NCBI RefSeq assembly: GCF_001895925.1
Contig: NZ_MPPI01000026.1
Coordinates: 15,412-64,240, forward strand
Length of the DNA: 48,829 bases
DNA from: Phormidesmis priestleyi ULC007
Lineage (GTDB): Bacteria; Cyanobacteriota; Cyanobacteriia; Leptolyngbyales; Leptolyngbyaceae
Direction of reading: 5' to 3'
Made by a program: the position numbers and the translations under genes. Position 1 is the stretch's first letter, and each line of letters begins with the position of its first letter. Below are positions 1-48,829 of the stretch, piece after piece. A model generated the notes under the pieces. It had not been told where the DNA came from. It made no database searches and worked only from the letters and a program-made list of their open reading frames with translations.

Positions 1-2733
1 GGCTCGTTTGCGCTCGTTGGTATCCCGAAAGAAAAGAGACAACCCAGTCGGTGAAGGATAAACGTGAACCTCAAGCCACAAATCAAGCGGGGGATAATAT
101 TCCTCAAATTGCACCACGACCTGTTCGCTCAGCGATCGTCGATATTGGAATTCAAACTGGGTTTCGATTATGTCTGGGAACGATTCCCATATCGTTTTGC
201 CCAGCATTGCTTCTAAAGGAGTTTGCGTCACTCGCTCGGCGGCTTTGTTGGCGTAAGTAAAGCGAAAGTCGCGATCTAATGCCATAAACGCATCGGTAAC
301 GCGACCCAGAATCGTTCGCTCTCGCTGAGTGGCTTCTTGCCGTAGCTGTGCCAGCTTCAAACTTGCTTCTACCCTTGCCAACAGTTCACGCACTGAGAAC
401 GGTTTAGTTAGATAGTCGTCGGCCCCGGCTGCGAGTCCTTCAATCCGAGCTTCTTCGCCTGCGCGGGCTGATAACAGAATGACTGGAATGTCTTGAGTAG
501 CGGAATTAGACCGCAGCGGCGACCCCTCCGGAGGCTTGCGAAGCAAACGCAACAACTCAAACCCATCCATCCCCGGCATCATCACATCGGTTAACACTAG
601 ATCGGGTGGATTATTTTGAATCGCTGTCAAAGCAGCAACGCCATCGGCAACGGTCTGAACGGTATAAGAACTACTCAAGAGCCGTCGAATATAATCACGC
701 ATATCAGCGTTGTCGTCTGCCAATAAGATTTTAGATTTTGAGGTTTCAAGGTTCGATAAAGCCGATTGCTTGTCAGATTCAGGCGTGAATCGGTCAGGAT
801 GATCGGCGAGTTCAGATGCGATCGACAAATCCATGCTTTGGGGTAGCCATCGTTGTGCTTCTTCGACATAAGGTATCGCCCCTAATGCAGTAGATGCTAC
901 GGTGCGGCTTGCTCGAATCCGCTCGATCGATAAATGCGCGGTTCCGGTCGGAATTGAAACCGTAAAGCAACTCCCTTGCCCAAAGGTGCTGGTTACTGCG
1001 ATCGTACCACCCTGTAACTTAACGAGTTCTTGCACTAGCGATAGCCCAATACCAGATCCTTCAAAGCTTCGCCCTTGAGAGTTTTGAACGCGGTGGAAGC
1101 GCTCAAATAAATGCGGCAATTCATCAGATGGAATCCCGACACCTGTATCAGCAACCGATAATTCAACGTGAGAGGTTAGCCACTGTAATCGCACCGTAAT
1201 CGATCCAGATAACGTGAACTTAAATGCATTTGATAAAAGATTGAGAACGATTTTCTCCCACATTTCGCAATCGACATAAATCGCTTCGGGCAATGGTGGA
1301 GTGTCCACTATTAATGACAGTCCCGCCTGTTCTATCAGCGATCGAAAGGCGCTTGCAAGGTCTGCCGTATAAAGGGCTAAATCGACAGGTTCATAGACTG
1401 CCTGCACTCGCCCCGCTTCAATGCGCGAGAAATCAAGCAGCATATTCACTAACTTTTGGAGTCGCAAACCATTGCGCTGCACCAGGTTTAATTGTTCCCG
1501 TTCATCAGGCTGCAAGCGGTTGTCTAGCGTGGTTGACAACTCTTCGAGCGGACTCAGCATCAGCGTGAGCGGGGTGCGGAATTCGTGAGAGACATTGCTA
1601 AAAAACACGGTTTTGGCACGATCGACTTCTGCCAACGCTTCCGATCGTTTGCGTTCTTCTTCATAAGCATTGGCGTTAGCGAGGCTGGCTGAAATTTGCG
1701 CTGTCACTAGATCAATAAATCGCTGATAGTTGTCGTCAAACAGCCGGAATGGGTTTAGCCCAGCCACCAAGAATCCTACCCTTCCGGTTTGACTAGATGG
1801 CATGCCTTCAGAGTTACGTAAGACCCCGATCGGTGCAACGATGGCTTGGTGGGGCGATCGTTGCCAAGCCCCCATCGGCAAATGGTCAAATATCGTTTCT
1901 AAATCTGAAATTAGACGACCCTTTTGAGTTTTGAAGACTTCTGCAAACTGCCAAATCGAATCGGCATCGAGATCAAAACTTTTAGAAGCCGCGACGTGAC
2001 GGCTATTTTGTAGTTCCCCAGAAGAGTCATCAATGCCGCAGGTTCCAGCCAGAAAAACAGACTGCTGATCAGAATCGATCAGATAAATCATCGCAAACGG
2101 CAGATCGTAGGGATTCGTTTCTAAACAACTCATACTCCGCGTACAGGCTTCATCAAAGGTGCGGGCATCTGCGGTTTTGGCTGCCAGTTCTCTGAGCAGG
2201 GTCAATTGCCGCTCTCCAATGATGCGCTGTGTGTCATCGGTGTTAGCACAAATGATGCCGCCAGTTTCGCCATTATCATCTGGCACCGGACTATAGGAAA
2301 ATGTGTAATAAGTTTCTTCTGAATAGCCGTTACGCTCCATAATCAGCAACAGCGCTTCGTCGTAAGTGCCCTCGTTTTTGAGCATTGCAGACTCGGCGCG
2401 CGGCCCCACCTGATCCCAGATTTCTCGCCAAACCACAGAAGCGGGTTGCCCTAGTGCTGTTGGGTGTTTGCCTCCTACGATCGCTCGATAGGCATCGTTG
2501 TAAAGGTTAATCAGGTCATCACCCCACCAAACAAACATCGGTTGTCGAGAGGTCAGCATAATGCGGACGGCAGTTTTGAGGCTTTGCGACCACTGCGCTG
2601 GCGAACCCAGTGACGTTTCTGACCAGTCTATTGCTCGCATCAACGCACCCGTCGCACCTCCACCCGCGAGAACGTTCTCGATTTTTCCTTGCGGCGATCC
2701 TTCTGAGTTTTGTGAAGCAAATCGTTCAGTCAT
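1..2733 (-). CDS. Hybrid sensor histidine kinase, C-terminus beyond the window
   Basis: The frame is open for 911 codons from an ATG at 2733 (AAAGGA just upstream) to the window edge, so the protein is partial. In order I read: a PAS-like region (about residues 30-170), a GAF-like region (190-350), a HisKA domain with the H-box motif VSHEFRTP near residue 383, a HATPase_c domain with motifs VADTGVGIP and GSGIGLSLV, a receiver domain with acceptor Asp in LVLTDVMMPGMDG near residue 714 and the switch Lys in DDYLTKPF, and a second PAS domain ending in the usual FRDTNERKRA linker. That linker normally leads into more PAS/GAF or a second kinase core, so this is probably a multi-step phosphorelay sensor. 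No transmembrane segment is visible, suggesting a cytoplasmic sensor. The receiver carries a short in-frame insertion (see 511-550). The start overlaps the end of a receiver remnant by 8 bp, implying a former response-regulator/kinase operon. The signal sensed is unknown. Confidence 0.9.
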   Translation of the reverse strand, partial: MTERFASQNSEGSPQGKIENVLAGGGATGALMRAIDWSETSLGSPAQWSQSLKTAVRIMLTSRQPMFVWWGDDLINLYNDAYRAIVGGKHPTALGQPASVVWREIWDQVGPRAESAMLKNEGTYDEALLLIMERNGYSEETYYTFSYSPVPDDNGETGGIICANTDDTQRIIGERQLTLLRELAAKTADARTFDEACTRSMSCLETNPYDLPFAMIYLIDSDQQSVFLAGTCGIDDSSGELQNSRHVAASKSFDLDADSIWQFAEVFKTQKGRLISDLETIFDHLPMGAWQRSPHQAIVAPIGVLRNSEGMPSSQTGRVGFLVAGLNPFRLFDDNYQRFIDLVTAQISASLANANAYEEERKRSEALAEVDRAKTVFFSNVSHEFRTPLTLMLSPLEELSTTLDNRLQPDEREQLNLVQRNGLRLQKLVNMLLDFSRIEAGRVQAVYEPVDLALYTADLASAFRSLIEQAGLSLIVDTPPLPEAIYVDCEMWEKIVLNLLSNAFKFTLSGSITVRLQWLTSHVELSVADTGVGIPSDELPHLFERFHRVQNSQGRSFEGSGIGLSLVQELVKLQGGTIAVTSTFGQGSCFTVSIPTGTAHLSIERIRASRTVASTALGAIPYVEEAQRWLPQSMDLSIASELADHPDRFTPESDKQSALSNLETSKSKILLADDNADMRDYIRRLLSSSYTVQTVADGVAALTAIQNNPPDLVLTDVMMPGMDGFELLRLLRKPPEGSPLRSNSATQDIPVILLSARAGEEARIEGLAAGADDYLTKPFSVRELLARVEASLKLAQLRQEATQRERTILGRVTDAFMALDRDFRFTYANKAAERVTQTPLEAMLGKTIWESFPDIIETQFEFQYRRSLSEQVVVQFEEYYPPLDLWLEVHVYPSPTGLSLFFRDTNERKRA
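511..550. repeat. Small palindromic insertion inside the receiver domain
   Basis: The stretch contains two adjacent palindromes, CCTCCGGAGG (525-534) and GCTTGCGAAGC (534-544). In the kinase frame it adds about 11 residues (KPPEGSPLRSN) between LLRLLR and ATQDIPVILLSA, where receiver domains normally have a short uninterrupted loop. It resembles the short palindromic elements that sit in frame inside cyanobacterial genes. That it is an inserted element is an inference from the receiver alignment. Confidence 0.5.
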
Positions 2734-2914
2734 TTCCAGTCCTTTCTACTAACGTCACAATTATTTTGACTAATGCTTCTAGATCGTCAGGTTTAGTCAG
2801 GTGTTTTTGAAAGCCCGCGTTGAGTGCCTGCTGTTGATCATACTCGCCCGCGTAGGCGATCGGGGCAATGGCTGGATCGCTATAAAGTCTGACGATATCG
2901 TGCTCGATCGTCAC
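2726..2914 (-). pseudogene. Response-regulator receiver remnant
   Basis: The 62-residue frame matches only the C-terminal half of a receiver domain: AYAGEYDQQQALNAGFQKHL, then TKPDDLEALVKIIVTL, i.e. beta-4, alpha-4, the TKP switch-lysine motif and alpha-5. The N-terminal half with the acidic pocket and the acceptor Asp is missing, and the first 15 or so residues do not look like a receiver. It ends 8 bp inside the start of the kinase gene (TGA at 2728-2726), as a cognate regulator would. I interpret it as the leftover of a deleted or truncated cognate response regulator. It cannot receive a phosphoryl group as it stands. Confidence 0.65.
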
Positions 2915-2990
2915 TCTCAGCCATGATTAAAATCATTTTCTGTCTGTTCCATGTTTAAAGATGTTGTTGACCGTTTGAGACTAGATGAGC

Positions 2991-3281
2991 TTAAGGTTGC
3001 TCGGTTTGTTCGTCAAAGTAATCTTCGAGAAGCGTTTGAGCGCAGACTTGATGAAATTTGATCGGTGAATTTTTGAGTTCATGCAGCATCGCTTTTAGCT
3101 GCATCAGCGCCAGCGACGAAGGCTGCGATCGATTGTTTTCCCACCGATTAATCGTGGGGAGAGTCACCCCTAACTTTCGAGCAAACTGCGCTTGGGTTAG
3201 CCCTAACAGTTGACGCAACTGACGGATAACAATGCCAATTTCGCTTTGAGGCTTGGCTAGGGGACTAGACGTAGTTGCCAT
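2991..3281 (-). CDS. XRE-family helix-turn-helix transcriptional regulator
   Basis: This is a 96-residue protein with a Cro/C1-type HTH at about residues 16-70: IGIVIRQLRQLLGLTQAQFA, then RKLGVTLPTINRWENNRSQP, which carries the Q-x-x-x-A...T-I-x-x-W-E-N signature. The remaining C-terminal segment is short and helical and has no recognisable sensor domain. Single-domain XRE proteins of this size are usually local or self-repressors. A perfect 10-bp dyad lies 19 bp upstream of its ATG (3300-3335) and is the natural operator candidate. It may also be the antitoxin half of a lost toxin-antitoxin pair, since no partner gene is adjacent. Its target is unknown. Confidence 0.85.
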   Translation of the reverse strand: MATTSSPLAKPQSEIGIVIRQLRQLLGLTQAQFARKLGVTLPTINRWENNRSQPSSLALMQLKAMLHELKNSPIKFHQVCAQTLLEDYFDEQTEQP

Positions 3282-3299
3282 AGATTTACCTACACGCTC

Positions 3300-3335
3300 T
3301 GATCAATAACACATTAGATGATGCATTATTGATCA
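3300..3335. promoter_or_regulatory. Perfect inverted repeat upstream of the XRE gene (candidate operator)
   Basis: TGATCAATAA (3300-3309) is repeated as its exact reverse complement TTATTGATCA (3326-3335), with 16 bp between the arms. The centre-to-centre distance is about 26 bp, and the dyad sits immediately upstream of the XRE start at 3281. Autoregulation is an inference from this position. Confidence 0.55.
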
Positions 3336-3523
3336 AAAGGCATAGGATGTTTGAAAAGCATCTATCGCTTGAGGTAGATTTCGGGCAGTGCAATGCTAAT
3401 AAAACTGCTAGATTCTCGAATGAAAACCGCCCCTACGTAGATTAAAACAACGCGTAGAGGCGGAAGAAATTTAAGATAACGTCAGTCCGACAGAAGTGGG
3501 TTGCTCCGGTTGTGAATTCGAGA

Positions 3524-3644
3524 AGCCCCCTAAATCCCCCAATTTGGGGGACTTCAAGCCAAAATTTCCGGTTCAAAGTCCCCAGAATGGGGATTTAGGG
3601 GGCAGAAGGCGCTGACAACGAAGCGAAAAACCTCGTCGAACTGA
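3524..3644 (+). repeat. Interspersed palindromic repeat, family A, copy 1
   Basis: The core (3524-3603) is an imperfect palindrome beginning GCCCCCTAAATCCCCC and ending GGGGATTTAGGGGGC. It is followed by a 40-bp tail containing AACGAAGCG and CGTCGAACTGA. The same core plus tail recurs at 33947-34075 (same orientation) and at 41474-41601 (inverted). It carries no reading frame of its own and looks like a MITE- or REP-type element. Confidence 0.75.
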
Positions 3645-3718
3645 TTTTGGAATGGTCGATTCCGAAGGTGGCAACGATCTCACACTCATGCAGATCTGTC
3701 GCGTAGATCAAATGGATA

Positions 3719-4189
3719 TCAAAAAGAAACACACGACAAATCATCAACTCGCAGCACCGATTGTTGTCGAAACATCTGCTTATATACTGTCCGAATTTGT
3801 TCGATACTGTTGTGATGTTTGTTGTTGAGTGGATAGACCAACAGCAAAAGCTTTGACTTCTCTTTAACAACCGCTCGATTGGGTGCTTTAAATTGACCTG
3901 TTGCACTCAACACCGTCAAGCCATCTGGAAATAGGGGCGTGACTTGGCGATCAACAAAGCGCTGAAACTCTGCCTCGGTTATGACTGAGCGATCGGGTTT
4001 TGACAAACCAAACAATAGCTCAGTTCTGGCAAAAGTTTTTCCAGTAAGCTGCTGACAACTCTCTTGTATGTTCAACTGTTCGACGGGTGCCTGTTTAGCA
4101 AAGGCAGTCAGAACAACGACTATAGAACTTGCGGCTAACCCAGTGCCCAAAAAGATTCCGAGTGTGGTGCCACGCAGTTTGAATTTCAT
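3719..4189 (-). CDS. DUF3574 family exported protein
   Basis: This 156-residue protein starts at ATG 4189 with a signal peptide or membrane anchor (hydrophobic stretch LGIFLGTGLAASSIVVVLTA, residues 10-29). The body matches DUF3574 features as I recall them: RTELLFGLSKPDRSVITEAE, then FVDRQVTPLFPDGLTVL and, near the end, QSVLRVDD. The family's function is unknown. A Cys in the mature N-terminus (IQESCQQL) and one near the C-terminus (LSCVSF) could form a disulfide. It is monocistronic as far as I can see. Repeat family A begins about 75 bp beyond its stop. Confidence 0.7.
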   Translation of the reverse strand: MKFKLRGTTLGIFLGTGLAASSIVVVLTAFAKQAPVEQLNIQESCQQLTGKTFARTELLFGLSKPDRSVITEAEFQRFVDRQVTPLFPDGLTVLSATGQFKAPNRAVVKEKSKLLLLVYPLNNKHHNSIEQIRTVYKQMFRQQSVLRVDDLSCVSF

Positions 4190-4270
4190 ATAATCAACGT
4201 TGAGCTAAATGGACAAATGTTGATGTAAGGGCACAGCATTGCCATACCCTATACTGACGATCGTCCCAAT

Positions 4271-4762
4271 TTACTCATTAAAGGGGTTTAAGCCATCAGC
4301 CCTCGCTGAGATCAACTGCTTCAGCACTTCTGGTTGCGAAGAGGCAAGATATTGAGCCGCGAAGGTGGGTGGTAAGAACTCCAACAATTGTTGATTTTCA
4401 ACCCACACTTCGATCACGCTGAAATAGTCCAGGCGATTGCACGACGCGACCCGCCAGCCTGCACGATTAGCAATCTCGTGAATTTGCGCCTCGGAGGTCG
4501 GCACTGAGATCGCCGCATGAAAAGCGTTATAGGTCTGAGCCTGGGAAGTTGGGTTCTCGAAAGTGCTTTCAGTTCCCACCCCTGGCGTAATCTCAGTGCC
4601 GCGTGGAAGCACCTCGATCATGGTTCCGTGTGGGTCAAGAGTCAGCGCAATATAGCTGCCTTCATGATGCGGAAATGGCACCGCTTGTCCCTGGCACATT
4701 TCAGCTAGAACTTTAGCAACCTGGAGCGGCTGATTTGCCGCGATCGAAACATGATGAATCAT
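4271..4762 (-). CDS. VOC-like (glyoxalase/bleomycin-resistance fold) protein
   Basis: The frame is open up to 4879, but I start it at ATG 4762, where TAGGAG lies 9 nt upstream and where family proteins begin (MIHHVSIAANQPLQVAKVLA). This gives 163 residues. The opening HHVSIAAN with a later YIALTLDPHGTMIEVLPRG is the beta-alpha-beta-beta-beta pattern of a vicinal-oxygen-chelate module; the second half (AFHAAISVPTSEAQIHEIA to VENQQLLEFLPP) forms a second module with a terminal Glu-type metal-ligand position. The substrate is not predictable. It follows the broken HicB-like gene by about 120 bp on the same strand. Confidence 0.6.
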   Translation of the reverse strand: MIHHVSIAANQPLQVAKVLAEMCQGQAVPFPHHEGSYIALTLDPHGTMIEVLPRGTEITPGVGTESTFENPTSQAQTYNAFHAAISVPTSEAQIHEIANRAGWRVASCNRLDYFSVIEVWVENQQLLEFLPPTFAAQYLASSQPEVLKQLISARADGLNPFNE

Positions 4763-4885
4763 TGTAAAACTCCTAAATTTGAAGTCAAAGTTGTCAAGTT
4801 GTCTGCCATTGCTACTAGGGTTGCAAACGCCCAAGTAGAGAACTTGGCTATTCAATCGATCGACATTGTTGCTTTTCACGCTCAG

Positions 4886-5155
4886 TCAGTTGTGGTTATG
4901 CAAGTTAATCTCGTAAATTTCTGAGGCTGGCTCCTTCGACTCCACCATCAAAAACTCATGCAATTCCTTAATGGGAATGGGAGCGCTATAAATATCAGAT
5001 TGAGATTCGTAAACCTCTTGAAACGACTCAATTGCCTGCTTCAGTTTTGTGATTGCGCTATCCTGCGTGTCGCCCTGTCCCACAATGCCATTCTCTAAAC
5101 ATAAGGCGACCTAATAACCCCTACTTTGGCGCAGAACAACGGTGTAAAAATCCAT
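4886..5155 (-). pseudogene. HicB-like (UPF0150) antitoxin-type gene with an amber stop
   Basis: Reading from ATG 5155 gives MDFYTVVLRQSRGY, then TAG at 5113-5111, then VALCLENGIVGQGDTQDSAI and TKLKQAIESF. The continuous frame is a HicB/UPF0150 domain; at the stop the family usually has Trp (GYWVALCLE), so a single TGG-to-TAG change explains it. A downstream fragment could restart at GTG 5083 (65 residues), without the first beta-strand. No HicA-like small basic protein is visible on either side, so the toxin is absent. The tail after about residue 55 (PIPIKELHEFLMVE) is longer than in minimal HicB. A sequencing error at this base would restore the gene. Confidence 0.65.
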
Positions 5156-5309
5156 TTTGACTGCCCCTATCCAAATAACCTTATTTTCGCATTGTAGAAC
5201 AGGTTTGATTGCTCCGCTGATATCCTCAAAATGCACCTAAACCTTGCGGTTACTTGGCGATCGCATCCCACCAATGACTTGTCAAATCCACCTCAACTGA
5301 GAACTTGAG

Positions 5310-5395
5310 GTCTAACGATTGAGTTCAGCGGCGGCGATTAAACTTAGCCTCACCACCGACTATATCTATTTCGCCGCTGCAACGATTTGTTATCT
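5310..5395 (-). other. attC-like integron recombination site, copy 1
   Basis: Read on the minus strand, the 86-bp segment begins AGATAAC (R''-like), followed by AAATCGTTGCAGCGGCGA. It ends TCGCCGCCGCTGAACTCAATC followed by GTTAGAC, a perfect GTTRRRY R' box. The two halves are complementary, and the 5' half has one extra base (GTT-G-CAGCGGCG against GTT-CAGCGGCG), as in known attC sites where this becomes an extrahelical base. It begins 19 bp after the stop of the pentapeptide gene, the usual place for a cassette attC. No integrase or attI is visible. Confidence 0.55.
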
Positions 5396-5413
5396 TGCCG
5401 TCGCGGTTGCAGA

Positions 5414-7399
5414 TTATGCGGGAAATCCTAAAGCTTTTAGAATCAATGGCAATAATTTACTACAAGCTTCCACGATCTTGGCCGTGTCAGGCAGACTTTT
5501 CAAGGTCGCGTCAAACATCTTCATCGCTTTTCGCACGATTCCTTCCCGTTTTTCAGGTTCCTCAGCTTTTTTTGCTTCAGCCAGAGATTTCACCTGTTCT
5601 AACAAGTCTGATTTATCTGGAGTGGAAAGATCTGCATCAGATTCAATCGCCTGTTGTAACTGAGTTAGAAGTGTTTTGATGCTTAACTGTTCTGGTTCAG
5701 ACGACTCAGGTAGTTGATTAATCGTGTTCGTAACATTACCGCTAATCTCGCCAAGATTGACCACACCATCGCCACTGCTCACCCCGCTGATATTGGCATT
5801 ATCGCCTGCATTGATGTTAATTCCTCTGTGTTCCGGCATAAAATCTCCTTGAACAGTTTCAACATTAAAGGTTGGCTGATGAAGTGCGGTTTGAATCATC
5901 TGCTCTAAGCTGCGAATGCGATCGTCCTTTTCCGTCAGCAAGAGCAATCGCGTCTCAGATAATGCTCTGAGTTGATTGTAATCACCAAAGTATTCTGAAC
6001 TTAGTTCTGATTTATCGACTGTCGGCGCTGTCCGCACCTTTAGATTGAGGCTATTTTGTCCCCGTTTCTCCATTGCCACGATCTCCAAATTGGCTTCTGG
6101 ATGATTCTGGGACAATTTTTTGAGGGCGATCGAAACAGCACGAGGGTCAACATCCTGGCTATGGTACAAATCCAGGGTATCAAAGAACGGCTGAATGAAA
6201 TCAGCAAACTCGCCTTCTGCAAAGGTTTCCCGTAGATTATCCGGCTTCCGTAAAGGATTTGGGTTTGCCTTGGTTGGAACTCGCATGTAAACATAATCAC
6301 ACTGCACCTTTTCCAGGTTGGTTGTGCTGGTAATGCCCCAATCCTCGATATAAACTCCGGTGAGAATTGCTCCGGTCAGATCAGCTCCTTCCAGTTGCGT
6401 TTGCTTCAGAATTGCTCTCGAAAAATTTGCATTTCGCAGATTGGAGTGATTGAGGTTAGCCCCCATGAATCTAGCATCTTGTAGGTTAGCCCCTTGCAGA
6501 TTGACTTTTTGCAGGTTAGAAAAATCAAAGTTTTGATCTTGCCCATTAAGAGTTGTAATGAGTTGTCTAAGATATTGATTATTCAGATGCCTCAACCTAA
6601 TTTGGCATCTCTCTAGTCCCCTTGCCTGAAACCAACAAACAGAATCGAGAATAGCTTCTCTAAAGGTGGTGTGGCCAAGATTGGCTTGAGTAAAATTTGC
6701 ACCTGTCAAATCTGCGCCAAGAAAACTTGTACCTCCGGTACTAATGATCGAGAACTTCATCAATTCATCTGTTATACCAATCAATACAGTTGTAAATGCA
6801 CCGAAAATTCTACTGCCTCTAGCATCTACAACAGCGGATACTGTTCCAGATTTCGTTCCAACTCCAGCTAGAACAATACATCCGATTAAGGATAAGCCTA
6901 CGGGGATACAGCCTACAGCGATAATAAAAGGCGATATACTCCCTGTCGCAAATCTAGAGATGGCCAGAGATAATACTAAAGATGTTCCTCCAACTACTCC
7001 TACAGCTATGCTTGCAGTCAAAGCAAGAGCTAAAGTTCTATAATAAAAACCATAATAAGAACCACAATAAGAACTTGATGCTGCAAAGGCTGAAGTACCA
7101 ATCACGGTGATAGATGCAATAGCAACAATAACAGCAGAGTTTGAAAGTATAGCTAGAATAACTAGTACTACCAATAAACCAGTAGCGATAAACCAACCAC
7201 CGCGCAATCCTGCTTTCACTCCAGTCAAATCTGTATCTTTCAAAATGGTATGACTGAAGTTAGCCCCTCGGATATTGGCATAGCTAAAGTCACTTCCAGA
7301 AAGGTCTTTACCTTTTAGGTCTTGTCCACACAAGTTAGCACGCTGAAAGTTACGCTCTCCAGCCGCATAGCGTCGTAGTAGCTCTTTGGCTTTCATCAA
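5414..7399 (-). CDS. Membrane pentapeptide-repeat protein with a conserved-looking C-terminal helical domain
   Basis: This 661-residue protein starts with pentapeptide repeats (about 15-62: NFQRANLCGQDLKGKDLSGS), continues with four or more hydrophobic segments (about 68-205, e.g. FIATGLLVVLVILAILS), then more pentapeptides (about 225-250 and 290-350: NLQKVNLQGANLQDARFMGA). A soluble part follows with a predicted helix pair, then a GD-rich strand segment (ININAGDNANISGVSSGDG, about 535-555) and a C-terminal helical bundle (about 575-661) ending in LLPLILKALGF. Pentapeptide modules form right-handed beta-helices used as interaction surfaces. The hydrophobic insert predicts an inner-membrane location. 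The gene is the last of a three-gene minus-strand block and its stop abuts the attC-like site at 5310-5395. Its function is unknown; a membrane-acting or scaffolding role in a conflict system is only a guess. Confidence 0.8.
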   Translation of the reverse strand: MMKAKELLRRYAAGERNFQRANLCGQDLKGKDLSGSDFSYANIRGANFSHTILKDTDLTGVKAGLRGGWFIATGLLVVLVILAILSNSAVIVAIASITVIGTSAFAASSSYCGSYYGFYYRTLALALTASIAVGVVGGTSLVLSLAISRFATGSISPFIIAVGCIPVGLSLIGCIVLAGVGTKSGTVSAVVDARGSRIFGAFTTVLIGITDELMKFSIISTGGTSFLGADLTGANFTQANLGHTTFREAILDSVCWFQARGLERCQIRLRHLNNQYLRQLITTLNGQDQNFDFSNLQKVNLQGANLQDARFMGANLNHSNLRNANFSRAILKQTQLEGADLTGAILTGVYIEDWGITSTTNLEKVQCDYVYMRVPTKANPNPLRKPDNLRETFAEGEFADFIQPFFDTLDLYHSQDVDPRAVSIALKKLSQNHPEANLEIVAMEKRGQNSLNLKVRTAPTVDKSELSSEYFGDYNQLRALSETRLLLLTEKDDRIRSLEQMIQTALHQPTFNVETVQGDFMPEHRGININAGDNANISGVSSGDGVVNLGEISGNVTNTINQLPESSEPEQLSIKTLLTQLQQAIESDADLSTPDKSDLLEQVKSLAEAKKAEEPEKREGIVRKAMKMFDATLKSLPDTAKIVEACSKLLPLILKALGFPA

Positions 7400-7426
7400 T
7401 CACAGGCTCATTTGCAATAATCTAGA

Positions 7427-7861
7427 TCAAGCTACTTTTGTTACCTGCCCTGAAGAAGTCTTAATTGAAACTAACGAAAGCAAATGGTGAATCTCACTTT
7501 GTTTTTGAGTATTCATCGATCGCACCTTCTCTTCAAAGGCAGATCGCGCGATCGCATCATTCATAATCCGAGAATGCAGAATCGCTGTCCATTCCGTTGC
7601 CCGTTTAACCAAATCAGGCATCACTTGAATAAACGCTTGCACCTGTTCTTGCACATCAAAGGACTCCAGAAGATGAACCAGACTAAACATCACTTCCGGT
7701 TGTTCGCAGGCATCATCTAGAATTAGGTGTAGGCTGGGCAAATTCGCAGGGTCAGGATTTTGGGCCAGCTTTTCTAAAGCGTGTTCAAACAGGGTGACTT
7801 CATCGGGCGATCGCAGCAACCGATTCGCTTTTAGCACATCAATTAGCGGATTCGGACTCAT
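7427..7861 (-). CDS. Immunity protein, Imm30-like
   Basis: This 144-residue, largely helical protein has the pattern I associate with Imm30: HLILDDACEQPEVMFSLVHL with LESFDVQE, followed by ATEWTAILHSRIMND. It begins 11 bp after the stop of the toxin module at 7873-8274 on the same strand, the usual toxin-then-immunity order of polymorphic toxin loci. It should neutralise that toxin in the cytoplasm by direct binding. It has no signal peptide. The next gene, the pentapeptide protein, starts 27 bp beyond its stop, so the three genes are probably co-transcribed. Confidence 0.65.
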   Translation of the reverse strand: MSPNPLIDVLKANRLLRSPDEVTLFEHALEKLAQNPDPANLPSLHLILDDACEQPEVMFSLVHLLESFDVQEQVQAFIQVMPDLVKRATEWTAILHSRIMNDAIARSAFEEKVRSMNTQKQSEIHHLLSLVSIKTSSGQVTKVA

Positions 7862-7872
7862 ACAACACGCTC

Positions 7873-8274
7873 CTACTTTTCAAAAACACCAACCCAGGCT
7901 GATTTGTTCAGACGCACCAGCGATTGTAAACTACGCTTCATCCCTTCAGTGTAAACGCCTTGACGCTGATAGAGCGATCGTAAATCTTGAACTTCTCTAG
8001 CCAGCACCTGTCTGGGTTGAAGACTCAAGTCTGGAGATTGCCCGTAGGATAGGGTTTGCCTATGGCGACCTCCAGCACCCGGTATAGGATGTTCCATCAT
8101 AATAGCTATCCCCAGATTTCGCGTATAACCCGAAGCTCTAGCCACCATGTATGCATTAGATGGGACATGATGTGGAGTCAGATTATCGCCTCTGCGCCCA
8201 AGTTTCAGTAAATCTCCATAACGCCCTACCGCTCCTTCACCTGCCAATAGCCCAGAAATACTGCCTTCCTCCAA
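7873..8274 (-). CDS. Orphan C-terminal toxin module, probable HNH/endonuclease VII-fold nuclease
   Basis: The frame runs from TTG 8274 (133 residues; open for about 30 bp further upstream but without ATG). The order GDNLTPHHVPSNAYM, then IMMEHPIPGAGGRHRQTLSY, then DLSLQPRQVLAREVQDLRSL is that of nuclease toxin tips of RHS/contact-dependent proteins: a paired His-His motif, a second His with Arg (GRHR), and a helical C-terminus. No secretion, RHS-core or PAAR part precedes it, so it is either an orphan tip stored as a silent cassette or a stand-alone toxin. An Imm30-like gene follows after 11 bp. The start codon is uncertain. Assignment to a named toxin family is not secure. Confidence 0.55.
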   Translation of the reverse strand: MEEGSISGLLAGEGAVGRYGDLLKLGRRGDNLTPHHVPSNAYMVARASGYTRNLGIAIMMEHPIPGAGGRHRQTLSYGQSPDLSLQPRQVLAREVQDLRSLYQRQGVYTEGMKRSLQSLVRLNKSAWVGVFEK

Positions 8275-8425
8275 TACGCCACTGATTTTCAGACATCTAT
8301 AAATTTACACCAGGGGATAGGCTTTAATTTTTCTATATTGAAAAGTTATAAGCGTTCCAGGTCGATTGGATTACAAAAATTCACAGACAATCTTCCAACC
8401 ACGCCCTCACCGATAACTCAAGGCT

Positions 8426-8513
8426 GGATAACCTAGTTGAGCCGCAACCGCAAGCGGTTCTGCTCACTGACAAAGAATGTGGATTCGGTTGTCGGTTCCA
8501 ACGCTAGTTAGAT
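8426..8513. other. attC-like integron recombination site, copy 2
   Basis: On the plus strand the 88-bp segment begins GGATAAC, then CTAGTTGAGCCGCAACCG. It ends CGGTTGTCGGTTCCAACGCTA, then GTTAGAT, which fits GTTRRRY. The two halves are near-complementary with small bulges, as in attC hairpins. In minus orientation the boxes read ATCTAAC and GTTATCC; the bulges favour this orientation, the box consensus favours the other, so I leave the strand open. It lies about 150 bp upstream of the toxin module, at the opposite end of the block from copy 1. Confidence 0.45.
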
Positions 8514-8842
8514 CGTAGCGTCACGAAGATTTTAGTACATAGTGCAAGCGAACTAAATGGCGTTGCCGATCTAACGATTGATTATACGGAAACTTTCCGT
8601 GTATCTCCCCTCACTTTTCATCAGAGATCCTAGAGAAACGGTGCTTCGCAGTTCCCCAAAGAGGTGTCGCCTGCACCTTCCCATTGAGGTAATCGCGCCC
8701 CTCAAAAATTCAGCATTCCAAAAAAGCAAAAACTCCTGTAGAATACATCGCAGTGATGGAGTCGTGCCCCGAAGTCTGATGTGGCTATCAGAACTCCGAG
8801 GACTTCCATCCTAAGTTAGCGTTCATAACTCAGGAGGCGTTC
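8514..8842. other. Gene-free stretch with a possible half attC and a long hairpin
   Basis: GTTAGATCG (8507-8515) has its exact reverse complement CGATCTAAC at 8565-8573. On the minus strand the second copy is preceded by ATAATCAATC, closely resembling the spacer and R' of attC-like copy 1 (CTCAATC-GTTAGAC), so a decayed third site is possible. A 78-codon plus-strand frame at 8578-8814 has no family resemblance and overlaps the hairpin at 8755-8810; I do not call it a gene. Confidence 0.3.
8755..8810 (+). other. Imperfect hairpin upstream of a small ORF
   Basis: GATGGAGTC (8755-8763) can pair with GACTTCCATC (8801-8810) and the inner TCTGAT pairs with ATCAGA. It ends 33 bp before the ATG of the 39-aa ORF. 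It has no T-tract, so it is not a standard terminator; a transcript-level regulatory structure is possible. Confidence 0.35.
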
Positions 8843-8962
8843 ATGATTGTACACCGTCAGCTTTGCGATGGGATCTTGGAAGGGTGGAATCAAGATCCAG
8901 CAAGTCTTTTATACCCGTGCAGAATGTCTGAGACTTCAGCATTCTCATCCTCTTTGACTTAA
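8843..8962 (+). CDS. Small unrecognised ORF (39 aa) with a strong ribosome binding site
   Basis: ATG 8843 follows CAGGAGG by 5-6 nt, the best Shine-Dalgarno in this part of the window. The product begins MIVHRQLCDGILEGWNQDPA and ends FSSSLT; it is soluble with two Cys and matches nothing I know. It is followed after 17 bp by the 123-aa ORF. The arrangement (hairpin, short ORF with strong SD, hairpin, longer ORF) resembles a leader-peptide module, but the peptide is not biased for any one amino acid. Coding status is unproven. Confidence 0.4.
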   Translation: MIVHRQLCDGILEGWNQDPASLLYPCRMSETSAFSSSLT

Positions 8963-8979
8963 CAGAGAGGACAAACAAC

Positions 8980-9351
8980 ATGGGAGCCAGGAATATCTTT
9001 CCTGGCTCGATCGCGTTCACTGTTGAGTTACAGTTCTCGACGATGAAACGCTATCGAGTCACCGTTACTTTGGATTTGCAAGAGCGTTTGATCTTTCTGT
9101 CGTCTGGCATTCTTCCTAATGTGATCGATTCTATTGAGGAATTTGTTTCACAACTGAGTACGATCGCCTCAAATCAACTAGCAGCGTTCAAGTGGGATGG
9201 CACTAGTGACTTGACGACAGAATATCAAATTGTGCGAGTGTTGCCGGGATATCAAGTAGAACGTTCTCTCGTGAAGTTCAACATTGTCTTGGGCAACAGT
9301 TCACTGATTTACCTGGAGGAATTGCACAACAAAACTACGATTCAACTGTAG
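8980..9351 (+). CDS. Hypothetical protein (123 aa)
   Basis: The start at ATG 8980 has AGAGAGG 11 nt upstream; an alternative ATG at 9043 (MKRYRVTVTLDLQERLIFLS, 102 aa) lacks a Shine-Dalgarno but begins like the first beta-strand of a compact domain. The body alternates strands and one long helix (NVIDSIEEFVSQLSTIAS) with no motif I recognise. A perfect 10-bp hairpin (8984-9008) lies between the two starts, which makes the first 21 residues doubtful. It is probably coupled to the 39-aa ORF 17 bp upstream. Function unknown. Confidence 0.5.
   Translation: MGARNIFPGSIAFTVELQFSTMKRYRVTVTLDLQERLIFLSSGILPNVIDSIEEFVSQLSTIASNQLAAFKWDGTSDLTTEYQIVRVLPGYQVERSLVKFNIVLGNSSLIYLEELHNKTTIQL
8984..9008 (+). 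other. Perfect 10-bp hairpin at the start of the 123-aa ORF
   Basis: GAGCCAGGAA (8984-8993) and TTCCTGGCTC (8999-9008) are exact reverse complements separated by TATCT. It lies 4 nt after ATG 8980. There is no downstream T-run, so translation or processing control is more likely than termination. Confidence 0.45.
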
Positions 9352-9517
9352 AACGTTGCAGATTAGGGAGTCGTTAATCGTGTGTCGGGTCAAAGTTCTT
9401 TTCTTCACATACACGCGGCTCTCTAAATTTCCTAAGTCTACTGAAACGAGAAGAGAAATGGAAAGGCAATTGTGTTGTTAGAGACAATCCCACTGAGTTT
9501 AATTAATGAACCATGCC

Positions 9518-10627
9518 CTAAACACTGGTGTAAACCCGTTGATAGTAGGTTTGATACTGCGAGGAGAGTAGAGGTTGCCACCAGTCAGGGTGAGCGAGAT
9601 ACCACTGAACGGTTTGTCGCAACCCACTCGCGATCGTTTCACGAGGAGTCCAGCCCAACTCGGTTGTGATCTTGGTGGCATCAATGGCGTAGCGGCGATC
9701 GTGTCCCGGTCGGTCTTTGACAAAGGTAATTAGACGACGACAAGGGCGCACAGGTAGCTCAGGTGCAAGTTCTTCCATCAAATCGCAAAGCATGTGAACT
9801 AGGTCAATATTTTTGACTTCGTTGTTGCCTCCAATGTTATAGGTTTCGCCAAGTTTACCTTGATGAATGACTGCATCAAGCGCCCGACAATGATCGGCTA
9901 CAAAAAGCCAGTCTCGAATATTTTGCCCATCTCCATAAACGGGTAAAGGCTTACCCATCAAGATGTTGATGCAGATCAAAGGGATTAGCTTCTCTGGAAA
10001 ATGGTAAGGGCCGTAGTTGTTCGAGCAATTTGTAATCAGCGTGGGTAAGCCGTAAGTATGGTAGTAGGCACGCACTAAATGATCGCTACCTGCTTTAGAG
10101 GCAGAGTAAGGACTGTTTGGCGCAAAAGGAGTAGTCTCTGTAAAAGCAGGATCATTGGGTTCTAGGCTGCCATAAACCTCATCGGTAGAGATGTGCAGAA
10201 ATCGATAGTCGATCGGTTTCTGGTTGGCTTTCCAGTACTGGTGGAACGCTTCTAAAAGCGTGAAGGTGCCGACAATATTCGTGCGAATGAACGCATCGGG
10301 TTCTAGAATCGAGCGATCGACGTGCGACTCAGCCGCAAAATGGACGATCGTATCAATAGCTCCTGCTTGCAGAAGTGCGTCAACTAAGAGACGATCGCAA
10401 ATATCTCCCTGAACAAATCGCAGCTTGTTCACTGAAGTTTCTAAGCCTGCCAAGTTTCGCCGATTGCCTGCATAGGTAAGGGCATCAAGGACGACAACGC
10501 GGTCTTGTGGATAAGCAGCGCACCAGTGATGGACGAAGTTTGAGCCAATAAATCCGGCTCCACCTGTAATCAATACTTTCCGAGGCGTTCTAGCAGTATT
10601 ATCGAGATTGTTGTGCATGATGATCAC
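9518..10627 (-). CDS. rfbB: dTDP-glucose 4,6-dehydratase
   Basis: The 369-residue protein has the Rossmann motif [14 protein letters not shown] near its N-terminus, the catalytic STDEVYGSL, and the [15 protein letters not shown] Tyr-x-x-x-Lys pair of extended short-chain dehydrogenases, with full RmlB length. It converts dTDP-glucose to dTDP-4-keto-6-deoxyglucose, the second step of dTDP-rhamnose synthesis. The GTG at 10627 overlaps the rfbA stop (GTGA); ATG 10618 is an equally good start. It is the last and only intact gene of an rfbC-rfbD-rfbA-rfbB operon. Because its product feeds several other 6-deoxysugars, it could be kept for another pathway, or it may simply not have decayed yet. Confidence 0.93.
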
Positions 10628-11701
10628 ACTAATTCAATTTGACAGTCATCCCCAATCAGAAAGCGCAAGGCTTTGGGTCGTTGCGGCGCAACCGTGAGAT
10701 GAGCGCGTTGCCCAATTACGCTATCGACAATGCGGTGATGCACCCCGTTGATTTTTGCCCCTTGCAGAATCACACTGTGTTCGAGATCAACATCAATCAG
10801 GGTGACTTGATCGGCAACACTGCTATAAGGGCCAATAAAGCAATTTTCGATGTAGCAATCGTTGCCGATCGCCACAGGGCCGCGAATGGTACAGTTGACG
10901 ATTTGTGATCCTGCCCCAATCTCAACTCTGCCAATAATCTGGCTTTGAGCATCGACCCTTCCCACCACAGCAGAGGTGAGGCAGCTATCGAGAATGATTT
11001 GATTGGCTGCCAGCAGATCATCTTTTTTCCCCGTGTCTAACCACCAGCCTTCTAGCTCAGAAGCTTCGACTCGCTTTTGCTGATCAATCAAAAATTGAAT
11101 CGCATCGGTAATTTCGAGTTCACCGCGCAGGGAAGGCTGAATCTCAGTGATCGCGTGGTGAATCGCGCTCGAAAAGAAGTAAATTCCGACCAGCGCTAAG
11201 TTTGAGGAAGGAACCTTTGGCTTCTCGACTAGCTGAAGGACTCGCCCCTGCTCGTCTAGCTAGCTGGGCGACCCCAAACGCGCTAGGGTTGGCAACGGCT
11301 CTCAAGGGAATCAGGGCATCCAGCGTTTGAGCTTTAAAGCGATCCAAAAACTCCGCTAACCCTCCCTGGATCAGGTTATCGCCCAAGTACATAATGAACG
11401 GGGCATCTCCTAAAAAGGGTTGAGCCACCTTAACGGCATGCGCCAAACCCGCAGGCTGTTCTTGCAGAATGTAGGTAATATTGGCCCCGAAGCGATCGCC
11501 ATTTCCGGTCTTGGCTTGCACTTCTTCGCCCGTTTCAGGGCTAATGACAATGCCGATCTCCGTGATCCCAGCGGCAACAATGCCTTCAATGCCGTACCAG
11601 AGAATGGGTTTATTGGCTACCGGAACGAGCTGCTTTGCGCCTGTGTAAGTCAGCGGTCGCAAGCGTGTGCCCTTGCCGCCTGAGAGAATGAGTGCTTTCA
11701 T
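10624..11701 (-). pseudogene. rfbA: Glucose-1-phosphate thymidylyltransferase, frameshifted by a 4-bp duplication
   Basis: The first frame (ATG 11701) reads [20 protein letters not shown] and stays typical of RmlA up to PSAFGVAQL. The DNA then holds TAGCTAGC (plus strand 11257-11264), a tandem duplication of four bases. Removing one copy gives [20 protein letters not shown], the expected continuation, and the second frame then runs to the stop at 10624 through a left-handed beta-helix C-terminal domain (IGNDCYIENCFIGPYSSV). The repaired gene would be 357 codons plus stop, the length of the long RmlA type. As sequenced, the first frame ends with a missense tail at 11144. Its ATG overlaps the rfbD stop (ATGA). 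A sequencing or assembly error cannot be excluded. Confidence 0.85.
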
Positions 11702-12809
11702 CGTTTTGTTTGTAAAAGAGTGGCATTGTTGGCTCGAAGCTCAATCAGCATCTGTCTGAGCGCTGTTCTCCAGTGAGGCGGATGGGTTTCTAGCAGGGTA
11801 GAGATTTTTGCACAACCGAGAATCGAATAAGCAGGACGCTGGGCTGGGGTGGGATATTCAGCCGTTGTAATGGGAATCACAGACTGAACTTTTAAGGGAA
11901 ACCCTAGTTGTTCAGCTTCCTCAAAAGTCGCGATCGCAAAATCGTACCAACTTGCCGCTCCACTATTGGTGAAGTGGTAAGTTCCCGAAGTCTCCGGGTT
12001 GAGTTTAGGAATCAGTTGCGCGATCGCGTGCGCGAGATGGTTGCTCCAAGTCGGGGTGCCGATTTGGTCAGAGACGACGCGAATTTGTTCGCGTTCAGAT
12101 CCTAGCTTCAGCATGGTTTTCACAAAATTACTTTTCCCATAAGCACCATAAACCCAGGCAGTTCTCAAAATGATGTAACTGTTTGTTTGATTGGCAGGGC
12201 GATGCAGCCACGCTTGCTGAAGAGCTTGCTCTCCGCCTAATTTAGAGTGTCCATAAACACTAATTGGGTTAGTAGAATCTTGCTCGGTGTAGGGCGTGTT
12301 TTTCTGGCCATCAAACACATAGTCCGTCGAAATATGAATCAGATCCGCACGGGTGCGACCTCCATCCGATACATTGGAAAAAACCGATTACCTTTTGCTC
12401 CATAAGGGTTTTGAGTGCCTGTAAAATTGATCAATGAATAATCAAAAAGACTACTGTGAAATCGTTCAAAAACCTTATCAGCAGGAGGCTTGAGTCACTT
12501 TAGTATCAGGTAGAGGTCGCACCCATCCGCACCCAGTTGTTGAGCAGATTTCGCCATGACTGCGGGGGCGATCGCATTAATGGCTGCTGCGGCGGCAGAG
12601 TCGGTTTCGGCGCGATCGACGGCCGTGTAAGCAGCCGCATTCACAATCAAATCAGGCTTGACTTGATGAATGATTTGCTGAATGGTAGCAGGCTGGGCTA
12701 AGTCCATAGTGTTCCGCCCCACCCCAATCACCACCCCTAACGATCCAAGTGTTTTCTGAAGTTCCTGTCCCACTTGTCCATCGTTGCCCGTGAGTAAGAT
12801 GCGTCTCAT
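11698..12809 (-). pseudogene. rfbD: dTDP-4-dehydrorhamnose reductase, interrupted by a MITE
   Basis: The N-terminal part (ATG 12809, MRRILLTGNDGQVGQELQKT) holds the NAD(P)-binding glycine motif and VNAAAYTAVDRAE. At AQQLGAD it runs into a 174-bp element. Deleting the element and one 8-bp target copy joins it in frame to LIHISTDYVFDGQKN, then SVYGHSKLGGEQAL (Tyr-x-x-x-Lys) and the C-terminal substrate domain to 11698. The repaired gene would encode 309 residues, the RmlD norm. The net insertion of 182 bp shifts the frame, so no complete enzyme is made. Both ends overlap neighbours by ATGA, so the operon was tightly coupled. Confidence 0.88.
12351..12524. mobile_element. 174-bp MITE with 22-bp inverted ends and an 8-bp target duplication
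   Basis: The ends start GGGTGCGACCTC on both sides and continue with 10 further bp, matching at 19 of 22 positions (12351-12372 against the complement of 12503-12524). The flanks are identical: ATCCGCAC at 12343-12350 and at 12525-12532. There is no reading frame of note inside. An 8-bp duplication with GGG-type ends points to mobilisation by a full-length insertion sequence elsewhere in the genome; I cannot name the family. The near-intact ends suggest a fairly recent insertion. Confidence 0.9.
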
Positions 12810-13036
12810 ACAAAGAGTTCGGCTGCTTTGAAGGGTTGACCTGCTTGATCTTTCAGTCCACGCAAAACATTCCGCGTAGAGCGAGAGTGATTGTCTTGAA
12901 CGAAATGAGCCGTGATTCCCGCTTTCTCAGAGAGCGTTTTTTCGTTGTAGCTTTCAAAAAAGCAGCCGCGATCGTCTTGGAAGACACGAGGAAGGATCAA
13001 GACATCAGGAATAGAGATCGGTAGAACGTTTATCAT
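12806..13036 (-). pseudogene. rfbC: dTDP-4-dehydrorhamnose 3,5-epimerase, internally deleted
   Basis: The 76-residue frame opens as a normal RmlC (IPDVLILPRVFQDDRGCFFE, then FVQDNHSRSTRNVLRGL) and then jumps to KDQAGQPFKAAELFV, which resembles the extreme C-terminus of the family (LSAKDQ...). Family members are about 180 residues, so roughly 105 codons containing the cupin core with its catalytic His and Tyr are gone, in frame. The remnant cannot be an active epimerase. Its stop overlaps the rfbD start (ATGA), showing this was the first gene of the operon. Confidence 0.82.
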
Positions 13037-13063
13037 CAGCCTTGAGAATAGTTCGGTTCGTGG

Positions 13064-13195
13064 TTAATTAAAAGGGTTAATGGCGATCTGCCAGTCTAAG
13101 TCTTGGGGGCTGAGAGGGATTGTAGCGTTTGCAATTTGAGTCCCATCCATGAGCCACAGCCCAACTTCACTGGTGCGAAAGCTCACTACTAGACA
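13064..13195 (-). pseudogene. C-terminal fragment of an FG-GAP/VCBS-type repeat protein
   Basis: The minus-strand frame reads VVSFRTSEVGLWLMDGTQIA, then NATIPLSPQDLDWQIAINPF before TAA at 13066-13064. This resembles the last repeat of proteins such as the one at 41945-45766 (WRNKASGENAIWQMNGA... DTNWQIAG). No start codon or upstream repeats remain; the frame fades at the 20-bp tandem duplication just upstream. I regard it as a remnant of a larger surface-protein gene. Confidence 0.4.
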
Positions 13196-13197
13196 TC

Positions 13198-13237
13198 TTT
13201 GATTTTTCCTAATAGGATTTGATTTTTCCTAATAGGA
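13198..13237. repeat. Tandem duplication of 20 bp
   Basis: The 20-mer TTTGATTTTTCCTAATAGGA occurs twice without a gap (13198-13217 and 13218-13237). It lies at the edge of the FG-GAP remnant and probably arose by slippage. Confidence 0.85.
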
Positions 13238-13696
13238 GATAGTATTGCAGCCCGTTGGTATCTTCCCTAAAAGCGAACACCTAGTTTCTGATCTTCAAAA
13301 CAACCGATCGACAGGGGACTGGATCACTGAAACAGTGAATTCACGAGTCGAGAACGTAGGCTTGCTTTCGTAAACCTGATTGTTCTCGCAAGTGCGTAAT
13401 TCTAAGTATCGAAGAAATTACAGCTAAAATTAGCTACTTCATATAATCTTCACCAACAAATAATTTTAGCTTTTGCCCTTTCCTTATAGGGAGGTTGAGT
13501 TGCAGAGATAGTCGCAGCTTTTTGTGGCATGGATTTGTAAAGACTTAGAAAAGGCAAAAAGTCTCCTATTGCTATTTTCTTTTTATCTTGGTTTAACAGT
13601 GAAAATACTGAGGAGTAGTCTCTACTCAGCATTTTTTGAACGCGCTTGTTCAACGGGTAGAGAGTGTCAAATCTTCATCAACCTTAGATTTTATGG
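13238..13696. other. Gene-free stretch between the rhamnose operon and the SulP gene
   Basis: I see no gene here. A 67-codon minus frame (13450-13653) has no recognisable pattern. CGAGAAC and GTTCTCG (about 13340-13385) form the arms of a hairpin with a 30-nt interior, and CACTGAAACAGTG is a short perfect hairpin nearby. The promoter of the rfb operon would have to lie at 13037-13240. Confidence 0.4.
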
Positions 13697-15910
13697 TCAG
13701 GACGACTGCAACAGATTTTTTAATTCTTGCTCACGGTGTTGGAGGCGTTCGGCTAACAGATTGACCACAAACCGATGAACATTTGAAGCTAAAAGCGGAT
13801 CAGAGGCTTCAATCTGCTCAAACGCCTCAGTCGATAGAAAGTAGACTGTGCTGGGTTTATCAGCCACGACAGAGGCCATCCGCAGCGTCTTGCGATAGAG
13901 ACCCATTTCTCCGATCGTGTTGCCCACTGTGTAGGTGCGAATCCGTTTGGTTTGCCCCTCGCCCAAGTCGAGCACCACGCTTACTTGACCTGACCCAACA
14001 AAATATAAGCCATCAAACGGGTCGCCCTGGTGAAATAGATAGTCTCCTTCTGCAAAGAGCCGATCTTCAAGCCGACTCATCAAGCGATCGACCTGAATCG
14101 GATCTGAAAAATCTGCTTTGAGGTGTTCAGAGAGCGATCGGGCTTCTAGCTCACTCAGGTTGCTGGCGGCGAGAACCTGCTGCTCACACCACTCAAGCCC
14201 GCGATCTAAATCTGCAAAAACGTGAGAAAACGGGTCATCGGCTTCGAGACAGTCGCCTTGCTTAAGTCGCTGCATGGCTTCATGAGACAGATCGGTAAAC
14301 AGCAAATGTACCTGTTTTGAGGTGGCGACTTGCTTAAGTTTGGCAAAACTGAGCACGGCGGAGGCATCCAATCCACTCACCAGCCGAAAGTCTAAAATCA
14401 CAAATCGAACGGCGATCGCGGTCGGGTGATCGATGCGATCGCGAATCTGGGTCAACAGTTTGTTGGCGGTGCCAAAAAAGATCAGCCCTTGCAGTTCTAG
14501 AAGATAAATCTGTTCGCCTTCAGCATCTAAAACGTCTAGTTCTTCAGAGATTCGCATCACATTGCTGTGCTGGAATGCACCTGAACCCACTCGTTTTGTG
14601 ACGGATAACTGACTGTAGTTGACCACAAATAGCACGATCGCGGCGATCAGTCCGATGCCGATGCCTTGCAGGTAGCCAAGGGTGCCCGTCACCACCACAA
14701 TCAGCACAATAATCGCATAGTCCGATCGCGAGAGTTTGAACCAAGCTTGATAGAGCCATTCATAGAAGAATTCCAATCCGAGCAGCAGCGGAATGCCCAC
14801 CAAAACAAATTTAGGAACGAGCGAAAGCAGTGACGCACCTCCTAACAGCATGGCTAAACAGATTCCGGTAATCGTCCAGCCCACGATGCGCCGGGTGCCG
14901 CCTAAATGACGAGCCAGCGTGTTTTCTCCCGAACTGGCAAATCCACCAATGCCGCCCCCCAAACCAGAGGCGATCGAGGCAGCCCCCGCCACTTTTAGCT
15001 CATGATTAAGGTCAAGATCGCGAGAGGCAGCCAGCTCGATGCCATTGGCGTTGAGCAACAGCGCCATTGACTCTATGAGCCAGAGTGCGGCTAGACTCGG
15101 CAACTGCTTCAAAACAACGCCCCAATTTGCCTGAGTCAGCGCCGGAATCGTTGTAAAGCGGTAAAGGCTGCCAGGGGGAAGCGTTCCTAAAAGCAAACTG
15201 CGATCGGTAGCTTGCTCGATCGAGGTGCCCGTCATCGCCAAAGCAACGTAAAACAGAATGAACGCGATCGCGATAATGCCGGGGATAACTAAAAAGTGAT
15301 CGATCAGTTGAGGAATTGCAAACATTGCCACTGCAAAGATCAGAGCAGGCACCCACTGAAGCAGCACGTCGGGTTGAAAGAACGCTGAAAGAGTTAAGTG
15401 ATGAAAATCAAGCCCTCCGATCGAGTGCATCGCTCCTTCAATCAGCAGCACTCCTGTACCTGCAAGAAAGCCGCCGACGATCGGATAAGGAATAAATCGG
15501 ACAAAGCCACCGAGTTTGAACCGACCCAGCAAGGTAAAGATAATGCCACCTGCAACGGCATACAGCACGATCGTCGCCGTGAGCGTTAATAATTTATCTT
15601 CGGGTGAGGCGTTGGGCATCTGATCGAGAATTTGTCGAGCAACCAGACTTAACACTGGAATGCTCGGCTCTGAAACCGTTCCCACAATGGCAGGATAAGC
15701 GCTAAATGTCGTCACAATCAGACTCACCATGGTTGCACTAAACAGCATCAACCCAGCGCCAAACGGCAGCGCATTTGAGAAGTCTCCAGAGAAGATCACT
15801 GAGGCAAATGAGACGACTGTGATCACGGTCAAAAGCCCCATCGTGCCGCCTGTGGTGAGGTTTAAGACTAGAGGATGGGCGGCGGGTCTAGAATGCGGTT
15901 TAGTAGTCAC
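13697..15910 (-). CDS. SulP (SLC26) anion transporter with STAS and cyclic-nucleotide-binding domains
   Basis: The 737-residue protein has a hydrophobic transport domain at about 20-435 (segments such as IPYPIVGGFLAGTGVLLIEG; GLGGGIGGFASSGENTLARH resembles the conserved SulP helix region), a STAS domain at 465-570 (IYLLELQGLIFFGTANKLL, FVILDFRLVSGLDASAV with the usual D-x-S-A) and a cyclic-nucleotide-binding domain at 600-720 (EGDYLFHQGDPFDGLYFVGS, then GEMGLYRKTLRMAS). SulP proteins move sulfate, bicarbonate or other anions across the inner membrane; in cyanobacteria BicA-type members carry bicarbonate, but substrate cannot be read from sequence. In the nucleotide pocket the usual R-[TS]-A is R-M-A, so binding should be tested. 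It is divergent to an MscS channel that also ends in such a domain, with 177 bp between the starts. Confidence 0.88.
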   Translation of the reverse strand: MTTKPHSRPAAHPLVLNLTTGGTMGLLTVITVVSFASVIFSGDFSNALPFGAGLMLFSATMVSLIVTTFSAYPAIVGTVSEPSIPVLSLVARQILDQMPNASPEDKLLTLTATIVLYAVAGGIIFTLLGRFKLGGFVRFIPYPIVGGFLAGTGVLLIEGAMHSIGGLDFHHLTLSAFFQPDVLLQWVPALIFAVAMFAIPQLIDHFLVIPGIIAIAFILFYVALAMTGTSIEQATDRSLLLGTLPPGSLYRFTTIPALTQANWGVVLKQLPSLAALWLIESMALLLNANGIELAASRDLDLNHELKVAGAASIASGLGGGIGGFASSGENTLARHLGGTRRIVGWTITGICLAMLLGGASLLSLVPKFVLVGIPLLLGLEFFYEWLYQAWFKLSRSDYAIIVLIVVVTGTLGYLQGIGIGLIAAIVLFVVNYSQLSVTKRVGSGAFQHSNVMRISEELDVLDAEGEQIYLLELQGLIFFGTANKLLTQIRDRIDHPTAIAVRFVILDFRLVSGLDASAVLSFAKLKQVATSKQVHLLFTDLSHEAMQRLKQGDCLEADDPFSHVFADLDRGLEWCEQQVLAASNLSELEARSLSEHLKADFSDPIQVDRLMSRLEDRLFAEGDYLFHQGDPFDGLYFVGSGQVSVVLDLGEGQTKRIRTYTVGNTIGEMGLYRKTLRMASVVADKPSTVYFLSTEAFEQIEASDPLLASNVHRFVVNLLAERLQHREQELKNLLQSS

Positions 15911-16087
15911 TTTTTATAAATGTGAGATTATTAGGACGTGATAGCGTTTTTGCAGAACTTATTAATACTACAAGTGTTTTAGAATCAAAATTTCTAAATA
16001 GGGCTGGCATCCATCTGAGGATAGAATTTTGAGATCCATAAGTGATAGATTACATACTACAAAAGCGATCGCTAGGAGTATTTGAAG

Positions 16088-17551
16088 ATGGAACTGCAAT
16101 CAGCCTTTTACTGGGCAGACATTCAAATTAAGCAGTTTTTTCAAGACTTGTTAAATGCTTTTAATAGCAGCTTGTTCACGTTTGCAGGAGAGAAATTTTC
16201 TCTGGGGTTGGTCGCGGGATTAATCACTCAAGTAATCATTGTTTTAGTGCTGGCAAATATAGTTAAGCGACTACTAAAGGAACGAATTTTGCCCGGCTTT
16301 AAACTAGAAATTGGTACACGAGAATCACTTTCAACGATCACTAGCTACATCATTACAGCAATTGGCTTTCTCATCGTGCTAGAGACGGCTGGTATTAATT
16401 TCAGTTCTCTAGCGGTGTTTGCGGGCGCGATCGGCATTGGGGTTGGCATTGGGTTGCAGAACTTGTCCAGCAATTTTATCAGTGGTCTAACGCTGCTATT
16501 TGAGCAACCGATTAAAGTAGGCGATTATATTGAAGTCGATAAACTTGCAGGAACGGTCGAAACAATTGCCATTCGATCGACCACAATTCGCACAGTTAAC
16601 GGTGTATTTGTGATTGTGCCTAACAGCCGCTTTCTCGACAACAATGTGGTGAATTGGAGCTATCGCGATCCTAAATGTCGGATTGAGATTCCGGTGCGGG
16701 TTGCCGAAGAGAGCGACTCGCTAACCGTGTTAGAAGCGCTGCTAACGGCGGCTCGTCAGGAGCCAAGAGTTTTGCCGTCTCCATCGCCAGAGGTTTACTT
16801 TAAGGGAATTGCAGAGGACGCGCTCACCTTTGACCTGATGGTGTGGATTCGTGACCCGATCGAGATGGATGCGATTAAGAGTGCCCTCCGATTTTTGATC
16901 GAGGCAGAATTTCGCGATCGCGCCATTGATCAGAACATAGCCACTAAGCTGACGATCGAGAATCTGCCCTCGCTGGCAGCCCTGCTGAGATCCTCTCCAA
17001 CAAACGAGTTTGCGGTAAAAGCGGGTGACTCAGAGATGGCTGAAATGCCGATCGGGGGCTGGATGTTGCGCGATCTGTTGCGAAAAGTTAGCTATTTTCA
17101 ACAGTGCGGTGAGATCGAGCTACGGCAGGTGATTGAGAAGGGCTATCGTAAAAAACTGCCGATCGGCGAAACGATCTGTCGAGAGGGCGATCCAGGTGAT
17201 TCATTTTATATTATTCTGTCAGGTTCGGTGGAGGTGTTTATCGAATCGATCGACAAACAAGTTGCTGTTCGCAGGGCAGGCGAGTTTATTGGTGAAATGT
17301 CGCTGCTCATGGGTACGCCGCGCACTGCTACTTTGCGAACATTAGAAGAAACCATTTTGTTTGTTGTTGATCACGGTAATTTGCAAAACCTGTTAAAAAA
17401 TAACCAAGGGTTAGCAGACAAGATTGCAGAAGAATTATCTGATCGCCAAGAAGTGTTAAAAAGTTTAGGCATTACGATCGATACCACTACAAAAGAAGGA
17501 ACCTCCTTTGATCAAATTCGTAGAAGAATTCAATCTATTTTCGGAATTTAA
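16088..17551 (+). CDS. MscS-type channel with a C-terminal cyclic-nucleotide-binding domain
   Basis: I start at ATG 16088, with AGGAG 9 nt upstream, rather than the TTG two codons before; the product is 487 residues. Three hydrophobic segments lead to the MscS pore helix (VFAGAIGIGVGIGLQNLSS, near 120) and beta domain (LLFEQPIKVGDYIEVDKLAG, VIVPNSRFLDNNVVNWSYRD). A cyclic-nucleotide-binding domain follows at about 340-460 (GETICREGDPGDSFYIILSG, GEFIGEMSLLMGTPRTA, with the phosphate-binding Glu and Arg). This is the bacterial cyclic-nucleotide-gated (bCNG) architecture: ion flow controlled by cAMP or cGMP, with weak or no response to tension in studied members. It shares an intergenic region with the SulP gene, which has the same regulatory domain. 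Confidence 0.9.
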   Translation: MELQSAFYWADIQIKQFFQDLLNAFNSSLFTFAGEKFSLGLVAGLITQVIIVLVLANIVKRLLKERILPGFKLEIGTRESLSTITSYIITAIGFLIVLETAGINFSSLAVFAGAIGIGVGIGLQNLSSNFISGLTLLFEQPIKVGDYIEVDKLAGTVETIAIRSTTIRTVNGVFVIVPNSRFLDNNVVNWSYRDPKCRIEIPVRVAEESDSLTVLEALLTAARQEPRVLPSPSPEVYFKGIAEDALTFDLMVWIRDPIEMDAIKSALRFLIEAEFRDRAIDQNIATKLTIENLPSLAALLRSSPTNEFAVKAGDSEMAEMPIGGWMLRDLLRKVSYFQQCGEIELRQVIEKGYRKKLPIGETICREGDPGDSFYIILSGSVEVFIESIDKQVAVRRAGEFIGEMSLLMGTPRTATLRTLEETILFVVDHGNLQNLLKNNQGLADKIAEELSDRQEVLKSLGITIDTTTKEGTSFDQIRRRIQSIFGI

Positions 17552-17813
17552 CAAAAGGGATATTGAGCGATCGAATACGTCCTCATCTTTCTAGCCCTGG
17601 GGGGATGTCAAACAACCTACACTAGGGCAGGATTCCAGGGTGATATTGTAAGACGGATTACAGATAAAACAGTGCAAGATAGCGATCGCCTAATACCAAT
17701 TTTGGAGGCAATTGTGACCGATCGTTCAATCCGATGGGGCATGGTAATGGACGGGGCATGGCATATTCTCATGCGGATTTTGTTGCATGCACAAATCAAT
17801 TTGGTATGACTTT

Positions 17814-18293
17814 ATGCTGATGCTGTTGTTTTATGCTGGCGATAATCTTTATGCTCTCGATAGCGCTCATGTGATAGAAATTATTCCGATGGTTGTGCCA
17901 CGAAAAGTTGATCACGTTCCCAATTATGTTGCAGGTATCTTTAATTATCGAGGCGGTTTAGTTCCGATTATCGATTTGTGTCGCTTGCTTCACGGCACCG
18001 ATTGTCGCCCGCGATTTAGCACTCGCGTCATTATGGTTCACTACCCTGCAAATGATGGCAAAGATCATCCATTAGGGCTAATGGCAGAACGGGTGACTGA
18101 AACGCTCAGTAGACCTGACCTCGATTCAAAAAAAGCGTCTCAGGTGGGTGACGTGCCTTATCTAGGAGACCTATTCATGGATGAGAAAGGCATGATTCAA
18201 CAGATTCACTGGCAGCATTTAGTGTCAGGTGACCAATCTGCACCGTTGTTTATCGGAGGAAGCGATCGGGTGAATGGTACAGGACGCAATTGA
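17814..18293 (+). CDS. cheW: CheW-like chemotaxis coupling protein
   Basis: The frame is open from 17787, but ATG 17814 (MLMLLFYAGDNLYALDSAHV) matches where CheW domains begin. The 159-residue protein has the paired five-stranded SH3-like folds: VIEIIPMVVPRKVDHVPNYV, then AGIFNYRGGLVPIIDLCRLL, which includes the conserved GxxNxRGxxVPxxDL motif. CheW links receptors to CheA. The end overlaps cheR by 20 bp, so translation is coupled. No receptor, cheA, cheB or cheY lies in the window, so the rest of the pathway is elsewhere. Confidence 0.88.
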   Translation: MLMLLFYAGDNLYALDSAHVIEIIPMVVPRKVDHVPNYVAGIFNYRGGLVPIIDLCRLLHGTDCRPRFSTRVIMVHYPANDGKDHPLGLMAERVTETLSRPDLDSKKASQVGDVPYLGDLFMDEKGMIQQIHWQHLVSGDQSAPLFIGGSDRVNGTGRN

Positions 18294-19449
18294 GACGCTG
18301 CTAAGGCAGAAAATTGGCTTAGATGCTAACAGCATTGGGTCTAACACGATCGCTCGTATGGTCGATCGACGCAGATTAAGCTGTGGGTTGCTCGATCGCG
18401 CCGCTTATCTCTCGCACCTACAATCATCGCCTCAAGAGTTGGAGAACCTGATCGAAGCGGTGGTGGTGCCAGAAACCTGGTTTTTTCGCGATCGTGAACC
18501 GTTTGTCTATCTATGCCAGTTTGTGATTGAGTGGCGATCCGCACATCCTGCTGGCGTGTTTCGGGTTCTCAGTGCGCCCTGCTCGACTGGAGAAGAGCCT
18601 TACTCGATCGCCATGACGCTATTAAAATCTGGGTTGACTCCTGCTCAGTTCAAGGTTGATGCAGTTGATATTAGTCAACGAGCACTGCTGAAAGCAAAGC
18701 GAGGGATTTATGGAAAACCGTCCTTTCGAGGCGGTGGCGTGGCGGATCAATTGCGCTATTTTGAACCCGTCGAGAGCGGACACGAAATTCGCCCGTTTGT
18801 CCGCAACACCGTCAACTTCATGCAGGGAAATTTGCTCAATCCTGTTTTTTTATCTGGAGAAACCTATCACGCAATTTTCTGCCGCAATCTTTTGATTTAT
18901 CTCGATCGTGCGTCTCGCAATCAAGTGATTGAGCAGCTAGATCAAGCTTTAGCGCCATCAGGTTTATTATTTTTGGGAGCGTCAGAAACGGCGCAAATCA
19001 CTGCCAAACACTTTACGCCAATCCGTCATCCGTTTGCGTTTGGCTATCGCAAAGAAAATCGTCAAAATGATCGCCCACTGTCCACGATCGTTCCCTCAGC
19101 GATCCCGGCTCCCGTTCCTAAACCTGTTTATTCTGAACCGATTCCTAAACTTGAAACGGCTCAACAACTTGCCGATCGGGGACAGCTTAAAGCAGCGATC
19201 GCGGTATGCAAATCTTATTTAACAATTCATTCAACCGATGATCAAGCTTATTTGCTGTTAGGTGAAATCCATCAGGGACTTAATCAGTCTGAGCAAGCAG
19301 AACAGGCGTTTCAAAAAGCTATTTATCTTAATCCCAAGGCTTATGAAGCGATGACTCATTTGGCATTGTTAAAAGAACAAAGGGGCGATCGGGCAGGGTC
19401 AGCTATCTTAAAACAGCGCATTCAACGATTGCTCGACACTCAACATTAA
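18274..19449 (+). CDS. cheR: CheR-type protein-glutamate methyltransferase with C-terminal TPR
   Basis: The 391-residue protein has the CheR N-terminal helical domain (about 1-75), then the SAM-binding fold with RVLSAPCSTGEEPYSIAMTL (near 95-115), VDAVDISQRALLKAKRGIY and FCRNLLIYLDRASRNQVIEQ, and a C-terminal tail (about 290-385) with at least two TPR units (AQQLADRGQLKAAIAVCKSY; AYLLLGEIHQGLNQSEQAEQ). It methylates receptor glutamates. TPR-bearing CheR proteins are typical of alternative chemosensory pathways such as Wsp-like or gliding/pilus systems rather than classical flagellar chemotaxis. It starts inside cheW. Confidence 0.9.
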   Translation: MVQDAIETLLRQKIGLDANSIGSNTIARMVDRRRLSCGLLDRAAYLSHLQSSPQELENLIEAVVVPETWFFRDREPFVYLCQFVIEWRSAHPAGVFRVLSAPCSTGEEPYSIAMTLLKSGLTPAQFKVDAVDISQRALLKAKRGIYGKPSFRGGGVADQLRYFEPVESGHEIRPFVRNTVNFMQGNLLNPVFLSGETYHAIFCRNLLIYLDRASRNQVIEQLDQALAPSGLLFLGASETAQITAKHFTPIRHPFAFGYRKENRQNDRPLSTIVPSAIPAPVPKPVYSEPIPKLETAQQLADRGQLKAAIAVCKSYLTIHSTDDQAYLLLGEIHQGLNQSEQAEQAFQKAIYLNPKAYEAMTHLALLKEQRGDRAGSAILKQRIQRLLDTQH

Positions 19450-19560
19450 AAAGTAGAAAGCTTTGCCTGTGCTTAGTAATTTGTCGATTTACTTAAAGAT
19501 TTGGGCACCTTGACATCACAAGCTTCATGGCAGTTTGAGAAAGCCCCTTTAATCTGAGAT

Positions 19561-20211
19561 ATGCGAGAAATTCTAATCATCGGCAAGGGTGCCCGATTTA
19601 CCCGACCTGAGTTGAAAGCTGACCCCCAAACCTATCCAGTGATCACGCCCACCGCAGCAGTGGGTATTCTCAGTGCAATCTACTGGAAGCCTGAGTTTTG
19701 GTGGCGAATTCGAGCAATCACCATTCTGTCTCCGATTAAGATTGTTCCAATTACTTATAACCATATTCAGAGTTCTAGTGATAAAAGTGTTGATATTCGA
19801 GACATCAAAAACGTGAGAATGCAGCGTCGATGCACAGAACTGCGAGACGTATGTTATCGAATCAGTGCGGAGATCGTCGCACTGGATGGCAACCCTAATA
19901 AACATCTAGGAGTCTTTAGAGAGCGGCTCGATCGAGGAAAGTTTTTCAAGCAGCCTGTGATGGGGACTTGTGAACACTTCGCAACGGTTCAATGGGACGA
20001 TGGACGGGAACCAGAAGTGCTGATTAACAAAGACTTTGGGTATATGCCCTGGTACTTCCAACCGCAGCTTAACCTTAAGTCTCAATATACGGCTGTGTCA
20101 CCTACGCAGAAGGGTCAATTAGTCGGAATTAATCCCCACTTCAATCAATTTAGAGCGATCGCTAAAGACAGTGTGATTACTGTTCCAGCCTATGAATATG
20201 AGACATTTTAA
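19561..20211 (+). CDS. cas5c: Type I-C Cas5 (Cas5d), pre-crRNA endonuclease
   Basis: The 216-residue protein shows the Cas5d pattern: GARFTRPELKADPQTYPVIT, then AAVGILSAIYWKPEFWWRIR, then HLGVFRERLDRGKFFKQPVM with GTCEHFA. In I-C systems, which lack Cas6, this protein cuts the repeat RNA at the 3' base of its hairpin and stays in Cascade at the crRNA 5' handle. That agrees with the repeat here, whose stem would leave an 11-nt handle. It is the first gene of the operon and ends 2 bp before cas8c. Length is near the lower end of the family. Confidence 0.92.
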   Translation: MREILIIGKGARFTRPELKADPQTYPVITPTAAVGILSAIYWKPEFWWRIRAITILSPIKIVPITYNHIQSSSDKSVDIRDIKNVRMQRRCTELRDVCYRISAEIVALDGNPNKHLGVFRERLDRGKFFKQPVMGTCEHFATVQWDDGREPEVLINKDFGYMPWYFQPQLNLKSQYTAVSPTQKGQLVGINPHFNQFRAIAKDSVITVPAYEYETF

Positions 20212-20213
20212 CA

Positions 20214-21878
20214 ATGCTGAGAGAACTGTATAACTTATCAAAATCGAATCATGGTTTGACGTTGAAGCCAGAAGGTTACAACACATTAAGGATATATTAT
20301 GTCATTACATTGAGCGCGGATGGAAAAGCTCTTTCTGTCGAGATTCTAGACAAGAAATCGAGCAAGTTAGCAGTGCCAGACTATTCCAAACGCAACTTCC
20401 TTGGCAATAGCTTAATTGCGTCTGAAAATGCCGAATATCTATTTGGGCTAGGAACTAATGGTGAAAAATGTCAGAAAGCTTTTGTCGAGCTACATCAGGC
20501 GGCATTTGATCAAACTGCTGAACCTGCGATCGCTGCCATTCTTAAGTTTTCCGAAGCTGGCTCAGACGCTTTTATTACTGATCAGCCTGAGATGGCTAGA
20601 TGGCTCTGTACAGAGAAATCTGGCTCATCTTCAATTCCAGCCAAATTACGCGCAGTCTTTTTGTACGAATCTAATCCCACCTATGTTCACGACTACCCCA
20701 ATATCCAGGAGTTTTGGGGAATTTATGGAGCATCTCCAAGCACTAAACCCGGACGATGTGCCATCACGGATGCAGACGAAATCTTGACCGCAAACTTTCG
20801 AGGCATTAAGTTTTCGGGTAGCAAAGCGCTTCCGATCACATCCGCCCAACACAAGTCTACGCGCAGCTATAGTGGCAAGCTGGATGGTAAGAGCGATATC
20901 TCTTATGCAAATCTTTCTGTCAAAGCTTACAGTGCTGCAAACACAATGCTGTCGGCACTTCTAGCCTCACCAGACAACTGCTTTCGCTGTGATGAGTCTA
21001 ACTATCTCTACTGGTGCGAGGGGGTTCCAGCCCGATCGGTCATGTTGTCCAAATTGTTGGGTGCTGAAGATGCTCCTGCTCAACCTGCTGACGTGAAAGC
21101 TTACTTGGCGAATATTTTTAGAACTAAGCTATCCCCTCAGCAGATGAACACGACTGCGTTCTACCTGATTAGGGCTAGACCTAGTAAAGGGCGACCCTTT
21201 CTCGATGCAATCACCGAGCGCACAGTTGGCAGTGTAATGAGCAACACGACGCAGTTTATCGAGTGCCAACTCGCTCAAGGGGGGAAAGCTTACGGAGTGT
21301 GGATGTTGGCAAAGTGTTTGCAGCCAAAAGGGGCGAAAGATGCTCTGAGTGCGGATGTGGATGCTCTGGTATGCCATGCGATCGATGGCACATCTCTACC
21401 AACTTCTTTCAGCGCTCGGCTACTGCAAAGGGTGATGCTGTCACCTCCAAAGCGAGTGCATTTTGCGCTACTCAACTTATTGATCTACACAAAAACGATG
21501 AATCTCAGTACGCTCTCACTATCAGAAACACGCGCCTATCGTGCCGGACAACTCTACAACACGCTTGAGCGTCTATCTCACAATCGAACCGACGGGTGGT
21601 ATGAGGGAAAAACGAATATCGACAGGTTATACAACACCTTTTTGTCGATGCCCGCGATCGCACTCACACGAGCAATGGCGCTCATTCCTAGCTACTCAAA
21701 GGTTGCCAAAAATTACGACTTTCAAATTCAGCGGATTTCTGAACTCTATAAGCTGGAAGACGATGCGCTGTTTACCCTGCCCAAAACCTTCACTGTTACA
21801 GAAAAACAGCTATTTCTGGCTGGCTATCAAGCCGAATCTCACGCAGTTCGAGTCGCGATCGCACAATCCAAAAGTTGA
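20214..21878 (+). CDS. cas8c: Type I-C large subunit Cas8c (Csd1)
   Basis: The 554-residue protein has Csd1 landmarks: GRCAITDADEILTANFRGIK near residue 182, the central NLSVKAYSAANTMLSALLAS, FRCDESNYLYWCEGVP, and a C-terminal helical region (ETRAYRAGQLYNTLERLSHN). In Cascade it recognises the PAM and triggers Cas3 recruitment. It follows cas5c by 2 bp and precedes cas7 by 64 bp. In other I-C systems the 3' end of this gene also makes the small subunit Cas11c by internal initiation; the same helical region is present here. Confidence 0.92.
   Translation: MLRELYNLSKSNHGLTLKPEGYNTLRIYYVITLSADGKALSVEILDKKSSKLAVPDYSKRNFLGNSLIASENAEYLFGLGTNGEKCQKAFVELHQAAFDQTAEPAIAAILKFSEAGSDAFITDQPEMARWLCTEKSGSSSIPAKLRAVFLYESNPTYVHDYPNIQEFWGIYGASPSTKPGRCAITDADEILTANFRGIKFSGSKALPITSAQHKSTRSYSGKLDGKSDISYANLSVKAYSAANTMLSALLASPDNCFRCDESNYLYWCEGVPARSVMLSKLLGAEDAPAQPADVKAYLANIFRTKLSPQQMNTTAFYLIRARPSKGRPFLDAITERTVGSVMSNTTQFIECQLAQGGKAYGVWMLAKCLQPKGAKDALSADVDALVCHAIDGTSLPTSFSARLLQRVMLSPPKRVHFALLNLLIYTKTMNLSTLSLSETRAYRAGQLYNTLERLSHNRTDGWYEGKTNIDRLYNTFLSMPAIALTRAMALIPSYSKVAKNYDFQIQRISELYKLEDDALFTLPKTFTVTEKQLFLAGYQAESHAVRVAIAQSKS
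21498..21878 (+). CDS. Possible internal Cas11c small subunit within cas8c
   Basis: ATG 21498 is in the cas8c frame (codon 429) and would give 126 residues beginning MNLSTLSLSETRAYRAGQLY, a length and position expected for Cas11c. It has no clear Shine-Dalgarno. ATG 21435, preceded by AAAGGG, is an alternative with 147 residues. The prediction rests on the known I-C arrangement rather than on a strong start signal here. Confidence 0.3.
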   Translation: MNLSTLSLSETRAYRAGQLYNTLERLSHNRTDGWYEGKTNIDRLYNTFLSMPAIALTRAMALIPSYSKVAKNYDFQIQRISELYKLEDDALFTLPKTFTVTEKQLFLAGYQAESHAVRVAIAQSKS

Positions 21879-21942
21879 ATTCTCTTGGTAATCGAAACGC
21901 TTCTGTAATCCGATCGACAACCCTATCTGTTAAACATCAACA

Positions 21943-22767
21943 ATGGAAACTCAATCTCTCTCAGCTATTTCTAATCCCGATGTTCGTCACGACTTTGTGA
22001 TGGTTTTTGATGTGACGGATGGTAATCCCAACGGCGATCCAGACAACGGCGGTGAACCTCGGCAAGACCCGATCGATATGCGGGGCATGTTTAACGAGTC
22101 GCTTTATATTGCCAGTGGCACCGCACTTGACGCGCCTCAACTTGCTGCAATTGCTGATGCTGAGAAAGCAAATGGTAAAGATAAAAGTGCAGTTGCTAAG
22201 TCAGCGCGTCAACTAATTTTCGAGCGTTTTATCGATGTCCGATTGTTTGGTGCGGTGCTTACTCAAATTACAAAGATTGGGAATGGCGGACAAGTGACCG
22301 GTGCGATTCAGATTGACACCGCCCGATCTGTGACTCCGATCGAGATTCGCCGGGATGGTATCACTCGTTGCGCTGGGGCAACCGAAAAAGATGGACTCAA
22401 TCAAAATATGGGCGCTCAGTTCCGCGTACCCTATGGGCTTTACACCACAATGGGTACTTACAGTGCTGCTCTCGCTAAAGCCCAGGGGAACCCTATCAGT
22501 GCTGAAGATTTGGAGAAGTTTTGGAAAGCGCTGGCGCTTCACCTTGAACTCACGCCTTCCACGATGCGAGGACGAATGATTTTGCGAGATGTCCTTGTAT
22601 ATACCCACGAAAGCAAGTTTGGCAGTGCTCGTACAGAAGATTTACAAGCTGCATTGAGTATCAAGACGGATGTTGAGTCTCCTCGTTCGATCGAGGACTA
22701 TACCATCACGATCGCTGAAACTCCCAAAGGGGTGACGATGACTCGGCTGCGAGATGTTTTAGTATGA
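21943..22767 (+). CDS. cas7c: Type I-C backbone subunit Cas7 (Csd2)
   Basis: The 274-residue protein has the Cas7 opening VMVFDVTDGNPNGDPDNGGE and further hallmarks DVRLFGAVL, GAIQIDTARSVTPIEI, FRVPYGLYTTMG and MRGRMILRDVLVYTHESKFG. Several copies coat the crRNA in Cascade. After PRQDPIDMRG the sequence goes directly to MFNESLYIASG; from memory, Csd2 proteins have a longer stretch here with a conserved TDVxLKRxxR-type helix. The protein is somewhat shorter than the usual 285-290 residues, so a small deletion is possible. The stop overlaps the cas3 start (ATGA). Confidence 0.88.
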   Translation: METQSLSAISNPDVRHDFVMVFDVTDGNPNGDPDNGGEPRQDPIDMRGMFNESLYIASGTALDAPQLAAIADAEKANGKDKSAVAKSARQLIFERFIDVRLFGAVLTQITKIGNGGQVTGAIQIDTARSVTPIEIRRDGITRCAGATEKDGLNQNMGAQFRVPYGLYTTMGTYSAALAKAQGNPISAEDLEKFWKALALHLELTPSTMRGRMILRDVLVYTHESKFGSARTEDLQAALSIKTDVESPRSIEDYTITIAETPKGVTMTRLRDVLV

Positions 22768-24782
22768 CTCAACCCATCGCGCGTCCAGGACAACTGTTGT
22801 CTTCTCACTTGCACGGCGTGAGCGAGAAGACGATCGCGAGGCTTCCCATCACTCTATCTGAGCTTGGACAAGTTGCTGGGTTATTGCATGACATTGGCAA
22901 ATACAATCCTCAATGGCAGGCGTGGATTAATGCGATCGCCGTTGGAGCCTCTCCGACTAACCATCCGAGTCATGCTCAGGCAGGTGCATCTTGGGCAACT
23001 AAGCAGCTAGGGGTGTTGGGGAACATAGTTGCGCTGTGTGTTGCAGGACATCATCGTGGGTTGTATGACCTTGATCAACTCGACGGGGTTCTAAAAGCCT
23101 ATGACAGTCAGATCGAGGCGGCGATCGCTCAAACTCCCTCTGAGTTTCTCCCTTCAGCACTGGATATCACTAGAGAGCAATTGGAGACCGCTTATGGCGA
23201 AAGTGGCCCTCAACTCTCGATGCTGGTTCGCATTTTGTTCGGAGCGTTGATCGATGGCGATCGTACAGATGTGGCTCAACTTGAGGGCACTTTACCCGCT
23301 ACGCAGTTTGCAAAAATCGCAACTCTACAGGACAACTTAGCGACTCACGTTGCTGAATTCTCTGGGACTTCACCCGTGAACTTAGCTCGAAAGCGTTTCT
23401 ATGATGAGTGTCGTCAATTTGCACAGAAAGTATCACTGCATAATGGTGGGGGCATTTTTGACTTAACTGCACCTTGCGGCTGCGGAAAAACGCTTTCAGG
23501 CGCTCAACTTGCCCTTGATATTGCGAGTCGGCTGCATAAAGATCGGGTGATTTACGTCGCTCCGTTCATCTCTATTTTGGAACAAAATGCTTCAGTTTTA
23601 GCGAAGGTATTAGGACGTGAAAATGTCTTAGAACATCACTCTAATTTCGATCCCAAGTCTGAAGCCTATGAACACAAAATAGCGGGAGAGCGATGGTTAC
23701 ACCCGATCGTAGCGACTACGGCTGTTCAGTTTCTTGAAAGTTTGTTTGAGAACTCTGCTCGACGTTGCCGGAAGCTGCCCAGTATTGTTAACTCGGTGAT
23801 CTTTCTCGATGAAACTCATACGATTCCGACTAATGTTCTGAAACCAGTGATGGAGTCATTAAAGATTTTGGCAGCGCACTGGGGTTGTGTGGTTATTTTA
23901 TCGAGTGCATCACAGCCCGATTATTCACCATTTTGCGCCAACATTACCCCAGTGATTGCTAACCCCGATTACTACTTCAAGGAGTTCAAACGGGTGCGGT
24001 ATGAGGTAATGGGAAAAGTGAGTTGGCTCGAAATTGCCGCTCATCATCATCATCAAGCGTTGATTGTGTGCAACACGATCGCGGCTGCCCGTGATGCCTA
24101 TCGAGCGCATAAAGGATCTGTCTTACTCACTGCTCTTTGCCCCCCGATTCACAGACGCGAAATTATTGCTGATGTCCGGCAAAAGCTTGAAGATGATGAT
24201 CCGATCGTCCTATGTGCGACTCAGCTAGTAGAAGCTGGAGTAGATCTCGATTTTCCGATCGGATACCGCATGATGGCGGGGCTTGATTCAATTATTCAGG
24301 CAGCAGGTCGCGTTAATCGAGAAGGTAAGAACCCGGAAGGCGTGTTGCGAATCTTTTATTCAGAGATTGATTATCCAACTATGCCTGAATATCAGCAGCG
24401 CATTCGGATCACCAAGCAACGTTTAGATGTGGGCGACGACTTACAATCGCCAAACTGTATCAAGGCTTATTCAAAAAGGCTTTATTCGGATTCTGACACT
24501 GATGAATTGGAAATCATTTCAAAGCTCGATCGAGTTGAGATTGAGAGTGTTGCAAAAGCTTTTAAGCTGATAGATGAGCAGATCAGCGTGTTGGTTCGGG
24601 TGCCCCATCATGAGATTAAATTTGATAGCGCTCTAACAAGTCGTGATTTTAGAGCTTTGCAAGGTTTCACGATCGGGGTTTCTAAGTCACGATTTGATAA
24701 AAATATTGCCAACATCAAAGATGTAGAGGGTTTCTATGTGTGGTGCGGTGGTTATGATTGGGGTGCTGATATGGCGCTTTGA
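22764..24782 (+). CDS. cas3: Cas3 nuclease-helicase
   Basis: The 672-residue protein has an N-terminal HD nuclease domain (His15/His17, LLHDIGKYNPQW with H42-D43, NHPSHAQAG, VAGHHRGLYD with H96-H97) and a superfamily 2 helicase: Walker A TAPCGCGKT (235-243), VAPFISILEQ, the DEAD-box variant DETH (349-352), SSASQ, and QAAGRVNREG (motif VI). It unwinds and degrades target DNA once Cascade has bound. It is at the 3' end of the cas operon, whereas I-C operons usually begin with cas3. It is on the short side for the family, mostly in the C-terminal part, but all motifs are present. Confidence 0.92.
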   Translation: MTQPIARPGQLLSSHLHGVSEKTIARLPITLSELGQVAGLLHDIGKYNPQWQAWINAIAVGASPTNHPSHAQAGASWATKQLGVLGNIVALCVAGHHRGLYDLDQLDGVLKAYDSQIEAAIAQTPSEFLPSALDITREQLETAYGESGPQLSMLVRILFGALIDGDRTDVAQLEGTLPATQFAKIATLQDNLATHVAEFSGTSPVNLARKRFYDECRQFAQKVSLHNGGGIFDLTAPCGCGKTLSGAQLALDIASRLHKDRVIYVAPFISILEQNASVLAKVLGRENVLEHHSNFDPKSEAYEHKIAGERWLHPIVATTAVQFLESLFENSARRCRKLPSIVNSVIFLDETHTIPTNVLKPVMESLKILAAHWGCVVILSSASQPDYSPFCANITPVIANPDYYFKEFKRVRYEVMGKVSWLEIAAHHHHQALIVCNTIAAARDAYRAHKGSVLLTALCPPIHRREIIADVRQKLEDDDPIVLCATQLVEAGVDLDFPIGYRMMAGLDSIIQAAGRVNREGKNPEGVLRIFYSEIDYPTMPEYQQRIRITKQRLDVGDDLQSPNCIKAYSKRLYSDSDTDELEIISKLDRVEIESVAKAFKLIDEQISVLVRVPHHEIKFDSALTSRDFRALQGFTIGVSKSRFDKNIANIKDVEGFYVWCGGYDWGADMAL

Positions 24783-24813
24783 GGTGTGCCATCCAACTAT
24801 TTAACAGGTGGCG

Positions 24814-25035
24814 ATGGCTAAACGCGAGGCTAAGGGCATCGGAACTGGTCGTAGTGAGGGGTCGAAGCGTACTCAATTTGTGGGGAAAAAGGTTACGGTT
24901 CCAGTTACTTTTTCATGCACATTGCCGATCGATAAAGCTGCGATCGCAAAGAAGTTAAAAGGGCGGGGGAGCAGAGTAAGGCGGTTGATCTTAAAATATT
25001 GGGACGAATTTATCGACGAGAGCGCGGATGGGTAG
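24814..25035 (+). CDS. Small basic protein between cas3 and the array, unrecognised
   Basis: ATG 24814 has AGGTGG a few bases upstream; a GTG at 24808 is also possible. The 73-residue product has a basic, glycine-rich N-terminus (REAKGIGTGRSEGSKR), a strand-like segment (KVTVPVTFSCTLPI) and then DKAAIAKKLKGRGSRVRRLI with LKYWDEFIDE, a helix-turn-helix-like or ribbon-helix-helix-like layout. It starts 31 bp after the cas3 stop on the same strand and ends at the array leader, so it is probably part of the cas transcript. A DNA-binding role at the leader or in autoregulation is a guess. It is not a Cas2 or Cas4. Confidence 0.5.
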   Translation: MAKREAKGIGTGRSEGSKRTQFVGKKVTVPVTFSCTLPIDKAAIAKKLKGRGSRVRRLILKYWDEFIDESADG

Positions 25036-25248
25036 GTGTTTGTGATGAGGTTTTAATTTAGTTAGCTGAATGCGTTACTAGGCAATGGTTTGAGCCTATT
25101 TTGACGATAGGTGTTCCGCGCTCCGATTAATTAACTGGAAAGTAATGGAGTTTAATTATGTAATCTTGTTTGAGGATGACAACTTGTTTCGGGGTTCGCA
25201 CGATCGACCTCTGAAACTATTAGTAGGACGGGATTTCTAGCTCCCACT
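25036..25248 (+). promoter_or_regulatory. CRISPR leader region
   Basis: This 213-bp non-coding, fairly AT-rich stretch lies on the 5' side of the first repeat, given the array direction implied by the ATTGAAAC 3' ends. It should hold the array promoter and the integration site determinants. I cannot point to a reliable promoter motif. Confidence 0.6.
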
Positions 25249-28200
25249 GTAGCGGCGGCTTTCGGGCTGCTGCTTGAATTGAAACCTGTCTTCCCTCGTG
25301 GGTTTATTTCTGTGTCGATCCCGTAGCGGCGGCTTTCGGGCTGCTGCTTGAATTGAAACGGATTACCTGCTCTCAATGAGAAGCAGAAGTCAGGTAGCGG
25401 CGGCTTTCGGGCTGCTGCTTGAATTGAAACAACCTGTTTCGGTGCGTCGATCTTTCCCCGGAAGTAGCGGCGGCTTTCGGGCTGCTGCTTGAATTGAAAC
25501 ACCACATACTGACTGGGAAGCACATCCTCCTGAAGGTAGCGGCGGCTTTCGGGCTGCTGCTTGAATTGAAACAAGCAAAGCTTCACGGAAATTCGAGAGG
25601 GGAATTTTAAGGTAGCGGCGGCTTTCGGGCTGCTGCTTGAATTGAAACTGAACCAACAAAGCCAGGGAACAGAGAATCAAGTCGTAGCGGCGGCTTTCGG
25701 GCTGCTGCTTGAATTGAAACTGGAAATGTTTCGGCGATCGCTCTGGCTTTAAGTGGTAGCGGCGGCTTTCGGGCTGCTGCTTGAATTGAAACTCCTCGCA
25801 TTCAGCGCAACACTCGCCCCACGATTAGGTAGCGGCGGCTTTCGGGCTGCTGCTTGAATTGAAACTCTAATATCATCGATAGGGGTTCGCACTTCAAAGC
25901 GTAGCGGCGGCTTTCGGGCTGCTGCTTGAATTGAAACGGTTAATCCGACGTGGTAGACGAGGACGCAGGTAGCGGCGGCTTTCGGGCTGCTGCTTGAATT
26001 GAAACCAGGATATTGTCATCGGGATTGACCCTGGCAAGAAGTAGCGGCGGCTTTCGGGCTGCTGCTTGAATTGAAACTCGCGAAACTAGACAAGATAAAC
26101 TACCCCACCGCATAGACGTAGCGGCGGCTTTCGGGCTGCTGCTTGAATTGAAACTTCAGACCTGGGAGGAACAAACAGCAAGCGGTTTTAACGTAGCGGC
26201 GGCTTTCGGGCTGCTGCTTGAATTGAAACAGGGACAGGATGGATTCACGTCGGTTAATCCGACGTAGCGGCGGCTTTCGGGCTGCTGCTTGAATTGAAAC
26301 GAATGGAGGGAAGAGAGCGATCGAGAATCTGTGCGGGTAGCGGCGGCTTTCGGGCTGCTGCTTGAATTGAAACATGAAGCTCGATCAGGCGATCGGTGGC
26401 TTCGGTGTGCGTAGCGGCGGCTTTCGGGCTGCTGCTTGAATTGAAACAAGAGTAGGCGCGATCGTAAAGCTGTTGTTATCTCGTAGCGGCGGCTTTCGGG
26501 CTGCTGCTTGAATTGAAACAGCCCCAACTCTTGACGAACGTTTTTGAAGGTGCGCCCGGTAGCGGCGGCTTTCGGGCTGCTGCTTGAATTGAAACCCCAC
26601 TTGCGGAATGTGTACCTCATTCATCCCCGCCGTAGCGGCGGCTTTCGGGCTGCTGCTTGAATTGAAACAGCAACGCAGAGCGAAACACTTTCACCCCCCA
26701 GCACGTAGCGGCGGCTTTCGGGCTGCTGCTTGAATTGAAACTTGACTCACTGGCTAAATACATCGAGGCTTATAAACGTAGCGGCGGCTTTCGGGCTGCT
26801 GCTTGAATTGAAACATACAAATCCTTCATAAGTACAGTTAATTTGGAAGTAGCGGCGGCTTTCGGGCTGCTGCTTGAATTGAAACAGTTCTTTTTGCAAC
26901 CGATCGCGCGCCGCATTCCCTGTAGCGGCGGCTTTCGGGCTGCTGCTTGAATTGAAACGCGCAACACAAACTTACGCAACTGATTGTAGACCGTAGCGGC
27001 GGCTTTCGGGCTGCTGCTTGAATTGAAACTGTCTAAAAATTTGCAGAATGTTGCCGAAGTCAAGTAGCGGCGGCTTTCGGGCTGCTGCTTGAATTGAAAC
27101 GAGACCATTTCAGCCTCAAAGCCGCGCAGACGGAGTAGCGGCGGCTTTCGGGCTGCTGCTTGAATTGAAACAAAGCATCTTTGTCTTTGCCGTCTTTGCC
27201 ACCATCGTAGCGGCGGCTTTCGGGCTGCTGCTTGAATTGAAACCGGCAAACCTTTTGCACCACTCAGGTTTGCAGCACTCGTAGCGGCGGCTTTCGGGCT
27301 GCTGCTTGAATTGAAACTTAGGAATTTACAGACAAGCGGTGGCTTGTTCAGCGTGTAGCGGCGGCTTTCGGGCTGCTGCTTGAATTGAAACACGACCTCA
27401 AGGGCGTTTACGAGTCGATCGAGCGGTAGCGGCGGCTTTCGGGCTGCTGCTTGAATTGAAACTTTCTCAAGACTCGATCGCTGCGAAAGTCTCTGAGGTA
27501 GCGGCGGCTTTCGGGCTGCTGCTTGAATTGAAACCTCTTGTTTGACTAAAAGATCCTGTTTCCTTTCAGGTAGCGGCGGCTTTCGGGCTGCTGCTTGAAT
27601 TGAAACGGAAGAGTGAGAGTATTTTCGGAACTTTCTTGTAGCGTAGCGGCGGCTTTCGGGCTGCTGCTTGAATTGAAACAAGTGAAATGCCAAAGCGAAG
27701 ACTGCTTTTAATGCGTAGCGGCGGCTTTCGGGCTGCTGCTTGAATTGAAACAGCTTAACTCTAGAGGTAGAAGAGGTGACTCTTGGTAGCGGCGGCTTTC
27801 GGGCTGCTGCTTGAATTGAAACGTGCAGATGCACGGTTAGAGGAGGAATCCAGCGAGTAGCGGCGGCTTTCGGGCTGCTGCTTGAATTGAAACTTTCTCT
27901 ATGCTCCCTTTGCGATTGCCCAACTCGTAGCGGCGGCTTTCGGGCTGCTGCTTGAATTGAAACTGGCAGAGGCGACCGTGAATCGGCGGCTGGCTGCAAT
28001 CAAGTAGCGGCGGCTTTCGGGCTGCTGCTTGAATTGAAACACTAACATCTTGAACGCGGGCAACTTGGGCGATGGCGTAGCGGCGGCTTTCGGGCTGCTG
28101 CTTGAATTGAAACGAAATCGTGGGCGGCTTGCAGTCGAGCGGCGTGAGTAGCGGCGGCTTTCGGGCTGCTGCTTGAATTGAAACCAATATAAGGAGCGGT

Positions 28201-28481
28201 CGAAGAGTGGGTAAGGCATCGGGAGTAGCGGCGGCTTTCGGGCTGCTGCTTGAATTGAAACTTCCAACACAAAGATCGAGAATTGAGGTTGATTGGGTAG
28301 CGGCGGCTTTCGGGCTGCTGCTTGAATTGAAACAGTGATTGGTCGGCGGGGGTTACAATCTCGATTCTCCCAGGTAGCGGCGGCTTTCGGGCTGCTGCTT
28401 GAATTGAAACAAGCCATGCAATCTTTGGCTTATTTAGAATCCACGTAGCGGCGGCTTTCGGGCTGCTGCTTGAATTGAAAC
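25249..28481 (+). CRISPR. Type I-C CRISPR array, 45 repeats of 37 bp and 44 spacers
   Basis: The repeat starts GTAGCGGCGGCTTTCGGG and ends TGAATTGAAAC. I placed all 45 copies by hand and see no variant among them, including the last. Spacers are 31-40 bp, mostly 34-37. The repeat RNA can fold AGCGGCGGC against GCTGCTGCT (nine pairs, two of them G-U), leaving TGAATTGAAAC as an 11-nt handle, as expected for Cas5d processing. The 3' ATTGAAAC end sets transcription on the plus strand, in line with the cas genes upstream. Spacers 10 and 14 share GGTTAATCCGAC. Seven spacers (7, 15, 16, 17, 23, 30, 31) contain CGATCG. The distal end lies 38 bp from the antiporter stop. Confidence 0.97.
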
Positions 28482-28517
28482 GCTGCTTGAATTGAAATGA
28501 ATTGAAATGAATTGGAA
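28482..28517 (+). repeat. Decayed repeat tail beyond the last CRISPR repeat
   Basis: Directly after the last repeat comes GCTGCTTGAATTGAAAT, the 3' part of a further repeat without any spacer, then GAATTGAAAT and GAATTGG. This makes a short tandem series of the TGAATTGAAA unit. It looks like slippage or an aberrant terminal repeat. Confidence 0.7.
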
Positions 28518-28518
28518 C

Positions 28519-29652
28519 TTAAGCTGGATAGAAGTAAAAAGTAATTGCCAAAACAAGATAGGTTGCCAAGAGCAAGGCTCCTTCAAGCCAGTTTGATTTT
28601 CCGTCTGAGATCGTTGAGTTACTGAGTAACACAGCAACACCAACCGCGACCAACTCAAACGGGTTGAAGCTCAAATCCATCGGTTGACCCAAAACGAAAC
28701 CTGCTAACACTAAAACCGGAGCCACAAACAGCGCAATTTGTAAACTCGACCCAACCGCAACTGCCATTGAAAGCTCCATCTTGTTTTTCATGGCGACGGT
28801 TACGGCAGTGGCGTGTTCTGCCGCGTTACCAATGATTGGCAGCAAAATCACTCCGGTAAACAGAGGGGTCAAACCTAACTGGGCGGTAGCTGCTTCCAAG
28901 GCACCCACGAGCAGTTCCGATTCGATCGCAACCAGCACTGTAATTCCCAGCAGCACCCCGACCCAAAACCACAGATGGCGCTGATCGTGAGAAGCCGATG
29001 TGGGTGTCGCCTCTGTGCTCTCGCAAGACTCGATCGCAGCTAACTCCAGGTTATATAGATGAGTATGCGTCCGCATCGAAAACAGCAGCATCAGCCCATA
29101 CACTAAAATTAATACGATCGCGACTGCGCTAGAAAGACGCTGCATCGTAGGTTCAGGAATGCCACCTGCGAGCAGGTTTGCCGCAGTCGGGAGCAAAATG
29201 GCGATCACCGCAAGATTCAGCGAAGAAGCATTAACCCGTGCCGCCGTTTGATGAAACACTTGTTCTGGGTAGCGAAGCCCCCCAAGCAGCATCGAAAAAC
29301 CTAGCACGAGCAACAAATTGCCGATGATCGAGCCAGTAATGGTGGCTTGAACGACATCAACTAACCCGGCTTTAAGTGCAATCAGGGCGATAATCAGTTC
29401 AGTAGCATTGCCAAACGTTGCATTCAAGAGACCGCCGATCGTCGCCCCCAAAACGACAGAAAGTTCTTCAGTCGCCGTTCCCATCCAGCCAGCGAGGGGC
29501 ACGATCGCCAAACCTGAAGTGATGAAGACAGCAAGTTCTCCCCACCCTAAAAAGTGGGCAGCGATCGAGATTGGCACAAAGACCAACAGGGCCGTAAAAA
29601 TGGATTCTTTAGTTAGCATCGTTGTAAACGATAGCAGACTTCTCTTCATCAA
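28519..29652 (-). CDS. cax: Ca2+/H+ antiporter (CAX family)
   Basis: The 377-residue integral membrane protein has about eleven hydrophobic segments in two halves, each with the CAX acidic repeat: FGNATELIIALIALKAG (first) and IGNAAEHATAVTVAMKNKME (second). It exports Ca2+ in exchange for protons across the plasma membrane and supports salt or alkaline tolerance in studied cyanobacterial homologs. An acidic stretch (ESCESTEATPTSASHD) separates the halves. ATG 29619 (MLTKESIFTALL) is an alternative start closer to the first membrane segment. It converges with the CRISPR array; its stop is 38 bp from the last repeat. Confidence 0.9.
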   Translation of the reverse strand: MMKRSLLSFTTMLTKESIFTALLVFVPISIAAHFLGWGELAVFITSGLAIVPLAGWMGTATEELSVVLGATIGGLLNATFGNATELIIALIALKAGLVDVVQATITGSIIGNLLLVLGFSMLLGGLRYPEQVFHQTAARVNASSLNLAVIAILLPTAANLLAGGIPEPTMQRLSSAVAIVLILVYGLMLLFSMRTHTHLYNLELAAIESCESTEATPTSASHDQRHLWFWVGVLLGITVLVAIESELLVGALEAATAQLGLTPLFTGVILLPIIGNAAEHATAVTVAMKNKMELSMAVAVGSSLQIALFVAPVLVLAGFVLGQPMDLSFNPFELVAVGVAVLLSNSTISDGKSNWLEGALLLATYLVLAITFYFYPA

Positions 29653-29706
29653 GAACCTGAAATGAGCGCGATCTTCAGCTTCTGAAAATTCTGGTAGCCA
29701 CCAAGG

Positions 29707-30339
29707 CTAAGGCGTGGGGCAACTGGGGTAGAGGTGCCAGCCTTCGGTTGAAATATCTAGATCTTTGATCAGACCTGTTTGCAATTCGAGCACCCAACCA
29801 TGAACTTGAGGCGCACGATCTTCCCGCAAGGCATTCCGCATAATTGAGGTTTGGTAGAGATTCTTGACTTGAGCTTTGACATTCAACTCAGCGAGGCGAT
29901 TTAGTTTGCTTTCGCGGCTAGACAGTTCGTCAATTTCCTCTCGATTTTGCAGATACAGTTCTCGAATCGGGTTGACCCAGCTATCGACAAGCACTGCCGT
30001 GACTCCTTCAAAAGCAGCCTGAATCCCGCCGCAATAATAATGACCACAGACCAGAATGTGCTCAACATGCAGGTAGTCGATCGCATACTCCAAGATTGAC
30101 AAAAGATTAATATCGGTTAGGCAAACCTGATTGGCAATATTGCGGTGGACAAAAACTTCACCCGGTTCGGTTTGCATAAACTGGGTCAGGGGTAAACGGC
30201 TATCTGAACACCCAATATAGAGATAGCGCGGGGTTTGTCCGACCGATAGAGTCTTGAAGTAGTTGGGATCAATTTGCTGCTGTTGAGCCGCCCACGATCG
30301 GTTATTCTGCAAGATCTCCTCAATGCGGCGATGATTCAT
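29707..30339 (-). CDS. Beta-type carbonic anhydrase
   Basis: The 210-residue protein has the beta-class zinc ligands: C44 with the D46-R48 dyad in YIGCSDSRLP, and H100 and C103 in VCGHYYCGG. It interconverts CO2 and bicarbonate. Lengths and motifs match cytoplasmic or carboxysomal beta-enzymes; there is no signal peptide. It is the only gene in the window, besides the SulP transporter, with a possible role in inorganic carbon supply, and the two are not adjacent. It is followed by the antiporter on the same strand after a 54-bp gap. Confidence 0.93.
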   Translation of the reverse strand: MNHRRIEEILQNNRSWAAQQQQIDPNYFKTLSVGQTPRYLYIGCSDSRLPLTQFMQTEPGEVFVHRNIANQVCLTDINLLSILEYAIDYLHVEHILVCGHYYCGGIQAAFEGVTAVLVDSWVNPIRELYLQNREEIDELSSRESKLNRLAELNVKAQVKNLYQTSIMRNALREDRAPQVHGWVLELQTGLIKDLDISTEGWHLYPSCPTP

Positions 30340-30631
30340 CGTTTGTCGACAGTCATAAATGTAAAGAAGACTTTGAACGAAACCATGAACTACAAGCCGA
30401 TCACGGCTTTAGAGACACAGCATAGAGTCTTTACTATAGTATCTGACTCCAGACGAACCCGATGCCTTTGGTTGACTATTCTCAGTCGTCTTATTTTGTA
30501 GAAAAAGACTGCTAAGAGCTTCGTCGCAAAAGATATCCCAGTTTTTTGTTACCTTCCAAAATAGACCGATCGGCTTTTTTGTGCAATTCTGAAAGAAGCT
30601 TGCCCCGCAATATGCGCCTGATTAAGAATCT

Positions 30632-31243
30632 ATGGCAATTACCAATCGCCCCCCCCAAGCCGAAACCGAAACCCGAACTCGCATTCTTAAATCTGCGCTA
30701 AAGCTCTTTGCCCGTAATGGTTATGATGGCACCACGACCCGCGATTTAGCCGAACACGCTGGAGTCGCCGAAGGCACGCTGTTTCGTCATTTTGCCAATA
30801 AGAAAGCAATTTTGGTCGAGATTGCCACCCAGGGATGGATCGAGATTCTCACTGACCTCTTGACCGAGTTGAGCGAGATGGGCAGCTATCAGGCAGTGGC
30901 GCAAGTGATGCGGCGACGGATGCTGCACCTGCACCAAAACGCAGACATGCTCAAAGTTTGCTTTATGGAAGCGCAGTTTCATCCCGATTTGCGTGAACAT
31001 ATTCAGTCAGAAGTGATTAACAAAATGACTGATGTGGCAGAAGCTTTTTTTCAAACTGCGATGGATCGAGGCGTTTATCGTCAGATGAATCCTAAACTGG
31101 TGGCGCGAGTGTTTTTGGGCATGTTTGCGATCGCAGGCTTCAGTCAAGACACTATCATGCAACCCAATAGCTCCCCTGGTGAAATGAAGGAAATGGCAGA
31201 AGGGTTAGCCGATATTTTCTTAAACGGGGTCTTGGCACCTTAG
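30632..31243 (+). CDS. TetR-family transcriptional regulator
   Basis: The 203-residue protein begins with a TetR HTH (residues about 15-62: TRILKSALKLFARNGYDGTT, TRDLAEHAGVAEGTLFRHFA, NKKAIL). The helical C-terminal domain binds an unknown ligand. It is divergent from the carbonic anhydrase, with 292 bp between, and upstream of ureD, so its target could be either or itself. I see no clear palindromic operator in the 292 bp. A palindromic repeat follows its stop by about 45 bp and may terminate it. Confidence 0.88.
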   Translation: MAITNRPPQAETETRTRILKSALKLFARNGYDGTTTRDLAEHAGVAEGTLFRHFANKKAILVEIATQGWIEILTDLLTELSEMGSYQAVAQVMRRRMLHLHQNADMLKVCFMEAQFHPDLREHIQSEVINKMTDVAEAFFQTAMDRGVYRQMNPKLVARVFLGMFAIAGFSQDTIMQPNSSPGEMKEMAEGLADIFLNGVLAP

Positions 31244-31289
31244 CGATCGTGAATTAAATAAGACCCGGATTTGCCCTCACCCCAACCCT

Positions 31290-31339
31290 CTCCCCAAGGA
31301 GAGGGAGCATGAGTCGCGGTTCCTCTTCTCCTTGGGGAG
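31290..31339. repeat. Palindromic intergenic repeat (CTCCCCAAGGAGA type)
   Basis: CTCCCCAAGGAGA (31290-31302) has its exact reverse complement at 31327-31339, and the pairing extends into GGGA/TCCT. It is preceded by CCCTCACCCCAACCCTCTCC, a stretch seen in many bacterial intergenic repeats. It can form a stable hairpin between the TetR gene and ureD. There is no T-run. Confidence 0.75.
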
Positions 31340-31357
31340 TATGTCAAACCAAACTAA

Positions 31358-32242
31358 TTGCAGTTGACCGTTAGCTCACTTTGTTCTGTGAATCAACCTC
31401 TCCCCGCTCTGACTGAGACAACCCCTACCGATTGGCATGGCAGCTTATGCCTGGAGTTTGCAAACCGTCAAGGTTCGACTCAACTCATTCACAGTCAGAC
31501 AAAAGCACCTCTAAAGATACAACGCCCCTTTTATCCAGAGGGATCTGAGGTTTGTCATAGCGTGATTATGCACACGGCAGGCGGAATCGTGGGGGGCGAT
31601 CGGCTGTCCCTCGATTTTCGCCTCAAATCTAAAGCTCACGCGCTGATCACTACGGCCGCCGCCAGCAAGATTTACAAAACCAACGGTAGAGAAGCCAGGC
31701 AAGTCGTTCAGGTAGACGTAGCCAGCGGAGCCTGCTTGGAGTGGTTTCCGCAGGAAACGATCGTCTTCAACCAAGCGGTCTATCGGCAGGAAATGCGGGT
31801 GAATCTCGCGCCTGATGCCACTTGGCTTGGTTGGGAAATTACCCGATTTGGTCGCAGTGCTAGGGGCGAACGGTTTATCGAAGGCGAGTGGCGATCGCAC
31901 ACTGAAGTTTGGCAGCACGATCGCCCGATTTGGGTCGATCGTCAGTGGCTTCCGGGCAGCGAGGCGTTAGTCACCAGTCTTCACGGGTTGGCAACCTGTC
32001 CTGTGGTGGGCAGTTTCGCCTGGATTGGGCGATCGATCGATCCAGAAATCATCGAAAAAGCGCGTTCTGTCTGGGCGGGTAACGGAGAAATCGGCGTGAC
32101 TCGCTTGATGTCTGGGCTACTGTGTCGCTATCGAGGTCATTCTACAATGGAGGCGCGACAGTGGTTTATTGAAGTTTGGCGACTGGTGCGAGAGTTGTAT
32201 TGCGATCGTGCTATCTGCGTTCCAAGAGTTTGGCAACAATAA
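31358..32242 (+). CDS. ureD: Urease accessory protein UreD
   Basis: The conserved UreD core is clear: KAPLKIQRPFYPEGSEVCHS, MHTAGGIVGGDRLSLD, LITTAAASKIYKTNGREARQ, LEWFPQETIVFNQAVY, GWEITRFGRSARGERFIEGE. The protein is 294 residues from TTG 31358; GTG 31385 is another possible start, and no ATG is available, so the N-terminus is uncertain. UreD, with UreF and UreG, delivers nickel to apo-urease. The usual partners ureA and ureB follow, but a nucleotidyltransferase gene lies between. Confidence 0.92.
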   Translation: MQLTVSSLCSVNQPLPALTETTPTDWHGSLCLEFANRQGSTQLIHSQTKAPLKIQRPFYPEGSEVCHSVIMHTAGGIVGGDRLSLDFRLKSKAHALITTAAASKIYKTNGREARQVVQVDVASGACLEWFPQETIVFNQAVYRQEMRVNLAPDATWLGWEITRFGRSARGERFIEGEWRSHTEVWQHDRPIWVDRQWLPGSEALVTSLHGLATCPVVGSFAWIGRSIDPEIIEKARSVWAGNGEIGVTRLMSGLLCRYRGHSTMEARQWFIEVWRLVRELYCDRAICVPRVWQQ

Positions 32243-32250
32243 CGGAGGAC

Positions 32251-32559
32251 ATGATGAACCGCAAACTTCCGATTGAAATTCCTTCAGATAAAGTTGCTAG
32301 TTTTTGCGATCAATATCACATTCTGAAGTTATCTCTATTTGGTTCTATCTTACGAGAAGATTTCAACCCTGATAGTGATATAGATGTTCTAGTCGAGTTT
32401 GAACCGAATCATGTTCCTGGATTAATTCGATTAGCGGGCATGGAAATAGCGTTAACAGAAATCTTAGTCCGCAAAGTCGATTTGAGAACCCCTGAAGATT
32501 TGAGCCATCGTTTTCGCCAAAAAGTTCTTGACCTAGCTTTGGTACAGTATGTTCATTGA
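32251..32559 (+). CDS. MNT-type minimal nucleotidyltransferase (MntA-like)
   Basis: ATG 32251 has GGAGG 5 nt upstream; the frame itself is open from 32176, inside ureD. The 102-residue protein carries the polymerase-beta-like signature SLFGSILREDFNPDSDIDVL, i.e. GS-x(9)-D-x-D, and a third acidic position near VRKVDLRTPEDL. In MntA-HepT pairs such a protein AMPylates and silences a HEPN RNase; here no HEPN gene follows. It sits between ureD and ureA on the same strand, 8 bp after the ureD stop, so it is probably co-transcribed with urease genes. Single MNT genes are often relics of such pairs. Confidence 0.8.
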   Translation: MMNRKLPIEIPSDKVASFCDQYHILKLSLFGSILREDFNPDSDIDVLVEFEPNHVPGLIRLAGMEIALTEILVRKVDLRTPEDLSHRFRQKVLDLALVQYVH

Positions 32560-32617
32560 CGATTCAGTTTTGTTAGCTGAACTTGAGACTATTGTTAGTA
32601 ACGATACCCAAAAATAG
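32549..32617 (+). CDS. Very short ORF overlapping the MNT gene end
   Basis: ATG 32549 overlaps the MNT stop and encodes 22 residues ([20 protein letters not shown]...) up to TAG at 32615-32617, just before ureA. The position is where a HepT gene would start in an MntA-HepT operon, but the sequence is too short to identify. It may be the relic of the partner, or chance. Confidence 0.2.
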
Positions 32618-32619
32618 AA

Positions 32620-32922
32620 ATGCAATTAACTCCCCAAGAAAAAGACAAACTGTTGATTTTTACGGCGGCGCTGTTGGCAGAACGACGAAAAGATCGGGGC
32701 TTAAAGCTCAACTATCCAGAAGCGATCGCTTACATTTCTGCGGCAATTTTAGAAGGCGCACGAGAGGGTCGAACGGTTTCAGATCTGATGAGTTATGGCA
32801 CCACATTGCTAACTCAAAATGATGTGATGGATGGCATTTCTGAAATGATTCACGATGTGCAAGTTGAAGCCACGTTTCCCGATGGAACAAAGCTGGTCAC
32901 GGTTCACAATCCCATTCGTTGA
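32620..32922 (+). CDS. ureA: Urease subunit gamma
   Basis: The 100-residue protein matches UreA from end to end: [73 protein letters not shown]. It is the smallest structural subunit of urease, which hydrolyses urea to ammonia and carbamate. It precedes ureB by 8 bp. Confidence 0.96.
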
Positions 32923-32930
32923 GGTGATTT

Positions 32931-33278
32931 ATGATTCCTGGAGAAATGTTTATTGATGACGGCGAGATCGAACTGAATGCAGGACGCGAAACCGTTAAAC
33001 TCAACGTGGCTAATCAAGGCGATCGCCCGATTCAAATTGGCTCTCACTTTCACTTTTATGAGGTGAATTCGGCATTGGAGTTCGATCGAGAACGAGCGCG
33101 AGGAATGCGGTTAGACATTCCGGCTGGAACGGCAGTCAGGTTTGAACCGGGAGACGATCGAGAGATTACGCTAGTTCCGCTGGCTGGCACCCGCGAAGTG
33201 TATGGATTCAATGCCAAAATTGAAGGCGCACTAGACGGAAAATCCAAAAAAGCGAAGAAAAAATCCAAACACTCATAG
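32931..33278 (+). CDS. ureB: Urease subunit beta
   Basis: The 115-residue protein has UreB motifs [57 protein letters not shown] and [11 protein letters not shown] Lys-rich tail ([13 protein letters not shown]) extends the C-terminus a little. It lies 8 bp after ureA. The catalytic subunit gene ureC, which normally follows, is absent; a glutathione S-transferase gene comes 20 bp downstream instead. Confidence 0.96.
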
Positions 33279-33298
33279 TTTCAGGCGAACCAAATTTT

Positions 33299-33922
33299 AT
33301 GTATCGACTTTATAGCTTTCCTCCTTCAGGTAACTGTTATAAGTTGCGATTGTTTTTAACGCAGCTTCAAATTCCATTTGAACTTGTCTCGGTCAATCTG
33401 CTCAATCAAGAAACTTATCTACCAGAGTTTTTGCAAAAAAATCCGAATGGGAAGGTGCCAGTTCTCGAAATAGAACCCGATGTATTTCTGACCGAATCGA
33501 ATTCGATTTTGATCTATCTTGCTGAAGAAACTGATTTCTTTTCCCGCGATCGCTTAGAGCGAAATCAAATTCTAAAATGGCTATTTTTTGAGCAGTTTAG
33601 TTTAGGCGCAAATTTATCTCGTCCTCGGTTTTGGATCACAGTTGTTAAACAAGCCGAGCAGTTTGCGCCTCTGATTGCTTATCACCAACGCTTGGGCAAC
33701 GCTGGACTAGGCGTGATGGAACAACATTTAACCACACACTCGTTTTTTGTCGGAGAACGCTACACGATCGCTGACATTGCCCTTTACTCCTATACTCATG
33801 TTGCCCATGAAGGCGGATATGACTTGAGCAAGTTTCCTAATATTCAAGAGTGGTGCGATCGGGTTCAGTCTCAGCCCAATCACATCCGAATTGATCAAAA
33901 TTCTCGCTCCTTGTTAGGTTAA
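33299..33922 (+). CDS. Glutathione S-transferase family protein
   Basis: The 207-residue protein has a thioredoxin-fold N-terminal domain (MYRLYSFPPSGNCYKLRLFL, then NPNGKVPVLEIEPDVFLTES with the cis-Pro and the glutathione gamma-Glu-binding E-S) and an all-helical C-terminal domain (about 85-200, with YTIADIALYSYTHVAHEGGY). The Ser-Gly-Asn-Cys segment near the N-terminus is in the place of the catalytic Ser/Cys. The substrate is unknown. It is 20 bp behind ureB and may be in the same transcript. Confidence 0.9.
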   Translation: MYRLYSFPPSGNCYKLRLFLTQLQIPFELVSVNLLNQETYLPEFLQKNPNGKVPVLEIEPDVFLTESNSILIYLAEETDFFSRDRLERNQILKWLFFEQFSLGANLSRPRFWITVVKQAEQFAPLIAYHQRLGNAGLGVMEQHLTTHSFFVGERYTIADIALYSYTHVAHEGGYDLSKFPNIQEWCDRVQSQPNHIRIDQNSRSLLG

Positions 33923-33946
33923 CTTCTAAGAAACACCCTCTGGAAC

Positions 33947-34075
33947 GCCCCCTAAATCCCCCACAAGTGAGGGACTTTGAACTGAAAATCTGGGTCTGAA
34001 GTCCCCCAGCATGGGGGATTTAGGGGGCACAAGCACTCTACAACGAAGCGAACAACCTCATCGAACTGACGTTAA
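33947..34075 (+). repeat. Interspersed palindromic repeat, family A, copy 2
   Basis: The core (33947-34028) opens GCCCCCTAAATCCCCC and closes GGGGGATTTAGGGGGC with a tail holding CAACGAAGCGAACAACCTC and CGAACTGACGTTAA. It is in the same orientation as copy 1 and lies between the convergent GST and kinase genes. Confidence 0.75.
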
Positions 34076-34122
34076 AGTTAACCGCTCAAACTGGAAAGGA
34101 ATACACGATAGCTAGGATCGCT

Positions 34123-37100
34123 CTAATCCATCCGTCTCTCTACCCACCTCGGCAACTCTACTCGAAACGTTGACCCTGCTGCTAACTGGCTTTCAACGCC
34201 AATCGTGCCGCCCATCATTTGCACCAGCCATTTGGTGATTGCCAGCCCTAGCCCAGTGCCCCCGTGACGGCGAGTGCTCGATTGGTCAAGCTGACGAAAC
34301 TCCTCAAAAATGCGAACCAGGTCATCAGGCGCGATGCCGATTCCAGTATCACGAACTGAAATCACCAGCCGACCGTTTGCCAACCCCCAGACTTCGACCT
34401 CGATCGTCCCAACATCTGTGAACTTGATTGCGTTTGACAACAAGTTGACCAATACTTGGCGCAAACGCGCACTATCGTTAACTACCCAAGGGTCTTTAAG
34501 ATGAGAGTTCACGCTTAAGAGCAACTGCTTTTGATCTGCCAGCGATCGTAACTCTGAAGTGGTTGCGGTCAAAAAATCAGAGAGATTAAATCGTTCCAGT
34601 TTTAGTTCTAACCGTCCGGCTTCAATTTTTGAGAGGTCAAGAATATCGTTAATCAGAGCTAACAAATTTTTGGCATTGTTGAGAATGCGATCGACCATTT
34701 CTAAGTGGACTGGGCGGAGTTGACTTTGCCGCAGCAAGAGTTGAGAAAACCCCATAATGGCGTTCATCGGAGTTCGCAACTCGTGAGACATGGTGGCTAA
34801 AAATTGTGACTTGAGTTGTGCCGCTTCGATAAGTCTGAGGTTTTGTGATTGGATCTGCTGACGCTGATTTTCTAACGCCTGATTTTGCTGCGCCAGAATT
34901 GCATTTTGCATCTCTAGCCGTTCTTCCCGTTCTTCTAGAGCATTGATTAGTTGAGCATTGTTCAGCGCGATCGCTGCTTGCTCTCCAAACGCGACCAGCA
35001 TTCGCGAGTCATCTTCATCAAATGCGGTGTTGCCTTCCCAGTTTCCGATCGCAAGTACGCCTAAACGACCTGCTTGAGCCGACTCGATCGCCACTGCACA
35101 GAGAGACGAAGGCAGGTGATCAAGAGAAGCGTGAGGGGTCAGAAGTGAGTCATGATCGGGCGCGATCGGATGCGAACTGGGTTGAATTAAATGGGTCTTC
35201 CCTGTCACAAACACGCGTCCTAACAGTCCTTCTCCTGGCGAAAACGCTTCATTGATCGGGAATTCGTCCAAATCGAGTCCAGTTGTTGCGGTTAACTCTA
35301 GCTGTTGAGTTTGGGGATTTTGAAGCACAATCAACCCAAACTCAGCGTTAGGAATCGCATCACAAATCGCATCGATCATGGCTTGCAGCAATCCGGGTAG
35401 ATCGGTCAAGCGCTGATTGAGTAAGTCGGTTAGGCGTTGCAATATTCTTAACTGTTGCTGTTGTTCGCCGAGAATGACGATCGCTTTGCGGAGGTTTTGT
35501 TCGGCTCTTTGAGTCGCTTGATAGAGACGAGCATTGTCAACGGCAAGCGCGGCTCGACGGGCAAGATCTTCTGCCAGTGATAGATCTGTTAAAGTGTAGT
35601 GTCGGTTTGACTCGACTAAAGCAAAGGTAATCACCCCCAAAATTCGCTCTCTGGCCAGTAGCGGCACTATCATGGCAGACCGAAATTTAAAGGCTTTTAA
35701 TTGTTCATATTGTTCAGCATTTTGAGTCTGGTTGACCAACAGGTGATCAGAGACTTGGGGATAGAACTGTGACTGTCCAGTTTTCAACACGACTGCAATG
35801 CTGTCAGAAGAATTGAGATCGAGCGGGTAACGTTGTCGATAATCTTCAAAGGCAGCGACTTTCTGCGGATCTGAATGGAACAGGGCAACTAACTGGGTCT
35901 GCTCGTCTTGCAGCGTGTGAATCATGCACCAGTCTGCTAGATAAGGCACTGAGAGTTGAGCGAGATTTTCTAAAATAGTTGAAGCATCTAGAGAAGAGGT
36001 CAGTAACGTGCTGGCATTGGCTAGAAAGCGCTGAGAATCCTCGGCGCGTTTACGATCGGTGATATCTAAAAAGGCACCGACACAGCCCCGTGAGTTAAAT
36101 GATTCATCAAATAGAGGGGCAACCTCTGACAAGAGTGTGACGCTTCTGCCATTCTGCTGCATCACCTCAAGTTCAACGCCGGAGATTGAAATGCCTAATT
36201 CCGCCGATCGCTGCATCGGTAACTCTGCTGCATCAAGTTCTCTGCCGTTTTGATAAATTTTGAAGGGAAGTTGCTCGGCATCAGAACGGCTTTTAGAGGC
36301 ATTCTCTCCAAGTGCGATTCCTAACTGAGCGCTCATGCTAGCGTTAACTCTGATGTATTGACAAGCGGCATCTTCTGCGATGGCAATTCCGATTGGAATT
36401 ACATCCAACAACGTTTGCAGTTCTGTAACTCGATGTTCTAGATCGCGATTTAGTTGAACGATCTTTTCTTGTGCCTGTTTGCGTTGCGTAATGTCACTCA
36501 CAATGCCCGACATCCGAAAAAGCTGACCTTCCTGATTACATTGGGCTTTGCCTCGCGAGGTGCAGTCAATATAGTTGCCAGACCCGTGTTGCATCCTAAA
36601 CTCAACATCAAACGGGGCGGACTGATGTAAATGCGCCCTTATGGCTTGTAAAACCCGATTTTGATCGTCTGGGTGAATGAGTTGAAAGAAAGCACTTTGA
36701 GCCGTTCCGAGGGTTTCTCGCGATCGCCCCACAATCTCTAACATGCGATCGTTACAAAACACCTCGTCGTCACAGATAGACCAGTCCCAAATGCCATCAT
36801 TTGAGCCTTCTAACACCAGTCGATATCGCTCTTCACTCGCGCGGAGTTTTTGGGTTGCTGCGGCAGTTCTTTGCTCGGCTCGATTCACCCGCACCGCGCT
36901 CCATAAGCTGCGAGATAAGTTTTCTGGCAGCAGCTTGTTAGACAGATAATCATTTGCACCTGCCTTCATGAGTTCTACGGCAAGCTGCTCGTCGCCCTGC
37001 CCAGTCAGCACAATCAGCGCGATCGCAAATTCACAATGACGAATCTGTCTCACTAGACTTAGCGCATCACCATCTGGCAACTGATAGTTGATCAAGGCGC

Positions 37101-37263
37101 AATCAAAGACGGCTTGCTCTAAGATGGCGATCGCCGATGCACAGTTTTCTACCTCCACCGTCTCTCGAATTTTGACACCCGCAATCAGCAACGATCGACC
37201 CAGCGCCGTTCGAGCTACGGCATCATCGTCAACTAAAAGAATCTTGAGGGAGTCTTCTATCAC
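34123..37263 (-). CDS. Multi-sensor hybrid histidine kinase with a degenerate receiver
   Basis: The 1046-residue protein (GTG 37263) has, in order, a receiver (5-125), a PAS/PAC (about 145-270), a second PAS (about 285-415), a GAF (about 430-585), a second GAF (about 610-770), a coiled-coil rich in Gln (about 775-815), HisKA with H827 in ATMSHELRTP, and HATPase_c (VNLLSNAIKF, RDTGIGIAPDD, GGTGLGLAITK). In the receiver the Asp pair is present (VDDD, 11-14), but the acceptor position reads Asn59 (ALINYQLPDGDAL), so normal phosphorylation there is unlikely. The protein is probably cytoplasmic, and the GAF domains may bind a small ligand or a bilin, although I see no obvious bilin-attachment Cys. 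The output partner is unknown. Confidence 0.92.
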   Translation of the reverse strand: MIEDSLKILLVDDDAVARTALGRSLLIAGVKIRETVEVENCASAIAILEQAVFDCALINYQLPDGDALSLVRQIRHCEFAIALIVLTGQGDEQLAVELMKAGANDYLSNKLLPENLSRSLWSAVRVNRAEQRTAAATQKLRASEERYRLVLEGSNDGIWDWSICDDEVFCNDRMLEIVGRSRETLGTAQSAFFQLIHPDDQNRVLQAIRAHLHQSAPFDVEFRMQHGSGNYIDCTSRGKAQCNQEGQLFRMSGIVSDITQRKQAQEKIVQLNRDLEHRVTELQTLLDVIPIGIAIAEDAACQYIRVNASMSAQLGIALGENASKSRSDAEQLPFKIYQNGRELDAAELPMQRSAELGISISGVELEVMQQNGRSVTLLSEVAPLFDESFNSRGCVGAFLDITDRKRAEDSQRFLANASTLLTSSLDASTILENLAQLSVPYLADWCMIHTLQDEQTQLVALFHSDPQKVAAFEDYRQRYPLDLNSSDSIAVVLKTGQSQFYPQVSDHLLVNQTQNAEQYEQLKAFKFRSAMIVPLLARERILGVITFALVESNRHYTLTDLSLAEDLARRAALAVDNARLYQATQRAEQNLRKAIVILGEQQQQLRILQRLTDLLNQRLTDLPGLLQAMIDAICDAIPNAEFGLIVLQNPQTQQLELTATTGLDLDEFPINEAFSPGEGLLGRVFVTGKTHLIQPSSHPIAPDHDSLLTPHASLDHLPSSLCAVAIESAQAGRLGVLAIGNWEGNTAFDEDDSRMLVAFGEQAAIALNNAQLINALEEREERLEMQNAILAQQNQALENQRQQIQSQNLRLIEAAQLKSQFLATMSHELRTPMNAIMGFSQLLLRQSQLRPVHLEMVDRILNNAKNLLALINDILDLSKIEAGRLELKLERFNLSDFLTATTSELRSLADQKQLLLSVNSHLKDPWVVNDSARLRQVLVNLLSNAIKFTDVGTIEVEVWGLANGRLVISVRDTGIGIAPDDLVRIFEEFRQLDQSSTRRHGGTGLGLAITKWLVQMMGGTIGVESQLAAGSTFRVELPRWVERRMD

Positions 37264-37916
37264 AGCATTTCACACAACGTCTAAATATTTGTCTAAATAT
37301 TTGATTGTTTAGGTAGATTTGAATCGTTTATCAACTCTCTTTTCTTTCAAAAATTTGACATCTGTAAATATTTGTTTTCTATAGCTTTACATACCTGATT
37401 AAAGAATCCATCGACCCTTAGTAGAATCGACCACTCTATCAAACGGAGGGAAACCCTCCACAGGGTTGAGCGCTTGCTGAAGGAACGGAGGTAACCAATT
37501 TCCGGTCAACAGAAGCTGGTACAATTTAACCAAGCGCGAGATCGGGGTGGCGACCCATACAAGATATCCATAGAGAGGCAGACTCTTTTGCAGTTTCGAC
37601 TTCTGGTAATTCTTTTCTCTGTTCGTTAAGTCGGCTACCCCTTGTCGATATAAATTACGTATATATCATCCGTGACGGAAGTATTCTTGGTAAAGTAAGA
37701 AAATCCTCGGATGACTTAATATTCTTTTTAAGCATCAAAACGGGTTCTTGGGTAAAATTCAAGAAGGTTGCCGATGGGATAAGTGGTGCCCAACCAAGCT
37801 CCGCAATTTCTTTGCAAGCTTGTAGGGCGATCGCGCTCCGATCACTAACCTCCTAAAGAGGTAAGTTTCTCCTCGATTCTGCCTTTAAAATCCATAACGT
37901 ACCGATTTACATTTGT
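37264..37916. other. Long intergenic region (653 bp) with short dyads
   Basis: I see no gene. GGAGGGAAACCCTCC (37445-37459) is a perfect hairpin with an AAA loop, followed by a G/A-rich stretch with GAAGGAACGGAGG. TCATCCG and CGGATGA (around 37667 and 37705) form a second dyad, and CCTCCTAAAGAGG precedes coaD. It is large enough to hold two divergent promoters and an unannotated small RNA. Confidence 0.35.
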
Positions 37917-38477
37917 GTGATTGCCATCTACCCCGGAAGCTTCGACCCGATTACGTTTGGGCACCTCGACATTATCAAGCGAGGCAGTCACCTCTTCGAT
38001 CGGGTGATCGTGGCAGTGCTTCGCAACCCTAACAAGACCCCTCTTTTTACCATTCAAGACCGCATGCAGCAGATTCGTCGGGCAACTCAACCGCTTGCTA
38101 ATGTAGAAGTTGATAGCTTTGAGGGGCTAACGGTGACTTATGCCAAACTTCGGGGTGCCAGCGCTCTGCTGCGGGGGTTACGCGCCATTTCTGACTTTGA
38201 GATGGAGTTGCAGATGGCACACATCAACAAAACCTTGTTCGATCAGATCGAGACGGTTTTTCTCACCACCTCCAATGAATATAGTTTTCTCAGCAGCAGT
38301 GTGGTTAAAGAAGTCGCCAAATTTGGCGGTGCGATCGATCACCTCGTCCCACAACACGTCGCCTTGGATATCTACAAATGCTACGCCAAGAATCCACTAG
38401 CACCAACCCCGACGGACTCCATCCCAGTCATGGAAGCGCCCAAAATCGACCCACCTACCGAGAAGATTCGCGAGTAG
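37917..38477 (+). CDS. coaD: Pantetheine-phosphate adenylyltransferase
   Basis: The 186-residue protein begins at GTG 37917 with [20 protein letters not shown] (nucleotidyltransferase T/HxGH motif) and has [20 protein letters not shown] and [18 protein letters not shown] (the S-S-S-x-V-K-E motif). It makes dephospho-CoA from 4'-phosphopantetheine and ATP. The last 25 or so residues, rich in Pro and Thr, are an extension beyond the usual ~160. The 3' end overlaps the next gene. Confidence 0.95.
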
Positions 38478-39106
38478 GCACACCCGACATTCAGCAAGAA
38501 CTCAATCGGATCGAGGAGATGATTCTCGACAGCCCGCGTGTGCTTTGGAGTCGGCGCACCCTGATCGATGAGGAGCAATTTCTCGATCAGCTTGATTTGG
38601 TGCGATTGAGTCTGCCAGAAGCTTTTCACGAAGCAGAAGAAATCGTGCGTCAAAAAGACGAACTCTTGATGCAGGCAGAGCAATATGCCCATGAGTTGAT
38701 CGAGGAGGCTGAACGCCGCGCCGCTCAAATCATGAATGAAACGGGGATCATTCATCAAGCCGAGCTAGAGGCGCAGCAGATTCGCGCTCAGTTGCAGCAA
38801 GAGTGTGAAGCGGTTCAAGAACAAACGATCGCTGAGATTGAACGCACTCGCCGTCAGGCCCAGCAAGATCTTGAAGAAATGCGGCGATTGGCGATCGAAG
38901 AATGTGAAGACATCCAAAACGGGGCCGATGGCTATGCCGATCGGGTGCTTCGTGATATGGAAGCGCAAATGGCAGAAATGCTGCGAATCGTCCGCAATGG
39001 TCGGCAACAGCTACAAATCAATCAGCCTGATGTGCAAGCATCTCGCGCCAAAGAAAGTGTAGGACGAGCCAACCAAGCAGGAAAGGGTGGAGAGCGAAAA
39101 AATTGA
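38378..39106 (+). CDS. Coiled-coil protein (DivIVA-like) downstream of coaD
   Basis: The 242-residue frame starts at ATG 38378, overlapping coaD by 100 bp; the only later in-frame ATG is 38519, which would remove the segment [14 protein letters not shown] that I think belongs to the family. From about 55 to 205 it is one long Ala/Glu/Gln-rich heptad pattern ([40 protein letters not shown]). Such proteins are often annotated as DivIVA or ATP-synthase b-like in cyanobacteria and occur next to coaD; a role in cell division or envelope organisation is only inferred. It has no membrane segment. Confidence 0.75.
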
Positions 39107-39128
39107 GTAAAAACTAGAACTGGCAGAT

Positions 39129-39737
39129 TCAGACTTCTTCGCTCTTCAGTCGCTCAATTTCTTGGTAGGCACGTTGGCAGCGATTAAACACATCGGCTGA
39201 AATCACCCCATCGCCAAAGCACAGTTGCTCGTGGGTGCGAATCAACGTTTGATAAGCCTGAGATTGAGGAAGCGGTTGCACGACTTGCAAGTATTCGCCA
39301 TCCGTCCGGCTGAATTGATGAGGCACCAGTTTCGTATCATTCAATCGTTGCAGCATCGCCATATAGAGCGCACGACAAGCCTCCCGATAGTTGCCCTGAC
39401 GCTGAAACTCTTGCATCTGACGAATCCAGCCTGCAACCGATCGTTCCTCTTCTTTTGAGGCTGACTTGTGGAGTTGCCATTTCGCATCTTGGGCGGACGA
39501 TCCCGCCCAATAAGGCGCAAGCAGCCGAACGAGTTGCCAACTTAACCAGAGCGTTGCCGAAAGCACGATCGCCCAAAACATCGCCTCCAAAAGCCAGGTT
39601 GGAAATGACCAGTTTGGAATCTGAGGCAGATTTGGGGAGTTTTGAGGAAATCGCGCCTCAATCCATTCTCCAACGCGCTGCGCCAACTGCTGAAGCTGCC
39701 AGCCCAAACTATTTTTGTCAAAGCTATCCGCAGCCAT
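39129..39737 (-). CDS. DUF4129 domain membrane protein
   Basis: The 202-residue protein has one hydrophobic segment (LEAMFWAIVLSATLWLSWQL, about 49-68), then a cytoplasmic DUF4129 domain with REACRALYMAMLQRLNDTKL, TDGEYL and CFGDGVISADVFNRCQRAYQ. DUF4129 domains are often found with transglutaminase-like proteins and MoxR ATPases, but none is adjacent here. It converges with the coiled-coil gene, 22 bp apart. Confidence 0.8.
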   Translation of the reverse strand: MAADSFDKNSLGWQLQQLAQRVGEWIEARFPQNSPNLPQIPNWSFPTWLLEAMFWAIVLSATLWLSWQLVRLLAPYWAGSSAQDAKWQLHKSASKEEERSVAGWIRQMQEFQRQGNYREACRALYMAMLQRLNDTKLVPHQFSRTDGEYLQVVQPLPQSQAYQTLIRTHEQLCFGDGVISADVFNRCQRAYQEIERLKSEEV

Positions 39738-39827
39738 TCGGTGCTCCTTAACGTTGAAAAAGTCTCCGCCAGAATAAGTGCGTCACTTGAGTGACACACA
39801 CACTGAGAAGACTTTATTATATTCTGT

Positions 39828-40445
39828 CTACTTTAAGAAGCTGCTGACTAGCCATAAAACCACAAACGTCACCAGGCTGACAAAGATCTCTGCCCCTAGC
39901 TGAACTGGGAGATAGACTTTTAGGAAGCTTTCTAGCACTGCACCGATCGCAAACCCTAACAGCAACCCACCCAAACCCAGCAGAACTGCCTTCCCCAACT
40001 TTCGCTCTTTGCGATAAAGGAAATACAAAGTAGACCCCACACTAACCGCCATTGCCAGTTGCAGCACAGCATCGGTCGGAGAAAGCACTACCAACCCACC
40101 TAAAAGAAACTGCACCCCGGCAGGCAAGGCAATATCGACTTTGCCCGGGGTATCGACCAAGTTTGTCAACCACTCAGGAGAACTCTTGGGCAGTGCAGGC
40201 ATTGCCGAAGGAGATGCCTGAGCCAATTTTTCAGGGAAACGAATCCGATCGGGAACGGGAATCTTCCCTTCCTGACGCATTTTGAGGCGTTCCATTAACA
40301 CCGAATCATAGGCAGCTTCTATCTCCAGTCGCTGCTTTTCATCACCCGCAGACGCTTCTAACAGCCGACTGCGGGCACTTTGGATCTCCTCAAAGGTTGC
40401 CCCTTCAGGGACTCCAAGCTTTTCGTAGGGATTTCGATCGCTCAT
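39828..40445 (-). CDS. CPP1-like J-domain-like membrane protein
   Basis: The 205-residue protein begins with a J-like domain lacking the HPD motif (NPYEKLGVPEGATFEEIQSA, then EIEAAYDSVLMERLKMRQEG and KIPVPDRIRFPE) and ends in three or four hydrophobic segments (about 105-205). This is the pattern of the CPP1 (DUF3353) family, known in plants as a membrane chaperone of protochlorophyllide oxidoreductase. It supports the cyanobacterial assignment. It is divergent from the OmpR-type regulator, 218 bp apart. Confidence 0.88.
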   Translation of the reverse strand: MSDRNPYEKLGVPEGATFEEIQSARSRLLEASAGDEKQRLEIEAAYDSVLMERLKMRQEGKIPVPDRIRFPEKLAQASPSAMPALPKSSPEWLTNLVDTPGKVDIALPAGVQFLLGGLVVLSPTDAVLQLAMAVSVGSTLYFLYRKERKLGKAVLLGLGGLLLGFAIGAVLESFLKVYLPVQLGAEIFVSLVTFVVLWLVSSFLK

Positions 40446-40663
40446 CTGCTATTACTCCACCTTCTCTCCAAGGTAACTTAGCGCGACACGGGTCACAAGC
40501 TTTTTTGAGGAAACCGTAGCTTATCAAGCTATTCTAGTCAAAACCTGAGGCATACTAGTGCTGATGGCAAATTTATCCTGTGTAATACAGATATAGATAT
40601 CATTCTATCTAGTTCTGCAAGTTACCCTTAGTTTCCACCACTACCCTCTCTCAACGCAAGGTT

Positions 40664-41371
40664 ATGGTCATGGCTCCAGCCAAGATTCTCGTAGTAGACG
40701 ATGATCCCGCAATTCGGAAGTTGATCCATCGCTATCTCACCCAGCAAAGCTACCAAATGGAGTCTGCTGAAGACGGTAAGACTGCCTTGGCGATGTTTGA
40801 GCAGTTCAACCCTGATCTCGTCATTCTAGATGTAAATCTTCCCGATGCCAATGGCTATAATCTCTGTCAAGAGATGCAGAGCCGCACGGGGGTGTTTGTG
40901 CTGATGTTAACCAGCCGCACTGATGAAGCAGACAAGATTCGCGGGTTTAGCCAAGGTGCCGATGACTACATCACTAAACCGTTTAGCCTGGGTGAATTAG
41001 GCGTTCGAGTCGGCGCAATTCTAAAACGTCAGAGAATTGTGACCACCGCCGAGCAGCAATGTCTCATATTTGACAAGCTGGCGATCGACCCTGTGCGCCG
41101 TGAGGTCAAGCTCAACGAAGACTTTGTGCCCTTGACCGCGCTGGAATTTGACTTACTTCACTTCTTGGCGAGTCATCCGGGTCGGGTGTGGCGACGAGCC
41201 GAATTGATTCAAGAAGTCTGGGACTACGAATACGTAGGCGATCAGCGTGTGGTGGATGTCCACATCGGTCAGATTCGCAAAAAGATTGAGATTGACACGA
41301 GTCAACCCGCGTTGATTCAAACCGTCCGTGGAGTTGGCTATAAGTTTGAGTCGCCGCCTGCTGCTGGCTAA
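40664..41371 (+). CDS. OmpR/PhoB-family response regulator
   Basis: The 235-residue protein has a receiver domain (VDDD at 11-14, acceptor D56 in VILDVNLPDANG, K105 in YITKPF) and a winged-helix output domain (about 135-230: LTALEFDLLHFLASHPGRVW, VDVHIGQIRKKIE, IQTVRGVGYKF). ATG 40664 or 40670 may be used. No histidine kinase is adjacent, as is common in cyanobacteria. I do not assign it to a named regulator. The repeat at 41369-41470 starts at its stop codon. Confidence 0.92.
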   Translation: MVMAPAKILVVDDDPAIRKLIHRYLTQQSYQMESAEDGKTALAMFEQFNPDLVILDVNLPDANGYNLCQEMQSRTGVFVLMLTSRTDEADKIRGFSQGADDYITKPFSLGELGVRVGAILKRQRIVTTAEQQCLIFDKLAIDPVRREVKLNEDFVPLTALEFDLLHFLASHPGRVWRRAELIQEVWDYEYVGDQRVVDVHIGQIRKKIEIDTSQPALIQTVRGVGYKFESPPAAG

Positions 41372-41470
41372 GGATCGTGAACTACATAACTACAGGAATC
41401 TGCGTACGGGCATGGCACAGCCGTGCCCAATAGCGTTGCAAGTAACGAAATTATTTATCCACGATCCTTA
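41369..41470 (+). repeat. Interspersed repeat, family B, copy 1, with 11-bp inverted ends
   Basis: TAAGGATCGTG (41369-41379) and CACGATCCTTA (41460-41470) are exact reverse complements bounding 102 bp. Inside is the palindrome GGGCATGGCACAGCCGTGCCC region (41408-41428) followed by TTGCAAGTAAC. The inner part recurs at 47764-47820. The left end supplies the stop codon of the response regulator. Confidence 0.6.
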
Positions 41471-41473
41471 ATC

Positions 41474-41601
41474 CAACGTGAGTTCGACGAGTTTTTTCGC
41501 TTCGTTCTCAGCGGCTTCAGCCCCCTAAATCCCCCCATTTGGGGGACTTCAAGCCAAGATTTCTGGTTCAAAGTCCCCCAATTTTGGGGGATTTAGGGGG
41601 T
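41474..41601 (-). repeat. Interspersed palindromic repeat, family A, copy 3 (inverted)
   Basis: The core (41519-41601) opens AGCCCCCTAAATCCCCCC and ends GGGGATTTAGGGGGTT. The tail lies on the left (41474-41518) and is the reverse complement of the tails in copies 1 and 2 (AGTTCGACGAG, TTCGCTTCGTT). It begins 3 bp from the end of family B copy 1. Confidence 0.75.
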
Positions 41602-41944
41602 TCTCCTGAATTCATAGTGCCTTCGGATCAGCAAAGCTGTTCAGAGTGAACCACTTCTATCGCACTCACATTCAGTTAAATTACTTAGAAAACTGTTTCG
41701 GTTTCAAATTGCTTATGGGAAATTACCGAGAATAAGTAACAGGGCGAAAGATTCACCAGAGACTAGTTTAGGGGATTTAAGCTTCATCGATAGTTTGCTT
41801 GAAATAGGGGTACTCTCAATAAGAATAAAACATTTAGATGTATCGGAAACTCTCCGTAGTAAAGCACGGTTGGCGATCGCAGCCCACAAAGCTACATCCG
41901 TCTCTGAATGTTGGCTTCATTTTTTATCCCTGGAAAGAAACCCA

Positions 41945-44900
41945 ATGTCTTTTGAGCTTCCTCGATCGGCTACGTCTTCTGCTGATGTGCTGTCTACCGC
42001 TAACCTTACGCCTGTCTTAGACAAAGCCAGTTTGACTACTTCTTTAACGGGGTTGGGACGAGCTAATCAATCCCTTTTGTTTGTCGATCGATCGGTGGCT
42101 GACTATCAGCAGTTGGTGTCTGGGGTGGCACCGGGCACCGAAGTCCACATCCTCGACTCCAGCCAGGATGCTGTCACCCAAATTACCAACACGCTGCTGG
42201 GGCGGCACAACATCAGCAGTTTGCACATTGTTTCCCACGGGGAAGACGGTGGACTGGACTTTGGCAGTAGCGCCCTGAACCTGACCGATCTGCCGCAGTA
42301 CGCCACCCAGCTCAAGTCCTGGAGCAAAGCGCTGACCAACGATGCGGACATTCTGCTCTACGGCTGTAACGTTGCCGAAGGCGAGCTCGGTCAAGCGTTT
42401 GTACAAATCATCAGCCAGTTAACTGAAGCTGATGTTGCTGCCTCTAACAATCTGACAGGGGACAGCACTCAGAGGGGTGACTGGACGCTAGAGTATCAGT
42501 CTGGGGAGATTGAAACGGTGGCACTGGCGGCAGCAAACTACCATTCGGTGCTGGCAAACTTCACGGTGATGAACACATCGGATGGTGGAGTCGGATCGTT
42601 GCGAGATGCCATTTCTCAGGCAAACAACCTTGCAGGAGCCGACACCATCACCTTTGATGCAACCACTTTTGCCACTGCCCAAACGATTCGTCTGCAATCA
42701 GAACTGGTGATCAACAGCGATGTGAGCATCACTGGAACCGGGCAGAGCAACCTGACAATTAATGGTGATGCCAACAATAGTGGCACGAATGATGTTGGGG
42801 ATGTGCGGGCGTTGTTCATCAATTCTGGTACGGTAACACTGCAAGATCTAGCTGTTGCAGGTGGACGAGCCCAAGGCGGCAAGGGTGGCGATGGCTATAA
42901 AGGTGGCGGCGGCGGGGCTGGATTGGGCGGTGGCTTGCTGGTTAATAATGGCAACGTCACGCTCAATAGAGTTGTATTCAATGACAACCGAGCGATCGGT
43001 GGTCAAGGTGGAGCAGGTGTTATTAGCCAAACCTATAGTGGTGGTGGTGGTGGTGGTGTTAGCGGCAATGGCAGCAACACGAGTGGTGGTCCAGGTGCCT
43101 CTACTTCCAAGGGTGGTAACGGTGGCACTAGCGGCAACTTAGGTGGCAGTGTTGGCATTGGGGCGCTAGGCTCTGGCACTTCAGGCGCGACAAACGGAGG
43201 AACAGGTGCAGGCGGTGGTGGTGGGGCCTCAGTTCCCCCCTACAATATCAATGGAAACGGTGGTAATGGTGGGTTTGGCGGCGGCGGCGGCGGTACGGAG
43301 TATAATAACGGTGGCAATGGAGGTTTTGGTGGTGGTGGTGGTGGTGGAGCTACCGCGGCTGGTTTAGGTGGCAGGTTTGGTGGCCACAGTGGAGCAGGTG
43401 GGTTTAACTACGGCGGCGGCGGCGGTGCTGGCTTGGGCGGTGCCATTTTCGTTCGCGCTGGCTCCCTATCACTTAATACCGTTACCTTCACCAATAACAG
43501 TGCAGTTGGTGGTGCAGCAGGCAGTAACTTCGTTCAACCGGGTCAAGGTCAGGGCGGCGCAGTCTTTGTTTTCGATGGTACGCCTAGCCCTAACGGCAAC
43601 AACGATGGAATACCTCCAACCACACCTACTGCAAGCGGAACCAATGTGTCTGGTAGCGGCAATACAGCAGCGAATGGAGGTGGTAGTCCCACTACCAACA
43701 ACGGCTTCGGCATTAATTTTGCGATTGTTCCTCCCAATGCACTACCCAGCATTACCCAATCTAACAATGCTCTTTCCTACACTGAAAATGACTTAGCCAC
43801 TGTTCTTGACACCACTGCCACCGTCACTGATGCTGATTCGGCTAATTTCGATACAGGTACGCTAACGGTGAGCTATAGCGCCAATGGCACGGTAGACGAC
43901 AGACTCGCCATCCGCAACCAGGGCACCGGCACTGGAAAGATTGGCGTATCGGTCAGCAATGTCACCTATGGAGGCACCATCATTGGCACGTTCGCAGGCG
44001 GTACAGGCACCACACCATTGGTCATCACCTTCAACGCCAGCGCGACCCCTACTGCCGCCACTGCGTTACTGCAAAACCTTACCTATGCCAATGTGTCTGA
44101 CGCACCGACTGCCTCTCGTACTGTGCAGCTAGTCATCACCGATGGCGATGGTGGCACCAGCACTGCCGTTACCAAAAACATTAATGTGACCGCTGTTAAC
44201 GATGCGCCGACGATCAGCACTAACACGTTGAGCCTGAGTGAAGGTGGCAGTGTGGTGCTCTCTAGCAGCAATATCAACGCCACTGACCCCGACAATACCG
44301 CCGCCCAACTGACCTATAGCGCCACAAACGTGACAAATGGACGGTTTGAGTTTGTGAATGCGCCTGGAACGGCGATTACCAGCTTCACTCAGGCACAAAT
44401 CAACTCGGGTGCCGTGCAATTTGTCCACGATGGCAGCGATACTCCTCCTGCTTACAGCTTGAGCCTCAGTGATGGTTCGGCAGTCAGCACCCCTAGCACG
44501 GTGGCGGTTCCCACTGGTGGACTCGCCAACGTCAACGATGCCCCGACCTTGACTAGTAATGCCACGCTAACAGCCGTTTCACAAGATACCACCAATCCCA
44601 GCGGTAGCAGCCTCACCAGCTTATTTGGCAGTCTGTTTAGTGACCCTGATACGGGTGCTAGTTTGAGTGGCTTGGCGATCGTCGGCAACACCGCCAACCC
44701 CAGCACCCAAGGACAATGGCAATACTCGATCAATGGCACCACCTGGACAAATGTCGGTGCCGTTGCCGAAGGTGCGACTGCCCTAGCGTTCTCGGCTAGC
44801 ACCCTGGTGCGCTTTGTGCCCGTGACCAATTATTTCGGTACGCCGCCTGGCTTGACTGTTCGTGCCCTCGACAACACCTATAGCGGTGGGTTTACCACTG

Positions 44901-45766
44901 GCACCACACGACTGACGGTAGACACAACGAGCAAGGGTGGCACAACGGCAATTTCAGGTGGCACACCCGCTACTCTCAATACCAGCGTAACGGAGAGCTT
45001 GCCTAGCCTGCTGTGGCGCAACGGTAGCACTGGACAGGTTGCAGTTTGGCAACTGAACGGCTTTGCCTTACAAACCGGCTACTTTCTACCCTACGTGGTA
45101 GATGGTAGCTGGCAGATCTCGTCAGACAGCGCTGACTTTAACGGCGACGGCATTGCTGACATTCTGTGGCGCCACCAAGTGACCGGGGAGAACGTCATTT
45201 GGGAGATGAATAACACTGGTTTACAAAGTGGTTCCTTGATCTATCAAGTGGCAGATACCAATTGGCAGATTGCAGGCACTGCTGACTTCAACGACGATGG
45301 TAAATCGGACATTCTCTGGCGCAACAAGGCAAGCGGCGAAAACGCCATCTGGCAGATGAATGGCGCGGCGATCCAAAGCGCCGATGTGATCTATCGGGTA
45401 GCCGATACCAATTGGCAGATTGCGGGCACTGCTGACTTTGACGGCGACGGTAAATCGGACATTCTCTGGCGCAACAAGGCAAGTGGCGAAAACGCCATCT
45501 GGCAGATGAATGGCGCGGCGATCCAAAGCGCCGATGTGATCACCAGCCTCGCGGATGTGAACTGGCAGATTGCGGGCGTTGCTGACCTCGGCAGCGATCG
45601 CACACCCGATATCCTCTGGCGTAACCAGCAGACTGGGAAGGAGATGATCTGGAGAATGAGTGACTCCAGCTATGCACAAACTTATGAGCTGCCTGACGTG
45701 AGCGATCCCAACTGGATCGTGAAGCCTTTCGTGGCAGATTTAGAGACTGCTGACCTACTCCTGTAG
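41945..45766 (+). CDS. Large DUF4347 surface or secreted protein with Gly-rich, cadherin-like and FG-GAP-like repeats
   Basis: I start at ATG 41945 (MSFELPRSATSSADVLS, GGAAAG upstream); the frame is open from 41795 but the extra 50 residues look non-coding. The 1273-residue product has DUF4347 at about 43-205 (LLFVDRSVADYQQLVSGVAP, HIVSHGEDGGLDFGSSAL, ILLYGCNVAEGELGQAFVQI), a CSLREA-like parallel beta-helix segment (GSLRDAISQANNLAGADTIT), a very Gly-rich region (about 305-505), two or more Ig/cadherin-like domains (about 600-900, each closing NDAP) and four FG-GAP/VCBS-like repeats (about 1018-1265). Such proteins are exported, often by type I or related routes, and act at the cell surface; no classical signal peptide is visible. 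Tandem DNA duplication in the FG-GAP part is recent. Confidence 0.85.
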   Translation: MSFELPRSATSSADVLSTANLTPVLDKASLTTSLTGLGRANQSLLFVDRSVADYQQLVSGVAPGTEVHILDSSQDAVTQITNTLLGRHNISSLHIVSHGEDGGLDFGSSALNLTDLPQYATQLKSWSKALTNDADILLYGCNVAEGELGQAFVQIISQLTEADVAASNNLTGDSTQRGDWTLEYQSGEIETVALAAANYHSVLANFTVMNTSDGGVGSLRDAISQANNLAGADTITFDATTFATAQTIRLQSELVINSDVSITGTGQSNLTINGDANNSGTNDVGDVRALFINSGTVTLQDLAVAGGRAQGGKGGDGYKGGGGGAGLGGGLLVNNGNVTLNRVVFNDNRAIGGQGGAGVISQTYSGGGGGGVSGNGSNTSGGPGASTSKGGNGGTSGNLGGSVGIGALGSGTSGATNGGTGAGGGGGASVPPYNINGNGGNGGFGGGGGGTEYNNGGNGGFGGGGGGGATAAGLGGRFGGHSGAGGFNYGGGGGAGLGGAIFVRAGSLSLNTVTFTNNSAVGGAAGSNFVQPGQGQGGAVFVFDGTPSPNGNNDGIPPTTPTASGTNVSGSGNTAANGGGSPTTNNGFGINFAIVPPNALPSITQSNNALSYTENDLATVLDTTATVTDADSANFDTGTLTVSYSANGTVDDRLAIRNQGTGTGKIGVSVSNVTYGGTIIGTFAGGTGTTPLVITFNASATPTAATALLQNLTYANVSDAPTASRTVQLVITDGDGGTSTAVTKNINVTAVNDAPTISTNTLSLSEGGSVVLSSSNINATDPDNTAAQLTYSATNVTNGRFEFVNAPGTAITSFTQAQINSGAVQFVHDGSDTPPAYSLSLSDGSAVSTPSTVAVPTGGLANVNDAPTLTSNATLTAVSQDTTNPSGSSLTSLFGSLFSDPDTGASLSGLAIVGNTANPSTQGQWQYSINGTTWTNVGAVAEGATALAFSASTLVRFVPVTNYFGTPPGLTVRALDNTYSGGFTTGTTRLTVDTTSKGGTTAISGGTPATLNTSVTESLPSLLWRNGSTGQVAVWQLNGFALQTGYFLPYVVDGSWQISSDSADFNGDGIADILWRHQVTGENVIWEMNNTGLQSGSLIYQVADTNWQIAGTADFNDDGKSDILWRNKASGENAIWQMNGAAIQSADVIYRVADTNWQIAGTADFDGDGKSDILWRNKASGENAIWQMNGAAIQSADVITSLADVNWQIAGVADLGSDRTPDILWRNQQTGKEMIWRMSDSSYAQTYELPDVSDPNWIVKPFVADLETADLLL
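45299..45541 (+). repeat. Near-identical 150-bp period duplication in the FG-GAP region
   Basis: About 93 bp from 45299 (GGTAAATCGGACATTCTC...) recur from 45449 with a single visible difference (AAGCGGC against AAGTGGC). The unit is 50 codons, one FG-GAP repeat. Such identity indicates recent duplication or gene conversion. Confidence 0.85.
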
Positions 45767-45786
45767 AACCTAAGTCTCGCTGTTAA

Positions 45787-45826
45787 GGAAAGGGGTAGCT
45801 ACACGATCGTGCAGCTACCCCTTTCC
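45787..45826. terminator. Strong bidirectional hairpin between convergent genes
   Basis: GGAAAGGGGTAGCT (45787-45800) pairs perfectly with AGCTACCCCTTTCC (45813-45826); the loop itself holds the palindrome CACGATCGTG. It lies between the convergent DUF4347 and sbcD-like genes. There is no long T-run, so termination is inferred from position and stability. Confidence 0.7.
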
Positions 45827-45871
45827 TAATGTCGGCATTCCCGTCGCAATCAGACTAGAAACAACGCCAAG

Positions 45872-47119
45872 TTAAGACTCCAGCAAGGTTTGCACAAAGT
45901 CATATAGCTCGACCTCGGACTGATCCTGCATCTGTAGATCTTTGAGGTCGATCAGTCCTTGTGCAAGCTCGGTCGATCGCCCTTTATAAGTGTTGTGAGC
46001 TGCCACCAAATCAGTAAAAACTTCTCGCTCAATGTGCAATCTTGACATTTCCTCTGACAAAGGAGAGGCATACTCAACCGTATCCACTTCATACTTCAGC
46101 AGAAAAATCAAGGCTCCTGTGAGTTCTTTGAGTTGCTGCTGAAGTTTCTTAGTATCGAGATCTAGGCGATCGAAGCCGACTTGTCCTTCGATTCGCAACT
46201 CTACCATCACAGCTTGATCAGGAACAATGCGCTGAGATTTGATCGCCGATTGCACTTGAGCGATCGCCGCTTCCTCAATTTGTTCTAGGCTTTCGTCGCC
46301 TCGTGCTTTGATCTGCAATCGCACCCAGGGTCGCTGATAATAATCTTGCTTAAGTTCGGCGTGAATGCCGTCTGGGGTTAGCTCGACTAGATAGACTCCG
46401 CGATCGTATTTTGACTCTTCGACGCTATTTGCCTCGGTCGAGCCGGGGTTAAACACCCACCCTTGTTCACTATAGTTTTTGTGAATGTGACCCAGCGCTA
46501 GATAGTCAATTCCTGCCTCTTTTAGCGGCAGCAAATCGTTATAGCGCAAGGCTCCCTGATATCGAGCAATCTGCCCTTCTAGCCCGTGATGAAACAGCAT
46601 CACTGAGTAGCTCGGACTTGCGGGAAGCTGTTGAATTGCGTTGGCTAAAGACTCGATCGCTTTGGGTGCAGACGCGCCATACCACTGCGAACCCAACACC
46701 CGAACGCCGCAATCGAGATCGATGTAGCCCCCAGCTTCGCCATCCCACATTTCGTAGATCACCTGTCCGTCTACGGTTTCTGGCTCTAGCAGGATTATTA
46801 ATTCATCTTGTGCCAAATATTTAAGCCAGTTGGTCTGAGTGCCATAGGGTCGATTGTCGTGGTTGCCTTCAATCACCATCACTGGAATCTGATGATCTTT
46901 GAGCATCTGAAAGCAAATCTTTGCTTGGTTGAGAACATTGGGCTGAATGGTGCGGTGCTCAAACAAGTCACCCGCAATCACCACAAAATCGACCTGAGCG
47001 TCGATCGCATATTTTTTCAGCGCATCTTCAAACGCCCTAAAGAAATCTTTGGTGCGCTCTTTGCTGTCGTAGCGATCGAAGCCCAGATGAACATCAGCTA
47101 AATGGAGAAAGCGTGGCAT
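45872..47119 (-). CDS. sbcD: SbcD-like DNA repair exonuclease (metallophosphoesterase)
   Basis: The 415-residue protein has the calcineurin-like metal motifs: LHLADVHLGFDRYD (D-x-H), VIAGDLFEH (G-D-x-x-[DE]), VIEGNHDNRP (G-N-H-[DE]), MLFHHGLEG and LALGHIHKN (G-H-x-H). The C-terminal part (about 280-415) is a capping/interaction domain. With SbcC it would process hairpins and DNA ends; no sbcC gene is in the window, as is usual when the pair is split. It could also be a stand-alone YhaO-type member. Confidence 0.85.
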   Translation of the reverse strand: MPRFLHLADVHLGFDRYDSKERTKDFFRAFEDALKKYAIDAQVDFVVIAGDLFEHRTIQPNVLNQAKICFQMLKDHQIPVMVIEGNHDNRPYGTQTNWLKYLAQDELIILLEPETVDGQVIYEMWDGEAGGYIDLDCGVRVLGSQWYGASAPKAIESLANAIQQLPASPSYSVMLFHHGLEGQIARYQGALRYNDLLPLKEAGIDYLALGHIHKNYSEQGWVFNPGSTEANSVEESKYDRGVYLVELTPDGIHAELKQDYYQRPWVRLQIKARGDESLEQIEEAAIAQVQSAIKSQRIVPDQAVMVELRIEGQVGFDRLDLDTKKLQQQLKELTGALIFLLKYEVDTVEYASPLSEEMSRLHIEREVFTDLVAAHNTYKGRSTELAQGLIDLKDLQMQDQSEVELYDFVQTLLES

Positions 47120-47177
47120 AGCAAATTAGTACTTCAGCATTAGTCTATGAGTCACTAACCCTCAAGATACCGCTAAT

Positions 47178-47720
47178 TCACGCTGATGCCCCACTTCCAG
47201 CTAAAGCTGCCCGAATAGCTTCAACCCGTTGGCGATTGACTCCTAAATCAGATTTGCCTAGACGGGCTGCCGATCGCACGTGAATCACCCCCGCAGTTTT
47301 GTCTAAATAAAACTCGACATCATCGACAAATCCCATTAGTTTACTCGCAAACTCAGCATATAAGTAGTTCTCATTCTCCGTCACGATTTGAGTCCGAGGC
47401 ATTGATTGAATGGTCTGCTTCAAATCAGCAAACGCTTTTTCTGGCGTTGACGTGTAGCGAATTGGGTCAATCTTGTGTCCGGCATCGGTGCTGAAACTGT
47501 TGACGCAATTGGGAGAGTCAGGGCAGGCTGCAAGCGCGCCGTTCTGAACCCCTAGATTATTAGGACGAGTGCCCGAAAATGAAAATAGTGCCATGAGTGG
47601 AGGGTGGGATAAATGGGTGGAAGATGCTGCGACTGTAGTTGAAAGAGATAGCCAGGTGACGATCGTCAAAACCAATGAGAGCAAAGAAGCCTGAATTCGC
47701 TTAAAAGATAAATACCGCAT
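47178..47720 (-). CDS. DUF1499 family exported protein
   Basis: I start at ATG 47720 (MRYLSFKRIQASLLSLVLTI), where a signal peptide begins; the frame is open to 47819. The 180-residue protein shows the DUF1499 signature CPDSPNCVNSFSTDAGHKI, then TENENYLYAEFASKLMGFVD and DDVEFYLDKTAGVIHVRSAA, then RLGKSDLGVNRQRVEAI. The two Cys of CPDSPNC may pair. The family has no known function. Repeat family B copy 2 lies just upstream and would fall within the longer version of the frame. Confidence 0.82.
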   Translation of the reverse strand: MRYLSFKRIQASLLSLVLTIVTWLSLSTTVAASSTHLSHPPLMALFSFSGTRPNNLGVQNGALAACPDSPNCVNSFSTDAGHKIDPIRYTSTPEKAFADLKQTIQSMPRTQIVTENENYLYAEFASKLMGFVDDVEFYLDKTAGVIHVRSAARLGKSDLGVNRQRVEAIRAALAGSGASA

Positions 47721-47763
47721 AAGAGATTTTTTTGACAGATTTAAACCGTTAAAAGCGCGAATT

Positions 47764-47820
47764 GTAGGGGCATGGCACTGCCGTGCCCATTGTCTTTGCA
47801 AGTAACCAATACTATTCAAT
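47764..47820 (+). repeat. Interspersed repeat, family B, copy 2
   Basis: GGGGCATGGCACTGCCGTGCCC region (47767-47788) followed by TTGCAAGTAAC and ATTCAATCCACC parallels 41408-41461 (GTGCCCA, TTGCAAGTAAC, TATCCACG). The inverted ends seen in copy 1 are not clear here. Confidence 0.6.
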
Positions 47821-47849
47821 CCACCATATGCAGTCTACCAAGGTTAGTT

Positions 47850-48095
47850 TTATGAATCGGAATTGAGGCGTTTAACCACCCAACTGGATGCGCCGCTTAC
47901 GATCGCACCTGCCATGAGAATTCCGATCGCCGGGGTAAACACAGGCTCCCAAAGTTTATACCAAAGATCTAACCCCAACGGAACCTTAGCGCCGCGACCA
48001 ATCACCGCCACCGTCAGCCACGCAAAGCTAAGCAGCACTAGAAACAGATCTAGCATCAACACAAAATTAAGCCATTTAAAGAACTGATCTTTCAC
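47850..48095 (-). CDS. Small membrane protein (81 aa)
   Basis: The protein has two hydrophobic segments (FVLMLDLFLVLLSFAWLTVA at about 11-30 and FTPAIGILMAGAIVSGASSW at about 53-72) joined by a loop with KVPLGLDLWYKLWEP. It resembles small conserved cyanobacterial membrane proteins of unknown function, from memory. It lies upstream of the DUF1499 gene on the same strand, about 130 bp away. Confidence 0.65.
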   Translation of the reverse strand: MKDQFFKWLNFVLMLDLFLVLLSFAWLTVAVIGRGAKVPLGLDLWYKLWEPVFTPAIGILMAGAIVSGASSWVVKRLNSDS

Positions 48096-48148
48096 GAGTT
48101 TTTTTTGCTCTCTGCTGCGGGGAAAGGTTCTTCTTTAGATTATCAAAA

Positions 48149-48183
48149 AAGAGGGCTGCCCCTGAAGTCAGAGCAGCCTTTTA
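48149..48183 (-). terminator. Rho-independent terminator
   Basis: GGCTGC (48154-48159) pairs with GCAGCC (48173-48178). On the minus strand the stem is followed by CTCTTTTTTG, a proper T-run; on the plus strand by TTTT. It fits the end of the 68-aa gene at 48217-48423. Confidence 0.75.
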
Positions 48184-48216
48184 AAGTCTATTTAATGTTT
48201 TATTGGTCGAGAATAT

Positions 48217-48423
48217 CTACAACTCCTCAACGACTAAAAATTCTTTGTGATGCGATCGCTGTAGATTTTCTGGGTCTACATAATGACAGACCGAATCGCT
48301 GATGCAAATTACTGCCCAACCCGACTCCTGGATCTCCATCAGTCGATATCCTGAAGCTTGCTGAACAAAGTAACCTTTGTGATTGCGTGTTCCTGGTTTA
48401 ACCCCAATATACTCAACAAACAT
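48217..48423 (-). CDS. Small hypothetical protein (68 aa)
   Basis: The product begins MFVEYIGVKPGTRNHKGYFV and continues SGYRLMEIQESGWAVICISD to a KEFLVVEEL end. ATG 48423 has AAGGAGCG upstream on the minus strand. The alternation of short strands suggests a small beta-barrel, but I do not recognise the family. The terminator at 48149-48183 follows. Confidence 0.6.
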   Translation of the reverse strand: MFVEYIGVKPGTRNHKGYFVQQASGYRLMEIQESGWAVICISDSVCHYVDPENLQRSHHKEFLVVEEL

Positions 48424-48773
48424 GGCACTCGCTCCTTAAGTTAAGAACAGTTTGCATGAAAGGCTTTCACTCCTCTTCACAGTTGAAATTGGAATGGGTG
48501 AGTCGATGAATGGGAACCTTTTCAGATAGCAAGTGGCAGGTTTTTTGAATGCACTTCTCGCACGCAGCACTCAAAAATTATCCTGGATACTAACTGTAAA
48601 AGCGTGATGAAAATAGCTCATTACCTAATGTATTGAATACTAGCATTCCCTTTATGAGATATTCATTAAGTTATTAACATAGTGATTACGAAAGATAAAC
48701 TTGAGTGTTGCAATCTAAGTAGGAGGGTGAAGTTAAATATAAGATAGGAAGACCCTCTAATTAACCCCTCCTT
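48424..48773. other. Intergenic region leading into an insertion sequence
   Basis: I see no gene. The left end of the IS630-type element should lie in the last 60 or so bases, where AAGTAGGAGGGTGAAGTT precedes the transposase start; without its right end the inverted repeat cannot be confirmed. Confidence 0.35.
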
Positions 48774-48829
48774 ATGCCTGCTCCCCTCCGGATCATTTTG
48801 ACTTCAGAAGAGGATCGCACGTTAGCTGA
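48774..48829 (+). CDS. IS630-type transposase, N-terminal 18 codons only
   Basis: The frame from ATG 48774 reads MPAPLRIILTSEEDRTLA and runs off the window. This opening matches the N-terminus of IS630-family transposases as I remember it (MPAPLRxxLTxEEDRTL). Such elements insert at TA and carry a DDE transposase. The rest of the element lies outside the window. Confidence 0.6.
   Translation, partial: MPAPLRIILTSEEDRTLA

Follow-up and report, generated by a model that had tools for sequence, protein, structure and literature searches.

A 174-bp MITE within rmlD of Phormidesmis priestleyi ULC007, its probable ISKra4-family partner, and a composite of the two

Structure of the element and its insertion site

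In Phormidesmis priestleyi ULC007, a cyanobacterium from an Antarctic lake (PMC5313606), the sugar-synthesis gene rmlD (rfbD) is divided by a short element bounded by inverted repeats, which raises the questions of what kind of element this is, what moves it, and whether its arrival dates the loss of the gene. The window, that is, the whole stretch of DNA analysed (48,829 nucleotides), lies within contig C34, and the genome searched was the ULC007 draft of 5,684,389 bp in 118 contigs. We refer to the element as MITE-A; the features at the insertion site are as follows.

12351-12524, no strand: MITE-A, 174 bp; in the genome 14 full copies and 1 partial copy, 9/14 identical
12351-12372, plus strand: left terminal inverted repeat, 22 bp; 19/22 against the other end, 16/22 and 18/22 against the ends of the collapsed IS
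12503-12524, minus strand: right terminal inverted repeat, 22 bp; 19/22 against each end of the collapsed ISKra4-family IS
12343-12350, no strand: target site duplication, copy 1, ATCCGCAC
12525-12532, no strand: target site duplication, copy 2, ATCCGCAC
12525-12809, minus strand: rmlD (rfbD), N-terminal 95 codons; PF04321 positions 2-94, TIGR01214 positions 1-93
11698-12342, minus strand: rmlD (rfbD), C-terminal 214 codons and stop; PF04321 positions 96-285, TIGR01214 positions 95-283

The preliminary description, made from the letters of the window, gave a 174-bp element with 22-bp ends that match at 19 positions and an 8-bp flanking duplication, and all three measurements are correct. The paired positions of the ends comprise the first 12 of 12 bases and 7 of the next 10, and ATCCGCAC stands on both flanks with 8/8 bases identical, a given 8-bp match having a chance of ~1.5e-5 by arithmetic with equal bases. 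The two pieces of RmlD show 56% and 60% identity to the intact RmlD of a same-genus genome and abut with neither gap nor overlap at the junction, so that the proposal that removal of the element restores the protein is borne out for the pieces as compared separately, not as a joined sequence. The insertion adds 174 + 8 bases, a number not divisible by three, and the frame entering from upstream stops inside MITE-A after 104 codons.

No open reading frame of 50 aa or more lies inside the element, and its 174 bp fall within the MITE size range of 50-500 bp. Short length with no transposase gene, inverted ends, target duplication, dispersed copies and a partner insertion sequence (IS) with similar ends were all found, and size, ends, duplication and copy number agree with the original designation as a MITE. 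When the window was searched for GGGTGCGACCTC with at most two mismatches, the two matches were these two MITE-A ends; this count is uninformative, because a 12-mer at such laxity matches as often by chance (2.94 expected). The weight lies with the perfect pair of end motifs, the duplication and the other copies, and not with the motif count in the window.

Copies across the ULC007 genome

A multi-copy family had been predicted, and the own-genome search recovered 14 full copies at 99-100% identity together with 1 partial copy at a contig edge. Nine of the 14, the rmlD copy included, are identical over 174 bp to MITE-A in rmlD, in keeping with the recent movement proposed earlier; one further copy matches over 173 bp and has its last base altered, two carry one difference, and two carry two. 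Perfect target duplications flank 10/14 full copies, with a length of 8 bp at nine and 9 bp at one. The duplication length of 8 bp holds for the insertion in rmlD; across the family it is 8 or 9 bp.

Four full copies (L002, L003, L010, and L013) have no clean duplication. L002 and L003 each stand at the end of a larger unit. In L010, counting the altered last base as part of the element gives a duplication with a single mismatch, and L013, which has no duplication, adjoins an inverted repeat 1.5 kb or more in length. On contig C72, the inner flanks of L013 and L015 are inverted repeats of one another, identical across the 1500 bases compared, and this arrangement may be either real or an artefact of assembly.

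At least 5/14 copies (L004, L005, L007, L008, and L014) lie in frames that are open for at least 83 codons on each side, as counted without a shuffled control. Protein family matches on both sides of the insertion were obtained for the rmlD copy and for the copy in an FGGY-family kinase gene (L008); for L004 only one side gave a match (TPR), and for L005 and L014 neither side did. An empty orthologous site is present in the same-genus genome for L008, the one copy tested in this way: query positions 580-1501 and 1674-3174 match adjacent bases there, with a 10-base overlap and no element between them. Judged from these sequences, MITE-A is most likely a recently multiplied MITE that moved in trans, and it is plausible that the family is still active.

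The partner insertion sequence

The preliminary description also called for an IS of full length with the same ends, and one with an intact ISKra4-family transposase gene was found at C69:7061-8446. This IS is complete, 1386 bp long, has GGGTGCGACC ends, and carries a single 434-aa ORF between them. The predicted transposase scores 227.3 bits against NF033572 (ISKra4 family), above the cut-off of 205, and has no Pfam match at E 0.001; no target duplication was seen at the flanks of the IS. The ISKra4 family is equated with p-MULT 4, which is related to Mutator, and p-MULT 4 elements have been reported from cyanobacteria, according to the accessible part of PMC3942029. The ISMich2 subgroup was considered for the partner IS and rejected: its group has two ORFs in the accessible text of the same source (PMC3942029), whereas the gene here is one ORF and not a two-ORF gene with a -1 frameshift.

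In the assembly, a higher-copy relative of the C69 IS, 85% identical to it over ~390 bp, is collapsed: nine contig ends carry its left side, and nine contig ends (eight contigs) carry its right side. Left ends C118 and C101 have a 1.5-kb flank in common, and C102 and C57 have a composite in common, leaving seven distinct left flanks. Four left/right pairs show perfect duplications of 8 or 9 bp, as in MITE-A, and the flank shared by C118 and C101 pairs with the C44 right end at 8/9 positions. Aside from the C57 unit described below, the ends left unpaired are right ends C28, C29, and C38 and left end C54. The draft did not yield the middle of the higher-copy IS, and a demonstrably intact gene is present only in the divergent C69 copy.

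Mode of movement

With anatomy, copy number, duplications, and one empty site established, and with an intact transposase gene found between matching ends, we considered what moves MITE-A. Its right end agrees with both ends of the higher-copy IS at 19/22 positions each and its left end at 16/22 and 18/22, and its 12-bp terminus is that of the IS left end. The likeness is confined to the ends, with no similarity to the IS detectable for the MITE-A interior in the own-genome search, and MITE-A is therefore not a simple deletion derivative. We regard it as highly probable that MITE-A, which has no transposase of its own, is moved in trans by an ISKra4-family transposase acting through the similar ends. 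The transposase of the resident IS would most likely bind the GGGTGCGACCTC-type ends that it has in common with the MITE and either cut out or copy the element; joining of the MITE to a cut staggered by 8 bases, or sometimes 9, would then give rise to the flanking duplication, and one such insertion would have divided rmlD. The occurrence of a MITE end and an IS end on one unit gives indirect support to this most likely route, and the movement may be recent or continuing.

The dissimilar interior, together with agreement of only 16/22 and 18/22 between the left end of MITE-A and the IS ends, would also suit movement by the transposase of another family whose ends are similar, but the shared 12-bp terminus of MITE-A and the IS left end, the duplications of 8-9 bp at both MITE and IS, and the inserted unit bounded by one MITE end and one IS end make such an origin of the copies extremely improbable. 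Folding bears on a different kind of explanation, in which an RNA or regulatory function maintains the element as a structured repeat, comparable to REP or Correia-type repeats, and its spread is due to its hairpin and not to its mobility. MITE-A with its duplications folds better than 200/200 shuffles on each strand (z -4.5 and -6.4), and the second family described below, MITE-B, folds well too (z -4.7). However, the outer stem consists of the inverted ends themselves, perfect target duplications flank 10/14 copies, at least 5/14 copies lie in frames that are open well into both sides, and none of the 49 predicted pairs shows compensatory changes in an alignment of 8 copies from three genomes. 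Because compensatory changes are absent over the 8 copies despite the strong folding, we give little weight to an RNA role and consider it very unlikely.

A composite of MITE-A, host DNA and IS

On C57 (L003:1675-1958) and on C102 (367-650), MITE-A and the IS left end enclose one and the same 284-bp segment, and the flanks outside the MITE differ between these two contigs. The 284 bp also occur at C41:992-1287, with one 12-base gap and one mismatch, and neither MITE nor IS adjoins them there. The unit formed by C102 and C66, consisting of MITE-A, the 284 bp, and the IS, has the 8-bp sequence ACAACAAG on both of its outer sides: it stands outside the MITE on C102 and is the start of the flank past the IS right end on C66. 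Across the flanks of this unit, a single frame runs without a stop through 488 codons on one side and through 500 on the other, which is the full extent of the flanks examined.

This match came from a comparison in which 13 left flanks were set against 9 right ends; arithmetic gives a chance expectation of ~5 in 10,000 when the four MITE-side flanks are considered and ~2 in 1,000 for all 13. Separate insertion of MITE and IS beside the 284 bp was considered for C102/C66 and rejected, as the inner and outer flanks differ for each element and the two outer flanks match. Most simply, the unit would have moved through joint use of one MITE end and one IS end, and it is a clear example of inserted host DNA with a MITE at one boundary and an IS at the other. 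The C57 unit had no counterpart with a matching duplication among the 9 right ends, and its insertion is only half shown. On balance, we think it probable that the 174-bp MITE serves as a full end of a composite opposite a complete ISKra4-family IS, that such units carry host DNA to new sites in ULC007, and that Phormidesmis is undergoing a recent burst of the MITE families and the IS.

State of the rml cluster

The preliminary description took the insertion as the date at which the gene was lost. The neighbours of rmlD bear on this point, and the remaining rml features of the window are the following.

12806-13036, minus strand: rmlC (rfbC) remnant, ~105 internal codons gone, frame kept; TIGR01221 positions 2-65 of 176
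11144-11701, minus strand: rmlA (rfbA), 5' part, frameshift near 11259-11267
10624-11091, minus strand: rmlA (rfbA), 3' part, in another frame; TIGR01208 positions 202-353, tblastn frames -1 and -2
9518-10627, minus strand: rmlB (rfbB), apparently intact; TIGR01181, 509 bits, profile positions 1-321 of 321

Three lesions (in rmlC, rmlD, and rmlA) lie between positions 9518 and 13036 of the window, and rmlB is apparently intact. The rmlC remnant matches both ends, but not the middle, of the intact 181-aa RmlC of the same-genus genome, with the start and the last ~14 residues kept, and no second rmlC was found in the ULC007 assembly, where the deleted remnant is the sole match. Elsewhere in the genome, RmlD is matched by a piece of a 744-aa open frame on C40, at 226.7 against a cut-off of 224.05. 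Given the rmlC deletion, the rmlA frameshift, and the absence of another rmlC from the assembly, the proposed dating is not supported: the pathway is broken elsewhere too, so the MITE-A insertion cannot be taken to date the loss of the gene. More generally, a clean insertion in a gene does not date its loss when neighbouring genes are also broken.

The cluster may have been dead already when the MITE arrived, in which case the insertion in rmlD would be a passenger in decaying DNA, and we see this as an even call. The ~105 codons missing from rmlC, the frameshift in rmlA, and the lack of any other rmlC found in the genome argue for such an order, but one draft genome does not allow the order of the lesions to be read, and an error of assembly could also account for the short frameshift. 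Moreover, the rmlD pieces are otherwise free of stops and match their profiles well, and rmlB looks intact, so that all of the lesions may be recent. An insertion into an already dead cluster is compatible with a MITE mobilised in trans.

The rml genes lie at another place in the same-genus genome, with ~70% identity (window 9570-12176), compared with 83% for the neighbouring permease region (13701-16500), and the history of the rml cluster may differ from that of the adjacent permease region. Because of this different location, that genome has no orthologous empty site for the rmlD insertion. Window positions ~8690-9380 have many matches (77-84%) dispersed across the same-genus genome.

Known systems and related elements

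Nezha, which Zhou et al. reportedly described in 2008 from Anabaena and Nostoc, is said to be a small AT-rich MITE with ~24-bp ends, ~9-bp duplications, and a matching IS; its likeness to MITE-A lies in these general features. With the ISKra4 family, the present system shares inverted ends and a partner transposase above the NCBIfam cut-off, but MITE-A itself has no gene. Insertion upstream of sigma-A promoters is described for several ISKra4-group members in the accessible part of PMC3942029, whereas at least 5/14 MITE-A copies lie inside long open frames. In MITE pairs with DNA carried between them (Acinetobacter integrons, MITE-297), as far as the accessible parts of PMC6382973 and the review PMC10969869 go, a MITE likewise bounds a unit carrying other DNA. 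There, MITEs stand at both boundaries, whereas the ULC007 unit has one MITE and one full IS, with a chromosomal cargo of 284 bp.

No description of an ISKra4-linked cyanobacterial MITE was found in the literature searched, which was accessible in part and had most subscription papers outside its scope, and one may be published. The present analysis adds such a family in cyanobacteria, together with the IS that is probably its partner and a second, sister family of MITEs. MITE-A is an ordinary kind of element that is well documented here, and the composite is modestly interesting.

The sister family, MITE-B, is 172 bp long, has three copies in the genome, and carries the same 12-bp terminus as MITE-A. 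One of its copies has a perfect 8-bp duplication, one a duplication of 7 bp, and one none; the copy with the 8-bp duplication (L018:1387-1558) divides a histidine kinase gene into two halves.

Related MITEs were detected in 3/42 genomes of the family and in 4/388 genomes drawn from the class, ULC007 included in both cases. In a species-level collection, from which ULC007 records may be absent, the terminal pattern was found in 25 stretches belonging to three named organisms (P. priestleyi BC1401, Leptolyngbyaceae CSU_1_3, and Aphanocapsa GSE-SYN-MK-11-07L); the pattern also matches IS ends. In the 15 BC1401 stretches inspected, IS right ends stand close to contig ends, each with its own flank.

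In the same-genus genome (G030), several transposase matches are truncated owing to contig ends and to a common 4-base difference. Agreement in contig numbers and coordinates suggests that G030 is BC1401. Six IS copies there (L130-L134 and L137) carry this difference, which breaks the transposase frame. The transposase matches suggest a seventh such copy on C100, as if a defective IS had multiplied in that genome. On its contig C118, a MITE adjoins a truncated IS.
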